This document shows positions 1-53,833 of a stretch of 53,833 bases of DNA, piece by piece. Location of the stretch: contig CANRKJ010000012.1 in assembly GCA_947631185.1 (NCBI GenBank), positions 1 to 53,833 on the forward strand. Direction: 5' to 3'. Source of the DNA: an uncultured Clostridia bacterium. Lineage in GTDB: Bacteria > Bacillota > Clostridia > TANB77 > CAG-508. The position numbers and the translations under genes were made by a program. Numbering within the stretch: the stretch's first letter is position 1; each line of letters begins with the position of its first letter. Below the pieces are notes generated by a model. The model was not told the origin of the DNA, did no database searches, and saw only the letters and a program-made list of their open reading frames with translations.

Positions 1-97
1 CATTTTTACTACTTTCGTTAATTCCTATAATCATTACTACAAGAATTACAATAGTCAAAATTACTATTCCAATTTTTCCTAATTTATTTTTATTCAT
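1..97 (-). CDS. N-terminus of a membrane-anchored or secreted protein (cut by window edge)
   Basis: Thirty-two codons are visible from an ATG at 97 to the window edge. The product starts MNKNKLGKIG and continues with a hydrophobic stretch of about 16 residues (IVILTIVILVVMIIG), which is a signal peptide or an N-terminal membrane anchor. A weak GGGTG lies about 8 bases upstream of the ATG. The rest of the gene is outside the window, so no family can be assigned. It points away from the carboxypeptidase relic at 338-829. Confidence 0.6.
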   Translation of the reverse strand, partial: MNKNKLGKIGIVILTIVILVVMIIGINESSKN

Positions 98-337
98 TTA
101 TTTTTTCACCCTTATATTTAATGAGTTTTTCAAGAATTTAAACATAATAGAATTATAAGAAATTTGCTAGAATTAAAATATAAAATTTTGAATTATATAG
201 ATTATAAATTCTATATCACATTTTTATGAGAATTTCAATTACTATTCGTTAAAAAAATGTAATTTTTTGGTAAATCAAAAAAACAAGATGTTATCAAACA
301 CCTTGTCCCTGTAAATATTTTTATTTTAATTATAAAA

Positions 338-829
338 TTTAATATATGGAAGTTAATAAAATCCACAGGTGTGGATTTAAATTTACAATTTCCCGCTGAT
401 TGGGAAAGAGCAAAAGAAATAAAATATGCTCAAGGTTTTGATAAACCAGCTCCTAGAGATTTTGTTGGATATGGTCCACTTACTGCTCCTGAGGCAATTG
501 CATTATATAATTTTACTATTGAAAATAATTTTAATCTTGTTATTTCATATCATACTCAAGGTAAAGTAATTTATTGGCAATATCAAGATTATACACCTGA
601 AGAAAGTTATAATATAGCACAGAACTTTTCAAGAGTATCTGGATATACTGTAGAGGATACTCCTTATGAATCAAGTTTTGCAGGATATAAAGATTGGTTT
701 ATATATAAATATAGAAAACCAGGATTTACAATTGAAGCTGGTTCTGGAACTAATCCTTTACCTATTTCTCAATTTAATCAAATTTATAATGATAATTTAG
801 GAATATTAATTTTAGGAATGGTTCAATAA
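338..829 (+). pseudogene. 5'-truncated M14 zinc carboxypeptidase (gamma-D-glutamyl-meso-DAP peptidase type)
   Basis: The reading frame from about 338 matches the C-terminal half of M14 metallopeptidases that trim peptidoglycan peptides. GVDLNLQFPADWE, SYHTQGKVIYW and FTIEAGSG are typical of the family. The His of SYHTQG would be the third zinc ligand and the Glu of FTIEAG the catalytic base. The N-terminal HxxE zinc motif and about half of the domain are missing. The frame stays open upstream of 338, but the residues lose resemblance to the family, and no start codon with a ribosome site precedes the homology. The formal GTG start at 371 falls inside the conserved GVDLN motif. Position 98-337 shows nothing coding. 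I read this as a dead fragment left by a deletion. Confidence 0.75.
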
Positions 830-965
830 ACTTTTAGCCAAAGAGACGTAGCTTTTGCGTGCCAAAATCTGCGTCCCCATATTTATTATCAGGTGCATAA
901 AATAAAGTTATTTATATGTTTGTGTGAAGTATATTATTATATAAAAAATAGGAGAAGAATTAAAA

Positions 966-1025
966 ATGAGTGAAGATGAAAAGTTTATTGATATAGCAAT
1001 AGAAATCTTAAAAAATGCTAAATAA
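966..1025 (+). CDS. Possible 19-residue peptide
   Basis: A tiny frame MSEDEKFIDIAIEILKNAK starts at an ATG 9 bases after a good AGGAGA ribosome site. It sits just before the DUF5680 stub. It may be the start of a former gene or a leader peptide; I do not recognise it. The 830-965 stretch before it contains nothing else that I can identify. Confidence 0.3.
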   Translation: MSEDEKFIDIAIEILKNAK

Positions 1026-1043
1026 AGAAAAGGGATTGTAATT

Positions 1044-1142
1044 ATGATAAATAATAGTACATTTGTTAATTTTTTAATAAAAGCCAAAAAATCAACTTAT
1101 GCGAATAGCACAATAGAAAAATCAAAAGAAGAGTCAGTTTGA
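1044..1142 (+). pseudogene. N-terminal stub of a DUF5680 family protein
   Basis: The 32-codon frame begins MINNSTFVNFLIKAKKSTYA, which matches the conserved N-terminus of DUF5680 proteins (FVxFLxxAKxxTYA). It then runs into the stem-loop at 1124-1152 and stops, so more than three quarters of the usual domain is missing. A ribosome-like AAGGGA lies upstream. Family assignment is from memory of the N-terminal motif; the truncation is directly visible. Confidence 0.5.
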
Positions 1143-1152
1143 CTCTTCTTTT
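1124..1152. terminator. Bidirectional stem-loop terminator
   Basis: A perfect 13-bp stem (AAAAGAAGAGTCA with its complement) closes a 3-base loop and has A/T tracts at both ends, so it can work in both directions. Weaker pairing extends outward to about 1101 and 1171. It lies 43 bases after the stop of the minus-strand lysozyme-like gene. Confidence 0.8.
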
Positions 1153-1194
1153 GAACTATTGTTCTTTCGCATCATTGTAATTTTTTTATGTTTA

Positions 1195-2973
1195 TTAACG
1201 CTCTTCTTCTATACTTTCTTGCGTAGGATTTGTAGCTTCTGTTTCATCTGTAATATCCTTTTTTGTTTCTTCATCAAAACGTATTTTTGATACAGGACCA
1301 ATACCCATAACAAAATCACCATCATGAAAAGCCATCCAGTTAGCTTCCCCTCTATTATATCCAAAGTTTGTATCTATTGCTCCCGCAACTTCTATAAGAG
1401 GATAAGTTGTTCCATCTTCAGTTATAAAATTATCTCTTAATTCTTCTGTATTTCCTCCATATTGAATATAATAATCTATAAAACGATTAATAAAGTTTTC
1501 GTCTCTACCAAATTGGTAACAAATTCCTGTTAATGCCAAAATTTCATTTTTAGAAAAACGTACATCTCTGTTTTTTAAACATGCCTTAATAGTTTTTATT
1601 GTTTCGCTAACAAACGCTTCTGAAACCTCATCAACTACTTCAACTGGAATTTTATCTGAAATTTCTGATTTTGTAACATCATATCCTCTTTCTGCAAACA
1701 AATCTGCGACTTGATAATTTACATAACCGTTTTGCATAACCATAACTCCAAAACCATAATTCTTAGTTCCATTATCACAACCTTTGTCAGTTTCACAAAT
1801 ATAATATTTTCCATCTTCAGTTATATATTGTGAAACCCATTCATTATCATAACTAGCACCATACCCTTTTAAATAACTATATAAAGCTTGATTTTCCCAG
1901 CTATGTATATAGTCTGCTATATTTTTTATATCCTCATCTGTAAATTCAACATCTTTATAACCAAAACATCCTTGTTTTTCAGTTACATAATTTACATCAA
2001 CAAATCCTCTAACATATTTTTTCGCTTCTTCATCATAATAAATACCTGGTTGCAACTCACAATCACTGTCAGATTTCATTAGATCATCATTATAAATATA
2101 AACAGTTTTACCATTTTCTACTGTAGATATAATTTTATTTGTTGAAGGGTCAACTATAAAATCCAAAGTTTTAGCATCAACTTCATATGGTTCATATTCG
2201 TAAACTTGTGGTTCAGTAGTTCCCTCTTCAGATATTTCTCCATTATCTTTAACAAGAATAGTCACACTACTTACATCTTTTTCATTTAACCATCCAGCAT
2301 CAATATATCCATCAACATATTCATTTGTAAATCCATCACGATATATAGCTTGTCTCCAGTCGTGATCACCTTCTCCTTCAATTGATGAATCATCATCTAG
2401 TATAAATACTGTATCACCAATCGGTAATTGAAAAATTACTTCTCCATCTTTTGTTGATGGTGCATTTCTAAAATTTACATAACCTGAATCATTGTAAGCT
2501 ACTGTATAAGGTGTATAAACATCCATATGCTGTTCTTCTAGTTTGTCTTCATAACCGTTATTTTCAATTGCTTTTCTTGCTTGATTTCCTACAAATCCAA
2601 TCATTGCAAGTGCAATGCCTGAAACATAAATACATTTTTTTACATCAATTCCTTCTTTACTTTTACTTTTAATTTTACTTGCTATTTTTTTGGATCTTGT
2701 TGAAATAGTTTTGATATTTTCATTTGCATATTTTTTTAATTCATTTAATAATTTTGTATTTAATAATTTATTAGTTGATTCTTTTTCTGTATCTTCACTT
2801 ATCTGGCTTGACTCTTTCAATACACCTATTTTCTCTAAATCATCAGCAAGCTCATCAACTACATAATCATAACCAAGACTTTTTAACTCATCAATATATC
2901 TTCTGATTTCACCTTTCATACTTTCAATCTTATCTATTTTACTTTTTAATTCATCTTTTTTATTTTTATTCAA
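1195..2973 (-). CDS. Membrane-anchored SH3b and lysozyme-like (GH24-type) protein
   Basis: A 592-residue protein from a TTG at 2973, chosen because AGGAGG lies 8 bases upstream; a frame open to 3021 lacks such a site. Residues 1-110 are charged and probably coiled coil, with a membrane segment near 113-130. SH3b-like repeats follow near 156-234 (YVNFRNAPS) and 270-332. The C-terminal domain (about 345-550) resembles GH24 lysozymes: a Glu in HSWENQALYSYLKGYG (near residue 360), then NYGFGVMV, then a helix LALTGICYQFGRD like the family's DALVSFxFNxG. It would cut or bind peptidoglycan outside the membrane. The charged N-terminus before the membrane segment is unusual. The tail is acidic and low-complexity. 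Function is inferred from weak motif similarity. Confidence 0.65.
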   Translation of the reverse strand: MNKNKKDELKSKIDKIESMKGEIRRYIDELKSLGYDYVVDELADDLEKIGVLKESSQISEDTEKESTNKLLNTKLLNELKKYANENIKTISTRSKKIASKIKSKSKEGIDVKKCIYVSGIALAMIGFVGNQARKAIENNGYEDKLEEQHMDVYTPYTVAYNDSGYVNFRNAPSTKDGEVIFQLPIGDTVFILDDDSSIEGEGDHDWRQAIYRDGFTNEYVDGYIDAGWLNEKDVSSVTILVKDNGEISEEGTTEPQVYEYEPYEVDAKTLDFIVDPSTNKIISTVENGKTVYIYNDDLMKSDSDCELQPGIYYDEEAKKYVRGFVDVNYVTEKQGCFGYKDVEFTDEDIKNIADYIHSWENQALYSYLKGYGASYDNEWVSQYITEDGKYYICETDKGCDNGTKNYGFGVMVMQNGYVNYQVADLFAERGYDVTKSEISDKIPVEVVDEVSEAFVSETIKTIKACLKNRDVRFSKNEILALTGICYQFGRDENFINRFIDYYIQYGGNTEELRDNFITEDGTTYPLIEVAGAIDTNFGYNRGEANWMAFHDGDFVMGIGPVSKIRFDEETKKDITDETEATNPTQESIEEER

Positions 2974-3055
2974 AAAAAAACCTCCTATATAAAAAATTTT
3001 TAAGCTGGACATTTTATACATATGTTATATATTATACTATCTTTTCCATATTATG

Positions 3056-3334
3056 TCAACTCTTTTTGGTTTTTGGTATACATATGTATGTGTCAAGTAA
3101 ATGTAGGCACTTTTTTATCTTTTCATGACTTAACGTTGTACAAGTTGTTTCGTTTATTACAGTTTCAGCTTTCCTGTATGAGTCTGTTATTGAAACTACT
3201 TCAACTACTTTTTCTACTAGATTATCTGATATATTTCCTTATGTATTTAATTTTTCATCTAGCAAATATACTGTTTTAGTTACTCCATTTTCTGTTATTT
3301 CATACATTACGCGCCTAAATTTTATTTCTCCCAT
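3056..3334 (-). pseudogene. Remnant of an ISLre2-family transposase
   Basis: Reading the minus strand from the ATG at 3334 gives MGEIKFRRV...KTVYLLDEKL, a TAA stop, then in the same frame ISDNLVEKVVEVV, SYRKAETVINE and LSHEKIKK. This matches the N-terminal part of ISLre2/UPF0236 transposases (GEV-x-R-YY, VYLLDExL, ISxxLxEKVVE, SYRKA, SHxxI). The central and C-terminal parts, including most of the catalytic region, are absent and there is an internal stop. It is a dead insertion sequence fragment. Confidence 0.6.
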
Positions 3335-3353
3335 CACAATATTTACCACTGAT

Positions 3354-3384
3354 AAAGGCTCGGTTCATTTTGAACCGAGCCTTT
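3354..3384. terminator. Strong bidirectional stem-loop terminator
   Basis: AAAGGCTCGGTTCA pairs perfectly with its complement around a TTT loop. The GC-rich core and flanking A/T ends fit a Rho-independent terminator. It ends the broken minus-strand gene at 3389-3692. Confidence 0.85.
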
Positions 3385-3388
3385 GGTA

Positions 3389-3692
3389 TTATGTTGAAAG
3401 CGTTTTTGCAACATGATTACAAAGTTTTTGTAAATCATTAAAAATAACACTTTCGCCATGATGTCTTCTGTATAGCTTTCCACTCCCATGCAATTTGGTT
3501 ATCATAGCTGAATTGGGCTACTCCACTTGACAATTCTGGAACATATACAATTCCATCAAAGCCTTGCTCTTGCAGATATCTACATGCACTTGGTCTCCAA
3601 GAAGGAACATCTTTACTTCTCGGAGTTGGTCCTGCCAAAAATACAGACTTTTCAGCATCTTTTACCTATTGATCTAAATAGTTAATCAGCAT
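3389..3692 (-). pseudogene. Broken nucleoside 2-deoxyribosyltransferase-like gene
   Basis: The start ATG at 3692 follows a GAGGTG ribosome site. The frame meets a TAG after eight codons (MLINYLDQ, stop), then continues VKDAEKSVFLAGPTPRS...SWRP, VYVPE and NQIAWEWK, the motifs of the Nuc_deoxyri_tr2 family, which handles base exchange on deoxynucleosides. After WEWK the match is lost and a +1 frame takes over (GESVIFNDLQKLCNHVAKTLST, split here by a deletion or frameshift) up to a TAA at 3389. It lies 54 bases after the interrupted gene at 3747 and was probably its operon partner. Base composition is richer in GC than the surroundings. Confidence 0.65.
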
Positions 3693-3746
3693 TCTATTCA
3701 CCTCATTTTTCTTTTGTATACGCAGACCAAAATATTAGTCTACAAC

Positions 3747-4438
3747 TTAACCTCCTCTTGTGACAATGAAGTCATTACCTACACGCTGAATTTCCGATGA
3801 AAGCATCAGCTTTTCCGGTTCCATTGCTACTTTTGCAATATCAGCGATAAATGCAATTACCACACCTTCATTGCATTCTTCCATAGCTCTGATTTGCTTG
3901 TAAATATGTGACATTACTGGTGCAACCTTCTGAATAGTTTTTGCTATTGCAGTCTCAGGCTCCACCTTCTTGTAATAGCTAAGTGCATTCTGAAATGTTG
4001 CTGGTGCATAATACATAAGGATAGCAGTATCGTTTCCTATTCCTGTTGCCATCAGTTCCTTCTCCAGATTGCTTTTAGTTTCCAAAACCAGCTTGTCAAA
4101 AGCTACTCTGAGCTCATCTGCTTCTTCTGACGTTGATACGCGAACTAGGTTGCATAATTTTGCAATCACCAGACTAGAAACTTTGTAAAAATCCATAGTC
4201 TTTGTCAGGTAATCCTCATATGCCTCTTTTGGTCCACATTTGCCATTTACCATGCAGATGATTGTCTCCAAAGCCCACGAGAACTTTTTCCAATACAGCT
4301 CATTACAAATAAGCGAGCCATTGGAATTTACATGACCGGCAGCACCAGCAATATCAAACAGAACATGAATCATATAATAATTCAATGCTACTGCATCAAC
4401 CTCTGTGAGCGGTGCCAAGTTTGAAGGAAGGCATTCAC
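3747..4438 (-). pseudogene. 3' half of a gene split by the 10-kb integrative element
   Basis: This is the C-terminal 230 codons of a gene whose first part lies at 14451-14928. On removing 4439-14450 the two pieces give 1170 bases, 390 codons, with no frame change and no stop. The fragment starts in ECLPSNLAPLTEVDA and ends FIVTRGG. It is largely helical; I do not recognise the family. Base composition is higher in GC than the neighbours, as in the deoxyribosyltransferase relic downstream, suggesting that both arrived together by transfer before the element landed. Confidence 0.75.
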
Positions 4439-4455
4439 ACTGAACACAAGGATGT
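4428..4455. other. attL, left junction of the integrative element
   Basis: Host sequence GGCATTCAC meets element sequence at ACTG (4439-4442), followed by AACACAAGG. The same CA-Y-ACTG core recurs at 14445-14451. The exact crossover dinucleotide cannot be fixed, because CA and ACTG both fit. Confidence 0.7.
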
Positions 4456-4570
4456 AACACTCTGGAACGGTATAGAAATTGGACAAGTTATTCCTGAAAG
4501 CATTGAAATAAATAAGGTTTTCCTAGCAGAGAGGAATCCAGTGATAAGGTTGGTAATAATCATAAAGTAA
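4441..4570 (+). pseudogene. C-terminal fragment of an unknown protein at the left end of the element
   Basis: From the left junction one frame reads HKDVTLWNGIEIGQVIPES and on to ERNPVIRLVIIIK, then a TAA at 4568, followed directly by a terminator. It looks like the genuine 3' end of a gene whose front is missing. In the circular form the same frame stays open for about 14 more codons leftward but shows no start with a ribosome site. I do not recognise the family. Confidence 0.4.
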
Positions 4571-4574
4571 TTTT

Positions 4575-4616
4575 AAAAAAGTATTTTGAACAAGATAGTT
4601 TGAAATACTTTTTTTT
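4575..4616 (+). terminator. Stem-loop terminator with T-tract
   Basis: An A-rich arm ending AAGTATTT pairs with AAATACTT followed by eight T. It lies 5 bases after the stop of the fragment above. Confidence 0.65.
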
Positions 4617-4667
4617 ATTATAATAATATGATAAAATAAAACAAACTAAAATAAAAAAGGATGTATT

Positions 4668-5246
4668 ATGGAACAATTAAAAATAGATTATAAATTTAAT
4701 TTGAAAGATTTTAAAATTATGGAAGATATAGAACATTCTTATTTTCCTAATGAAAATATCACTGAAGCAGAAGAAGTAATGAAATGGTATCAAAAAAACA
4801 ACTTGACATGTATAGGAATAAGAAATAGCCACAATGTAATTATAGCAAGTGTAAATGTATTACCTTTAAAGAAAGATATATTTGAAGATATATATGAAAA
4901 TAGGATAAATGAAGCAGATGTAGTATATGAACAAATAGAAAGATATGAAAATAATAAATCTTACTATATATACTTATCTTCGATATCAATTGATAAGGCA
5001 TATAGGAATAATTATAAAGTTATTACTACATTGCTAAAAGGTTGTGTTATCCTATTTAATTTGTTAATAGATAAAAATATTAGAATTGAAAAAGTGATGG
5101 CAGACGCAAGTACTATACATGGAGAAAAAATATGTAGAAAATTACTGGAGATGGACTATATAAGAAATACAAGTCATGAATCTAAAATCTACTGTGAAAG
5201 TGGAGAAAAATTCTTAAAAGTTATGAATAGGTTAGAAAAATTTTAA
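4668..5246 (+). CDS. GNAT-like acetyltransferase (degenerate), element cargo
   Basis: A 192-residue soluble protein with AAGGATG as ribosome site. Alternating strands and helices, with SSISIDKAYRNNYKVITTLL at about 104-123, resemble the strand 4/motif A part of GNAT N-acyltransferases, which move an acetyl group from acetyl-CoA to an amine. The usual Q/RxxGxG/A loop is not canonical (RNNYKV), so cofactor binding is uncertain. MADAS and the following helix fit the later part of the fold. It is the first intact gene of the element and stands alone between two terminator-like sequences. The substrate is unknown. Confidence 0.45.
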   Translation: MEQLKIDYKFNLKDFKIMEDIEHSYFPNENITEAEEVMKWYQKNNLTCIGIRNSHNVIIASVNVLPLKKDIFEDIYENRINEADVVYEQIERYENNKSYYIYLSSISIDKAYRNNYKVITTLLKGCVILFNLLIDKNIRIEKVMADASTIHGEKICRKLLEMDYIRNTSHESKIYCESGEKFLKVMNRLEKF

Positions 5247-5399
5247 TAGTTAAAATAAGCAATGATAAAACATTGTTAACAAGTCTTTAAAAATATAATT
5301 TTAAGGACTTATTTTTTTTGACCTAAAATTATACTAAAAACAAATTTAAAAGCCACAAAATCGAACGTGGTGCGAATAAAAACGAAAGGAGGGTATGTA

Positions 5400-5924
5400 A
5401 TGCAAAAATTAAAAGGACTATGGATACCAGCAGAAATATTATTAAATAAAGATTTATCAGATAAAGAAAAAATAATACTTTCAATGATTTTATATTTAAG
5501 TGAAGAAAAAGGAAGTTGTTTTGCAAGTAATAAATATATTGCAAATATTGTAAATGTAACACCTGAAAGAGTATCTAAAATTATAAGTTCATTAAAAGAT
5601 AAAGAATATTTAAAAGTTAAATTAAAATACAAAACAGATAGCAAAGAAATAGAAGAAAGACAAATTACGCCTATAGTCGAAAATATCAATAGGTATAGTG
5701 AAGAACTTCAAGAGGGTATAGATAATAATAACTATTCATATAGTAAAAAACAACCATACCCTATAGGTGAAAACAACAAAGATATAATAAATAATATAAA
5801 AAATAAAAATAATTATAATAAGGAATCACGCAATAGAAATAATAAAGCTAACTTTGAACAGAGAGATTATTCTAACTTTGACTTTACTAAATTATATGCA
5901 AATGCAAATAGCTTTTGCATATAG
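5400..5924 (+). CDS. Winged-helix DNA-binding protein of the mobile element (HTH_36/replication type)
   Basis: The start at 5400 is chosen because AAAGGAGGG lies just upstream; an earlier in-frame start at 5367 lacks a site. The 174-residue product opens with LWIPAEILLNKDLSDKEKIIL, then a helix-turn-helix with SNKYIANIVNVTPERVSKIISSLKDKEYL at about 46-75. This is the arrangement of HTH_36/replisome-organiser N-domains found before relaxases in Gram-positive mobile elements. The C-terminal half is Asn/Lys-rich and low-complexity, probably disordered. Its role is likely control of replication or transfer genes, inferred from position 260 bases before mob. Confidence 0.65.
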   Translation: MQKLKGLWIPAEILLNKDLSDKEKIILSMILYLSEEKGSCFASNKYIANIVNVTPERVSKIISSLKDKEYLKVKLKYKTDSKEIEERQITPIVENINRYSEELQEGIDNNNYSYSKKQPYPIGENNKDIINNIKNKNNYNKESRNRNNKANFEQRDYSNFDFTKLYANANSFCI

Positions 5925-6064
5925 AAAATCAGTTACTATAGCAGAAATGCTAAATGGTAACTGATTTTTTTATTCTAAAATTGCGATTAGCAAATTTAGG
6001 ATAAATCATAAAAATACGACGGAGTATTTTTATGGAATGGGGTGTGGGGTATCCCTGCCACACT

Positions 6065-6116
6065 AACACTTTTTTGAAGCGATAAGCAAAAAAAGTGTTG
6101 TAGTGTGTTACAACAC
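6065..6116 (+). other. oriT: oriT of the pMV158/MobV type
   Basis: Two overlapping inverted repeats are visible: AACACTTTTTT (6065-6075) with AAAAAAGTGTT (6089-6099), and GTGTTGTA (6095-6102) with TACAACAC (6109-6116). The loop of the second holds TAGTGTGTTA at 6101-6110, identical to the nick region of plasmid pMV158, which MobM cuts as TAGTGTG/TTA. That predicts a nick after 6107. The site lies 66 bases before the MobV gene, the usual place. A further stem-loop (AAAAATAC with GTATTTTT) sits at 6010-6031. Confidence 0.85.
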
Positions 6117-6182
6117 ATTAGAAAAATGGACAAATTTTAGTTTAGCTTTGTGTTAATTAACAGAGCAGAAAGGAAGTAGAAA

Positions 6183-7370
6183 ATGAGTTATGCTATTATA
6201 AGAAACACTAAATACAAAAGAGAAAATTTAAAAGGAATATATAGGCACAATGAAAGAAAAAACAAGAATTATTCAAATGCAAATATAGATAAAGAAAAAT
6301 CATATTTAAATTATTCAATAAAGTCTCCACAATATAGTTATGAAAAGGATTTTGAAAGAATACGAAAACAATATGATTTGAAAGGACAAATAAAAGTTGT
6401 TAGTAATATTGCTTGTGAATATATAATAACATCAGATAAAGAGTTTTTTGAAACAATAGGTGAAGCGGAAACAAAAAGATATTTTGAAACTGCATATAAT
6501 TTTGTCGCTGAATATAAAAATTTAGGGCAGCAATATATAATGTCTGCAAAAGTGCATATGGACGAGGAAACACCACATATGCACTTAATTTTTTTACCAG
6601 TAGTTCATACAACAGATAAAAAAGGAAATAGCATTGATAAGCTTGCTTGTAGTGAATTTTGGAAGGCAAAAGATAGTTATAGACAATTACAAAATGCTTT
6701 TTACGATTATATGACTTTTCATAATTTTAAATTAGAACGAGGTATACCAATAGAAGAATCAGGAAGAAAACATTTAGATTTGAAAGAATATAAAGATATA
6801 ACCAACTTTGATAAGACAAAAGAAAAATTACAAAATATAAAATTGGAATTACCTGATGTTCCTACTTTAGAAGATATAAATATAAATAGACTTTCAAAAA
6901 AGAGAGATGAAAAAATACTTGAAGAAATAATAAAACCTAAAGATACTTTAATAAATGACTTATATCAAGATAACCTAATTTTACAACAAGAATTATCAAG
7001 ACAAGCAAGAATTGTAGAAAAAGCAGAAAAATACCAACGAGAACGAGATAAAATAATGGAAGATAATGAAAATCTACATAATGAAGTAGAACAAATTAAG
7101 GCTGAATACAAGCAAAAAGAAAGTGATATTGAATGGAAATACAAAAGCAAAATTAAAGGTTTAGAAAAAGAAAATAATAAACTTCATAGAATTGTAGACA
7201 AGTTCTACGAAACTATTGATAAATTTATATGTTGGATTTGTAAGAAATTTGATATGGGTGCTGAAGATAATTTAGTTAGAGATTTTCAAAAAGAAGCACA
7301 TACTTTACTAGATGCAGAAAAGCAAATAGAAAAAGAAGATAAAGAAATAGAATGGGATTTAGAAAAATAA
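6183..7370 (+). CDS. mob: MobV-family relaxase (Pre/Mob)
   Basis: A 395-residue relaxase that nicks and carries the transferred strand at oriT. The ribosome site AAAGGAAG precedes the ATG. The N-domain holds IYRHNERK with a His at residue 22, equal to the nucleophile position reported for MobM of pMV158, then NIDKEKSYLNY at 34-44 and the metal-binding motif VHMDEETPHMHL (His125, Glu128, His132, His134). Residues 220-340 are a long coiled coil, and the C-terminus is charged, as in family members that dimerise and meet the membrane. All key residues are present, so it looks active. The element lacks its own coupling protein. Confidence 0.9.
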   Translation: MSYAIIRNTKYKRENLKGIYRHNERKNKNYSNANIDKEKSYLNYSIKSPQYSYEKDFERIRKQYDLKGQIKVVSNIACEYIITSDKEFFETIGEAETKRYFETAYNFVAEYKNLGQQYIMSAKVHMDEETPHMHLIFLPVVHTTDKKGNSIDKLACSEFWKAKDSYRQLQNAFYDYMTFHNFKLERGIPIEESGRKHLDLKEYKDITNFDKTKEKLQNIKLELPDVPTLEDININRLSKKRDEKILEEIIKPKDTLINDLYQDNLILQQELSRQARIVEKAEKYQRERDKIMEDNENLHNEVEQIKAEYKQKESDIEWKYKSKIKGLEKENNKLHRIVDKFYETIDKFICWICKKFDMGAEDNLVRDFQKEAHTLLDAEKQIEKEDKEIEWDLEK

Positions 7371-7393
7371 AACTGCTTTATGCAATGAAAGTA

Positions 7394-7422
7394 TTGATTT
7401 TTCGACAAAAGTAGTATATAAT
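7394..7422 (+). promoter_or_regulatory. Sigma-A type promoter of the ubiquitin-like/radical SAM genes
   Basis: TTGATT (7394-7399), a 17-base spacer and TATAAT (7417-7422). It lies between the relaxase stop and the cargo pair and leaves a leader of about 130 bases. The leader holds an AAGGAGGG at about 7499 with no usable start behind it. Confidence 0.65.
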
Positions 7423-7556
7423 ATTAACATAAAATTTGCATGTTGCAAGTTTTGAAAATAGAGTGATGTTTTAATTACAGAGCTCAAAAATATTTTTAAG
7501 GAGGGTAGTTTTTAGTAGCAATCAAAATTTATACATTATGAAAGGAGCTTATTATT

Positions 7557-7988
7557 ATGGCTGAAAGAAAAACTATTGACGTTCTTGTTACCTTTAATCG
7601 GAGAGAAGCAAGACAAGTAACAATTCCGTATGACATCGACGAGGTACAACTCAAAGCTCAGCTCAGAGACTTGGGATTTATTTCATCCTATCGCAATTCT
7701 TATCTCACTACAAAAGTGTATCTTTACACTGAAAATGGTGAGGTTGAGATATGCAAAGATGAATACAGGTCGCTGGAAGACCTAGGTTTTAAGGAAGACA
7801 GCGGTATTATTATTGTTCCTGGTGAGCCTGAACCTAGACCGATATACAATTACTATGAGGATCCTGGCTCTATGACATGTTTGTATGGTTGTCCCATGGC
7901 ACAAAGTGTCGAAGAAGCCATGAGTCAGGCTGAAAAGTATTCAGATGATGACAGTGTAGTAACGACAGGGTCTATTGGGACTGACTAA
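7557..7988 (+). CDS. Ubiquitin-like (beta-grasp, YukD/EsaB-like) protein with a Cys-containing tail
   Basis: The 143-residue product has an AAAGGAG site 9 bases before its ATG. Residues 5-87 read as a beta-grasp fold: TIDVLVTFN strand, RQVTIPYD strand, a helix VQLKAQLRDLG, KVYLYT strand, EVEICKDE, the YRSLEDLGFKEDSGIIIV ending typical of ubiquitin-like YukD/EsaB proteins. A 50-residue tail follows: Pro-rich linker, then SMTCLYGCPMAQS and an acidic, Ser/Thr/Gly-rich end (VVTTGSIGTD). It does not end in GG, so classical activation would need trimming. It sits 15 bases before a radical SAM-SPASM-JAB gene on one transcript, and I infer that the tail is that enzyme's substrate. Codon use is less AT-rich than in the element backbone, a sign of separate origin. 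Confidence 0.7.
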   Translation: MAERKTIDVLVTFNRREARQVTIPYDIDEVQLKAQLRDLGFISSYRNSYLTTKVYLYTENGEVEICKDEYRSLEDLGFKEDSGIIIVPGEPEPRPIYNYYEDPGSMTCLYGCPMAQSVEEAMSQAEKYSDDDSVVTTGSIGTD

Positions 7989-8003
7989 TCGAAAGGAGAG
8001 CAT

Positions 8004-9635
8004 ATGGACAATTACTCAAATAGTAAATATCCATTGCATACTCTCTTTTTTGAAGTAACTAGCCGATGTAATGCACTCTGCGACCATTGTGGTAGCAGGT
8101 GCACGGCTGGTAAAAGAGATGAGCTATCTTCTCAAGATTTCAAAAAAGTGCTTGATAGTGTGGCAGAAAACTTTGGAACAAAAGCTATTATGCTTAACAT
8201 TACAGGTGGCGAACCCCTTATGAGAAAAGATTTGTTTGAGATCACTGGATATGCAGACAGTCTTGGATTTAAATGGGGGTTAGTAACTAATGGTATGTTG
8301 ATAACAGATGAAGTTATTAGTAAAATGAAAGAAACTCATATGTCGACAATTACGATAAGTCTTGATGGAATGAAAAAGACTCATGAAGAATTTAGACATG
8401 TACCAGGTTGTTTTGATAGAATTATCTCTGCTATAGAAAAGCTTAAAGATAGTGATTTTATTGAACATATTCAAGTTACTTTCATTGCAACAAAAAATAA
8501 CATTTATGAACTGCCAGAGGTATATCGCTTATTGAGTATGCTAGGAATTGATTCACTAAGGATTAGTGGCATTGACCCAATTGGTAGAGCTAAAGATAAT
8601 GAACAATTGATGCTTAGCCGAGAAGAATATTTATATCTTTTCGATTTCATGAAAAAGCATCGGACTTTACCACTTCCTGTGGTATGGAGTTGTACTCATT
8701 ATTTTGGTAATACGGAAAATACTATTGATCCAACTGGTAAAAAGTTTAAGTGCGATACTGGAATTCATGTTGCATCGGTTCTTTCAAATGGTGATATCTT
8801 CGGATGTCCTAATATTCCAAGAAGAAAAGAATTAATACAAGGCAATGTTCTAAAGGATGACTTTTGTGAAGTTTGGAAAAATAACTTTGAATTTTACAGG
8901 AATCCTAATAGAACAAAAGCTAAGCAATGTGAAGAGTGTGAATATTGGAAATACTGTAAAGGAGATAGTTTTCATACCTTTGACTTTGAAACCAATACAC
9001 CACAGTTTTGTTACAAAAAGTTTCTTGCTGAAAAGGAAGATTTTGAAGAAAAGGTTGATGTATCTTATGATAGTATAATTGCATCTTTAATTCAAAAAAA
9101 CGGGAAAATGCAACATCTTACTGTTAAGCCATCAACTTTTGAAGCAAACAAAACAGTTATATTTACTCCGCAAGCTACGAAGGAATTATTTGGCTTTTTC
9201 CATTATGGAGAATGTCATCCGAGTAACTTGTATGAACAACAAGTAGCATTAGTAGGAAATAATCTTGGCAACATTTCCTTAGTTAAATTTGTTGTTCCAG
9301 CTATTTTATATAATCGAGCTGGCAATATGGCAACAATGGATGAATTCTGTATCAATCAGATTATGGATGAGGTATCAATCATAAATGAAAATATACACAA
9401 ATCAGATTTGATTTATCAGGATTCATATGGAAATGTTGATTTTATTGGATTTGCACATAGTCATCCACAGGAAACAGATTTTAGATTTAGTATTCATGAT
9501 GCTAATAATCACAAAGATTTTGTGAAACGGTATGGAAACTTTTTATCTATTATTCTAAATCCGCAGAAGAAAAAAATCGTGTGCTTTTCTGATGAAGATT
9601 GTACACAAGTAAAATTGATATTGCTATCTAAATAA
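8004..9635 (+). CDS. Radical SAM-SPASM enzyme fused to a JAB/MPN metallopeptidase
   Basis: A 543-residue fusion with AAAGGAGAG before its ATG. Residues 10-210 are a radical SAM domain with Cys22, Cys26 and Cys29 (CNALCDHC) for the SAM-bound 4Fe-4S cluster and the SAM-contact motif TGGEP. A SPASM region follows at about 245-345 (KCDTG...NGDIFGC, then CEECEYWKYC and a last Cys), for auxiliary clusters as in peptide-modifying enzymes. The C-terminal domain (about 375-543) is a JAB/MPN zinc peptidase with a full JAMM motif: His485, His487, Pro488, Ser496 and Asp499, plus an upstream Glu in MDEVS. JAMM enzymes remove or trim ubiquitin-like proteins. All catalytic residues are visible. The natural partner is the ubiquitin-like protein just upstream. 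Confidence 0.85.
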   Translation: MDNYSNSKYPLHTLFFEVTSRCNALCDHCGSRCTAGKRDELSSQDFKKVLDSVAENFGTKAIMLNITGGEPLMRKDLFEITGYADSLGFKWGLVTNGMLITDEVISKMKETHMSTITISLDGMKKTHEEFRHVPGCFDRIISAIEKLKDSDFIEHIQVTFIATKNNIYELPEVYRLLSMLGIDSLRISGIDPIGRAKDNEQLMLSREEYLYLFDFMKKHRTLPLPVVWSCTHYFGNTENTIDPTGKKFKCDTGIHVASVLSNGDIFGCPNIPRRKELIQGNVLKDDFCEVWKNNFEFYRNPNRTKAKQCEECEYWKYCKGDSFHTFDFETNTPQFCYKKFLAEKEDFEEKVDVSYDSIIASLIQKNGKMQHLTVKPSTFEANKTVIFTPQATKELFGFFHYGECHPSNLYEQQVALVGNNLGNISLVKFVVPAILYNRAGNMATMDEFCINQIMDEVSIINENIHKSDLIYQDSYGNVDFIGFAHSHPQETDFRFSIHDANNHKDFVKRYGNFLSIILNPQKKKIVCFSDEDCTQVKLILLSK

Positions 9636-9642
9636 CTACTAA

Positions 9643-9677
9643 ACCGCAGGTAAGCTCTACTTGAACTTATCTGCGGT
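9643..9677. terminator. Bidirectional terminator between the radical SAM and DUF6076 genes
   Basis: ACCGCAG-G-TAAG (9643-9654) pairs with CTTA-T-CTGCGGT (9666-9677) with one mismatch. Convergent genes end on both sides. Confidence 0.75.
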
Positions 9678-9680
9678 CTT

Positions 9681-10964
9681 CTATTTTTGCCAGTACAATG
9701 CGCTTAATTCTTTTAATTTTATTTTAAATTCTTCTATTTTTTCATCATTATAAGTATCTCTTAATTCTCTAGCTTTTTTAGACCATTCTTTAAATTCTTT
9801 TTCTTTAAAATCTTTAGGATGGTTATAATGTAATCCATGCATTCTTTTATATTCTCTGTTGTACTCTTGTAAAATAGTGCTATTTTCAACTTTCTCTTTT
9901 CGTTTATTTAATGCTCCTATTTCTTTGCAAGTTTTTCCAGTATCTTTATATAAGTTATTACAATATTTTTGGTCATTTCTTCCTTTTTGATAAGGATTGT
10001 TACTAGTGGTTGCTGGTATAAATAATCTTCCGCAATTTTCACATTTGTTTATAGTAAAGTTATTTTGAATAACTTTAAATATCTCAAATCTAATTTGATC
10101 TTCTGGATTATCTATTTCAAATACTTCTTCAACTTTAATAGTCTTTTCTTTCATAATTTTTAATATATCTTCAACATCTAATCTTTTTTCTTGAATTGAT
10201 AATTCAGTATCATATATGTATTTAGAGGTAAATTTAGTATCTAAAAATACACTATGTGATGGTTTAGTATTAACATAGTATAAATCAAAAACTCTTTTGG
10301 CTTCATAAAGGTATATTCTATCTTCTACACTTAAATTTCTTACAAGAGAATTATTTGAATATTCACTAATTAACTCTAATCTTCTTTTTAAATCTGATTT
10401 TTTTTCCATAAAATTATCAATAAGCAAATCTCTTATAGTATAAAAGAACTCTATATATTCTTTATGTTGTTTTTTTGATACTTTGTCTATTTTTTGAATC
10501 CAATTATATAAACAAGTTTCAACAACATATTCATCCTCACTAATTTCTTCAAATCGTTCATCTTGATAATATTTAGGATTTTCAATAAATACAGGAATTT
10601 TATATTTAAATAAAAGGTCAGTTCTATAAACACCAGAGTTATATGTTTTAATAATTATATCAATTAAAGTTTGTGTATAAAAATGAGTATATGGCGAAAA
10701 TTTCAATATTTCTTTTACATATTGAAACATTACAAAATAAAAATCCATTTGTTTATCTTGAGAACCACATTCTTTACTGGTACAAACTAAATCTATAAGC
10801 TGAGTATAATAATCTCTTAATTTTTCAAAATCTTCAAAATCCATAATTGCAAATTCATATAATTTATCTCCAATGGGATATTCAAAATCTTTTAAAGCAC
10901 CGAAATATTCTCCATCATTCTTCAAAACAATTTTATTGTTTCTAATTGTAAAATTACTTAACAT
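9681..10964 (-). CDS. DUF6076-type zinc-ribbon protein
   Basis: The product is 427 residues from the ATG at 10964, which follows GGAGG; an ATG at 10982 is the alternative. It is mostly helical and charged with no membrane segment. Near residue 315 a treble-clef or ribbon appears: CENCGRLFIP, then YCNN and TGKTCKE, giving a C-x2-C and C...C pair. This layout matches DUF6076 proteins, whose function is not established. It is the only minus-strand gene of the element and has its own promoter. A cargo or regulatory role is likely; a defence role is only a guess. Confidence 0.6.
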   Translation of the reverse strand: MLSNFTIRNNKIVLKNDGEYFGALKDFEYPIGDKLYEFAIMDFEDFEKLRDYYTQLIDLVCTSKECGSQDKQMDFYFVMFQYVKEILKFSPYTHFYTQTLIDIIIKTYNSGVYRTDLLFKYKIPVFIENPKYYQDERFEEISEDEYVVETCLYNWIQKIDKVSKKQHKEYIEFFYTIRDLLIDNFMEKKSDLKRRLELISEYSNNSLVRNLSVEDRIYLYEAKRVFDLYYVNTKPSHSVFLDTKFTSKYIYDTELSIQEKRLDVEDILKIMKEKTIKVEEVFEIDNPEDQIRFEIFKVIQNNFTINKCENCGRLFIPATTSNNPYQKGRNDQKYCNNLYKDTGKTCKEIGALNKRKEKVENSTILQEYNREYKRMHGLHYNHPKDFKEKEFKEWSKKARELRDTYNDEKIEEFKIKLKELSALYWQK

Positions 10965-11053
10965 ATCAATACTTTCCTCCATTTTTTGAGTAGAATATAG
11001 CTATTTCAATTTTTAATTTATCTATAGACTTACTAAAATCTCTTTACAACACT

Positions 11054-11082
11054 ATTTTAGCATCTTATAATTGATTTATCAA
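11054..11082 (-). promoter_or_regulatory. Promoter of the DUF6076 gene
   Basis: On the minus strand TTGATA (11082-11077), a 17-base spacer and TAAAAT (11059-11054), about 90 bases before the start. Confidence 0.6.
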
Positions 11083-11119
11083 GATGGAAAATAGTAATTT
11101 TAAATAGTTATTTTCTATC

Positions 11120-11270
11120 TACAGCACATTGAAAATTGAATATCGAGCTGCAAGGACAGATAATGATACTTTCGTCTGGCTAACGTGATGTAAAGGGGCG
11201 GTTCTGCATGGCAGGAATGAGGGCAAATCTCATATGGGTAGCAATACCACTTGTAGTTTTAAATTAAAAG
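11120..11270 (+). ncRNA. Candidate structured RNA in a GC-rich non-coding island
   Basis: The 316-base gap between the DUF6076 gene and the next small gene contains no credible frame, but 11145-11262 is much richer in GC than any nearby intergenic DNA (for example GTAAAGGGGCGGTTCTGCAT and GGCAGGAATGAGGGC). Short complementary runs are present, such as TTCTGCAT/ATGGCAGGAA and GGGTAGCAATACC. Its type and its strand cannot be determined from inspection. It is either a structured RNA or a relic. Confidence 0.35.
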
Positions 11271-11322
11271 TAATATTTTTAAACTTTAAATAATAATATT
11301 GAAGTGGAAGAAGGTGAGGATT

Positions 11323-11505
11323 TTGAAAAAGAGTTTGAATATTACATTTATTAATCCTAATACAGAAGAACAAATTGTACAAGCTATGGCAGGAGTATTA
11401 GCATATAATATGGCAGAGAACAATGAAAATATAAAATTTGATTATGGTAATTCAAATTCTTTTCAAGATTCTCACAAAGAAATAGAAGATAAATTAGAAA
11501 TGTAA
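11323..11505 (+). CDS. Small hypothetical protein of the element (60 aa)
   Basis: The TTG at 11323 is preferred over the TTG at 11299 because AAGGTGAGG lies just upstream of it. The product starts MKKSLNITFINPNTEEQ and has one amphipathic helix followed by an Asn- and Glu-rich tail. The N-terminus resembles short proteins seen beside serine integrases in clostridial elements, but I cannot give a function. Confidence 0.55.
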   Translation: MKKSLNITFINPNTEEQIVQAMAGVLAYNMAENNENIKFDYGNSNSFQDSHKEIEDKLEM

Positions 11506-11545
11506 AAAAATAGAAATACAAAATTAAGAAAATGTTGAAAAAGTC

Positions 11546-11575
11546 TTGACTTTTGTTAATAAAATAGGCTATAAT
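11546..11575 (+). promoter_or_regulatory. Promoter of the CptIN locus
   Basis: TTGACT (11546-11551), an 18-base spacer with a TG-like A/T edge, and a perfect TATAAT (11570-11575). Transcription would start near 11583, about 35 bases before the repeat RNA. Confidence 0.8.
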
Positions 11576-11582
11576 GAATATA

Positions 11583-11755
11583 ATAATATAGATACTTAAT
11601 TGTATCTTGTCCAAATCAAATGTTAGCCGCAACCCTGTTTTGCGGGGTATAAATGCACAGGTGAGCAAATGTTACTCGCAACCCTACTTGCGACAAATAA
11701 ATGCGTAGGTGGACAAATGTTAATAAAAATCTACCTTTTCGGAGGTAGATTTTTT
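11583..11755 (+). ncRNA. cptI: CptI-type antitoxin RNA of a type III toxin-antitoxin system
   Basis: Two tandem repeats (11618-11666, 49 bases; 11667-11714, 48 bases) and the start of a third (11715-11722) each begin AAATGTTA. Each can fold as an H-type pseudoknot. In unit 1 CCGCAA pairs with TTGCGG and loop CCTGT pairs with ACAGG. In unit 2 TCGCAA pairs with TTGCGA and CCTAC pairs with GTAGG. Both helices change by compensating bases, direct evidence for the fold. The units would be cut by the toxin and hold it inactive. Start and end are inferred from the promoter and terminator. Confidence 0.85.
11725..11755 (+). terminator. Partial terminator between antitoxin RNA and toxin gene
   Basis: AAAAATCTACC pairs with GGTAGATTTTT around an 8-base loop, followed by T. 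In type III systems such a leaky terminator sets a high RNA-to-toxin ratio. The toxin start lies 18 bases downstream. Confidence 0.85.
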
Positions 11756-11773
11756 GTTAGAAAAGAGGTTTAA

Positions 11774-12244
11774 ATGAAAGTAGAAAGTGGAAAATTTTAT
11801 TTTATAAAAGATAAATTTTTTGATGTATTCAAAGGTTATAAATTAATGGAAAATAAAGAAAATGGTAATAAAAGACCTTGTTACTTTTGCTTTAATGATT
11901 CAGAAAATGAAGAAATAATATGGTTTGTACCAATATCTAGTAAAGTAGATAAATATAAAAAGATATATGAAAGCAAGAAGAAAACAAGAAAGAGAGTTTA
12001 TAACTTTGTTTTTGGAAAAGTATTAGGAAAAGAGAAGGCATTTTTAATACAAAACATTTTTCCAACAACTGAAGAATACATAGAAAGCAAATATAAAAAT
12101 AAAGAACAAGATGTTGAAATAACTGAATCTTTGAAAGAAGAAATTATAGAAACATCTATGAATGTTATAAAACTAGCTAAAAAAGGATTTAACATTCCTT
12201 TCTATGATATTTTAGAAATGAAAAATATATTGTTGGAGAAATAA
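11774..12244 (+). CDS. cptN: CptN-type endoribonuclease toxin (type III toxin-antitoxin)
   Basis: A 156-residue protein of the ToxN/AbiQ/CptN group. It begins with the compact beta-barrel start KVESGKFYFIKDKFF, then NGNKRPCYFCF and IWFVPISSKVDKYKKIYE, all typical of the CptIN branch, and ends with helices. ToxN-type proteins cut RNA, including their own repeat RNA. The gene follows a repeat RNA and terminator, as expected. AAAGAGG is the ribosome site. It is carried as cargo by the mobile element, so it probably stabilises it and may give phage defence. Family assignment rests on both the protein motifs and the RNA structure. Confidence 0.88.
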   Translation: MKVESGKFYFIKDKFFDVFKGYKLMENKENGNKRPCYFCFNDSENEEIIWFVPISSKVDKYKKIYESKKKTRKRVYNFVFGKVLGKEKAFLIQNIFPTTEEYIESKYKNKEQDVEITESLKEEIIETSMNVIKLAKKGFNIPFYDILEMKNILLEK

Positions 12245-12245
12245 G

Positions 12246-12761
12246 ATGGAGACTTTTTTACAAGTAATTGATTGGATTTTAAGAATAACTGGACTGGCTT
12301 CAATTATTATAATACTAATAAATTTATTCATTAAGGATTGTGAATATATTGATAATGTGAAGATAATAGCAAATCCAACTGAAGAAGAATTAAACAAATG
12401 TAAGAATTATGAAGAATATAGTGAATATGAAAAAAGTCATGAAAATACATTATTTTTACCATTAAGTTGTAATGTTAAAGTCCTAAAACTATATTCTTTA
12501 AAACTTACAGAAGAAGGAAAATTAAAAAAAGATGTATTAATAAAGAAGTATAAGCGTTTAGAACCTTATCACGGAGTAGTATTTAATATAATGCGAACTT
12601 GTGCGGCACCAAGGTATTCATTAGAATGGAAAATTGATTATGGTTATAAAGGCAAAGAGATAGTGCAATATAATGGTTTTAATGGAAATGATGATAAAGA
12701 AATTGTTAAATATCATTATGGTTTTATTTCAAAAATAAGAAAAATATTAATGATAAAATAG
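12246..12761 (+). CDS. Hypothetical protein with one N-terminal membrane segment
   Basis: The 171-residue product starts one base after the toxin stop and is probably on the same transcript. Residues 7-28 (VIDWILRITGLASIIIILINLF) form a membrane segment; the rest is a soluble domain with many Lys, Glu and Tyr, ending KIRKILMIK. The C-part has alternating strands (EWKIDYGYKGKEIVQYNGF). I do not recognise it. Its constant position after cptN here suggests either element maintenance or a passenger. A terminator follows immediately. Confidence 0.6.
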   Translation: METFLQVIDWILRITGLASIIIILINLFIKDCEYIDNVKIIANPTEEELNKCKNYEEYSEYEKSHENTLFLPLSCNVKVLKLYSLKLTEEGKLKKDVLIKKYKRLEPYHGVVFNIMRTCAAPRYSLEWKIDYGYKGKEIVQYNGFNGNDDKEIVKYHYGFISKIRKILMIK

Positions 12762-12786
12762 AACTACTTATAAAAGTAGTTTTTTC
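12762..12786 (+). terminator. Terminator of the CptIN operon
   Basis: AACTACTT pairs with AAGTAGTT around ATAA, followed by a run of T, directly after the stop codon. Confidence 0.8.
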
Positions 12787-12796
12787 TTTTTCTATC

Positions 12797-12825
12797 TTGA
12801 AAAAATAAAAACAATATGCTAAAAT
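12797..12825 (+). promoter_or_regulatory. Promoter of the integrase gene
   Basis: TTGAAA (12797-12802), a 17-base spacer and TAAAAT (12820-12825); AAAAGGAGAAG is the ribosome site before the ATG at 12869. Confidence 0.7.
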
Positions 12826-12868
12826 GTAACAGAACGAAACAAACAAAACTGAAAAGGAGAAGTGTTAT

Positions 12869-14506
12869 ATGAAAATTGCAGCATATTGTAGGGTATCAAC
12901 TGAAAAGGAAGCACAAATAGATTCATTAGAAAAACAAATAGAATTCTTTAATGAATTTACTAAAAAGAATGGTTATGAATTGTACAAGCTATATGCAGAC
13001 GAAGGAATATCTGGAAAGCAAATAAAACATAGAAAGCAATTTCAGCAGATGATGCTAGATGCAAAAGCAAAGAAATTTGATAAAGTAGTTGTTAAAGATG
13101 TAAGTCGTTTTGCTAGAAATACGGTTGATTTACTACAAAGTGTAAGAGAGTTAAAATCATATAATGTTCAAGTTGATTTCTTAAACAATGGAGAAGTAAT
13201 GGAAGGTGGTTCTGAATTTATACTAACTATTTTAGGAGCAATGGCACAACAGGAAAGTGCTAATATGTCTAAAAGGGTTAAGTTTGGAAAAGACATTACT
13301 GCACAAAAAGGTAGAGTACCTAATATTGTATTTGGATATGATAAAATGCCAAATGAAAGATATATTTTAAAAGTAAATGAAGAAGAAGCAAAGCTTGTAA
13401 AAGAAATTTTTGAAAGTTATGTATATAAAGGTTGGGGAACAACTAAAATTGCATGGGATTTGAATGATAGAGGAATAAGAACAAAAAGAGATAAAGCAAA
13501 ATGGGTGCAAAATGGAATTGTTAGAATGCTTAAAAATCCTATTTATACAGGTAGAGTTATAAATAAAAAGAGTGAAGTTACAGACTTTATAACAGGAAAT
13601 AGAAAAGATATTCCAGAAGAAGAATGGATAGTTGTTGAAAGACCTGAAATGAGAATTATATCAGATGAATTATTTAATAAAGCACAAGAAATATTGGCAC
13701 AAAGATCAAATGAATTTAAATTAAATAATAAAAGAGAAAAAACAGAATATGTATTTAGCACATTAATATATTGTAAGCATTGTGGTTATTCATTTAGAAG
13801 AATGAGAAGAAAATACTCTGAAACAGGAAAAGAATATGTAAGATGGGTATGTAGTGGAAGAAATTCAATGGGTGTAAATCATTGTCCTAACACAACTGTA
13901 ATTGATGAAGAAGAACTTTTAAATGCAATAAAAGTATATTTAAAAAGTATTATTAAAAATAAAAAGAACTTTATAAAAGCAGTTGAAAAAGAATTTGAGA
14001 AAATTACAAAGCTAAGAGAAAATAAAGAAAGAAGCGAAGAAAGTCTTTTAAAAGAAATAGAAAAGGTAACTAGCAAAAAGCAAAAATATATGGAAATGTT
14101 TCAAAATGAAGTAATCAATATTAAAGAATTAAAACAATATACAAATCCATTAAATGAAGATATTTCAAGGCTAGAAAGAGAGTTAAAACTAATAACTTCT
14201 GAAATAAAAGAAAAAGATGTATTAGAAAAAGAGCTAACAAAAACAATAAAAACAGTAGATGACATATTAAATAATCAAACAATTACAAATGCAATGCTTA
14301 AAACAATTATAGATGTAATTGAAGTAGATTCAGATTCAAATGTAGAAGTAAGATTAAAGTTACTTAATGAAATAGGCTCTACACCTGCTGTAATTACTAA
14401 CTTTAATGATATAAATACAACCGTTACGGAAAGTAAAGTCAGTACATACTGTCCCATGTTAAAGGCAGTCTTCAGTCCTGTGAGAATTATCTGCTGGTAT
14501 TTGTGA
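12869..14506 (+). CDS. Large serine recombinase (integrase of the element)
   Basis: A 545-residue recombinase. The resolvase-type catalytic domain (1-150) has YCRVSTE with nucleophile Ser10, and RFARNTVDLL. The recombinase domain follows (160-290), then a zinc ribbon (YCKHCGYSF...WVCSG...HCPN, about 303-350) and a coiled coil (365-460) that governs direction. It integrates by joining attP and attB. The last 18 codons (CPMLKAVFSP... to 14506) lie beyond the right junction and are antisense to the interrupted host gene. In the circle the frame would meet TGA right at attP, giving 527 residues. The gene is at the right edge and is intact. Confidence 0.92.
   Translation: MKIAAYCRVSTEKEAQIDSLEKQIEFFNEFTKKNGYELYKLYADEGISGKQIKHRKQFQQMMLDAKAKKFDKVVVKDVSRFARNTVDLLQSVRELKSYNVQVDFLNNGEVMEGGSEFILTILGAMAQQESANMSKRVKFGKDITAQKGRVPNIVFGYDKMPNERYILKVNEEEAKLVKEIFESYVYKGWGTTKIAWDLNDRGIRTKRDKAKWVQNGIVRMLKNPIYTGRVINKKSEVTDFITGNRKDIPEEEWIVVERPEMRIISDELFNKAQEILAQRSNEFKLNNKREKTEYVFSTLIYCKHCGYSFRRMRRKYSETGKEYVRWVCSGRNSMGVNHCPNTTVIDEEELLNAIKVYLKSIIKNKKNFIKAVEKEFEKITKLRENKERSEESLLKEIEKVTSKKQKYMEMFQNEVINIKELKQYTNPLNEDISRLERELKLITSEIKEKDVLEKELTKTIKTVDDILNNQTITNAMLKTIIDVIEVDSDSNVEVRLKLLNEIGSTPAVITNFNDINTTVTESKVSTYCPMLKAVFSPVRIICWYL
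14438..14462. other. attR, right junction of the integrative element
   Basis: Element sequence GTCAGTACAT meets host sequence at ACTG (14448-14451), followed by TCCCATG. The deduced attP carries the near-palindrome CAGTACATACTG, as expected for a serine integrase half-site pair. The deduced host site is GGCATTCA-Y-ACTGTCCC. Confidence 0.7.
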
Positions 14507-14928
14507 GCCAGTGCCGAAAATGTGGGAGAAAATTCAGGATGAGCTTTAAGCCCTTCATACAGAATTTTGTCGTGATCCACAGACTCGAAACCCAAGCTGT
14601 TAGCAATTTTCTGGACGAAATCTCCAACCTTTCCAAGGTCATTAATAACAAGAAATGCTCTCATAGCATCCTCATCATCCGCTGTCTTAAGAACAGACTT
14701 CACATAGGTACGGATTTCGGAAAAACTCTCTCTTGTGATACGAATTGTTTCCGGCTGACAAGCAGAAAATGCTTCATAGTTATTCTCCAAAACTGCGTTG
14801 AAGAGCTCTATGCTACACCATGTCCGCTTGTACTCCTTGTCTACTGTGTCGGCTCCCTCTGGGGTTCCATTAACTGAATTTGCTTTGAGCCATTCCAGCT
14901 CGGGTGCTTTACTAATGTTGTAGTTCAT
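14451..14928 (-). pseudogene. 5' half of the gene split by the 10-kb integrative element
   Basis: Starts at ATG 14928 behind AGGAGG and reads MNYNISKAPELEWLK through LKTAFNMGQY, where element DNA begins. Its continuation is at 3747-4438; together they give a 389-residue, largely helical protein that I do not recognise. Left as it is, the frame runs into the antisense of the integrase gene and would yield a hybrid ending at 14275. A TATAAT is visible at about 60 bases upstream. The protein is lost in this genome. Confidence 0.75.
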
Positions 14929-15466
14929 ATAAGAACCTCCTCTTAAAAATTTTAGCATATAACTAATATATTGATTATATCACATTTATCTGTATATTTC
15001 CAGCACTATATTGTAACGTTTGTATTTTATTTTTATAAAATTGAATTGTACTAGCATAGCGTAGCAGAAATTTAAAAGAGCAAAACTTTGCTCCAAATAG
15101 CTTGGCATTTTTCTATGCCTAGTATTCGCCAGATTAGAATTTTCTTATGACTAAAATAAAAAATTAAGAAATTAGTAAGATTTAAACTATGATTATAAAT
15201 AGAATAACTACATAAAACTAAATGAAAGTATAGATTTTATAATAATCTATGCTTTTATTTGCTATGCGTGGAATTTAAAACAGCTGTTAAGTCTTTGCCT
15301 TCTACAGGTGTCTTATACAGTAGCTTTGAAATCGAGCAAGGTTTCAAGAAAGAGTAAAAAAAGGACATTCTAATAAAGATATTGATCATACAAGAATATA
15401 TCTTCTTAACTTCTGGTGTAAGAAAAATAAAAGGTAAACTTTATAAACTAGAAAATTTCTAATTTA
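14929..15466. other. Gene-free stretch with decayed fragments
   Basis: The 538 bases hold the promoter of the split gene, a hairpin GAGCAAA/TTTGCTC near 15079-15094, a terminator-like stem-loop at 15225-15255 (AAAGTATAGATT with AATCTATGCTTT) and the relaxase relic described separately. I see no intact gene. Confidence 0.5.
15330..15437 (+). pseudogene. Fragment of a plasmid-type relaxase
   Basis: One frame reads RVKKGHSNKDIDHTRIYLLN before a stop at 15435. This resembles the HSNxDIDxxRTHLNYDL motif near the N-terminus of MobV-like and related relaxases. Nothing upstream or downstream continues the homology. It suggests an older mobile element in the same place. Similarity is over about 18 residues only. 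Confidence 0.35.
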
Positions 15467-16624
15467 CTATAACCCTTTCTTCGTTATGCTACTTTTTATA
15501 TCTACATTTATAAAAATTGTAGATAATATTGATAAAATGAATATAATGATAAATATTTTTTCTTTTACAAAAATACTAATAATTGAAAGTATTGTAAATA
15601 TTATAACTTCTGTAAAACATAAACTCATTTGTCCTACTGCTGATAGTAAATCATAATCTTCTTTTGACTCTTTAATAATATTTTGTATTGATGTTTGTAT
15701 TGATGTTTCATAAACTTTTTCTAAATTATCACTAACAGTTTTATTAATAGAAACAATGAATTTATCTTTTGCAAATAGATAAACTGCTGTTATAACTACT
15801 CTTATCATAGATACTAAATCATTTGATTTCTTTATATTCTTATCAGCATATTTTCCTATTAAAGTAATTGTAATAATTTGAAATACTAAAGATATTACAA
15901 TTACAGTTGAAAATGCTTTAAAATCTTGTAATAAAATATATAAATACATTGGTACAAATAATCTCTCTATTATATGATTAGTTCTTAATGCATATATAAT
16001 TTTATATTTACTCTTACTATGTATTAAATATTTAATACTAGCTTTAAATGTACTAGACTTCTTTTCAGGTTTATAATCAATTTTTAAAATTGTGATATAT
16101 TGTAGTATAAAGAAAATTGTAATTATACTAAATAAAACTATTGTATTGTTACTTATTACTCCCCAAGCAACAAAGCAACTAGCAAAAACGGTTCCTAAAA
16201 TTTTACTTATAAAATATAAACTATTAAATCTACCTCTATGTTCACTTTCTACATATTTACTAGACAATGAATCAGACGATGGATTAGAAAGTCCCATTAA
16301 TCCCATTGCTAATACAAAAATTATAATATTAGAGTATAAACTTTTACTATTTAGCATAAAATAAGAATTTGCAATGCTAAATAGATTTGAAATTAATATA
16401 CATTTTGCAACACCAATCTTATTTGATATTGTTACGAATAATGGTGTTATAATTCCTGTGATAAGAAATCTTATACCATATATTAATAAAATTAAGTATA
16501 TTGGCAAACCAGCTTTGTAAAGCATGACTGCTCCAAAAGTTTCGCTTAATGCATTTGCAAAGTTGTAAAAAAATATACTTAAATACATATATTTATATTC
16601 TTTTTTATAAAAATATTCTTTCAT
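15467..16624 (-). CDS. Major facilitator superfamily transporter
   Basis: The 385-residue protein is almost wholly hydrophobic, with about 11-12 predicted membrane segments and a charged cytoplasmic loop near 185-200 (KIDYKPEKKSS). GRFNSLYFISKILGT fits the helix 4-5 region of MFS drug or sugar efflux proteins. It ends just before a gene-free stretch and stands alone. The substrate cannot be read from the sequence. The ribosome site is weak (AGGAGT near the ATG). Confidence 0.75.
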   Translation of the reverse strand: MKEYFYKKEYKYMYLSIFFYNFANALSETFGAVMLYKAGLPIYLILLIYGIRFLITGIITPLFVTISNKIGVAKCILISNLFSIANSYFMLNSKSLYSNIIIFVLAMGLMGLSNPSSDSLSSKYVESEHRGRFNSLYFISKILGTVFASCFVAWGVISNNTIVLFSIITIFFILQYITILKIDYKPEKKSSTFKASIKYLIHSKSKYKIIYALRTNHIIERLFVPMYLYILLQDFKAFSTVIVISLVFQIITITLIGKYADKNIKKSNDLVSMIRVVITAVYLFAKDKFIVSINKTVSDNLEKVYETSIQTSIQNIIKESKEDYDLLSAVGQMSLCFTEVIIFTILSIISIFVKEKIFIIIFILSILSTIFINVDIKSSITKKGL

Positions 16625-16846
16625 TTATTACTCCTAAAATTATTTCATTTATTTTCATATAAATATCATACCAACTATATACTCTAATTCTATTCCAATA
16701 TTCATAATGTATTTGTATCCTTTATTATTATTTCTAAAATTTATAATTTTTTGAATTATAACAAAAAAATAAATAAAATTCAACATGGATTTGTTCCCAA
16801 ATTTTGTATAAGTGTAAAATTTTAATTTTTCAATTTATATATTTTT

Positions 16847-17110
16847 TTATACTAATTTATAAAAATTTCTTCTTGAATATAAAATTCTTCTAACTTCCAT
16901 AGTATTGTCTTTTACTGTATAAAAAACAGTATAATTATCCACATATATTCTAAAATATGTATTTTTTCTATTTCTAATAGATATATATTCTTCATATGAA
17001 TCAGGACTAAATGCTCTTTGTTTTATTTCTTTTTTAAGTTTATTAACTAAGTTATTTATTTGTTCTTTCAAAGGTAATTTTATTAATATTATTAACATAT
17101 ATTCTATATA
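16847..17110 (-). pseudogene. Decayed RelE/ParE-family toxin
   Basis: The open part (17098-16847) ends NYTVFYTVKDNTMEVRRILYSRRNFYKLV, the classic C-terminus of ParE/RelE toxins (DNYxVFYxV...V.RVxxxRR(N/D)). Upstream in the same frame KYIEYMLIIL aligns with the family's first helix but is preceded by a TAA, so the first strand and start are gone. No antitoxin gene lies beside it. The residues resemble those of the intact toxin at 34285-34593, though the two are clearly diverged. Confidence 0.6.
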
Positions 17111-17238
17111 TTTTTAAATTTTGGATATAATTACTAATTCATTACTATTCATTCCACATTTTCTCTTCTATATGTTATATATATTAATTATATAAAAATA
17201 CTTTTACTAATTTTTATATTTTTTACTCTATAACAAAA

Positions 17239-17265
17239 TAGAGCCCTCTAAATTAGAGAGCTCTA
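17239..17265. terminator. Stem-loop terminator
   Basis: TAGAGC-C-CTCT pairs with AGAG-A-GCTCTA around AAATT; it lies 34 bases after the stop of the minus-strand gene at 17299. Confidence 0.6.
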
Positions 17266-17298
17266 CCGTTCAGGTGCAATATCAGTTAGTAGTGCTAC

Positions 17299-18195
17299 TC
17301 AAAACACAAACCAACCAACGCCACAGAGATTGCGATCATCATAATAGTGGCAGAGACCAAGAAAGGCAGGCGGATCGTTGTTACCATAACCACCAGCAAG
17401 CCAGAAACCACCGGATTTTTCATCTCTTGCAAGAACTTTATAAGAATTTGCAAGATTACACTTTCCTGCTACTCGTCTTGAACCTGTTTGTTCAAGATCA
17501 TATTTTGTATATAGTGCATCCATATAATGTACCAACTCTTTTGAGTCGGTACAAACAGCCACCCAAGCGTCCTTCTCAGACCAGCCTTCATTAATAAGAC
17601 AAGTAATGAGCCATCCTAAAAACAAAACACGCTCATCCTTTGTACCCAGTCGAAGACCGTTTTCCTTCGCTATCTCTTCCAACTCAGTATAGCAATAGCC
17701 TAAACCAGGAACAAATTTGATCTTGCCATTATCCTTTGAAGGATAATTGACAAAAATTTCAAATTCTTTTACTGATTTACTAATAGCCATTTTAAGATTA
17801 TCAATAAATCTCACTTCTGCATTGTTTGCAGGTTCATGCCTGATTAGTTCTGCATAGATAGGACTGTCCGAACTAGGGATCTTAATAGTCTCAAACTCTA
17901 TATCTTTTGTTTCGCAATTTAGATGTTCTATGCAATCCTGCGCCTCATCTTTTCCAAGATAAGAGTTCAGAATTGCCAGAACATTTTCCTTGACCGAAGA
18001 TTCCATCGAAAGCACAAGTTTTCCTGTCTCATCCTTATGGACGAAAAAAACTTCTCCATTGTGTGTGTGCTGAGTTTCTCCATGTATTGCTTCAGAAATC
18101 TCTACAGCAACACTGGATGCTTTCCGCCTTCCAAGGTATTTTTCCAGAACCTTCTGAATTTTCTGAACATCGTTCATAACCGTTGTCTTTTTCAT
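17299..18195 (-). CDS. Hypothetical protein with an FGE/lectin-like C-terminal tail
   Basis: A 298-residue soluble protein with AAGGAGGAA before its ATG. The first 200 residues are mixed helix and strand with no family that I recognise. The last 40 residues (SGGFWLAGGYGNNDPPA ... DDRNLCGVGWFVF) follow the pattern GG-x-W/Y-x-N ... A ... DxRNxxxGF of formylglycine-generating-enzyme and C-type-lectin-like domains, the fold used as the variable end of diversity-generating retroelement targets. No reverse transcriptase or template repeat is in the window. Base composition is clearly higher in GC than the neighbours and similar to the split gene at 14928, which suggests transfer. Confidence 0.5.
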   Translation of the reverse strand: MKKTTVMNDVQKIQKVLEKYLGRRKASSVAVEISEAIHGETQHTHNGEVFFVHKDETGKLVLSMESSVKENVLAILNSYLGKDEAQDCIEHLNCETKDIEFETIKIPSSDSPIYAELIRHEPANNAEVRFIDNLKMAISKSVKEFEIFVNYPSKDNGKIKFVPGLGYCYTELEEIAKENGLRLGTKDERVLFLGWLITCLINEGWSEKDAWVAVCTDSKELVHYMDALYTKYDLEQTGSRRVAGKCNLANSYKVLARDEKSGGFWLAGGYGNNDPPAFLGLCHYYDDRNLCGVGWFVF

Positions 18196-18267
18196 AACGA
18201 TTCCTCCTTAAAATTTAATTATAAATTTTTGGTTGAACGAACAGTGCATTCTTTTGAATACATCTTG

Positions 18268-18296
18268 ATTATATCTCATTATATAAATTTTTGCAA
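18268..18296 (-). promoter_or_regulatory. Promoter of the gene at 17299-18195
   Basis: On the minus strand TTGCAA (18296-18291), a 17-base spacer and TATAAT (18273-18268). Confidence 0.6.
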
Positions 18297-18305
18297 ATCA
18301 CTCTA

Positions 18306-18794
18306 TTATTTCCCCTTAAATATATTTTTTATATAATTTAAAAATCTTTTTAGAATACTTTTTTTATTATATTTCACAGGTAAAATATTATTATTTTCGA
18401 CACCAGCCATATCTATATTTTCATCTAAGATAGATTGATTTATAGTTTGATTGGATTGATTAAATATATTATTGTTATATTTAGATCTCTTTTCTTCTTC
18501 AATCTTATTTAAACAAAATCTATCATATTTCTGCCACATTTCTTTTTCTTCTTCTGGTGCCAAATATCTTTCATATATTTCTACTAATAAAGCTTCTGTT
18601 TCTACCATTAAATCCTGTTCAAATATTCCTTTAGATTCATCAAATGTAAATTTATAATTTTTATCCATATTATTTGATATATTATTTATAAAATTCTTTG
18701 GTATTTTTTCTTTTTGTTCTTTGGATAAAACTTTTAATATTTCATTTATTTCCACATAAGCTTTTTTATATTGAATATTTTTTTCATTAGTCAT
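18306..18794 (-). CDS. Hypothetical charged protein (162 aa)
   Basis: The ATG at 18794 is chosen (AAAGAGTG upstream); a GTG at 18803 overlaps that site. It is a soluble helical protein with IPKNFINNISNNMD, LVEIYERYLAPEEEKEMWQKYDR and a basic C-terminus KSILKRFLNYIKNIFKG that may touch the membrane. It is the last gene of a minus-strand group with 18819 and 20595. I do not recognise a family with certainty. Confidence 0.6.
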   Translation of the reverse strand: MTNEKNIQYKKAYVEINEILKVLSKEQKEKIPKNFINNISNNMDKNYKFTFDESKGIFEQDLMVETEALLVEIYERYLAPEEEKEMWQKYDRFCLNKIEEEKRSKYNNNIFNQSNQTINQSILDENIDMAGVENNNILPVKYNKKSILKRFLNYIKNIFKGK

Positions 18795-18818
18795 AAATTT
18801 CACTCTTTCTAACTTTTT

Positions 18819-20537
18819 TTATTCAAAAATTTGCGTATTTCCTTGTTTTAAGTGGATATCCCTATCATTTATTTTTCTCCCTTGAATTGCATTTTCTTTC
18901 TCCATGACTACTTCATCTTTTCTAGCTACTCGTACAACATCTGCTTTAGTTATTTTTTGTTCTTCAATAGTTTTATCTGTATATCCTAATTTTTCTGCAA
19001 TTCCATTAAAAAATTCTGTTTCTTCTCCTAATATATCAACAAATTCCGCTACTACATTATCAACATATGCTTTATTACTAGGGGTTACACCAACTAATAA
19101 TGATTTTAAATCATTTTGTTCGTCATCAGTTAATTCTCTTTTTTGCCATAAATTAGACTCCTTCACAGTCTCTATTTGTGCTTCAGATAAATTCAATTTT
19201 CTTGCTATAACAGGCATTTTTTTAAAAAATTGTGACTTTCTAGTCTGTCCGTTTTTTACTCTATCTGCATAATCTGATATATAATGTAAACCATCAACTT
19301 TACTACCATCATCTAATACAACTGTTCTTGTTTCTAAATCCCTTTTTAATTTACTTGACTGCATTAGAAAATCTGCATAAGTTTGTCCTCGTCCATTTTC
19401 TCCTAAATTTACATCTCTTGATTCTATAACTCTATCTGCCATTTCTACATATTCTGTGTATTTTCCTTCATCAATATCAATTACTTGTGGGTCAATTGCT
19501 TTTATCATTGCTCTAGCTGTTCTTTCGACAAATCCTTCTGTTATTTGATTATGCATTTTAGGTTCTCCATTAGATAATACTTCTCTGGTTGTAAGTCCTG
19601 ATGAAAAACAATACTCTGTGTCTAGGTTATTTGACGTTAATGTAAAAACGAACTTATCTCTTGATTTTATATTTCCATTCGAATCTTTAAAAAAAGCATC
19701 TACTTCTCCATTTGAATTTTTTATTATTTTTCCTTTCGAGTCTACTTGAGTACTTTTAACAATATATTCTGGTTCTTGAATCTTACCTATAGTAACATAT
19801 TTATCTATTTTCTCATAGTTTCTATATTTTTTTCCATCGGCACTTTGATATTCATAGGCAATAGTATCATCTGTCTCTATAATTCTTTCTTTCTCTGCAG
19901 TATGATTCCATTCGTGAAAGGCTGTCTGTCTTAAATTAGTTAATAGTGATTGCCCTTTACTTAAATCACTAAAATCAATCCCTTCAATTTCCAAGTCTAC
20001 TTGATTACCTTTTTCATCTTTTGCGAATTCTTTTATAGTCTCTTTTTCAAAAATAAATACTGCTTCCGTAAATTTTCCATCTTTAAAATAATCCAAATGT
20101 TGTGCTCCTGCAGGCATTACCATTCTATAAAGTTTAGATGTAACTGGCATTGCTGTTTTATCATTAAAAGATTTCCCATACAAACATTCATCGTCCTTAC
20201 CTGGAACAGGATTTCCAATTCTAAATTTCTTTACTCCATCGAATAATTTTTCTAACATATCTTTAAAAGATACTTTACCTTCAGTAATCTTTTCACTGGC
20301 TAAACAATATTCGTATGCTAATAATTGTGAAATGTTTATGCTTTGTCTTGAATTTTCACTTACCAAATCTATTGTAGTGTCCCATTCACCTTTTGTCTGT
20401 TCTATTTTCTCCTTTACCAAATTATATCTTTCTGAATCTTCTTTCTGATAATTTTCTAGTAATTTTTCGACATTTTCTTTAAATTCTTCATATTTATTTT
20501 GTGTTATATTATCTAATTTATTTAAATATATTTCCAT
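18819..20537 (-). CDS. Large hypothetical protein with a zinc-peptidase HExxH motif
   Basis: The product is 572 residues from the ATG at 20537, which has GGAGG five bases upstream. It has no signal peptide or membrane segment. FHEWNH at about 208-212 is an HExxH motif, and about 120 residues later TEGFVERTAR offers a Glu that could be the third zinc ligand, as in gluzincins. The rest is charged, with repeated DSKG/NGE turns in the middle and helices at the C-terminus. It would be a cytoplasmic or non-classically exported metallopeptidase. It lies in an operon with two other unknown genes. The motif alone is modest evidence. Confidence 0.5.
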   Translation of the reverse strand: MEIYLNKLDNITQNKYEEFKENVEKLLENYQKEDSERYNLVKEKIEQTKGEWDTTIDLVSENSRQSINISQLLAYEYCLASEKITEGKVSFKDMLEKLFDGVKKFRIGNPVPGKDDECLYGKSFNDKTAMPVTSKLYRMVMPAGAQHLDYFKDGKFTEAVFIFEKETIKEFAKDEKGNQVDLEIEGIDFSDLSKGQSLLTNLRQTAFHEWNHTAEKERIIETDDTIAYEYQSADGKKYRNYEKIDKYVTIGKIQEPEYIVKSTQVDSKGKIIKNSNGEVDAFFKDSNGNIKSRDKFVFTLTSNNLDTEYCFSSGLTTREVLSNGEPKMHNQITEGFVERTARAMIKAIDPQVIDIDEGKYTEYVEMADRVIESRDVNLGENGRGQTYADFLMQSSKLKRDLETRTVVLDDGSKVDGLHYISDYADRVKNGQTRKSQFFKKMPVIARKLNLSEAQIETVKESNLWQKRELTDDEQNDLKSLLVGVTPSNKAYVDNVVAEFVDILGEETEFFNGIAEKLGYTDKTIEEQKITKADVVRVARKDEVVMEKENAIQGRKINDRDIHLKQGNTQIFE

Positions 20538-20594
20538 TATTTCCTCCAATTTTTATATAATTTAAACTTTATTACGACCATTCATTTTCTTTGC

Positions 20595-21323
20595 CTACTT
20601 GTTGCTATTTATATTTAGTGATGAATCTATTTTTTCTGCTCTTTCAAAACCATCATCTGAATAGTATTCATATTTTCCATTAACATATTTTAGTACCATT
20701 CCTTCTGTTGCCATACTTAATAAATCTTTTGGAATATCAACTTCTTCAAATTCTTTATTTGGTGCGTCTGTTAAATCCCATAAAAATCTGTTGTTTCCTA
20801 ATTCCTCAGTTACCATGTATAAATGTCCATCTTTTCTATTTTTATTTAAATTAACATTCTGTTTATCTAATATTTCTTTTGCCATATTCCTTATTTCTTC
20901 TTGCAACTCCTTAGTAGAAACGTCATCAACTACATAATTATCATTTCTAATTTTTAAAACATCATTTATTTTTACATTACTTGGCATATCCTTTTTGGTT
21001 ATTTCCACTTCTTCTATATTACCATTTTCTGCTTTTAATATGGTATAAACATTGTTTTTTTTATCTTTTACAAAATATATTGCATCATTATCTGAATTTT
21101 TTTGTTCATATTTTGATATAACATCATTTAATTTCCATCTTATAGAATTTTTATTTCCTGTTGTAAGATTATTTTTAGACAATATATCTTCTATTATTGG
21201 AATCTCTTCACTTTTAGAATTAAAATTATTATCTAAATAATTTGACAACTCTTTTATAAAATTTTGCACAAATTTATCCTCTTTTAGATTATTAAATAAA
21301 TCATTTACAAAATCTAAATTCAA
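20595..21323 (-). CDS. Hypothetical protein with two DUF3006-like segments
   Basis: A 242-residue protein from a TTG start with AAGGAGTG upstream. After a helical N-terminus, residues 75-150 (VYTILKAENG, VEITKKDMPSNVKINDVLKI, NYVVDDVST) match DUF3006 (short beta proteins with PxxVxEGDVL). Residues 160-230 (MVTEELGNNRFLWDL, VDIPKDLLSMATEGMVLKYVNGKY) look like a second copy. DUF3006 proteins often occur near secreted hydrolases, and here the EndA-like nuclease gene is the next gene upstream, 186 bases away. Function is not known. Confidence 0.55.
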   Translation of the reverse strand: MNLDFVNDLFNNLKEDKFVQNFIKELSNYLDNNFNSKSEEIPIIEDILSKNNLTTGNKNSIRWKLNDVISKYEQKNSDNDAIYFVKDKKNNVYTILKAENGNIEEVEITKKDMPSNVKINDVLKIRNDNYVVDDVSTKELQEEIRNMAKEILDKQNVNLNKNRKDGHLYMVTEELGNNRFLWDLTDAPNKEFEEVDIPKDLLSMATEGMVLKYVNGKYEYYSDDGFERAEKIDSSLNINSNK

Positions 21324-21509
21324 TATATAATCACTCCTTTATTTTTTTTTTTTTGATATATTGGAAATATACTATTGAATTAATAGTATAAAGAATTAAA
21401 CTTAGAAATGATTATATATTATTTTCCATGAATTTACAATACTTTAATTGCAAATACTATTTTTTTATACTTGCAAACAATTTTATTGATATAAATGACA
21501 TAACATTTA

Positions 21510-22268
21510 TTATTGTTTTTCATGGCTCTCCCCAGTAGCATAATCAATAACTATTCCAGGTTGAACATTATAGCAATAAACATTAAATTGAACTCCTTTA
21601 CCCGAATCTTCAACTGACCATGCTTCCATTTCTACTCCACTTGCTAAAAGATTGCTTCCTTCAAAAATAGGTGTTACTCGATATAGGACATGATTATTTT
21701 GGTTATTATCTAAGTACTCAGCTACTTTATTTTCAAATGGTAACATTCCTTCTGTATTCAAATATCTTGTACCTGTTATCAAATTGTTTTTATTTGCATT
21801 TTCTCCTGCAAGTTGCCAACCAATTAAATGACAACGATTATATAAATATTTATCTTTGATTAAATTATCATACCTTTTTTGTACCCATCCAGAAAGATCT
21901 TTTATATTACCTATTTCACCACGTTCTTCCCCTTCTTTAGGCATGATTTCTTTGCAAATATTTGCATATGCTACCCCTGCTTTACCACTTCCTAAATCAC
22001 TATATTTTTCAAAAGGTTCAGTTGTATAATCTTCCTCATTAAAATATGGGATATTATTGTTAATTTCAACATAAGGTATTGATACGTATTCTGGAATTGT
22101 AGATAAATCAATTACTATATTTTGATTATTTAAATTGTAATCATTTACTATATTTTCAGTTTCAGAATTTTGATTTATATATTCAAAAATAAAAATACAA
22201 ATTAATATGACTAATACCCAAATACATTGCCAAAAATTAAGTTTTTGAATTTTCTTTTTTCTTCCCAT
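21510..22268 (-). CDS. Membrane-anchored DNA/RNA non-specific endonuclease (EndA-like)
   Basis: 252 residues. An N-terminal membrane segment (about 12-30) anchors or exports the enzyme. The catalytic domain shows YLYNRCHLIGWQLAGENANKNNLITGTRYLN at about 141-171, the variant of the DRGH beta-beta-alpha-metal nuclease motif seen in streptococcal EndA-type nucleases. His147 is the likely general base and an Asn in ENANKNN binds the metal. VLYRVTPIFEG and EMEAWS complete the family signature. It degrades extracellular DNA for nutrition, uptake or defence. AGGTAG precedes the ATG. Confidence 0.85.
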   Translation of the reverse strand: MGRKKKIQKLNFWQCIWVLVILICIFIFEYINQNSETENIVNDYNLNNQNIVIDLSTIPEYVSIPYVEINNNIPYFNEEDYTTEPFEKYSDLGSGKAGVAYANICKEIMPKEGEERGEIGNIKDLSGWVQKRYDNLIKDKYLYNRCHLIGWQLAGENANKNNLITGTRYLNTEGMLPFENKVAEYLDNNQNNHVLYRVTPIFEGSNLLASGVEMEAWSVEDSGKGVQFNVYCYNVQPGIVIDYATGESHEKQ

Positions 22269-22348
22269 ATAACTACCTCATTTTATTTTTTTGCATTTTA
22301 TCATTAAAAAAGCAATTTCTCAATATTTGTTTACAGTATTATAAAAAA

Positions 22349-22389
22349 ATTAAAAACTGAGTTCAGTTCAAGATTACCCAGTTTTTAAT
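22349..22389 (-). terminator. Terminator of the alpha-amylase gene
   Basis: A perfect 11-bp stem ATTAAAAACTG with CAGTTTTTAAT, overlapping the amylase stop codon; the T-rich arm is on the minus strand. Confidence 0.75.
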
Positions 22390-23845
22390 TTACATATTTT
22401 CCATCTTTTATCCACACAGAAACACTTCCATCTAAGCAAGAAAAATCTCCAAATCCTTCATCATCTATATAAACCTTTTCTTCTACATAGCCTAAACAAT
22501 CGTAAAAAATAGTATTTGCAAATTTTTTTCCTATATACATTCTAACAATCCCACCAAATTTATCTGTCATAACAACAGCTAATCCTGAATCAGGATGTTC
22601 ATAATCTCCTCTTCTTACAAATCCAATTTTATTTTGATCATAAAAATAATCTTCTTGTTCGCCATAAGCAAAATATTTTCTTGTTTTTAGTAATTTATCT
22701 AATATTATATTTTTTGGAGTAACTTCTTTTTCAGGAATTCCATAATAATCTCCATAAAAAACACATGGAATACCTTCACTTCTAAGTAAAATTAAAGAAT
22801 ATGCTAATGGTTTAAACCAATCTAAAATCCAAGATTCCAAAGCTTGACCTGGCTCAGTGTCATGATTATCAACAAATGTAACTGCCTTTTCTGGGAGTTC
22901 ATTAACTAAACTTCCTTCTAAAATTCTAGACATATCAAATTCTCCATTACTTCTAGAAGCATTATAAAAATTATAATGTAATGGAACATCAAATAAACAC
23001 ATTTTTTCTTCTGTTTTTTCAATAAAACTTTTAATTTTATCTATATTTAAAGACCAATATTCCCCAACTGCAAATAAGTTTTTATCAGCTTTATTTCTAA
23101 TCTCTCCAAGCCATTCAGGGAAAAAATCTGCTCTAATATGTTTTACAGCATCTAATCTAAATCCATCAACATTAGTAAAATTATAGTACCATAATCCCCA
23201 GGCTTTTAATTCTTTTATAACATCAATATTATTTAAATCTATATCTGCTCCCATCAAATAATCATAATTACCATTTTCATCATCAACGTCTTTGTCCCAT
23301 TTTTTTCCATAAAATTTATATATAGAAACACATCCTGATGTTTCATCCCAATCTACTCCATGAAAATGTGTCCAATCCCACTTAAAATCCGAATATGTAT
23401 TACCTCTACCAGGAAATGTAAATTTTGTCCAAGCTTTAATCATTTTAGCTTCTGAAATACTAACATTTCTATTTGTTGCATCGTCCTGAACAGCTATTAC
23501 TTCTTCTGTTTCATCTCCTCCAAGTTTATGATTTAAAACTATATCTGCTAATACTTTTATATTATTATTTTTTAATTCTTTTATTGCTTCTAGATATTCA
23601 TCCTTTGTTCCATACTTTGTAGGTATAGTTCCCTTTTGATCAAATTCTCCTAAATCATATAAATCGTAAACACCATAACCAACATCATTTATTCCTCCAG
23701 CACCTTTATAAGCAGGAGGCAACCACATATAATTTATTCCCAAATTTGAAAATTTACTTGCTTCTTTTGTAACCTTTCTCCAAAGCGTAGAATCACTAGG
23801 TAAATACCATTCAAAAAATTGCATCATAGTATCATTGCTAGCCAA
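22385..23845 (-). CDS. Alpha-amylase, glycoside hydrolase family 13 (cytoplasmic type)
   Basis: 486 residues from a TTG at 23845, picked because AGGAG lies 8 bases upstream; a GTG at 23854 overlaps it. No signal peptide, so it acts inside the cell on maltodextrins or stored glucan. The four GH13 regions are visible: DIVLNH, GFRLDAVKH (nucleophile Asp at about 232), AVGEYW (acid Glu about 262) and FVDNHD (last Asp about 329). QFFEWYLP at the start and the short C-domain fit subfamily 5 bacterial amylases. It stands alone between terminators. Confidence 0.92.
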   Translation of the reverse strand: MASNDTMMQFFEWYLPSDSTLWRKVTKEASKFSNLGINYMWLPPAYKGAGGINDVGYGVYDLYDLGEFDQKGTIPTKYGTKDEYLEAIKELKNNNIKVLADIVLNHKLGGDETEEVIAVQDDATNRNVSISEAKMIKAWTKFTFPGRGNTYSDFKWDWTHFHGVDWDETSGCVSIYKFYGKKWDKDVDDENGNYDYLMGADIDLNNIDVIKELKAWGLWYYNFTNVDGFRLDAVKHIRADFFPEWLGEIRNKADKNLFAVGEYWSLNIDKIKSFIEKTEEKMCLFDVPLHYNFYNASRSNGEFDMSRILEGSLVNELPEKAVTFVDNHDTEPGQALESWILDWFKPLAYSLILLRSEGIPCVFYGDYYGIPEKEVTPKNIILDKLLKTRKYFAYGEQEDYFYDQNKIGFVRRGDYEHPDSGLAVVMTDKFGGIVRMYIGKKFANTIFYDCLGYVEEKVYIDDEGFGDFSCLDGSVSVWIKDGKYVN

Positions 23846-23881
23846 ATCTATCACTCCTATTTTTAATATATAAAAATTATA

Positions 23882-23918
23882 TACTTAATAAAAAGTTTTT
23901 TCAACTTTTTATCAAGTA
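23882..23918 (-). terminator. Terminator downstream of the SDR gene
   Basis: A 16-bp stem (TACTTGATAAAAAGTT with its complement on the minus strand) with one G-U pair that works only in the minus-strand RNA. Confidence 0.65.
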
Positions 23919-23942
23919 TTATACTAAATTATTTTATAAACA

Positions 23943-24686
23943 CTATTCTTTACTTTTTTGTATTCTATATACTACCTCAGAAATCACTTTCCAAGGCATT
24001 ATTTTAGAAAATATTCTTGTTAATTTATTTGTTAAACCTGGTACTATAATCTCTTTATTATCAAACATTTTATCTATTGCATATTTCGCAACATATTCAC
24101 TGGATAAAGGTTTTATACCAAACTTCACCCCTGCTACATTATTAAAATTAGTTTTTACTGGTCCAGGACATAATATACTAATACTCACTTCTGATTTTTT
24201 CTTTTTCAATTCTTTATTTATTGCTCTAGATAAAGAAACAACATAATTTTTTGAAGCATAATAAGTTGCCATTAATGGTCCAGGCATGAATCCAGCAAGA
24301 GATGCTACATTTAAAATCTTGCCTGAATTTCTTTTTTTCATTTCTTTAATATATAATTTTGTTAATACATGAAGTCCAACTATATTAGTATTTATTAAAT
24401 TTAATTCTCTCTCTAAATCAATTTCAGTAAAATTTCCAAAAATTCCAAAACCTGCATTATTAATTAAAATATCTATATCCTTATATTTATTAAACAAAGA
24501 AATACAATTATTTTTATCACTTATATCACAAACCTCAACAATAATATTTGTTTTTAGTTCAGACTTTAAATTTTCCAATGGTTCCTTTTTTCTAGCTACA
24601 ATGACCAAATCATATCCTAGTTTAGAAATATATCTTGCCATATCTCTTCCTATTCCAGAAGATGCACCTGTTATTAAAGCTTTCAT
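23943..24686 (-). CDS. Short-chain dehydrogenase/reductase
   Basis: 247 residues from the ATG at 24686 (GGAGG upstream). It shows the NAD(P)-binding TGASSGIG at 6-13, NNAG at 76-79, catalytic Ser129 (NVASL) and YYASK with Tyr142 and Lys146. PGPVKTNF is the family's later signature. It reduces or oxidises a carbonyl or alcohol; the substrate is not evident. An Arg at 32 after the second strand favours NADPH. The C-terminal tail is basic and hydrophobic, so it may lie on the membrane, near the patatin product made from the next gene. Confidence 0.9.
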   Translation of the reverse strand: MKALITGASSGIGRDMARYISKLGYDLVIVARKKEPLENLKSELKTNIIVEVCDISDKNNCISLFNKYKDIDILINNAGFGIFGNFTEIDLERELNLINTNIVGLHVLTKLYIKEMKKRNSGKILNVASLAGFMPGPLMATYYASKNYVVSLSRAINKELKKKKSEVSISILCPGPVKTNFNNVAGVKFGIKPLSSEYVAKYAIDKMFDNKEIIVPGLTNKLTRIFSKIMPWKVISEVVYRIQKSKE

Positions 24687-24785
24687 AATTACCTCCATTA
24701 TAAAATAATTTTAATCATATGTAAAAAAAATTGCTATATAGGAAATTCAGAGAACTTTCTTATAATATCTAAAAGACTAGCCAAG

Positions 24786-25646
24786 CTAGCCTTTATTTAC
24801 CAAATTTAAAATTTCTTCTTTTTTTTCTAAAATAGTTTTATAACCAATTTCAATTAAATTATCTATATTTTCAACCTCTAATAAACTAGCAGAACTCGCG
24901 TCTATTTCTATAGCTAAATCTGATTCTTTTTGAGCTGTTCTAACATCTTTTAATGAAAAAATATCTACTGTTCTAAGTACTATATCCATAGGATTATTAC
25001 TAGGAGCATAGTCATCTATTTTAAAACTAACTCCTAAAGTTTTAGTAGCTCCCATATCTTTTAAAATATGTATAGGTAAATTGTCTTTTGTTCCACCATC
25101 TATAAAATTATACTTATCATAATCACATGTTGTAAAAATTCCTGGAAACGCCATACTAGCTCTAACTGATTTAGATATTGGTGCATCATATAAATAATCT
25201 ATTTCTCTATTAGAATTTTCTATTTTTTTAGATAAAAAGATACATTCTTTTGTTGAAATTGTATCAACTGTAGCTATTGCAAAAGGGAAACCAATTTCAT
25301 TCATATTATGTATATTTTTTTCATCACATAAACTTTGAACTATATTTTCAACTTTTTCACCTGGTATAAGTCCTGGTAATTCTAATTTTCTTTTAGTAGC
25401 ATAAATAAATCCTGCTTTTAGTATCGGCTTTTTTTTTATTTTTGTTAAAACATTTATATAATCACAAGATTTTTCTTTCATTTCTTCTACAGAATATCCT
25501 AATGCATACATAGTTGCAAAAATGCTACCTGAACTGGTCCCAGATAAATATTCGATTTTTACTCCCATTTCTTTCAAAGCTTTTATAACTCCAATATGTG
25601 CAATTCCTTTTAAACCTCCACCAGCCATTGCTAGACCTAGTCCCAT
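24786..25646 (-). CDS. Patatin-like phospholipase
   Basis: 286 residues, no signal peptide. GGGLKGIAHIG at 9-19 is the oxyanion loop, GTSSG at 36-40 gives nucleophile Ser38, and FIDGG provides the catalytic Asp at 183. This is the complete Ser-Asp dyad of bacterial patatins (RssA/YlbK type) that release fatty acids from lipids. It ends in a GCTAGC stem-loop terminator. It lies 23 bases after the NUDIX gene in the same direction and may be cotranscribed. Confidence 0.9.
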   Translation of the reverse strand: MGLGLAMAGGGLKGIAHIGVIKALKEMGVKIEYLSGTSSGSIFATMYALGYSVEEMKEKSCDYINVLTKIKKKPILKAGFIYATKRKLELPGLIPGEKVENIVQSLCDEKNIHNMNEIGFPFAIATVDTISTKECIFLSKKIENSNREIDYLYDAPISKSVRASMAFPGIFTTCDYDKYNFIDGGTKDNLPIHILKDMGATKTLGVSFKIDDYAPSNNPMDIVLRTVDIFSLKDVRTAQKESDLAIEIDASSASLLEVENIDNLIEIGYKTILEKKEEILNLVNKG

Positions 25647-25669
25647 TTTTTACTTCATTCCCTTCAAAA

Positions 25670-26203
25670 TTATTTATTATAGTACTTATAATAATACATC
25701 ATTATTGCCACAACTAAATTAATTTCTTCAAAATAATTTTGTTTAATTAATTCTAAAGATTTTTCTATTGATATATTTTTTAATGAAATAATTTCCTCTG
25801 TTTCATCTAAGTGAACTTTGCCTTTTTTTAAATTTCTAGCTAAATATATATAAATTTTTTCACTAGTATATCCTGCTGAAGGAAATCCATCTATTAATAA
25901 CTCTAAATCTTGTGAAATTATACCTGTTTCTTCTTCTAATTCTCTTCTAGCTGCATCAACTGGTAATTCTCCTTTTTCAATGATTCCAGCTGGAAGTTCT
26001 AATGCGACTTTTTCTATTGATTCTCTATACTGTTCTATGAAAACAATCTCATTATTCTCTGTAACAGGTAATATTATAACTGCATTACCTGGATTTACAG
26101 TGAATCTGTTATATTTTACTCCATCCTCTCTTTCATATTTTCTTTCAGTTACATTAAATCTACAACATTTAAATACTTCATTTTTTTCTAATAATTTACT
26201 CAT
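25670..26203 (-). CDS. NUDIX hydrolase (ADP-ribose pyrophosphatase type)
   Basis: 177 residues from the ATG at 26203 behind GGGGGAGTG; an upstream in-frame start at 26227 lacks a site. The NUDIX box is complete from Gly73 through Glu79, Arg87, Glu88, Glu91, Glu92 and Gly94. Upstream EQYRESIEKVALELPAG is the signature of ADP-ribose pyrophosphatases (NudF type). It would clear ADP-ribose or similar nucleoside diphosphate derivatives in the cytoplasm. Confidence 0.9.
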   Translation of the reverse strand: MSKLLEKNEVFKCCRFNVTERKYEREDGVKYNRFTVNPGNAVIILPVTENNEIVFIEQYRESIEKVALELPAGIIEKGELPVDAARRELEEETGIISQDLELLIDGFPSAGYTSEKIYIYLARNLKKGKVHLDETEEIISLKNISIEKSLELIKQNYFEEINLVVAIMMYYYKYYNK

Positions 26204-26287
26204 AAAATCACTCCCCCTAAATTTCATGATATTATAAGTTATTTTATTACATACATTATAATAACCTTATCTCTTATATTTTTACAT

Positions 26288-26431
26288 TTATTTTACCAAT
26301 TTTGCTTTATAAAATTCTGCTATCAATTCATCCAATCTGACACTTAATTCATACACAATAGAGTAATCTTTTCCACTTGATATACTGTCATTTAATTCTT
26401 TTCTCAATTTACAAATTTCTTCATTTAACAT
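26288..26431 (-). CDS. Spo0E-family aspartyl phosphatase
   Basis: A 47-residue protein with GGAGAG 9 bases before its ATG. It consists of two helices with the linker: CKLRKELNDSISSGKDYS and then LSVRLDELIAEFYK, matching the Spo0E pattern (SQxLDxLIxxYxK; here Ser30, Leu33, Asp34). Members remove phosphate from Spo0A and delay sporulation. It stands alone in a 380-base gap. It implies that the organism has a Spo0A pathway. Confidence 0.75.
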   Translation of the reverse strand: MLNEEICKLRKELNDSISSGKDYSIVYELSVRLDELIAEFYKAKLVK

Positions 26432-26590
26432 TATACCACTCTCCTCTATATACTAAAATTTGTCATCTACAAAATTAAAATAACATATTCCTACATTTAA
26501 GTCAATAATTTAGCACTATTTGTCATATAATTTCGATTGACATTTTTCAACATTTTGTTTTATCCTTATATAAAAATTTAACATTTCAAT

Positions 26591-27367
26591 TCAATCTTTT
26601 TGTTTTTTTATATAACTATATAAAGATATAATAAAAATAATAGCTGACAAAATCTGAGAAACTCTAAATTCTCCAATCATAAGAGAATCCGCTCTTAATC
26701 CTTCTATAAAAAATCTAATAAAAGAATATAACATTAAATAAAGTAAAAAAATTTGACCTTTAAATCTTCTTTTTTTCTGCAAAATTCTTATTATACAAAA
26801 TATGACAAAAGTCGATACAGCTTCATATAAAAAAGTTGGATGAACTTCTATGTATCCTTCTATACTATTTATACCCATTCTTAAAAAACTATCTGTTTTT
26901 TCTCCATAAGCTTCAATATTAAAAAAATTACCTAACCTCCCTATACTTTGAGCAATTGCAACAAAAGGTACAATATAATCTAAAAAATCATATGGATTTA
27001 ATTCTAGTTTTTTAGCTCTAAATACTAAAGCTAGTCCACCTAGAATTAAACCTCCATAAATTCCTAATCCACCATCTCTTAATGAAATAATTCTTATCGG
27101 ATCTGCTAAATAATATTTTAAATTAAACATTACAAAATATAATCTAGCTCCTATTATACCAAAAATAATTGTTACTATTGCTACATCAATAACCTCTTCA
27201 AATTTTATTCCATAATTATCCTTACTAGTCATACATAAAAATAATGCTACAACTATCGCACATACTATGAAAACAGAATACCAATATATGTCTATTCCCA
27301 AAAAGCTAAATGCTACTTTAGAAATTTGAAATTCTAATCCGATACCAGGGAATGTTATATGGTTCAT
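26591..27367 (-). CDS. lgt: Prolipoprotein diacylglyceryl transferase
   Basis: 258 residues with seven membrane segments. It moves diacylglycerol from phosphatidylglycerol to the lipobox Cys of prelipoproteins. The Lgt signature is visible: GGLGIYGGLILGG (about 98-110), and IAQSIGRLGNFFNIEAYG (about 138-155) with the essential Arg and Asn. HPTFLYE and the C-terminal LRADSLMIGEFRVSQ also fit. The ATG overlaps the stop of the M16 gene by 4 bases, so the two are translationally coupled. Confidence 0.95.
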   Translation of the reverse strand: MNHITFPGIGLEFQISKVAFSFLGIDIYWYSVFIVCAIVVALFLCMTSKDNYGIKFEEVIDVAIVTIIFGIIGARLYFVMFNLKYYLADPIRIISLRDGGLGIYGGLILGGLALVFRAKKLELNPYDFLDYIVPFVAIAQSIGRLGNFFNIEAYGEKTDSFLRMGINSIEGYIEVHPTFLYEAVSTFVIFCIIRILQKKRRFKGQIFLLYLMLYSFIRFFIEGLRADSLMIGEFRVSQILSAIIFIISLYSYIKKQKD

Positions 27368-28653
27368 TGATTTTCCTCCTCATTTTTTAAAGGATTAACA
27401 ATTGAAATAACTTTTTTATCTTCTCTAAAAACATTTCTTAATACTTCTTCTACATACTCTTTATTCAATGATTCAAATTCTTCGATATAATCAAATAAAT
27501 TGCTTCCTTTAAAATATTTATTTATTAAATTGTTACCAATATTTGATATATCATTAAATCCCTTAACAAAGTTACCATATATTTTCCTTTTAATTCTGAC
27601 AAAATCTTTTTCAGCTATTCCTTGATTTATATAATAGTCAAATTCATTTTTTAATTCATTTATTACTTTTTCCACTTCAAATGTCTGACCTTGAATATAT
27701 ACATGAGAATAATTTCTAGCAAATTCAAAATCAAATCCAAATTCAGAAAAAATTAGCCCTTGTTCATATAATCTTTTGTATAAATTTGAACTATTTCCGA
27801 TAATTATATTAAAAATTATTTCCATTGCTAAATCTTTTTTTATCATTTCCTTATTGTCTAATATCTTATCTTTATATGCTACTGTAAAAATAGGCATACT
27901 TATATCCATATTTATTTCTTTTCTTTTTTCAACAATGTTCTCTGGCTCATTAGCTACAATTCTTCTAACTTCATTTGGATTAGATTTTATTATAATTCTC
28001 TTTTCTAATTCTTCAAAAGCTTCTTTTTCATCAATATCTCCACAAAGAACTATTACCATATTTTCTGGAACATAAAAATTATTATATACTCTATATAAGT
28101 CTTCTTTATTTATTTTTGAAATAGTTTCCTTTGTTCCAGCAATATCAATTTTTATTGGATTATTATGGTACATAAGTTTCATTGCATTCATATACATAGC
28201 CCATTCTGGATAATCGTCATACATTACTATTTCTTGTTCTATTATTCCGCGTTCTTTTTCTACGTTTTCATCAGTATAATATGGATTTTGCACATAATCC
28301 ATAAACTCATCTAAAGCTTCATAAAAGTTATCTGTACTCTCAAATAAATAAGCTGTAAAATTGTTAGTGGTATATGCATTAGCATCAACACCCAATGCTG
28401 TTAATACATCTAAACTATTTTTACCATTTCTTTGTTCAAACATTTTATGTTCTAAATAATGTGCAATTCCATCTGGAACATAAAACTCTTCATCATTTAT
28501 AAAAAAATGATTATCAACAGAACCATAATTTACTCCCCAAATTATATATCTTTTCTGACATCCTTTTTTAGGCACTACCATTATTGTTAATCCATTTTCT
28601 AACTTTTTTGTATAAACTTTTTCTTTTATTTTATCATTTTCAATAATTTGCAT
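27364..28653 (-). CDS. ymfH: M16 zinc peptidase, YmfH-like (active subunit)
   Basis: 429 residues. The inverted zinc motif HxxEH is present at His65-Glu68-His69 (AHYLEHKMFEQ), with the distal Glu in ERGIIEQEI near 135-142. The second half has the non-catalytic M16 domain fold. It lies 15 bases after the YmfF-like gene, and the pair would form a heterodimer, as for processing peptidases. In Bacillus the ymfF-ymfH neighbours are linked to EF-P modification. Overlap with lgt suggests one operon. Confidence 0.88.
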   Translation of the reverse strand: MQIIENDKIKEKVYTKKLENGLTIMVVPKKGCQKRYIIWGVNYGSVDNHFFINDEEFYVPDGIAHYLEHKMFEQRNGKNSLDVLTALGVDANAYTTNNFTAYLFESTDNFYEALDEFMDYVQNPYYTDENVEKERGIIEQEIVMYDDYPEWAMYMNAMKLMYHNNPIKIDIAGTKETISKINKEDLYRVYNNFYVPENMVIVLCGDIDEKEAFEELEKRIIIKSNPNEVRRIVANEPENIVEKRKEINMDISMPIFTVAYKDKILDNKEMIKKDLAMEIIFNIIIGNSSNLYKRLYEQGLIFSEFGFDFEFARNYSHVYIQGQTFEVEKVINELKNEFDYYINQGIAEKDFVRIKRKIYGNFVKGFNDISNIGNNLINKYFKGSNLFDYIEEFESLNKEYVEEVLRNVFREDKKVISIVNPLKNEEENQ

Positions 28654-28668
28654 AAAAAACCTTCTTTC

Positions 28669-29961
28669 TTAATCTTGAGAACTCAAAAAATAAATAGTAT
28701 CTATTTCGATTTTGCTCGCGAACTCTAGAATATCTTTTTTACTAACTTTATTTAATTTTTGAATATATACATCTATCTCCTCATTAGTACCAGCCAGCTC
28801 TTGACCAATATAATAAACTATTTCAGAGTCCTGTTCTGTTTCAATAGACTTTATTCCTGAAATCAAAAATGTTTTTGCATTATTAATATCTTCATCACTA
28901 AAATTACCATTTTTCATATCTTCTATTTGAACTTTAATTAAATCTACAGCTTTATCATAATTTTGAACATCTATTCCACATCTAATAAATATATTTTTCT
29001 TTTGTTTTATAAAACTTGATTTTGCTGTATAACAAAGCCCAGCCTTTTCTCTAACATTTTGAAACAATTTTGAATTAGCACTTTCACCTAAAATAGCATT
29101 ATATACTAGCCCAACATACTTATAATCGTCTTTATTATATAAACTATTTAATCCAATAATAAGTTTTCCTTGAGAAACATTCATTTTTTCTTTAAATTCT
29201 CTAATATTTTTTACTTTCTCTTTATTTTCTTTTAGTGGATCATTAATAATATAACTTGGTTTTCTATCTTCGAGTTTTAAGATATTTGCATTATTTTTTA
29301 CTATTTCTTTGACCTCATCTGTATTAAAATCACCTGACACAAAAATATCTATTTTTTCATTTTTTATTAAATTAAAATATGCTTTTGATACTTTATCTAA
29401 TGTAATATTTTTAACATCTTCTAAATATCCATATTTATACAATCCAAACCCTTGCTTATTATACATTTTTTCCAAACAATCATTAAATGCATATGAATCT
29501 TTATCATCAATTTTTCCATTTATTATATTCTCTAGATTATTTTTTTCCATATCTAAAAAATCAGACTTAAAGTTTTTTCCTTCTATTAGAGGATTAAATA
29601 CTAATTCAAAAAGTAAATCTAAATCCTGTTTTAATAAATTTTCATTTGAAGGCAAAAATTTATCATTTATTCCTTCCATATAAAATTTTATAATCTGATT
29701 ATCTCCTGACTTGTCAATTCCACAATCAAAAACAGATCCATACAAACTTTCCAAAGTCTCATTTATTTCATACTGTGTTTTCAAATTTGCTGTTCCTCTT
29801 TTTAATAAAAAAGGAATTAATGTATTTAACGTAACTTCTTCTTTTTTCAAAGGAACAGTTATTAATACACATGCTAAATTTGTTTTAAATAAGTCTGTTT
29901 TTATTAAATGTAATTTTATACATTTTTTTACTTCTAATTCACTATATTCCAATACATTCAT
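28669..29961 (-). CDS. ymfF: M16 peptidase-like protein, YmfF-like (inactive subunit)
   Basis: 430 residues with the M16 fold but no HxxEH motif in the first domain (the region reads LIPFLLKRGTANLKTQYEINETLESLYGS), the usual state of YmfF. The C-half has the RxxAGLCYTAKS-like element (REKAGLCYTAKSSF) typical of M16 partners. AAAGGAGATG precedes the ATG. Structural partner of YmfH. Confidence 0.88.
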   Translation of the reverse strand: MNVLEYSELEVKKCIKLHLIKTDLFKTNLACVLITVPLKKEEVTLNTLIPFLLKRGTANLKTQYEINETLESLYGSVFDCGIDKSGDNQIIKFYMEGINDKFLPSNENLLKQDLDLLFELVFNPLIEGKNFKSDFLDMEKNNLENIINGKIDDKDSYAFNDCLEKMYNKQGFGLYKYGYLEDVKNITLDKVSKAYFNLIKNEKIDIFVSGDFNTDEVKEIVKNNANILKLEDRKPSYIINDPLKENKEKVKNIREFKEKMNVSQGKLIIGLNSLYNKDDYKYVGLVYNAILGESANSKLFQNVREKAGLCYTAKSSFIKQKKNIFIRCGIDVQNYDKAVDLIKVQIEDMKNGNFSDEDINNAKTFLISGIKSIETEQDSEIVYYIGQELAGTNEEIDVYIQKLNKVSKKDILEFASKIEIDTIYFLSSQD

Positions 29962-30099
29962 CTCCTTTAATCCTTTATTATATTATCTTAAAATTTAAAA
30001 ATATTATACTCTAAAAATACAATTATTATCAACATTCAATTGTAAAATTTGATTTATTGTAGTATAATAAATTTAACAGCTATATGGGGAGGGTTGTTT

Positions 30100-30258
30100 A
30101 TGAATCCCATAATAACAATATTAATCATAATATTCTCTCTTATAATATTGTATGGATTATATTACATATTCACAAAAAGTATCATAATATTTATAGTGGG
30201 AATAGTTGGAGCAATTATATATGTTATATGGTTTTTGAAAAAAAATGGCCTATTTTAA
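30100..30258 (+). CDS. Small two-helix membrane protein (52 aa)
   Basis: The ATG at 30100 has GGGGAGGG 8 bases upstream. The product is two hydrophobic segments (residues 3-22 and 27-45) with a short loop and a basic end WFLKKNGLF. I do not recognise it. It faces DUF47 and shares its terminator. Confidence 0.55.
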   Translation: MNPIITILIIIFSLIILYGLYYIFTKSIIIFIVGIVGAIIYVIWFLKKNGLF

Positions 30259-30280
30259 AAGGAGATCACTTGATCTCCTT
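30259..30280. terminator. Bidirectional terminator
   Basis: AAGGAGATCA with its perfect complement around CT, flanked by A and T runs; it also carries the last bases of the minus-strand DUF47 gene. Confidence 0.75.
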
Positions 30281-30899
30281 AACTATTTTTCATAAGAACT
30301 TCTTCTACACAATCAGCAACATTTTCACAAGAGTCAATACATACTTCTAAACAATTATACAATGTTGTCCATTTTATAACTTCAATTGGATTTTTCTCTG
30401 TATTATACAAAGCTTTTATAGCTTTTTGGTATATTTCATCACCACATTCTTCCAGTCTATTTATCTTAATTACATATTCCTTTATATCACTATAATTTTT
30501 CATATTCTTAAATAAATTTAACAATTCACTTAAATTTTTACAACAAACTTCTAACAAACTTATAAATTCATTTACATCATCTCTTAATATTTCAACATCT
30601 AAAATATTTAAATTAATAACAATCTCATCTATATTATCTACAACATCATCTATTCTATGCAAAATAGTAACAATATCTTCTCTTTCAATAGGTGGCAAAA
30701 AATCTTTAATAAGATAATTTATAATTTCATGTTTACTTTTATCAGCTTCATTTTCTATTTTATGAACAGAATCTTCTATCTCTTTTGATTTTTTCACATC
30801 AAAATTATTAATAAATTCTTTTAAAATTTTGCACGCTTCCAAAGCATAATTTGAATTTTTAACAAAACTATCAAAATAATTTAAAGTTTCCTTTTTCAT
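30279..30899 (-). CDS. DUF47/PhoU-like regulator of phosphate transport
   Basis: 206 residues, all helical, with the DUF47 signatures KIENEADKSKHEI and PPIEREDIVTILHRIDDVVDNID (acidic metal-binding helices) and LEECGDEIYQKAI. Such proteins partner Pit permeases and control phosphate flow. It lies 106 bases downstream of the Pit gene in the same direction. AGGAGG precedes the ATG. Confidence 0.9.
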   Translation of the reverse strand: MKKETLNYFDSFVKNSNYALEACKILKEFINNFDVKKSKEIEDSVHKIENEADKSKHEIINYLIKDFLPPIEREDIVTILHRIDDVVDNIDEIVINLNILDVEILRDDVNEFISLLEVCCKNLSELLNLFKNMKNYSDIKEYVIKINRLEECGDEIYQKAIKALYNTEKNPIEVIKWTTLYNCLEVCIDSCENVADCVEEVLMKNS

Positions 30900-31005
30900 A
30901 TTTTCCTCCTAATAAAATGAACATATAATCTATTCTATATTTTTAATTGTACTATCTAAAATTTGTTAGCAAAGCATTTATATCCTAAAAGTTTTGAGAA
31001 CTTTC

Positions 31006-32052
31006 CTAGTTTATAAATAAAAAGCTAACTAAATATCCAAGCAATCCACAACCTGGAAAAGTAAGAATCCATGCTAAAAACATATTTTTTACGATACTCC
31101 AATTAACATTTGACAATCTCTTTGATGCACCCACACCCATAATAGCTGTAGTCTTAGTATGTGTAGTGCTTACAGGCAACCCTGTTAAACTTGAAAATAG
31201 TAAGCATCCAGCTCCTGCAATATCTGCAGATGTACCTTGATATGGCTCTAATTTTACCATTTTCATTCCAACTGTTTTTATAATTTTATATCCTCCAATC
31301 GAAGTACCTAAAGTCATTGTTAAAGAACATATTATCATAAGCCAAACTGGAATAGTAAAAACGCCAATATTTGTTACTCCATTAGCTAATGCTACCCCCA
31401 TTAAAAATATCCCCATAAATTTTTGTCCATCCTGTGCTCCATGCATAAAAGCCATAAAAGCTCCACTAATTATTTGAGTCTTTTTAAAAAAAGGAATAGT
31501 CTTTCTTCTATCTATATTTTTACATATTTTTTCAATTATCTTTGTGATAAAAAATCCTAACGAAAAGCCTAATACAGTAGAAATCACAAGTCCATATAAA
31601 ACTTTTATCCATTCATTTATATTAATCCCATTTATTCCATTTTGAATAGCTATCGCCGAACCAGATATTCCAGCAATTAAAGCATGACTTTCACTTGTAG
31701 GTATACCAAAAATCCAAGCTAATATAGCCCAACTAACAATAGCAATCAGGCCTGCACAAAGAGCAATAAGAGCATTTGAACTATCATTTCCAAAATCAAC
31801 CATGTTATAAATAGTTTCAGCTACTGTAGAACTTATAAAAGTCATCACAAAAACTCCTAAAAAATTAAAAATTGCAGCCATTATAATTGCTTTTTTGGGT
31901 GAAATTGAACGAGTAGAAACACATGTTGCAATAGCATTTGGTGCATCTGTCCAACCATTTACTAATATAACACCTAATATTAGAATTGTAATTATAAATA
32001 AAGCAGGATTATTAAATAATTGAATTAAAAAATTTTGAAAACTTAATTCCAT
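31006..32052 (-). CDS. pit: Inorganic phosphate transporter, Pit family
   Basis: 348 residues with about ten membrane segments. GWTDAPNAIATCVSTRS near 33-48 and GLPVSTTHTKTTAIMGVG near 290-306 are the two PiT signature repeats, and GAQDGQKFMG is also conserved. It imports phosphate with a cation. Its DUF47 partner follows. The ribosome site is weak and rather far from the ATG. Confidence 0.93.
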   Translation of the reverse strand: MELSFQNFLIQLFNNPALFIITILILGVILVNGWTDAPNAIATCVSTRSISPKKAIIMAAIFNFLGVFVMTFISSTVAETIYNMVDFGNDSSNALIALCAGLIAIVSWAILAWIFGIPTSESHALIAGISGSAIAIQNGINGININEWIKVLYGLVISTVLGFSLGFFITKIIEKICKNIDRRKTIPFFKKTQIISGAFMAFMHGAQDGQKFMGIFLMGVALANGVTNIGVFTIPVWLMIICSLTMTLGTSIGGYKIIKTVGMKMVKLEPYQGTSADIAGAGCLLFSSLTGLPVSTTHTKTTAIMGVGASKRLSNVNWSIVKNMFLAWILTFPGCGLLGYLVSFLFIN

Positions 32053-32254
32053 AAATAATACTTTATTCCTTCCTATGGCATAAATCAGGTTGTAAAAAAA
32101 TTAAATTTTAAATGAAGTTCGCCACAGTGCAACACCAAAATCTTAATTATTTTTCAACCTTTACCTCTTTCTTATATTTTTTTTATTATATATTTATATA
32201 ATAAAATTTTCAATATTAATTTTATGTAAAATAGTAACATCATTTAGATACTAA

Positions 32255-32281
32255 AAAAAGAATGAACCATTCATTCTTTTT
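32255..32281 (-). terminator. Terminator of the DUF2971 gene
   Basis: AAAAAGAATGAA with its complement around CCA. It overlaps the last codon, and the T-run is on the minus strand. The rest of 32053-32254 shows no gene. Confidence 0.7.
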
Positions 32282-33104
32282 ATTGTAATGGGCAATTAGA
32301 ATTAAAAATTTTATCCTTTAAATCAGACAACCCTATATTTATTAGATATTCTTTTAAAACATTATAATTTTGTTTTGACTTTGGACCTATTATTATTTTT
32401 TCTATTAAATCTGAAAACTTTATTTTCTTTTTATTGCACAAATCTCTAATTTTCAAAATATAATATTTCTTTATTCTTGTATGAAAAGCTTTATACTCTA
32501 TATTTTCGTCTACATTTGGAAGTGTCATGAGTCTCGTTTCTCCTTCTAATTTAAAAGATGGATGTTTGTAAGCAGCTGCATATGTCCATATTTTATCAAA
32601 TAACTCATCTACCTTATTACTTTCCAATTTTATTTTGTCACCAATTATATAATTATATAAATCATCTACAAAATGATTATCATCAGATTTTTTTTCATAA
32701 TTTACTTTTTGAATCCACATATAATTTCCATCAATAACTTTTTCAAATAATTCTTTATTAAAACCTATAGATACACCTTCACCATTATTAGCATATCTAT
32801 CCCATTGAGACGCTTCATCTTCATTTGCTGAAAAACAAGCAGCTAGAGTGACTTTATCCAATCTTTTTTGTTTTTGATTATTTATAATTATTTCTAAATC
32901 TTTTATTTTTTCTTCATTATTAGACTTTAAAAGTTTTTCTTTTACTCCATCTTTTACAACAGTATCAATAAAATAAATCATTTCTTTAGAATCATTCATA
33001 TTTCTGACATTTCCCAACCACAATTCTCCATTCATTAAAATACCGTTAAAAGCACAAAAATCAGTATAATGCCATAAAATCTCACTTTTATTATTATCTT
33101 TCAT
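32280..33104 (-). CDS. DUF2971 family protein
   Basis: 274 residues from the ATG at 33104 (GGAGG 8 bases upstream). LWHYTDFCAFNGIL at the start, LWLGNVRNMNDSKEM, then AACFSANEDEASQWDRYANNGEGVSIGF are the classic DUF2971 features. The fold is thought to relate to ADP-ribosyltransferase-like domains, and members are often near defence genes, but no activity is established. Soluble. Confidence 0.85.
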   Translation of the reverse strand: MKDNNKSEILWHYTDFCAFNGILMNGELWLGNVRNMNDSKEMIYFIDTVVKDGVKEKLLKSNNEEKIKDLEIIINNQKQKRLDKVTLAACFSANEDEASQWDRYANNGEGVSIGFNKELFEKVIDGNYMWIQKVNYEKKSDDNHFVDDLYNYIIGDKIKLESNKVDELFDKIWTYAAAYKHPSFKLEGETRLMTLPNVDENIEYKAFHTRIKKYYILKIRDLCNKKKIKFSDLIEKIIIGPKSKQNYNVLKEYLINIGLSDLKDKIFNSNCPLQ

Positions 33105-33232
33105 TAGTATAGCCTCCATTTATATAGTTTTGTAATTTCATTTTAACCCATTTTTACCCAATAAATTTAATTTTATATAACAATATATAATTTTGTGTAA
33201 CACATACTTATAAAACATCATCAAAATTTCAT

Positions 33233-33261
33233 TTGACAAATTCTTAAAATCTGTGTATAAT
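33233..33261 (+). promoter_or_regulatory. Consensus promoter of the small antitoxin RNA
   Basis: Perfect TTGACA (33233-33238), a 17-base spacer and perfect TATAAT (33256-33261), the best promoter in the window. No protein gene follows it on the plus strand. Confidence 0.85.
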
Positions 33262-33267
33262 AAAGAT

Positions 33268-33352
33268 AGAAAATGAACATACAGAAATGTGTGTTACCAC
33301 TTTAATATGATAAACACTACATTGCCGTCCAAAGCAAAATGTAGTGTTTTTA
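33268..33352 (+). ncRNA. Candidate antitoxin small RNA (type I toxin-antitoxin)
   Basis: Start is inferred from the consensus promoter and end from the stem-loop 33312-33349 (AAACACTACATT with AATGTAGTGTTT) plus T-run. The RNA of about 85 bases converges on the toxin gene and shares its terminator, so its 3' part is complementary to the 3' end of the toxin mRNA. Its first 40 bases resemble the toxin mRNA leader. Confidence 0.6.
33312..33352. terminator. Shared bidirectional terminator of the type I locus
   Basis: A 12-bp stem with an inner TTGC/GCAA pairing, A-run on one side and T-run on the other. Confidence 0.8.
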
Positions 33353-33353
33353 T

Positions 33354-33458
33354 TTATTCCTTATTTGTACAAATTATGTATATAACTGTCAATAAGGCTA
33401 TATTTATAGTTAAAGAAATCATAAATCCTATAATCAGAAATAGTAAAAAATCTACCAT
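33354..33458 (-). CDS. Small hydrophobic peptide, candidate type I toxin
   Basis: 34 residues: MVDFLLFLIIG, then one continuous hydrophobic helix through IYIICTNKE with a charged C-terminus. GAGGTGG lies 7 bases before the ATG. Size, single membrane helix and charged end fit Fst/Hol_Tox-like toxins that damage the membrane. The shared terminator with a convergent strong RNA gene supports this reading. No sequence family is claimed. Confidence 0.6.
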   Translation of the reverse strand: MVDFLLFLIIGFMISLTINIALLTVIYIICTNKE

Positions 33459-33547
33459 AAATACCACCTCACTTTCTCATAGCAAATCGCTATGTAGTAA
33501 AGTGGCAACACTCACATCTGCTTTTTAGTTCATTTTCTATGAAAACT

Positions 33548-33576
33548 ACTATATACTATTTTTTTATATATTTCAA
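33548..33576 (-). promoter_or_regulatory. Promoter of the small hydrophobic peptide
   Basis: On the minus strand TTGAAA (33576-33571), a 17-base spacer and TATAGT (33553-33548). This leaves a leader of about 80 bases with an ATAGC/GCTAT hairpin near the ribosome site. Confidence 0.65.
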
Positions 33577-33780
33577 GCGAACAAAACAAATTTTTGTATT
33601 TTTTTAAAAATTCCAATCGATAATATTATTTATTCTTGTTTTTTATTAATTTATTTTAATACATTTATTTTTATATTTTAAGACAATTTTAATACAAAAA
33701 ACTTTATTTTTAAAATTTTGAAAGTCTAAAAGTATTGAAAACACTAAATTTTTACTTTTAATCAAAAAACATTAAAAAAC

Positions 33781-33812
33781 CGTAAAAGCATTGATATATC
33801 AACGCTTTTACG
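33781..33812. terminator. Large palindromic stem-loop
   Basis: CGTAAAAGC pairs with GCTTTTACG around a palindromic TTGATATATCAA, with A-run and T-run flanks. No intact gene leads into it from either side. The surrounding 33577-34009 is otherwise A/T-rich and empty. Confidence 0.65.
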
Positions 33813-34009
33813 ATTTTTCTATGGAGGCGAGTTCCGGTTTGATATTTTTGAAGTTATAGTAATATCAATACTTTTAAGATACAGAAAGCAATTTTTAATG
33901 TAACTGGGATTGCGTTTATAAATTTTAAAAATAAAATTAATTGAAAAATATTGACTACATATCAATATTTTGATAAAATATGTATATAATATTTATGGAG
34001 GTGTTTAGT

Positions 34010-34264
34010 ATGCCAATTATTAGACCAAGTTCTGATTTGAGAAATAATTATAATGAAATTTCTACAATTTGTCATCAAACAAATAGTCCAGTATATATTA
34101 CTAAAAATGGTGCAGGAGATTTAGCAGTAATGAGTATTGAGTTATACGAACTTTTAACAGATAAGTATGCTTTATATAAAGAATTAGAAAAAGGAATTAA
34201 GTCATTAGAAAATGGCAAAAAATATTCATCAAAAGAAGTTTTTGACGAGTTAGATAAAATTTAA
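34010..34264 (+). CDS. Phd/YefM-family antitoxin
   Basis: 84 residues from ATG 34010 (GGAGGTG upstream; an earlier in-frame ATG lacks a site). MPIIRPSSDLRNNYNEIS is the DNA-binding N-terminus of the Phd/YefM family, and VYITKNGAGDLAVMSIELYELL the second conserved block. The C-terminus would wrap the toxin. It is 20 bases before the toxin and probably represses their shared promoter. Confidence 0.9.
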   Translation: MPIIRPSSDLRNNYNEISTICHQTNSPVYITKNGAGDLAVMSIELYELLTDKYALYKELEKGIKSLENGKKYSSKEVFDELDKI

Positions 34265-34284
34265 AAAAGAAAGAGGATTTGCCT

Positions 34285-34593
34285 TTGAAAAAATATAATA
34301 TAGAATATTCAATGGAATCAAAACAAGATTTAATAGATATAAAACGATACATTAAATATAATTTACAAGAACCTAATACTGCTCAAAAACTAATTACAAA
34401 GATAAAAAAAGAAATAGATAGTCTAAAAGATAATCCAGAAATGTATTCTATTATAGATGATGATATAATCAAAAGATTTAAAATTAGGAAACTAGTAGTT
34501 GATAATTATATTGTTTTTTATAGAATAAATGATGAAAATATACAAATTGTAAGAGTTATGTATGGAAGAAGAAATTGGATAACATTATTATAA
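34285..34593 (+). CDS. RelE/ParE-family toxin
   Basis: 102 residues from a TTG at 34285, spaced 8 bases from AGAGG; a TTG at 34279 is too close. IEYSMESKQDLIDIKRYI, a central helix pair, and DNYIVFYRINDENIQIVRVMYGRRNW with the usual C-terminal Arg pair are family signatures. It inhibits translation or gyrase; which one cannot be decided. Intact, unlike the relic at 16847. Confidence 0.9.
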   Translation: MKKYNIEYSMESKQDLIDIKRYIKYNLQEPNTAQKLITKIKKEIDSLKDNPEMYSIIDDDIIKRFKIRKLVVDNYIVFYRINDENIQIVRVMYGRRNWITLL

Positions 34594-34619
34594 AATATAG
34601 CAATTTAAGGAGAAAATAT

Positions 34620-35204
34620 ATGGATATAATTAAATTTGATTTAGATAAATTGAAAAAAGAACGAGATGGTTTTTCTTATTATATCTTAGGTCGAAGTTAT
34701 GACTTAGAAGAAAATGGAGCTGAGCAAGATTATGATATTGCGTTGGAGTACTATAAAAAAGGTTATAATTTAGGTTATCCATTATGCAAATATTCTTTAG
34801 GAATTTCTTATGAATTAGGTTTAGGGAATGCACTACCAATAGATGAAGAAAAGGGAAACAAATTGTTACAACAAGCTTATCCACAAATAATAAGTTTAAT
34901 AAATTCACAAGATATAGGTGAAATTGAAAGAATTTACGCTCAATTTGTTACAGGTGCATATTATTATTTTGGACTAGGTGGAATAGAAAAAGATTATAAA
35001 AAAGCATTTGAAATAATTAAAGAATGTGCAAATAAAGGACACATTGCAGCCATATATGATTTGGGTGCGAACTTTTACTATAATGGGAAAGGAACAGATA
35101 GAAATTATAAATTATCAGAACACTATTTGAGAATAGCAAAAGAAGCAGGTCTAAAAAGAGCAATTAATAAATATGAAGAATATGAGTATGGAGAGGAAAG
35201 ATAA
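34620..35204 (+). CDS. Sel1-repeat protein
   Basis: 194 residues from ATG 34620 (AAGGAGA upstream). It holds about four Sel1/TPR-like repeats: GRSYDLEENGAEQDYDIALEYYKKGYNLGYP, LGISYELGLGN, TGAYYYFGLGGIEKDYKKAFEIIKECANKGHI, and YDLGANFYYNGKGTDRNYKLSEHYLRIAKEAG (each cited by its first residues). Such solenoids bind other proteins. It follows the toxin by 26 bases and may be cotranscribed; its partner is unknown. Confidence 0.8.
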   Translation: MDIIKFDLDKLKKERDGFSYYILGRSYDLEENGAEQDYDIALEYYKKGYNLGYPLCKYSLGISYELGLGNALPIDEEKGNKLLQQAYPQIISLINSQDIGEIERIYAQFVTGAYYYFGLGGIEKDYKKAFEIIKECANKGHIAAIYDLGANFYYNGKGTDRNYKLSEHYLRIAKEAGLKRAINKYEEYEYGEER

Positions 35205-35402
35205 ATTATAATATGTATAATTTAAATTATTAAACCTAAAATTGAATGTTTTTTCAATCTTTAATGTAATAAAAGCAATTTTTTAATGTAATTTTAATGT
35301 AACTACTGGAAGATTATATAAAAATACAAAAAATTACAATAAATTTCAACGAAAAACAAAAAGTGAATTTTAATGTAAAATGCAGACAGCTCTAAGAAAA
35401 TA

Positions 35403-35449
35403 AAAAAATGACAAAATTTTAACTTAATGTTAGAAATTTGTCATTTTTT
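35403..35449 (-). terminator. Terminator of tRNA-Cys
   Basis: AAAAAATGACAAA pairs with TTTGTCATTTTTT; it lies just after the tRNA 3' end on the minus strand. The 35205-35402 stretch holds only the TTAATGTAA repeats. Confidence 0.75.
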
Positions 35450-35455
35450 GTCGTT

Positions 35456-35530
35456 TGGAGGCGCCAATCAGACTCGAACTGATGATCAGAGTTTTGCAGA
35501 CTCGTGCCTTACCAACTTGGCTATGGCGCC
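35456..35530 (-). tRNA. trnC: tRNA-Cys (anticodon GCA)
   Basis: On the minus strand: acceptor GGCGCCA with its partner TGGCGCC, D-arm, anticodon loop CTGCAAA with GCA, T-arm loop TTCGAGTC, discriminator T and encoded CCA. 75 bases. Confidence 0.97.
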
Positions 35531-35660
35531 ATAATTCATGCTTGATTATTATATAGTAATTTTTTTATAATGTCAAGTTTTATTATAAAAAACAAGAGTA
35601 TAGTTTTGTAACAAAGTTTTTATATAATTATTATATGCAAAAATAGAAAAAAATTTCCAA

Positions 35661-35819
35661 TTAAATTTCAATAACAATAGGATAAGCTCCACTAATAGAT
35701 TTATAATACAAATCTTTTAAATCTTCAGGTGCATTATCTACATTTCCCTCATATAATATTTCACCATCTTTTTGAATTCTAACATCAATACATCTTAGTG
35801 AAGATATTTTTAACCACAT
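35661..35819 (-). CDS. Small conserved-looking protein (52 aa)
   Basis: AAGGAGA lies 7 bases before the ATG. The product begins MWLKISSLRCIDVRIQKDGE and ends KSISGAYPIVIEI; strand-rich, soluble, no known family. It sits between the two tRNA genes. Confidence 0.6.
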   Translation of the reverse strand: MWLKISSLRCIDVRIQKDGEILYEGNVDNAPEDLKDLYYKSISGAYPIVIEI

Positions 35820-35847
35820 TTTGTAATCTCCTTTAATATCATATATT

Positions 35848-35878
35848 AAAAATATCGATAGAAACTATCGATATTTTT
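35848..35878 (-). terminator. Stem-loop between tRNA-Gly and the small gene
   Basis: AAAAATATCGATAG with its complement around AAA; bidirectional shape. Confidence 0.7.
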
Positions 35879-35896
35879 AACTTATCTATATATTTT

Positions 35897-35970
35897 TGGA
35901 GCAGGTAGCGGGAATCGGACCCGCGAATCAACCTTGGCAAGGTTGCATTTTACCACTAAATTATACCTGC
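35897..35970 (-). tRNA. trnG: tRNA-Gly (anticodon GCC)
   Basis: On the minus strand: acceptor GCAGGTA with TACCTGC, D-loop AGTGGTA, anticodon loop TTGCCAA with GCC, T-loop TTCGACTC, encoded CCA. 74 bases. Confidence 0.97.
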
Positions 35971-36016
35971 AATTTTGGTATTTGCTTTTCAAAAGCATAT
36001 TTATAATACCAAAATT
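35971..36016 (-). terminator. Terminator at the 3' end of the T4SS operon
   Basis: AATTTTGGTATT pairs with AATACCAAAATT, with an inner TGCTTTT/AAAAGCA hairpin. It separates the last T4SS gene from tRNA-Gly, which has the same direction. Confidence 0.65.
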
Positions 36017-36049
36017 ATATAAAATTGTCAATACAATTATATTTTCTTT

Positions 36050-38845
36050 TTATGAATTTTTAAGTTGATCAATTTTATTGTTAGCAATGTTGTATATTTG
36101 ATTATTGGCAACTTTCTCTACCACTTCATTAATTTGATTTCTTTCTTCTATTGTAATATTTTTTATCTCCTCATGTTCGACCTTTTCTTCTATTATTCTT
36201 TTAGTTACTTCTTCTCGTAATTGTGTAGGTGTCATTTGAACATTATTCATTTTATTATCTGAAAATACACTGTTTATCATGGCAGAAATTTGAGAAGGAT
36301 CTAGGTCAATAGAAGCACCAGCTATATTAGATAAATTAATATTTTCTATACCTACAGGATTTGATGCATCAGCTCCACCATCTAATATATATTGAAGACT
36401 AGCACCTAAATTTTGAGGATCTGCTATATCATATCCAGCTGTTTGTAAATAAGCTAATAGTTGCTCTAATAAAACGTCTGTTTTCTTATTAGCCAAATCG
36501 TTTTGATTTTGATAATCCTCTAATAACTCTGATAATTTTCCTCCTTCATCTTCTTTATCTACATTATTCCAATCTATTTCTGTATCACCTGTATAATTTA
36601 CAGTTGCGTTTAAATCACCATCTTGTTCTGCTATATGAGCATCCCAAACAGACTTATAAAAATCATCTTGTCCAGCTAATGTATTAATATTTTGGTTTTC
36701 TTCGTAAATATCTTTCATAGATTGTATATACATTAAACCTTTTACACAATCCTTAATTTCTTCTGGAGATAAATCTGTACCTTTTGCTATTTTTTCATAA
36801 TCTAGATCCTTATCAAATTCTCCGTTTAATGCATCTTCAATAATTCTTCCAACCTCATCTGAAATTTTAACACTTTCTACACCTTTCTCTTGTAATTTGC
36901 TAGTCAAATTTTCTACAGATTTTTTATGTTCATCATTAATATTTTCTTTAGAAAGTTGTCCTGATTCTCCTAATCTTTGTGCTATTACACAAATTCTTTT
37001 TAATGATGAATATGGGTCATTTTCATCTATTTTTAAATTTCCATCGCTATTGGATGCTGCAATTTTGCCGTAGCCCATTTGATTATCTTCATAACTTTCA
37101 CTTTTCCTCTTTTGTAAATAATCTATTCCTGCACCAACACCCTTATATGCACCATATCCTGTAACAGCCGCATCAAACATTGAACGTTTGTCTGATGAAC
37201 CATACATCATAGCGCCTCCTAGCATTGCAGCAGCAATTGCTGGAGAAGTTCGAGTTAAATATCTTTTTAATTTCTTTCCATTTGGATTTTCATTTAAATA
37301 ATTTTTAAATCCTTTAATATTTTGTCCTAGTTTTGATTCAGAAATTTTTGTTTTTCCTTTTTTAGCTAAATCATGAATTTTCTCTCCTTTTCCTTTTGCC
37401 CAAGATTTAGCTTTATCAGAACCATCAATTACTTTTCCTAAACCTGGCACTCCTCTAGCTTTTTCTTTTAGATTATTTTTCTTTTCAGTAAGATTATTCA
37501 TAAATTTAGAATTTTTAAAATCTTTAAGAACTCCTCCAAAAGTTCCACTTCCTCCAACTTTAGTAAATTTTTTACCCACAGCACCAGTAGCTTTTGTAGC
37601 TGTACTCATACCTTTAGAAACTATAGCTCCAGCAATAGCTGCAGATGCTACAGCATCCCCAAGTCCTTCAGAAACTTTGATTCCAAATATATTTTTAACC
37701 ATTTTTTCTGCATCCCAAACAAATTTTATGCATAATATTGCTAAAAGTCCACCAACTAATGAATCTATTCCTCCAGAGAAAGGATTTATAATATCTAAAC
37801 CTTGGCTTATTCCGCTAGCATTTCCACCTAAAGCAGATAGTGCAAGTGAAATAAATACCATATATATTACACAATGAAATGGCTGTATTATTATTGTGAA
37901 AAAGAATTCTTTCAACCATGTATTTAATGCCTGGGCTTTCTTGTCACCTATTTTATCAATTGAATATGTAATTGTAATAAGCGGAGAAATTATAACTAAA
38001 AAAGCTACTGTTAACATTCTTTTTACATAATAAATCAAAAAAGCAAAAGTTTGAACTATAATCATTCCAACAACAACTATCGAAGCCCATCCTGTTGTAG
38101 CAGAAACTGATAAAGCACTAGTTAATAAATTTCCAATTCCTAAATCTAAACTATTACTATTTAATATGCCTCCAGAATTTGATTTTTTTAAACTTTCATA
38201 AACATCAGCAAAAATACTTACTAATCCAGAATTTAAATAACATATCAGAACTATTGCATAATGTAAAACGAAAACTAATGCTATACTTGTTGCCCAATTA
38301 ACAAGCATCTCTTTATATCCAGCCTTATCAGAAGCAACTGTAGAAATAGCCATTCTAATTGCTATATATAATAAAATTCCTAATAATATAGCTATTGCTA
38401 TTATTCTCATAATATAATACCATAATGCAATATATGATCTAATATTTAATATTGTATCTGGTAACTGATCATCCATATTAAAAATATTTATATCTGTTAA
38501 TGCTATTTTGTTAAAAAATATATCATCTGGAGTGAGCAAACCCATCTCTTCTACTTCACTGGCTTTAATAACGTTTCCTCCAGTATCTACATATCCAAAA
38601 GTTGTTGCAACAAGTCCCATTATTCCCATTACCGCAACTTCTGCAATTAAAGCATGCATTTTTGGAAGATAAGATATAACTCCAGCTATACCATCCCCAA
38701 TTGTTGCTACGAATTCTACAATACTTTGGACAGCTGTTTGCGCTATACTTCCAGCATCAGCATTAGATGAAGGCCCTAGTACATAATTAAATACTATTAT
38801 TATTATTATAAAACATATTAGAAATTTTTTAAAAAAGCTTTTCAT
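36050..38845 (-). CDS. VirB6/TrbL-like polytopic T4SS protein with long cytoplasmic tail
   Basis: 931 residues. A signal-like segment at 8-25 is followed by about six membrane segments (141-165, 188-210, 253-300, 312-336, 362-380). The block IISPLITITYSIDKIGDKKAQALNTWLKEF...QPFHCVIYMVFISLAL (about 285-335) is the VirB6/TrbL signature and is shared with the products at 38847 and 46898. The last 540 residues are charged, with Lys/Gly repeats and then acidic helices. It would form the inner-membrane channel. Last gene of the operon; AAGGGAGTG precedes the ATG. Confidence 0.8.
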   Translation of the reverse strand: MKSFFKKFLICFIIIIIVFNYVLGPSSNADAGSIAQTAVQSIVEFVATIGDGIAGVISYLPKMHALIAEVAVMGIMGLVATTFGYVDTGGNVIKASEVEEMGLLTPDDIFFNKIALTDINIFNMDDQLPDTILNIRSYIALWYYIMRIIAIAILLGILLYIAIRMAISTVASDKAGYKEMLVNWATSIALVFVLHYAIVLICYLNSGLVSIFADVYESLKKSNSGGILNSNSLDLGIGNLLTSALSVSATTGWASIVVVGMIIVQTFAFLIYYVKRMLTVAFLVIISPLITITYSIDKIGDKKAQALNTWLKEFFFTIIIQPFHCVIYMVFISLALSALGGNASGISQGLDIINPFSGGIDSLVGGLLAILCIKFVWDAEKMVKNIFGIKVSEGLGDAVASAAIAGAIVSKGMSTATKATGAVGKKFTKVGGSGTFGGVLKDFKNSKFMNNLTEKKNNLKEKARGVPGLGKVIDGSDKAKSWAKGKGEKIHDLAKKGKTKISESKLGQNIKGFKNYLNENPNGKKLKRYLTRTSPAIAAAMLGGAMMYGSSDKRSMFDAAVTGYGAYKGVGAGIDYLQKRKSESYEDNQMGYGKIAASNSDGNLKIDENDPYSSLKRICVIAQRLGESGQLSKENINDEHKKSVENLTSKLQEKGVESVKISDEVGRIIEDALNGEFDKDLDYEKIAKGTDLSPEEIKDCVKGLMYIQSMKDIYEENQNINTLAGQDDFYKSVWDAHIAEQDGDLNATVNYTGDTEIDWNNVDKEDEGGKLSELLEDYQNQNDLANKKTDVLLEQLLAYLQTAGYDIADPQNLGASLQYILDGGADASNPVGIENINLSNIAGASIDLDPSQISAMINSVFSDNKMNNVQMTPTQLREEVTKRIIEEKVEHEEIKNITIEERNQINEVVEKVANNQIYNIANNKIDQLKNS

Positions 38846-38846
38846 A

Positions 38847-41800
38847 TTACACTACACTCCCTTCATTGATCTGATTTATAATATCATCTATATTGATATT
38901 TCTTACTTTACTTTCATATTCTTCTTTTAGTTTTTTATATTTCTTTCTTTCAGTAGAATGATTTTTTATTTTAAGAGCTGTTGTATCTTCATCTAACATC
39001 TTAATCTCTAATAATTTCTTGGTCAAATTATTTACATCTTTCCTATAGTTATTATAACTTTCTTCATCATCATCTTCAAAACTCATTCTACCAATTGAAT
39101 CTACTTGTTCAATAATATTATCAACAGTATCCCTAGTTTTTTCATCTGCATCAACAAATTTTGATTTTGTTTTTTGTATTTGTGTAATCAACCTTTCAAC
39201 ATTATTTTTTTGTTTTTGAATTTGCATTTTCTTAAATTCTGATTCTACATCATTATCATTAGATCTTTCAATAATTTCTGATCCAAAAATATCTTCTGGT
39301 TTTGAATCATCTGTACTAAATTCTTCAATACTATTCAAAACAGATCCTGCTACATTATCTAATCTACTTTGTTTTCCTTTATTTCTTTTTCTTGTTTCTT
39401 TTTCTTTTAATTCTTCAATTTCACTTGAATCTCTTAATTTTTTTATAACTGAAACAGCATCTTTTGGATAACTAATAGTTAATGTAGGACCATATTTTCC
39501 GTTTTTAACCAGCCTTGCACAAGCACTTTCTTCTGAATTAGCGATAGAACACATTGTTAGATTAGAAATAAATTTCGAAGAACTATTTAATGTTTTAACA
39601 CAAGATTCTATTATATAATCTTCATATCCTCTTGGCAAACCAAATTGACATCTAACTATTCCATCATCAGAGATTTTATTCTCAATTGTTGGCAAAGGTA
39701 TATTTATATCTAAATTATTTTCTTCATTATTATTTGAACTATTTCCATCTTCGAAGCCATACTGACTTGAATTTTCACTATCAGAAGAATTTTCTGATTG
39801 ATTTTTTTGTTCACTTATTTTTTCAGCTATTTCAGAAGCATTATCAATCTGTTTTTCTGAATCATAAAATTCAAATAATTTTTTTTCTATAATTTCATTT
39901 AACTCTTCTCTTCTTCTTGAGTCATTTAATTTTTCAGCGTCTCCATCGCAACTTTCTTCAATATACCTAGAAATTTCTGTTTGTATAATATTTTTTTGAA
40001 TATCCTCATCTGATAAACTATCTATTTTAGACTGTATTATATCCAATAATGCTTCATCATTTATAGAAAATCCAGCAAATTGAAAGTATGCCATTAAATT
40101 TGCTTTAAATGAAATTATAGTTGGATCGTTTTCTCCATATAAATCTATATCACTTATTTTAGTAATATTTTCATTAATTAACGCACCTAAAATCATATCA
40201 TCAAAAGATTTGTCTAATTGTTGTTTTTTCTGTTTAACTGCTTCTTCAAAAGAAATATTCATACCACTTGATTGCATATCTTGCAAAAAGCGAGCATATT
40301 CTTCTGGATGATCTTCTTTCATTATATTAGCTATATCTTTTTCATCAAGAGCATCATATGGCGCACCTGAATAATGAAATGTATTAATAATGATATTTTT
40401 CATATCTATGTCTTGATGACCACTTGAAATTGTATCAAGATATCTTGTTGACATAGCAGAATAAGCAGATGATGTTTTTAACTCATCAACCGAACTTATA
40501 TCCATTTCTTTTATATAATCTATTACAACAGATTCAAATATTTTTTTTCTAATTAAATCTGGTTCTTCTTGTTTAATTTTTTCAAATAACTGCTTATTTT
40601 TTGAAATTATATTATCTATTCCTTTTACTGATGAATCAATATATCCTTGTTTTATCATATTTTGAAAAAGAGCTTTTTTTGTATATTCATTATCTAAATT
40701 AAATCTATTTAAATCATATATATGATTTTGCATAGCTGTATCTATAACTGCTTGACGAAATCTTGATTCTGGACTAAGAATATCCATATTTCTATCTGTA
40801 TTAAAAGCAAATCCAGTCCCTTGCTCATTATTAAAAACTATAGTACCATCTGATATTCTTTGCTTAAACATCAAGTTAATATTATTACTTTTCAAAATAT
40901 TTGTTGAAATTGTACTTATATACTTTTTATGATAATCTACAATTTCATTTGTTAAAGATTTCATAACTTCTAAATCTACACCTAGTTCAAACTTTATTAC
41001 ATCCTTTAAATGTTGTTCTATCATTCTTCTTTCCATATAAAATGCCCTATTTAACATACCTGCTGTACCTGTAAGTATAAATGGAACAGCTGGAATCATA
41101 TATTTTAAATTACCACTTTGTAATTTCATCATTATATTATTTATTCTACCTACACTAGGATCTGAAGATGTTAAGCTTTTTATTTCTTTATCAATTGATA
41201 ATAATGAACCTGTAGAAAATGGTGTTTCTGCAAATTTTAATTTCTTTTTAAATTTTCTGTTTATTTTTAAACTTTCATTTGGATTTTTATTTAATTTTCT
41301 TAGTTTATTACCTCCAGATGCTATAAGAGCTAAACCAATTGATGGATTATCAACTATCATTCCCATACCTAATATCATACCACCAAAGCCCATTACTCCA
41401 TCTGAAACATCTTTCCTTAATTCTTTTAGTAAAGCTTTATCATCTTTTGATAAATTTAATATTTGTTGTGAATTTTCACTAAATATATTTTTTAATCCTC
41501 CAATAGTTATATACTCTTGAGATCTTTTATCAAAAATTTTTTCCGCTTTTGCAACTCTTCTACCCATTACATAAGTCTTATTACCCTCTTCATCCACTTC
41601 AATTTCTTTTACATAATCCTCCATATAAGCATCTGGATCAAATGTATGTCTAATTCTTTGATATAAGCCTCTTCTAAAATTATAATTTCCTAAACTATTT
41701 TCAACTTTCTGTTTTTGATATTGTAATTTTTTAATTCTATCCTCTAAAGCCAATCTTTGTTTATTATCAATTGTGTTATTAGCTACATTTGTTAAAGCAT

Positions 41801-43076
41801 TTATTTGATTTTCTAAATTATTAATTTTATCATTAAATCTATTAATTTTTGCATTTGATAAATTTTCTCTAATTCCACTTGCAATTCCACTAACAGTTTG
41901 ACCTAATTTTGAATTTTCAATAGCACTTCCAGCTCTTATAACCGGTTTCATTGCTTGTCTTCCAAGAGATGAATATACTCCTGAAATTTTTTGCCCCACA
42001 CCTGTCTTCTTTGCTATTGCAATAGTACCTAGTGCAGTAAAAGCAGTATCTTTTATATCAGAAAGAGACGTTTTTTCAATATCATCTGACATTTTACTTC
42101 CTTCAGAGAATTTAAATATATTTCTAAATATTTTATCTGCTTTTGTTAAGAAGTTCAAGAAGATAAAAGATAATAAAAATCCTATAACAGACTCATGTGA
42201 TAATTTTAATGCTAATCCCACAAAAACAGCATAAACTAGTGCATGAATTGATTGTAAAAGAACATTTGTTGCATATTCTTCCATCCATTTTGAAAGAATT
42301 TTAGAATTATTTTTACCACTTAAAATATTTTGTAATGAATAAATAAGTATTATAATTGGTGATATTATAGTTAATATTATTATTACAATTGTTCTTTTTA
42401 AATACATAAATATATATTTTACCGTAAGATAAACTAAAGCCATATACATCATCATTCCAGTAAATCCTACTGTAAAATGTATATCATAAGCTCTAGATCT
42501 TGCCGTTTCATATAATCCATATTCTTGTCCCTCACTAATATGTTGTGAAAAATCTCTAAACCAATTTATTAAAGTTTCATTTAAATAAAGTACAAAAATC
42601 ATAAAATAATGTATAAAAAATAATAATATAAAGCAAACAAACCAATTTACAATAGCTTTTTTATATAATGCTTTTTCTTGTGCAATAGAAGAAATAGCCA
42701 ATTTAATTCCAAGTATAATTAAAGTAACTAACATACACGCTATAGAAAAATATCTAAAAATTGTGTACCATAAAGCTACATTTTTTCTAAGTTCTTTAAA
42801 TAATTCATTATTATTTACATAAGACCACATACTTGAATCACTTTTAGTATGATTTACATCATTATATTCATCTGGTTGAAAATCTCTCATACTACCAGTG
42901 TCTTCATCTTCAGTTGCTGTAAAAATAGCATCACTTGCTGAAACTAAAAAATTCTCTTGGTTATTTAGAAAATCTTTTTCACTTGCATAAGAAATATTTA
43001 GTACACTAAACATCATCATGTAAATAAAAATCATAACTATTAAATTAAATATTTTATGATTTTGTTTTTTTATCAT
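38847..43076 (-). CDS. Giant VirB6-like T4SS protein (1409 aa)
   Basis: A signal segment (8-28) and a VirB6-type membrane part up to about 330: NWFVCFILLFFIHYFM, YLKRTIVIIILTIISPIIILIYSLQ and LLQSIHALVYAVFVGLAL align with the other two paralogues. A further pair of hydrophobic segments occurs near 560-590 and 670-690. Some 1000 residues of coiled coil and Asp/Glu/Lys/Ser-rich sequence follow, including a QNQSENSSDSENSS-like run. It is about three times larger than usual VirB6 proteins. It abuts the gene at 36050 with one base between. The soluble part has no domain that I recognise. Confidence 0.75.
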   Translation of the reverse strand: MIKKQNHKIFNLIVMIFIYMMMFSVLNISYASEKDFLNNQENFLVSASDAIFTATEDEDTGSMRDFQPDEYNDVNHTKSDSSMWSYVNNNELFKELRKNVALWYTIFRYFSIACMLVTLIILGIKLAISSIAQEKALYKKAIVNWFVCFILLFFIHYFMIFVLYLNETLINWFRDFSQHISEGQEYGLYETARSRAYDIHFTVGFTGMMMYMALVYLTVKYIFMYLKRTIVIIILTIISPIIILIYSLQNILSGKNNSKILSKWMEEYATNVLLQSIHALVYAVFVGLALKLSHESVIGFLLSFIFLNFLTKADKIFRNIFKFSEGSKMSDDIEKTSLSDIKDTAFTALGTIAIAKKTGVGQKISGVYSSLGRQAMKPVIRAGSAIENSKLGQTVSGIASGIRENLSNAKINRFNDKINNLENQINALTNVANNTIDNKQRLALEDRIKKLQYQKQKVENSLGNYNFRRGLYQRIRHTFDPDAYMEDYVKEIEVDEEGNKTYVMGRRVAKAEKIFDKRSQEYITIGGLKNIFSENSQQILNLSKDDKALLKELRKDVSDGVMGFGGMILGMGMIVDNPSIGLALIASGGNKLRKLNKNPNESLKINRKFKKKLKFAETPFSTGSLLSIDKEIKSLTSSDPSVGRINNIMMKLQSGNLKYMIPAVPFILTGTAGMLNRAFYMERRMIEQHLKDVIKFELGVDLEVMKSLTNEIVDYHKKYISTISTNILKSNNINLMFKQRISDGTIVFNNEQGTGFAFNTDRNMDILSPESRFRQAVIDTAMQNHIYDLNRFNLDNEYTKKALFQNMIKQGYIDSSVKGIDNIISKNKQLFEKIKQEEPDLIRKKIFESVVIDYIKEMDISSVDELKTSSAYSAMSTRYLDTISSGHQDIDMKNIIINTFHYSGAPYDALDEKDIANIMKEDHPEEYARFLQDMQSSGMNISFEEAVKQKKQQLDKSFDDMILGALINENITKISDIDLYGENDPTIISFKANLMAYFQFAGFSINDEALLDIIQSKIDSLSDEDIQKNIIQTEISRYIEESCDGDAEKLNDSRRREELNEIIEKKLFEFYDSEKQIDNASEIAEKISEQKNQSENSSDSENSSQYGFEDGNSSNNNEENNLDINIPLPTIENKISDDGIVRCQFGLPRGYEDYIIESCVKTLNSSSKFISNLTMCSIANSEESACARLVKNGKYGPTLTISYPKDAVSVIKKLRDSSEIEELKEKETRKRNKGKQSRLDNVAGSVLNSIEEFSTDDSKPEDIFGSEIIERSNDNDVESEFKKMQIQKQKNNVERLITQIQKTKSKFVDADEKTRDTVDNIIEQVDSIGRMSFEDDDEESYNNYRKDVNNLTKKLLEIKMLDEDTTALKIKNHSTERKKYKKLKEEYESKVRNINIDDIINQINEGSVV

Positions 43077-43088
43077 ATATTTTCCCCT

Positions 43089-44267
43089 TTAATTACTTCG
43101 TTCTTCTTCATATAAATTTATATAATCTTTATCTAAATTCAATTCTAACTTTCCTGATTCTGCCAAAGTCTTAATTATATCTGAAAAATTATAATTATCA
43201 TAAACTACAATATTCATAGTCTTATCATCATATAAATATAATTCTATTCCTCTATTATATGAATATAATCTAATTCCATTATCTATTATTTCGCTTTTGA
43301 AATCTTGATAATTTTCTAAAATATCAACAATAAATTCTGTTCTATTTCCATTATAACTTCCATTATAGTATTCCAAAACTTTTTGTTCAAAAAATAAATT
43401 ATTAATATTTAAATTAGGATAAACAACAATCATATCATCATAAAAAAATGCATATAAATCATCCATCTTATATCCAATCATTTTATTAGATTTAGAAAAA
43501 TGAGGTTCTCCTAAAACATTTTTTATTTCAGTAAATGATGTTCCAACTTTGATTCCATCTACAATCTCTGATTTATAATTTTCATTATAAATAATATAAT
43601 TTATATTTATATCTGAATAATTTTCTTTAAAATCACCATAATCTATCCATTCATAATCTATTGTTTGAGGCTCTCTATCAATTTTTAAATTATCTCTTTT
43701 CCATCCATTTATAGAAATCAGATTTAATTCTTTCGAATCTTTAGAAACTACTTTTGTTTTTTTAGTTTTATGCGAATTTACTTCAATAAATTTATTATTT
43801 TCAAAATAATCTTCTACACCATTTATTGTATATATATCTTCATTTTTATTTAAATAAATTTCTATATTATTTTTATCATCTGTTATTTTAAATGGAGCAG
43901 TAAGTTTATTTTCTAACACTTTTACAATATCATCAAAATATTTCTCTTGACTTTCATTATTAACATATAAATTATTTTTAAATCTTAAATTTATATCATA
44001 ATAATCATTTCCGTCTTTATCTTTTTTTAATGAATATGATATGTCTTTACACCCAAATGATTCTAAAACATCTTCTAAAGGGTAACTTTCAGGATTCTCT
44101 TTAATATACTCTTCTGGTCTATTAACATTATCTTCTATAATATTATTTGATTTGAGTGATGAGAATATATGTAATATACATAACATTATAGCTAACAAGA
44201 TTGCAATTATAGCTAAAATAATTATTAAAATTCTTTTATTTTTATTTAGCTTTTCCTTTTCTATCAT
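43089..44267 (-). CDS. Membrane-anchored protein of the T4SS operon, paralogue of 45401
   Basis: 392 residues from ATG 44267 (AAGGTGAG upstream; a GTG at 44273 is possible). One N-terminal membrane segment (about 10-32), the rest outside. A domain of about 90 residues reads SEIVDGIKVGTSFTEIKNVLGEPHFSKS, MIGYKMDDLYAFFYDDMIVVYP (each cited in part), and returns in the product at 45401. The pattern VGxSxxEIKNVLGEP recalls SmpA/BamE-like or DUF4309-type small domains that sit in the wall. Its role is likely structural in the wall-spanning part. Confidence 0.6.
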   Translation of the reverse strand: MIEKEKLNKNKRILIIILAIIAILLAIMLCILHIFSSLKSNNIIEDNVNRPEEYIKENPESYPLEDVLESFGCKDISYSLKKDKDGNDYYDINLRFKNNLYVNNESQEKYFDDIVKVLENKLTAPFKITDDKNNIEIYLNKNEDIYTINGVEDYFENNKFIEVNSHKTKKTKVVSKDSKELNLISINGWKRDNLKIDREPQTIDYEWIDYGDFKENYSDININYIIYNENYKSEIVDGIKVGTSFTEIKNVLGEPHFSKSNKMIGYKMDDLYAFFYDDMIVVYPNLNINNLFFEQKVLEYYNGSYNGNRTEFIVDILENYQDFKSEIIDNGIRLYSYNRGIELYLYDDKTMNIVVYDNYNFSDIIKTLAESGKLELNLDKDYINLYEEERSN

Positions 44268-44314
44268 ACTCACCTTCTTTTTATTTTCTATATACTTTAT
44301 CTATTTATTTTTAC

Positions 44315-45400
44315 TTACTCTGCATCATCAGTTTCTGTTTCTGCTTCTGCTTCAGATTCATCTTCAGTTTCACCTTCATCCTTATCATTATAATTAAAGA
44401 AATTTACATCAAAAATTCCTATCTGATTAAATACAATTTTTTCTATTGTTATATTATTAGAAGAATCTATTTCAGTAGAAGTTACAGGAATATTCTCGAT
44501 ATTGTCATCTCCTACAATTGTTTCTATAGAAAATGTTACTAAATTTTCAATAATTGCAGTCCATCCTACAAAAACCATTCTGATTTCCAAAGTATTTAGT
44601 CCTACTAAAAAGTCAAAAATTCCTGATATTGAATCAACTATTCTTTCAAAAACACTTTTAGTAACAGAATATTTTCCGTCTGGAGCTCCATTATAATACC
44701 AGTCTGACATATTAATATTATCTCCAGCCACACCCGTACTTTTGTTTGAATTAGAGGTAGTATTTATCGGATCCCCATCTGTATTTAGTGACTTAATATC
44801 ATTAACAGCAATTTCATTTAATCTTATTACAGTATCATATCCATCTTTATATGAGTCTAGTGTTTGATATGATAAACCATCACCTACTGAATGAACAATT
44901 CTTTCTCCATCACCTTCTGTATCACCAACATAAACCATTATATGATGGTCATTACTTATCAAATCACCAGGTTCTGGATTTTCATTAGATACTCTAGAAA
45001 AATAATCAGTCTGACCTCCAGGATTTCCTGGAGCAGAAAAACAAAGCATAGATGTACTAACATTTGAATTATTAATTCCACAGTCTAACCCAGTAGCATT
45101 ATGAATACAAAAATTTATCCATCCAACACAATCAATTAAATATCTCGCATTCTTCCCATCAGATTCACTATAAGTATTTTTATCATATTTTGTTTTATCT
45201 AAATATGCTTTATTTCTAAATAATGGTGAGCCTAAATTATACCAACAAGTTTCACTTCCATGTTTTTTTTGAAAATTAACAGCATAAGAAGCAATAGCAT
45301 TTCTTGCATCTTCAATTGAAACTGCCAAAGAAGTTACATAAGGGAACAAAAGTATAAAAAGCAATGTTATACAAATTGTTTTCTTAAATTTAACTCTCAT
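44315..45400 (-). CDS. Secreted NlpC/P60-like hydrolase of the T4SS operon
   Basis: 361 residues with a signal peptide (about 8-26). The catalytic core shows IDCVGWINFCIH with Cys91, then NPEPGDLISNDHHIMVYVGD with His153 and IVHSVG near 170, the Cys-His order of NlpC/P60 peptidases. This is the expected wall-opening (VirB1-like) enzyme of a Gram-positive T4SS. A possible membrane segment near 270-290 and an acidic Glu/Asp/Ala/Thr tail follow. Its start touches the stop of the previous gene. Confidence 0.75.
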   Translation of the reverse strand: MRVKFKKTICITLLFILLFPYVTSLAVSIEDARNAIASYAVNFQKKHGSETCWYNLGSPLFRNKAYLDKTKYDKNTYSESDGKNARYLIDCVGWINFCIHNATGLDCGINNSNVSTSMLCFSAPGNPGGQTDYFSRVSNENPEPGDLISNDHHIMVYVGDTEGDGERIVHSVGDGLSYQTLDSYKDGYDTVIRLNEIAVNDIKSLNTDGDPINTTSNSNKSTGVAGDNINMSDWYYNGAPDGKYSVTKSVFERIVDSISGIFDFLVGLNTLEIRMVFVGWTAIIENLVTFSIETIVGDDNIENIPVTSTEIDSSNNITIEKIVFNQIGIFDVNFFNYNDKDEGETEDESEAEAETETDDAE

Positions 45401-46894
45401 CTAATCACTTCCTATCTCTATATTTTCATTATCATCATAATTTAATATTCCGTTTTCAAAAGAATTAAAATCATAAGTTTGATTTCCTGTAATAATTTCT
45501 TTATTTGTTCTTGTTTCTAAATCAAAATAGAAAATTCCTTTATTTTGTATACTATAAATAAAAATTGTATCTGAAAACCACAAATATGAATTTATTGGTT
45601 CTGTTAATCTACAACTTATATCTTTAGTTTCATCTTTAGCCTTAAATTCTACATTATTATTATTAACAATCTCTACAAACCTTTCACTATTTCCTGTATA
45701 TTCTGGTAATCCTGCAGTATCCACAAAAACTGCTTCATTACTCAACCTAGAAATTTCAGTACTAAAAATTCCATCAGTATCTAATTCAGCTGTAATTTTA
45801 TTACTTCCTATTAAATCTGAAATAGATTCTAAATTATTGTAATTATTATAAATAGTTACATTTGTAGGATCATCTCTTGTTAAATAAAGACTAACTCCTT
45901 GAGAATTGTAGTTTAATGAAACATAATTTGAATCATAATTATATTCTACATAATCATCCCATAAATAAGTTAAACTATTAGTAAATTCTTTAACACTTAT
46001 TTTTGAATCAATATAATCTCTTAATAAGCTTTCAAACTCATCATACTTATATGTATTACATCTATAAACTGACACTTCTTCATCTGAAAAGAAAACATAA
46101 ATATCTTTATTCTTATATCCAATTATATTTCCTTGTTGCATATTAGATTTTCCTAAAGTTTTTTCAATATTATCTTTAGAATCACCTACTCTTAATCCAT
46201 TTACAATTTCTGAACTATAATTCTTATTAAACACAATATTAAAAATATCTCCAGAAATTCTTTTAACTTTTATTCCTTCTTCATGAAAAATATCATAATC
46301 TCTATATAAAGAATCTTTTGTTCCAAAAACCGTATTATCTACATTCCAATTATTTTTTATTACCTCATTAATTTCATTTGAATTAATTGTTAATTCAGTT
46401 TCTGGAATTTTTTTATAATTTTCTAAACTTTTTTGGGATAAATGATTCTCAAAATAATTTTCTTCACCATTTATTGTATAATAATAAAAATCTGAATCAC
46501 TATTATAATACACTCTAATAGTAATATCTCTAGATGTATCAATTAACCTAATATTTTTTTTCTCATTTTTTACTAATGAATTTATTAAATTAGTATAAGC
46601 AAATTCTTGACTATTACCATCTTTATCAAATAAATCTATAGCAAAATACAAATATATATCACAAGAAAAACCTTTTTCTGCTGATTCTTGCAATCTAATG
46701 AAGTTTCCACCTGATTTTTCTATTATATTTCTTATTTCTTCTTCTGATTTATTAAACGAAATTGAAACAGTATTTTGATTTTCTGAATTATTGGAATTTA
46801 TTCCATTTACTATTAAAGTAATTAGAATTACCAATAATAAAATAATTGCAATTAAAATAATCATTTTTTTATTGTTCAATACCTTTATTTTCAT
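45401..46894 (-). CDS. Membrane-anchored protein of the T4SS operon, paralogue of 43089
   Basis: 497 residues; N-terminal membrane segment (about 11-30) and a large external part. SEIVNGLRVGDSKDNIEKTLGKS and IIGYKNKDIYVFFSDEEVSVYR repeat the domain of the product at 43089, and YTINGEENYFENH matches YTINGVEDYFENN there. The C-terminal 150 residues are extra and strand-rich (beta-propeller-like). AAGGGGG precedes the ATG. No known family. Confidence 0.6.
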   Translation of the reverse strand: MKIKVLNNKKMIILIAIILLLVILITLIVNGINSNNSENQNTVSISFNKSEEEIRNIIEKSGGNFIRLQESAEKGFSCDIYLYFAIDLFDKDGNSQEFAYTNLINSLVKNEKKNIRLIDTSRDITIRVYYNSDSDFYYYTINGEENYFENHLSQKSLENYKKIPETELTINSNEINEVIKNNWNVDNTVFGTKDSLYRDYDIFHEEGIKVKRISGDIFNIVFNKNYSSEIVNGLRVGDSKDNIEKTLGKSNMQQGNIIGYKNKDIYVFFSDEEVSVYRCNTYKYDEFESLLRDYIDSKISVKEFTNSLTYLWDDYVEYNYDSNYVSLNYNSQGVSLYLTRDDPTNVTIYNNYNNLESISDLIGSNKITAELDTDGIFSTEISRLSNEAVFVDTAGLPEYTGNSERFVEIVNNNNVEFKAKDETKDISCRLTEPINSYLWFSDTIFIYSIQNKGIFYFDLETRTNKEIITGNQTYDFNSFENGILNYDDNENIEIGSD

Positions 46895-46897
46895 ATT

Positions 46898-48184
46898 TTA
46901 CCCCCTTGGCATTCCCGGTTTAGGACCTGGTTTTGGAATCATGTTTTGTAATTTTCCTCTAAATCCTTTCATTGAGAATTGTTCGTCAACATTTGCAAAT
47001 GCAGTTACTCCTAATATTGTTTTTACAATCTTCTCTCCTCTTGTTAGTGACATTAGAAAAATTACTCCAACCAATGGTGCCTTTATTGCTATATTATTTC
47101 CTACAAACATAAAGACTAAATATATGTAACAATGTAAAGGTTGTAATAGTAAATTTGAAACATATTCTTTTAACCAATTACTAAATGCTTGAGCTTTATT
47201 ATCATCTACTTTATCTGCTGCATATGTTAAAGTTATAATTGGTGATATTATTACTAAAAATACCATTCGTAACATTCTTTTCATATATAAAAATAGAAAT
47301 TTCAGTTCCACCCATAGTAAAATCCAATATATTATTGAATATAATGCCACTCTCATACCACTGTTTTTATTTAGCAAAGAATACATAGAATCTATTATTG
47401 CACTTTCAAAAGATATATTATTAGAACTCACTAATGAATCTTTAATTCCTCTTGCAATATCTGTTAATATATTTGAAAATGCATTTATAATAACAAGGAT
47501 GTATTGTAATAAAAATATAATAATTATACTCATTAACCAATTAAATATTAATTCTTTGTATTTTGCTTTATCTTTAGCAACAGTTGATATTGCCAGCCTT
47601 ATTGATATATATAATAACATAACCAAATTTAAAGCCAAAGCTACATCTCTAATTATAATAAACCATAATTTTGTTATATTTCTAAAGTCTCTAATAGTAT
47701 TTTCCATGTTACTAAATATATTAAATGAAACTGCTAATTTGGTAGAATCTCCTGTTGTAGAAAAATCTGTAAATATATCTGCATCTAGTATCAAATACTT
47801 TCCAAATATTATGCTTTCAATACTGAAAACTGAAAGTGTATCATTTCCTGATACGTGGTCATCAATAATTCCACCTCCATCTAAAACTATGGTAAATAAT
47901 ATATGACAAATCATTGGAAACGCATTAAATATTTTAGCCAAAAGTCCAATAATTGTTCCTGTAACCGAAGCACCATTATTATCAATTGAAACCTCTTCTG
48001 TTTCACCATTTTCATATTTATTTGTTGCTGTACCTTCTGATAACTGATCAAAAGATGATTGATATGAACCATTAGAAGCATCAACAGATAATCCAGCTGA
48101 ATCATCTGTAGCATAAATTGGATTAATAAATATGAAATTAAATATAACTATAATAGTTACAAAAGAAAATACTATTTTTTTCAT
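46898..48184 (-). CDS. VirB6-like T4SS membrane protein (short paralogue)
   Basis: 428 residues. A signal segment at 5-24, then six to seven membrane segments. IISPIITLTYAADKVDDNKAQAFSNWLKEY and LLQPLHCYIYLVFMFVG at about 315-370 match the paralogues at 36050 and 38847. It lacks the long C-terminal tail and ends in a short Pro/Gly/Lys-rich piece. It is the nearest to a standard VirB6 in size and lies directly after the VirB4 gene. Confidence 0.8.
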   Translation of the reverse strand: MKKIVFSFVTIIVIFNFIFINPIYATDDSAGLSVDASNGSYQSSFDQLSEGTATNKYENGETEEVSIDNNGASVTGTIIGLLAKIFNAFPMICHILFTIVLDGGGIIDDHVSGNDTLSVFSIESIIFGKYLILDADIFTDFSTTGDSTKLAVSFNIFSNMENTIRDFRNITKLWFIIIRDVALALNLVMLLYISIRLAISTVAKDKAKYKELIFNWLMSIIIIFLLQYILVIINAFSNILTDIARGIKDSLVSSNNISFESAIIDSMYSLLNKNSGMRVALYSIIYWILLWVELKFLFLYMKRMLRMVFLVIISPIITLTYAADKVDDNKAQAFSNWLKEYVSNLLLQPLHCYIYLVFMFVGNNIAIKAPLVGVIFLMSLTRGEKIVKTILGVTAFANVDEQFSMKGFRGKLQNMIPKPGPKPGMPRG

Positions 48185-48215
48185 TCAATTACTCCATAAA
48201 TATCTATATTGCTTT

Positions 48216-50192
48216 TTATTTTTCCATTTGAATTTTTTTATTTACATTTGTTTCAACAAATTCAAATTCTTTTTGTGTTGGTTGAATAGCAAGTATTGCA
48301 GAATCTGAACCTACTCTTAGCAAACCTTCCCCTCTTCCACATGTTATTAAAAAACCTGCTTCTCCTTCGCTTAATTTAAATACTTCTTTTAAATATTCTA
48401 TCTCTGATTTATCCTGTGCTAAAAATAATTTTGTATCAGATGATGTAAGTATAGCTTGCGCCTCTGGTTTCTCATAAAAATCTTGAAATTTTTGTGAAGC
48501 TACTGTAAGAGAAACATTTCTTTTTCTAGCACGTCTAGCCATTGTATTTAAAAAATCTACTGCTTCTGGATAAGGTAATAACATCCAAGCTTCATCAACC
48601 AAAACTCTTTTTTTATTAGCTTTTGTTTTATCTTCACTATTCTTCTTAACATATTTTTCCCAAACCCATGATAAAAGTACTTGTTGTGCAAGTGGTCTAG
48701 CAAATCTCTCTTCTAATTGTGAAATATCTAAATTTATGAATGGTATACCATCTAATAAATCAAATGTTGATTGTCCATCAAAATAAGCCATCTGACCTTG
48801 AAGTTCCCTAACATATTGTCTCATAACTTTTACCAAATAACTATAATGAAATCTATAATCTGGATTTTCATTTTCTTTGGCTTTTCTGCAAAGTCTCTTA
48901 TACCAACTACCAATTGTAGGCATCTCTTTTTTCTTTCTACCAATATAATTATTAGTCATATTAGATTTTATGTTAACACTTGAAGTATTTACATACAAAC
49001 TTTCAACATTATTGTTTATTCCTCTAGCAGTATATTCTTCAAGAGCTGTTTCAGAAATAATCTGTTTTGTAAGCTCATTTACTTCTGTACTTCTTGTACT
49101 ACCTCTAGCCATTGTAAGCAAACCTTGAGTAACATCTTCTACTTTATTTTCAATATTTAAAACCATTTTTTCTTTACCAGTTATCTCATCTTTAACAACT
49201 TCTGTTTCAATATCAAAAATATTTATAACTGTTTTTGAATTTGGACTAATAACTATATTTACTCCACCAAGTGCTTCTGAAACCACTCCATATTCACCTT
49301 CAGCATCTAAAGCTAAACTTTCAATCCCCATTAATATTGAAGATCTAGCTGATAGAGTTTTAACAGTAACAGATTTACCTGCACCAGATTTTCCAAAAAT
49401 AATCATATTATAATTTGCAAGTTTTGAACTAAAATTATTATATAAAATTGGAAGACCAGTTTGTTTATTAAATCCTAGTGGAATCCCATCATCATGACCT
49501 ATCTCAGAATTGAAAAATGGGAATACAGTAGACATTGCATTTCTATCAAATGTGTGAGATTTACTTAATTTATTATCACAAAATGGTAAATTACTTCTAA
49601 ATGCAACATCTTGCATAGCCCAAGCTGGCTTGATATCTATTAAGTTTTTTGACATTTCATTAGATAACAATTCAGTATATCTATCTAATTCTTCTATACT
49701 ATATGCAAAAACAGTTGCAACAATTGTAGAATCAAATAATTTATTAAACCCAGCAGAAATACCATCTCTTAATTCTTCTGCTTCAGCCTTCTTAATTGCC
49801 ATATCTCTTTCTCTATTTATATCTCCTCTATCTAATGCTACCATTCTTTCTGATTCTATTTCATTTATTTTTCTATTTAAGTCAGTTTGTGAAGTAGCTT
49901 CACTAATTGGATTTATAAAAACAGAAACATTTATATCTCCAAATGTATACATTCCTCTTAGAAATTCTGGGAAAGTACAACTTCTTGGCAATGCAGATAC
50001 TACCATACTCCTAGCATATCTAGTTTTAGTTGATATAATTTCTAAGTGATTCGTATAACCAGCATCAATACCAGCTGGAGCTATTAAACTTTTTAAGTCA
50101 GCTTTATTTTTTTTAAAAATTGTTGGTGTTTCTACTTCTCTATCGTCATTAAAATCTGAATCTATTTCTTTTTTACTTTTTATTCCAAACAT
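48216..50192 (-). CDS. virB4: VirB4-like T4SS ATPase
   Basis: 658 residues. An N-terminal VirB4 domain (40-230) precedes the ATPase core: Walker A GKSGAGKS at 267-274, Walker B RVLVDEAWML with Asp533 and Glu534, and the family motif VASQKFQDF at 565-573. It powers pilus assembly and substrate movement at the cytoplasmic face. AGAGGAG precedes the ATG. All motor residues are intact. It ends 31 bases before the short VirB6-like gene. Confidence 0.92.
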   Translation of the reverse strand: MFGIKSKKEIDSDFNDDREVETPTIFKKNKADLKSLIAPAGIDAGYTNHLEIISTKTRYARSMVVSALPRSCTFPEFLRGMYTFGDINVSVFINPISEATSQTDLNRKINEIESERMVALDRGDINRERDMAIKKAEAEELRDGISAGFNKLFDSTIVATVFAYSIEELDRYTELLSNEMSKNLIDIKPAWAMQDVAFRSNLPFCDNKLSKSHTFDRNAMSTVFPFFNSEIGHDDGIPLGFNKQTGLPILYNNFSSKLANYNMIIFGKSGAGKSVTVKTLSARSSILMGIESLALDAEGEYGVVSEALGGVNIVISPNSKTVINIFDIETEVVKDEITGKEKMVLNIENKVEDVTQGLLTMARGSTRSTEVNELTKQIISETALEEYTARGINNNVESLYVNTSSVNIKSNMTNNYIGRKKKEMPTIGSWYKRLCRKAKENENPDYRFHYSYLVKVMRQYVRELQGQMAYFDGQSTFDLLDGIPFINLDISQLEERFARPLAQQVLLSWVWEKYVKKNSEDKTKANKKRVLVDEAWMLLPYPEAVDFLNTMARRARKRNVSLTVASQKFQDFYEKPEAQAILTSSDTKLFLAQDKSEIEYLKEVFKLSEGEAGFLITCGRGEGLLRVGSDSAILAIQPTQKEFEFVETNVNKKIQMEK

Positions 50193-50197
50193 ATATT

Positions 50198-51442
50198 CTA
50201 CTCCTCTCTAGTTCTTTTTCTAACTACTTTTCTTTTAGTTGGAGCCTCTTCTTCTTTAGTTTTTTCCTTTTTTTCTGTTCCATAATTTTCAATCTCTTCA
50301 ATTGAATAATCATAGACTTTAGGATCTAATTGATTTTTATATTCTTGGACTAAATCAATCGCCTTTTGTTTTACCTTTTCTTTCTTTTTTTGTTCATCCA
50401 AAAAGTCATCTTTTCTTTTTCTCTTATCTGCTTTTAAAATACTATCTGTTGCTAAATCTATTGCCTCTATATTTAATTGCTCATCAATCATTTTTTCTTT
50501 CTTTTCTATTACATCTCTTCCACTTGAATATAAAGCATCATATTGAGCATCTAATGCTTTTGTAAATTGATATAAATCTGATTCATCTCTATTGTAAGCT
50601 ATGTATAATAATTCTGACAACTCTTCAGAATTTAGGATTCTAGATGTTATTGATGAACTTGCTAAAGCACTAGCAACATTTTGTGCTCTTGTATATAATT
50701 CTGAAAAACACATTCCATCAATTTCTTCTTTAGAAAAGTTTTCAATATTACCGCCTAATTCTTCAACATAATAAGGCACAACTACATAAGTTTTTTGTTG
50801 TAAGATATTCTTATTAGAACTCATTCTTTCAACATATTCTATTATATTCAACCCATATTCTAATACATTTTCTTTTCTTCTTTTTTCAAAATCCAATTTT
50901 TCTCTTAATGCTCTATTTCCAGAGGAAACAGCCTGTTTAATTTTTATATTCAATTTTTCTATATCGTTATTTAAAACTTCAACTCTATTTTTATAATCTT
51001 GTATAATATCTCTTAAATTTAAAGTCCTACTTTGAACATATAACTGGACAGAAAATCTCAAAGTATTCAAAAATTGAACAAATCCTTCTTCAACACTAAT
51101 TTTTTCAACTTCTGACATTAAATCATAATTTATTCCATTACACTGTAATACCATAACATATTGCTGTTTATTTTTTCTAACTATCATATTATCAACAATC
51201 TCATCAAATTCTAAAAAATCCATTATAGAATCTTGTGCAAGATTTTCTTTAAATCTACCTATATTTTGTTTATTATCTTCTTTTTTTTCAGTTTCATTGC
51301 TAATAATATTTACTTCTTTCTTAGCCTTGTTTTCATATTTTTTTCTTCCAATTAAAATATACGATACAGATAAAATTATTATTAATAAAACAAGTAAAAA
51401 TATAATAATTTCACTGATAAGAATTAGGCTATTATAATCCAT
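50198..51442 (-). CDS. TraC-type N-domain protein with membrane anchor (companion of VirB4)
   Basis: 414 residues from ATG 51442 (AGAGGAGG upstream). A membrane segment at 6-28 leads to a domain (70-300) that resembles the N-terminal domain of TraC/VirB4-like conjugation ATPases: VLQCNGINYDLMSEVE, FLNTLRFSVQLYVQSRTLNL, KTYVVVPY. A coiled coil lies at 125-165 and a Lys/Glu-rich tail at the end. It has no Walker motifs. This looks like the N-domain of a TraC-like ATPase made as a separate membrane protein. Confidence 0.65.
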   Translation of the reverse strand: MDYNSLILISEIIIFLLVLLIIILSVSYILIGRKKYENKAKKEVNIISNETEKKEDNKQNIGRFKENLAQDSIMDFLEFDEIVDNMIVRKNKQQYVMVLQCNGINYDLMSEVEKISVEEGFVQFLNTLRFSVQLYVQSRTLNLRDIIQDYKNRVEVLNNDIEKLNIKIKQAVSSGNRALREKLDFEKRRKENVLEYGLNIIEYVERMSSNKNILQQKTYVVVPYYVEELGGNIENFSKEEIDGMCFSELYTRAQNVASALASSSITSRILNSEELSELLYIAYNRDESDLYQFTKALDAQYDALYSSGRDVIEKKEKMIDEQLNIEAIDLATDSILKADKRKRKDDFLDEQKKKEKVKQKAIDLVQEYKNQLDPKVYDYSIEEIENYGTEKKEKTKEEEAPTKRKVVRKRTREE

Positions 51443-51445
51443 CAA

Positions 51446-51784
51446 TTATTCCTCCTCTTTAGTATAATATGTATAAATTTTCTTATTCTTTTTAAATTTT
51501 ATATATCTAAAAATTATTTCACTTACTGGCTCTCCACCTATTTTTTTAGTAACAGGCAACCATACAATTGTAGGTATTTTAAATGCACCTAAAGCATATC
51601 CTACTAATCCCCAAAATCCTAAAATAATTGCTCCCACTAATTGCATTCCTAAATATTTAAATAAAAAGTAAAATATTAATCCAAAAGCTACCCCTATTGA
51701 AGTAGAAATTAAAGATTTTATTGTAAAAACATACAATATTCTTGTTTCACCACCATAACTACGTGGTATTTGATAAGTTCCCAT
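51446..51784 (-). CDS. PrgI/VirB3-like T4SS membrane protein
   Basis: 112 residues with a start like PrgI-family proteins (TYQIPRSYGGETRILYVFTIKSL), two membrane segments (about 24-42 and 48-68) and a conserved cytoplasmic KIPTIVWLPVTKKIGGEPV. PrgI/VirB3 proteins link VirB4 to the membrane. AAAGGAG precedes the ATG and the gene abuts the next one. Confidence 0.8.
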   Translation of the reverse strand: MGTYQIPRSYGGETRILYVFTIKSLISTSIGVAFGLIFYFLFKYLGMQLVGAIILGFWGLVGYALGAFKIPTIVWLPVTKKIGGEPVSEIIFRYIKFKKNKKIYTYYTKEEE

Positions 51785-51805
51785 ATTAAATTCTCCTTTG
51801 TATTT

Positions 51806-52204
51806 CTATAATTGACTCATTATACTAACTATAATTGACCAAATTGTATAACTTCCAAACATCACTCCTGCTGCTACTGCCAAAGCAACAAAACGATGTT
51901 TTAATTTTGATTGAGTTTCAGGAGAAGGTTTTGCTAATACCCATTGAATTCCTAAAATAAGCATACAAATTCCTATTATTAAAACACCAGCAACAGATAA
52001 TATTTTAACAACCGGTCTTACTTCACCAGAAATATTTTCATCAATATTATCAATTTGTGTATATTGATTTTCTCCTTCTTTTATAAAGTTGTCTGCAGAG
52101 CCTTTAATACTATCACATGAAACTGCATATGTATAATTAAAAATTGATAATACTACCATTGCCATAAAAAACACTATAAAAATCATCTGAGTTTTTCCGT
52201 TCAT
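51806..52204 (-). CDS. VirB2/TrbC-like pilin-type protein (divergent copy)
   Basis: 132 residues from ATG 52204 behind CAGGAGG. Signal segment (4-25), then a polar part with two Cys region (VSCDSIKG), and two membrane segments (about 63-85 and 100-120). The loop between them reads LAKPSPETQSKLKHR, at the same place as the VEEKAEIKKHA loop of the three proteins upstream. It has its own promoter. It fits the VirB2/TrbC layout. Confidence 0.65.
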   Translation of the reverse strand: MNGKTQMIFIVFFMAMVVLSIFNYTYAVSCDSIKGSADNFIKEGENQYTQIDNIDENISGEVRPVVKILSVAGVLIIGICMLILGIQWVLAKPSPETQSKLKHRFVALAVAAGVMFGSYTIWSIIVSIMSQL

Positions 52205-52240
52205 TTTCACACCTCCTGAATTATTCACATACCTATAATT

Positions 52241-52269
52241 ATTATATAATTTTTGACATTTTTTTTCAA
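52241..52269 (-). promoter_or_regulatory. Internal promoter of the T4SS operon
   Basis: On the minus strand TTGAAA (52269-52264), a 17-base spacer and TATAAT (52246-52241), directly after the internal terminator and before the gene at 51806. Confidence 0.7.
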
Positions 52270-52297
52270 TATATTTTATATATTTTTTTAAATAAAT

Positions 52298-52335
52298 AAA
52301 GATATATAACTAAAACATAATAGTTATATATCTTT
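52298..52335 (-). terminator. Internal terminator after the three leading pilin-like genes
   Basis: AAAGATATATAACTA with its perfect 15-base complement around an 8-base loop, then ATTTATTT on the minus strand. The T-run is imperfect, so leak-through is likely. Confidence 0.65.
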
Positions 52336-52342
52336 TAGAATT

Positions 52343-52714
52343 CTATAATGAATCTTCTACAATTTTTTGAATTATTTTTAAAATATTTACAGTAGCAACA
52401 ATAATAAATGAACCTATTAAGATAGGAACTGCCCTCTTTTTTATTTCGGCTTTTTCTTCAATACTTGAAAACATATAAGATATTCCTAATTTCATAACAG
52501 CTATTATTGATAAACCTGTACCAGCAAATTGTATTATTGTAAATATTCTTGAAACGATTGCTAATAAACTATTATTACCTGAAGTAGGATCGCTACTATC
52601 AGTATATGGATTCATCGAATTTATTAAATTATCTGTAGCATAAACATTTATAATATTAACATAAAATAAAAAAATTAAAAAAAATATAAGTACTATTTTC
52701 TTTTTATTATTCAT
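52343..52714 (-). CDS. VirB2/TrbC-like pilin-type protein, copy 3
   Basis: 123 residues: signal segment (6-25, ending VYATD), a polar Asp/Ser stretch, then two membrane segments around the loop YMFSSIEEKAEIKKRA (about 80-95). GGAGG precedes the ATG. The layout and loop match the two copies upstream. Confidence 0.75.
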   Translation of the reverse strand: MNNKKKIVLIFFLIFLFYVNIINVYATDNLINSMNPYTDSSDPTSGNNSLLAIVSRIFTIIQFAGTGLSIIAVMKLGISYMFSSIEEKAEIKKRAVPILIGSFIIVATVNILKIIQKIVEDSL

Positions 52715-52734
52715 ATATAACCTCCAATAATCTA

Positions 52735-53130
52735 TTATACAACAAAGTTCTCTTCTATAAATATCTGGATAATCTGTAGTATTCCAGCCGCTGAAAAGAA
52801 TACTATTGCTCCAATAACATAAATCACTGCATGTTCCTTAACTTTTGCTTTTTCTTCTACAGATGATATCATATATTTAATACCTAATGAAATAAGCAAT
52901 ATTACTGCTACACCTACACCTATAACTTGTACAATTGAAATACAGTTTCCTATAATTTTTGTTACATTATCTTCAGCATAATCTAATCCTATATTATTAT
53001 CTGCATTAGAACTATCAAATGTTTTATCAACATCTATACTCCAAGAATCACTATTAGCATAAGATAATACTGAAATACAAGTTATACAAATCAAAAATAA
53101 TGATATTATTTTAAATAAATTTTTTTTCAT
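52735..53130 (-). CDS. VirB2/TrbC-like pilin-type protein, copy 2
   Basis: 131 residues: signal segment (7-26, ending SYANS), acidic linker, membrane segments either side of YMISSVEEKAKVKEHA. AAAGGAG precedes the ATG. Closest to copy 1. Confidence 0.75.
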   Translation of the reverse strand: MKKNLFKIISLFLICITCISVLSYANSDSWSIDVDKTFDSSNADNNIGLDYAEDNVTKIIGNCISIVQVIGVGVAVILLISLGIKYMISSVEEKAKVKEHAVIYVIGAIVFFSAAGILQIIQIFIEENFVV

Positions 53131-53155
53131 TATGTAATTCTCCTTTCAATCATTT

Positions 53156-53614
53156 CTATTTTATATTTTTTGAAAAACTTTGAATTATACTAATTATTCC
53201 ATTAGTTGCAAATATAATTATAGCACCCAAAACATAAACAAATGCATGTTTTTTTATTTCAGCTTTTTCTTCAACAGAAGCCATAATATATTTAACAGCT
53301 AAAATTGTTAGCATAGCAATAGCTATAGCAACAGAAACTATCTGAAACACATTTCTTATTGCTCCCAAAAAATTTTGTAAAGTTCCAACTGTTCCTCCTT
53401 TATCAGTTTTACTTCCATCTATTGAACTTTTTGATTTGTCCATATATTTTTTTATAGCACTTTCTCCAACTGATTCTGAAGTGGTAGTTGTTGTTTCATC
53501 AGCTTTTTTTGTACCTGTTGCATTAGAATATTGATTTATTGAAAAAAATGATAATAATATCATAATTATTGACAAAATAATTATTTTAAAAATTTTATTT
53601 GTTTTTATTTTCAT
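53156..53614 (-). CDS. VirB2/TrbC-like pilin-type protein, copy 1 (first gene of the T4SS operon)
   Basis: 152 residues: signal segment (9-28, ending YSNATG), a Thr/Lys-rich linker of about 40 residues, then two membrane segments around YIMASVEEKAEIKKHA. No clear ribosome site precedes the ATG. Pilin-like subunits of T4SS assemble the extracellular or wall conduit. Confidence 0.75.
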   Translation of the reverse strand: MKIKTNKIFKIIILSIIMILLSFFSINQYSNATGTKKADETTTTTSESVGESAIKKYMDKSKSSIDGSKTDKGGTVGTLQNFLGAIRNVFQIVSVAIAIAMLTILAVKYIMASVEEKAEIKKHAFVYVLGAIIIFATNGIISIIQSFSKNIK

Positions 53615-53710
53615 TATACTTTTTTGATATTATTAAATACCAAAATCCCCCTTATCTTATCTAAATTTGAAATTTTAATGGAATTTCATGACCACTTTTT
53701 TATATAATTA

Positions 53711-53739
53711 ATTATACATTATTTTATTTTTTTTGTAAA
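53711..53739 (-). promoter_or_regulatory. Main promoter of the T4SS operon
   Basis: On the minus strand TTTACA (53739-53734), a 17-base spacer and TATAAT (53716-53711), giving a leader of about 90 bases that contains a TGAAATT/AATTTCA hairpin and a GGGGGA. Beyond it, to the window end, no gene is visible. Confidence 0.7.
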
Positions 53740-53833
53740 TATTTTCTATTTTGTTCTGTATTTAATTTATGATAAAATCACCTTAAAAGTTTATAAGCGA
53801 AAATTTCACCTTTGAATGTATAAATATAGAAAA

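Follow-up and report, generated by a model that had tools for sequence, protein, structure and literature searches.

A conserved pair of a ubiquitin-like protein and a radical SAM-SPASM-JAB fusion enzyme, with a candidate Tyr-Gly modification site in the tail of the small protein

Closest described systems and how the locus compares

Among the described systems closest to the locus reported here, enzymes of the NCBIfam family TIGR04133 are the partners of TIGR04134 lipoproteins. According to the available parts of two papers, the SPASM enzyme PlpX is accompanied by an RRE partner (PMC11002830), and PlpXY excises tyramine at the YG of an XYG target, with MYG and LYG as natural sites (PMC10533398); the splicease reaction removes 135.0757 Da from the substrate. 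Ubiquitin-like proteins that go with JAB peptidases are described in the available part of PMC1779556, both in E1/E2/JAB operons and as the phage protein TAPI, in which a ubiquitin-like domain is followed by a Gly-rich region and then a C-terminal domain. The word "radical" does not occur in the main text of that paper (Iyer et al. 2006; PMC1779556). Another bacterial protein of this kind, YukD, belongs to type VII secretion.

The locus lies in a window (the whole stretch of DNA analysed) of 53,833 nucleotides from a gut-type bacterium. A small ORF at 7557-7988 (+; 143 amino acids) is separated by a 15-base gap from a fusion ORF at 8004-9635 (+; 543 amino acids), as the first-pass annotation had described them, and a GGAG-type ribosome-binding site lies ahead of each. 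The features are as follows, with the strand in brackets (a dot where none is assigned):

4461..14274 (.), mobilizable element carrying the pair, extent approximate, ends estimated from the two parts of an interrupted gene
5367-5924 (.), HTH_36 protein of the element
6183-7370 (.), MobV relaxase of the element
7557..7823 (+), residues 1-89 of the small protein, predicted from AlphaFold2 (AF2) elements to form a ubiquitin-like (beta-grasp) domain; no family match by sequence
7824..7877 (+), variable linker, residues 90-107; 0/18 invariant columns in 8 homologues, pLDDT below 50 from residue 92
7878..7985 (+), tail at the C-terminus, residues 108-143, reading CLYGCPMAQSVEEAMSQAEKYSDDDSVVTTGSIGTD in the window; conserved, with 14/34 invariant columns in 8 homologues
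7881..7895 (+), residues 109-113, the L-Y-G-C-P core and presumed target of the radical SAM domain; invariant in 8/8
8004..9050 (+), radical SAM and SPASM part of the fusion enzyme, residues 1-349; PF04055 7.4e-20, PF13186 8.7e-5
8067-8090 (+), C22/C26/C29 within the radical SAM part
9156..9632 (+), JAB/JAMM domain, about residues 385-543; Prok-JAB and PADLOC JAB matches, motif kept
9234-9236 (+), E411, presumed catalytic Glu from its place
9456-9458 (+), H485 of the JAMM motif
9462-9464 (+), H487 of the JAMM motif
9489-9491 (+), S496 of the JAMM motif
9498-9500 (+), D499 of the JAMM motif
12869-14506 (.), serine integrase of the element

The pair resembles TIGR04133/TIGR04134 in the nearest family of its radical SAM part, in having an adjoining partner gene and in the Tyr-Gly-x-Pro of that partner, a trait of TIGR04134 proteins that comes from a reading of sequences rather than from the curators' definition. 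It differs in that the fusion scores under the family cut-off and has a JAB domain attached, whereas the small protein is soluble, shows neither lipoprotein signal nor family match, begins with a predicted ubiquitin-like domain and carries the motif in a C-terminal tail, followed by further conserved sequence. With PlpX/PlpY the pair shares a SPASM radical SAM enzyme and an X-Tyr-Gly target with Leu as a natural X (PMC10533398, available part), Leu-Tyr-Gly being invariant in 8/8 tails; however, no PlpY-type RRE was recognised near the pair by eye, and neither a Nif11 nor a nitrile-hydratase leader accompanies it. The likeness to the systems of PMC1779556, as far as the available part describes them, consists in a small beta-grasp-like protein beside a JAB domain and, for TAPI, in a further C-terminal domain after the ubiquitin-like one. 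Unlike those systems, the pair was seen with neither E1, E2 nor NlpC, and its JAB domain forms one polypeptide with a radical SAM enzyme.

In the titles and abstract beginnings among the literature matches listed, neither a radical SAM-JAB fusion nor TIGR04133 chemistry appears, and the available parts of PMC10352776 and PMC8939145 hold nothing on this enzyme family. The earlier view that no such system has been described overlooks the radical SAM half, nearest as it is to a family with lipoprotein partners. Scott et al. 2022 reportedly may already treat relatives of these radical SAM enzymes as spliceases.

The two proteins, their conservation and genomic setting

The small gene and the fusion gene form a real unit. 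The former stands directly upstream of the latter in all 8 complete fusion homologues (window, L005-L009, L027 and L064), making it the kind of constant neighbour that the first-pass annotation had proposed to look for. A ninth fusion (L065), whose contig begins inside the gene, falls outside this count; G808 and G782 were dropped, their contigs being those of L005 and L006, and so was the archaeal L010, a 32% match to the radical SAM part only, which has no JAMM motif and YGxP only in long unrelated ORFs. Among the 292 genomes of the family samples, 2 hold the complete fusion, and the ubiquitin-like protein (Ubl) was detected in these 2 and no others; both of these Ubls sit in the search profile, and the information is that no further Ubl turned up. 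A single promoter for the pair could not be upheld, with 14 promoter-like matches in 7300-9800 against 10.9 +- 2.8 in shuffles.

The small protein may be called ubiquitin-like in strand order with moderate confidence, on the evidence of one AF2 model (pLDDT 72-82 in residues 1-90, mean 65.1, pTM 0.50). Its elements (E6-14, E17-24, H29-39, H46-51, E53-58, E61-65, H73-76, E82-87) follow the order b-b-a-b-b-a-b with one extra short helix at 46-51, in keeping with the beta-grasp fold first proposed. Sequence comparisons yielded no matching family: Pfam gave none for the window protein at E<=10 and just two weak unrelated families for six homologues (best E 0.11), NCBIfam had no match at E<=1, and searches of solved structures with Ubl profiles provided no lead. 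The label "YukD-like" had to be abandoned and membership in that family rejected: although the predicted strand and helix order is shared, the protein does not match PF08817, which has 0 matches at E<=1e-5 in the protein's own genome, and hhalign against four YukD proteins returned probabilities of 6.8% and 14.8%.

Conservation is concentrated beyond this domain. Tail residues 108-141 have 14/34 invariant columns in the 8 homologues, compared with 13/89 in the Ubl domain (1-89) and none in the linker. LYGCPMA is invariant in all of them, so that the CLYGC-bearing tail of the first-pass annotation is both present and conserved, with Tyr110 and Cys112 in 8/8; a short helix at 116-125 is predicted with low confidence (AF2). 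At conserved residues, the fourfold silent sites of tail, Ubl domain and linker are scrambled to the same degree (35-37% identical), so the conserved tail is kept by selection on the protein. Gly89 occurs in 7/8 homologues; a putative JAMM cut site is not marked by any strictly conserved Gly. The three contrary outcomes named in advance (fusions lacking a Ubl neighbour, an unconserved tail, a small protein that is not beta-grasp) were not encountered.

In the fusion enzyme, the complete set of radical SAM and SPASM cysteines reported earlier is retained in 8/8 complete fusions. C22/26/29, C250, 268, 309, 312, 318 and 336 are kept in 8/8 fusions, 36/36 JAB-less relatives and 3/3 lipoprotein-type enzymes, and C230 in 8/8, 35/36 and 3/3, respectively. 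The best NCBIfam model for this part is TIGR04133 with 282.4 bits, below the cut-off of 425; the 4 JAB-less relatives tested also fall under it (268.0-385.8), while a Phocaeicola enzyme reaches 617.5. Against TIGR04103, which we take to be the PlpX family, the enzyme scores 109.5 bits, far under the cut-off of 725 and behind several cofactor enzymes; since this trails AhbD (167.5 bits) and NirJ2 (143.5 bits), splicing is not singled out by the family scores. Several models of SPASM peptide maturases that make cross-links or thioethers also match, among them StsB (102.6 bits) and PapB (94.3 bits). The fusions form one clade with 100/100 support in trees without L043 and L051.

The JAB domain retains the whole E...HxH...SxxD arrangement (E411, H485, H487, S496, D499) in 7 aligned fusions and in L064, which bears out the JAMM site proposed from the window alone. 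Prok-JAB is matched at E<=1 by 7/7 homologues (best 8e-4) and by the window domain at 0.012 (15.9 bits, under the Pfam gathering cut-off of 25), PADLOC JAB models match at 0.0011 and 0.0041, and an AMSH-like alignment across the JAMM site is weak (E 0.17). Judged from its motif, the domain probably trims or releases the Ubl.

The mobile setting is confirmed for the window, but 5/8 complete fusions lie among chromosomal genes that look ordinary by eye. A viral origin of the fusion was rejected, with 0 relatives in 30 candidate stretches in viral_contigs, as was a plasmid or phage origin, with 0/437 plasmid and 0/27 phage matching records covering >80% of the query in one place. Assignment to a known defence system was likewise dismissed: PADLOC viperin scores 86.9 bits versus 282.4 for TIGR04133, and the JAB matches are generic.

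Tyr-Gly motifs in carriers beside related enzymes

Next to JAB-less relatives, a small ORF on the same strand with YG.P occurs within 1.3 kb at 26/37 loci (counted without L045 and L050, repeats of L012 and L013, and without L043, where no radical SAM ORF was found), and the carriers are small lipoproteins or membrane proteins. Control anchors have the motif at 0/17. Ten of 11 permuted-motif controls give 0-3 loci and the remaining one, P.YG, which shares YG, gives 11; single-residue variants of YG.P give 0-8. At 9 of the 11 loci where YG.P is missing, a small membrane-type protein nearby shows YG at the corresponding place but lacks the Pro (by eye), and at L012 (which has YAPP) and L040 no YG partner was recognised near the enzyme. 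Three TIGR04134 lipoproteins that score above the cut-off of their family contain CEYGSP, CEYGTP and CYGMP, so that Glu or Cys precedes Tyr-Gly, and each adjoins a TIGR04133-type enzyme.

Because the carriers of JAB-less relatives share Tyr-Gly-x-Pro with the Ubl tail, the tail very probably serves as substrate of the radical SAM domain, and the Ubl very probably takes the place of the membrane anchor as carrier. This lends independent support to the RiPP-like modification of the tail suggested at first. Over 102 counted sites, the residue before Tyr-Gly is V, L, I or M at 68 and K at 7, and the residue after it is P at 35, V at 23, I at 12 and C at 1. The preceding position is thus not hydrophobic throughout, which speaks against the splicing reading. 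Cys at this +1 position is invariant in the Ubl version only, other carriers having mostly Pro, Val or Ile. As the carriers share Tyr-Gly while the +1 residue varies, the ancestral chemistry cannot require Cys there, and a common chemistry that needs it was rejected. The core of the tail site is thus very probably Tyr-Gly, not Cys, and modification of the tail at Tyr-Gly itself is, on these sequence grounds, highly likely. The locus looks like a case in which a barely studied modification has been transferred to a carrier of a new type.

Proposed mechanism, alternatives and implications

In the mechanism proposed here, the small protein would carry the substrate, its ubiquitin-like domain holding a tail with a single Leu-Tyr-Gly-Cys-Pro site. 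The Tyr-Gly of this site would be rewritten in the cytosol by the radical SAM/SPASM domain, a TIGR04133 relative. The JAB domain would take the role of an RRE, binding the ubiquitin-like domain and so bringing the tail to the radical SAM site; the intact JAMM centre would then cut the linker and free the modified peptide. The explanation as a whole is given a probability of roughly 0.5. Within it, JAMM cleavage between Ubl and tail is slightly favoured, and tyramine excision at Tyr-Gly would be the likeliest chemistry, though its odds fall a little short of even.

The main alternative to tyramine excision is a cross-link through Tyr or Cys. The same architecture could serve a tail cross-link (e.g., from Tyr110 to another residue) or a thioether at Cys112, with the JAMM domain trimming the carrier. 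Cys thioethers occur in sactipeptides and ranthipeptides, the invariance of Cys112 in 8/8 tails would suit one equally well, and the StsB and PapB matches point the same way; against this stands the variable +1 residue of carriers that share Tyr-Gly, and this reading has an appreciable but minority chance. It is rather unlikely that JAB is mainly a docking domain replacing the RRE, the tail staying attached and the modified Ubl itself being the product: no separate RRE gene was recognised beside the pair (by eye), but pure docking needs none of the JAMM residues and E411 that all 8 complete fusions keep.

Conjugation without E1 or E2, in which the modified tail would attach to other molecules and be removed by the JAMM domain, is improbable. 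A ubiquitin-like protein with JAB is the pairing seen in the available part of PMC1779556, and the ketoamide unit is reactive and used in labelling and protease inhibition (available parts of PMC10533398 and PMC11002830). However, the window proteins scanned (two overlapping sets of 6) include no E1 or E2, the conserved tail extends past the end of the ubiquitin-like domain, and the L009 pair stands alone between ordinary genes, homologues' neighbours having been read by eye; the conjugation-like system first suggested thus found nothing in its favour among these proteins. The mobile element around the window copy has a mixed cargo, which would fit unrelated genes travelling together and a coincidental YG motif, a reading contradicted by 8/8 conserved pairs in different genomic sites, by the motif counts and by co-occurrence, and extremely improbable. 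It is intriguing, if a long shot, to suppose that splicing by the radical SAM domain leaves an alpha-keto unit at Tyr-Gly, close to Cys112, with which the Ubl could trap a cellular nucleophile or a protease that attacks it, needing no E1/E2 and being released by the JAMM domain; if true, such a self-reactive tag would amount to ubiquitin-type tagging by radical chemistry instead of ATP.

The pair joins radical SAM peptide maturation with bacterial ubiquitin-like/JAMM systems, two fields usually kept apart. For an uncharacterised family it suggests a testable rule, namely that TIGR04133-type enzymes act on Tyr-Gly(-x-Pro) whatever the carrier, be it a lipoprotein, a membrane protein, a soluble protein or a ubiquitin-like protein. 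If tyramine excision is true, gut Clostridia and Bacteroidota would show alpha-keto-beta-amino acids on envelope proteins and, in the present case, on a ubiquitin-like protein.

The gene pair and its homologues

In the window, the two genes lie head to tail, 15 bases apart:

7557–7988, + strand: gene of the small ubiquitin-like protein (Ubl), 143 aa
8004–9635, + strand: gene of the fusion enzyme, 543 aa

In the fusion, a single polypeptide, radical SAM (PF04055, 7.4e-20) and SPASM (PF13186, 8.7e-5) domains are joined to a JAB domain at the C-terminus, and every residue named in the two proteins by the first-pass annotation is present. The JAB catalytic ligands E411 (in LYEQQ; the presumed catalytic Glu), H485, H487, S496 and D499 are kept in seven aligned fusions and in L064, a homologous locus. 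The small protein has no match in Pfam or NCBIfam (E ≤ 1 each), nor in PHROGs or PADLOC (E ≤ 0.01).

A pattern scan of 84,980 species, one genome per species, which detects close relatives only, returned five more fusions (loci L005–L009) at 75–81% identity. One additional fusion came from a sample of 292 family genomes (L027), and the order sample (336 genomes) gave L064, the contig-truncated L065 and repeats of L005 and L006; from 391 class genomes the window's own fusion alone was recovered. The complete fusions thus number eight, window included, and the anticipated constancy of a ubiquitin-like neighbour holds throughout, the Ubl gene standing directly upstream in 8/8 (spacing −4 to 18 bases at the six loci tabulated). 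A profile of the small protein matched 2/292 family genomes, the same two that carry a full fusion; as it includes both of their Ubls, this result is informative only for lone copies without a fusion, none of which was detected in the 292 genomes.

Conservation is concentrated in the tail, where 14/34 columns (108–141) are invariant among the eight homologues, as against 13/89 in the Ubl domain and 0/18 in the linker. Fourfold sites at conserved residues are just 35–37% identical in all three regions alike. The proposed conservation of the tail Cys and Tyr extends to a whole run of invariant residues (L109, Y110, G111, C112, P113, M114, A115). An AlphaFold2 model built from seven sequences (mean pLDDT 65.1, pTM 0.50; 72–82 for residues 1–90) predicts the order strand, strand, helix, short extra helix, strand, strand, short helix, strand, followed by a low-confidence tail that bears one short helix (116–125). 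The element order is that of a beta-grasp arrangement, at moderate confidence. Near the pair, L006 (8837–9175) and L007 (4926–5270) hold a tail-less second Ubl, that of L006 matching the Ubl profile (hhalign, 98.2%), so domain and tail are separable. Downstream of the pair, the same loci encode a protein of ~214 aa (L006 9417–10061; L007 7844–8488), the L006 copy being without an NCBIfam match.

A Tyr-Gly motif beside JAB-less relatives

A clue missed in the first-pass annotation is the kinship of the radical SAM part with TIGR04133 ('rSAM_w_lipo'), its top family at 282.4 bits (below the cut-off of 425), whose enzymes have a TIGR04134 lipoprotein as partner. Two trees, one of 50 and one of 47 enzymes, place the eight fusions in a single group (100/100); the midpoint-rooted 47-enzyme tree sets lipoprotein-type enzymes and that of L025 opposite 43 Clostridia rows, fusions included (100/99). 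The L025 partner exceeds the TIGR04134 cut-off, as do a Parabacteroides CEYGSP and a Treponema CYGMP partner, both adjoining enzymes annotated TIGR04133, and a Phocaeicola CEYGTP partner beside an enzyme scoring 617.5 bits.

Relatives without the JAB domain were taken at E ≤ 1e-60, giving 15 loci from the 391 class genomes and 23 non-repeat loci from the 292 family genomes; the enzyme ORF was found in 37/38. At 26/37, YG.P (Tyr-Gly-x-Pro) occurs in a small ORF that lies on the same strand no more than 1.3 kb away, compared with 0/17 control anchors taken from other stretches (Fisher p 5e-7; the control set is small). Ten of 11 permuted motifs gave 0–3 loci and P.YG, which shares YG, gave 11; single-residue variants gave 0–4 (first position), 0–5 (second) and 1–8 (last). 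By eye, nine of the 11 loci lacking YG.P have a small membrane-type neighbour in which Ile, Val or Gly comes after YG and the Pro of the motif is missing, L012 has YAPP instead, and around L040 no YG partner was recognised.

Small ORFs nearby contain 102 YG sites, some certainly due to chance. The residues preceding YG include V (31), L (20), I (10), K (7) and M (7), those directly following it P (35), V (23), I (12) and C (1), and the second after YG is P in 44. Some carriers look lipoprotein-like, with YGPP often right behind the presumed lipid cysteine (by eye); others resemble membrane proteins, with hydrophobic stretches on both sides of the motif. The L028 partner (1002–1493) has two VYGI sites and, on a simple scale, no hydrophobic stretch; it is perhaps another cytosolic carrier, and its JAB-less enzyme branches near the fusions, in an unsupported placement. 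Beside the JAB-less enzymes of L014–L017, L019 and L020, lipoprotein-like small genes repeat VYGPP/VYGPA two to four times, as though each carrier offered several sites for modification. L035 (1137–3238 and nearby) has a group of four small YG proteins of membrane type around a single TIGR04133-like enzyme. At L051 (1435–2573) the coding sequence of such an enzyme is spread over two overlapping frames, through either a broken copy or an error in sequencing.

Genomic setting and mobility

In the window, the pair is cargo of an A+T-rich element whose other products include a MobV relaxase, a serine integrase and an HTH_36 protein; G+C is 31–40% in 7500–9499 and 22–30% in the surrounding bins (4500–7499 and 9500–14499). 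Other features are:

14275–14958, − strand: host gene part, matching residues 205–297 (2.7e-10) of a 406-aa L072 protein
3747–4460, − strand: host gene part, matching residues 340–401 (6.9e-5) of the same protein
9681–10982, − strand: DUF6076 protein (2.7e-15), on the element and facing the pair
11774–12244, + strand: phrog_33519 match (9.1e-21; a family of unknown function), also on the element

A host gene thus appears to be interrupted by a mobilizable element of ~10 kb. The mobile setting claimed earlier stands for the window, and by eye the L027 fusion adjoins a serine recombinase and that of L005 lies 2.5 kb from an integrase-like ORF; it is not seen at L006–L009 and L064, which have ordinary-looking genes around them, among them lexA, metK, rplU and a spoIID-like gene (by eye), so mobility of the pair is occasional.

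Proposed activity and novelty

The economical reading is that the whole enzyme family, fusions and JAB-less relatives, modifies a Tyr-Gly site, which in the fusion clade would have left membrane-anchored carriers for the C-terminal tail of a Ubl, the enzyme gaining its JAB domain in that same clade. For the chemistry we place tyramine excision first (probability about 0.45), by analogy with the splicease PlpX and because the motif matches, X being variable and Tyr and Gly kept. Two points weaken the analogy: X is Glu or Cys in the TIGR04134 proteins, and the family scores of the fusion give splicing no preference over other SPASM chemistry. According to passages of PMC11002830, PlpX belongs to the SPASM enzymes and has an RRE partner, and its product has been used for labelling and protease inhibition. 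By eye, no RRE was recognised for our pair, and the radical SAM domain of the window fusion begins almost at the N-terminus; for these reasons we propose that the JAB domain may dock the Ubl, present its tail and afterwards cut the linker.

Parts of PMC1779556 describe pairs of ubiquitin-like and JAB proteins, accompanied by E1, E2 or phage tail genes; its main text contains no occurrence of the word 'radical'. Radical SAM-SPASM peptide systems and ubiquitin-like systems are each mentioned in excerpts of PMC7159879, and no fusion of the two is seen in them; nor does a radical SAM-JAB fusion occur in titles or abstract beginnings among the matches listed from the open-licence literature. That the Ubl is a radically activated tag seems improbable; if it proved to be one, the system would be categorically new.
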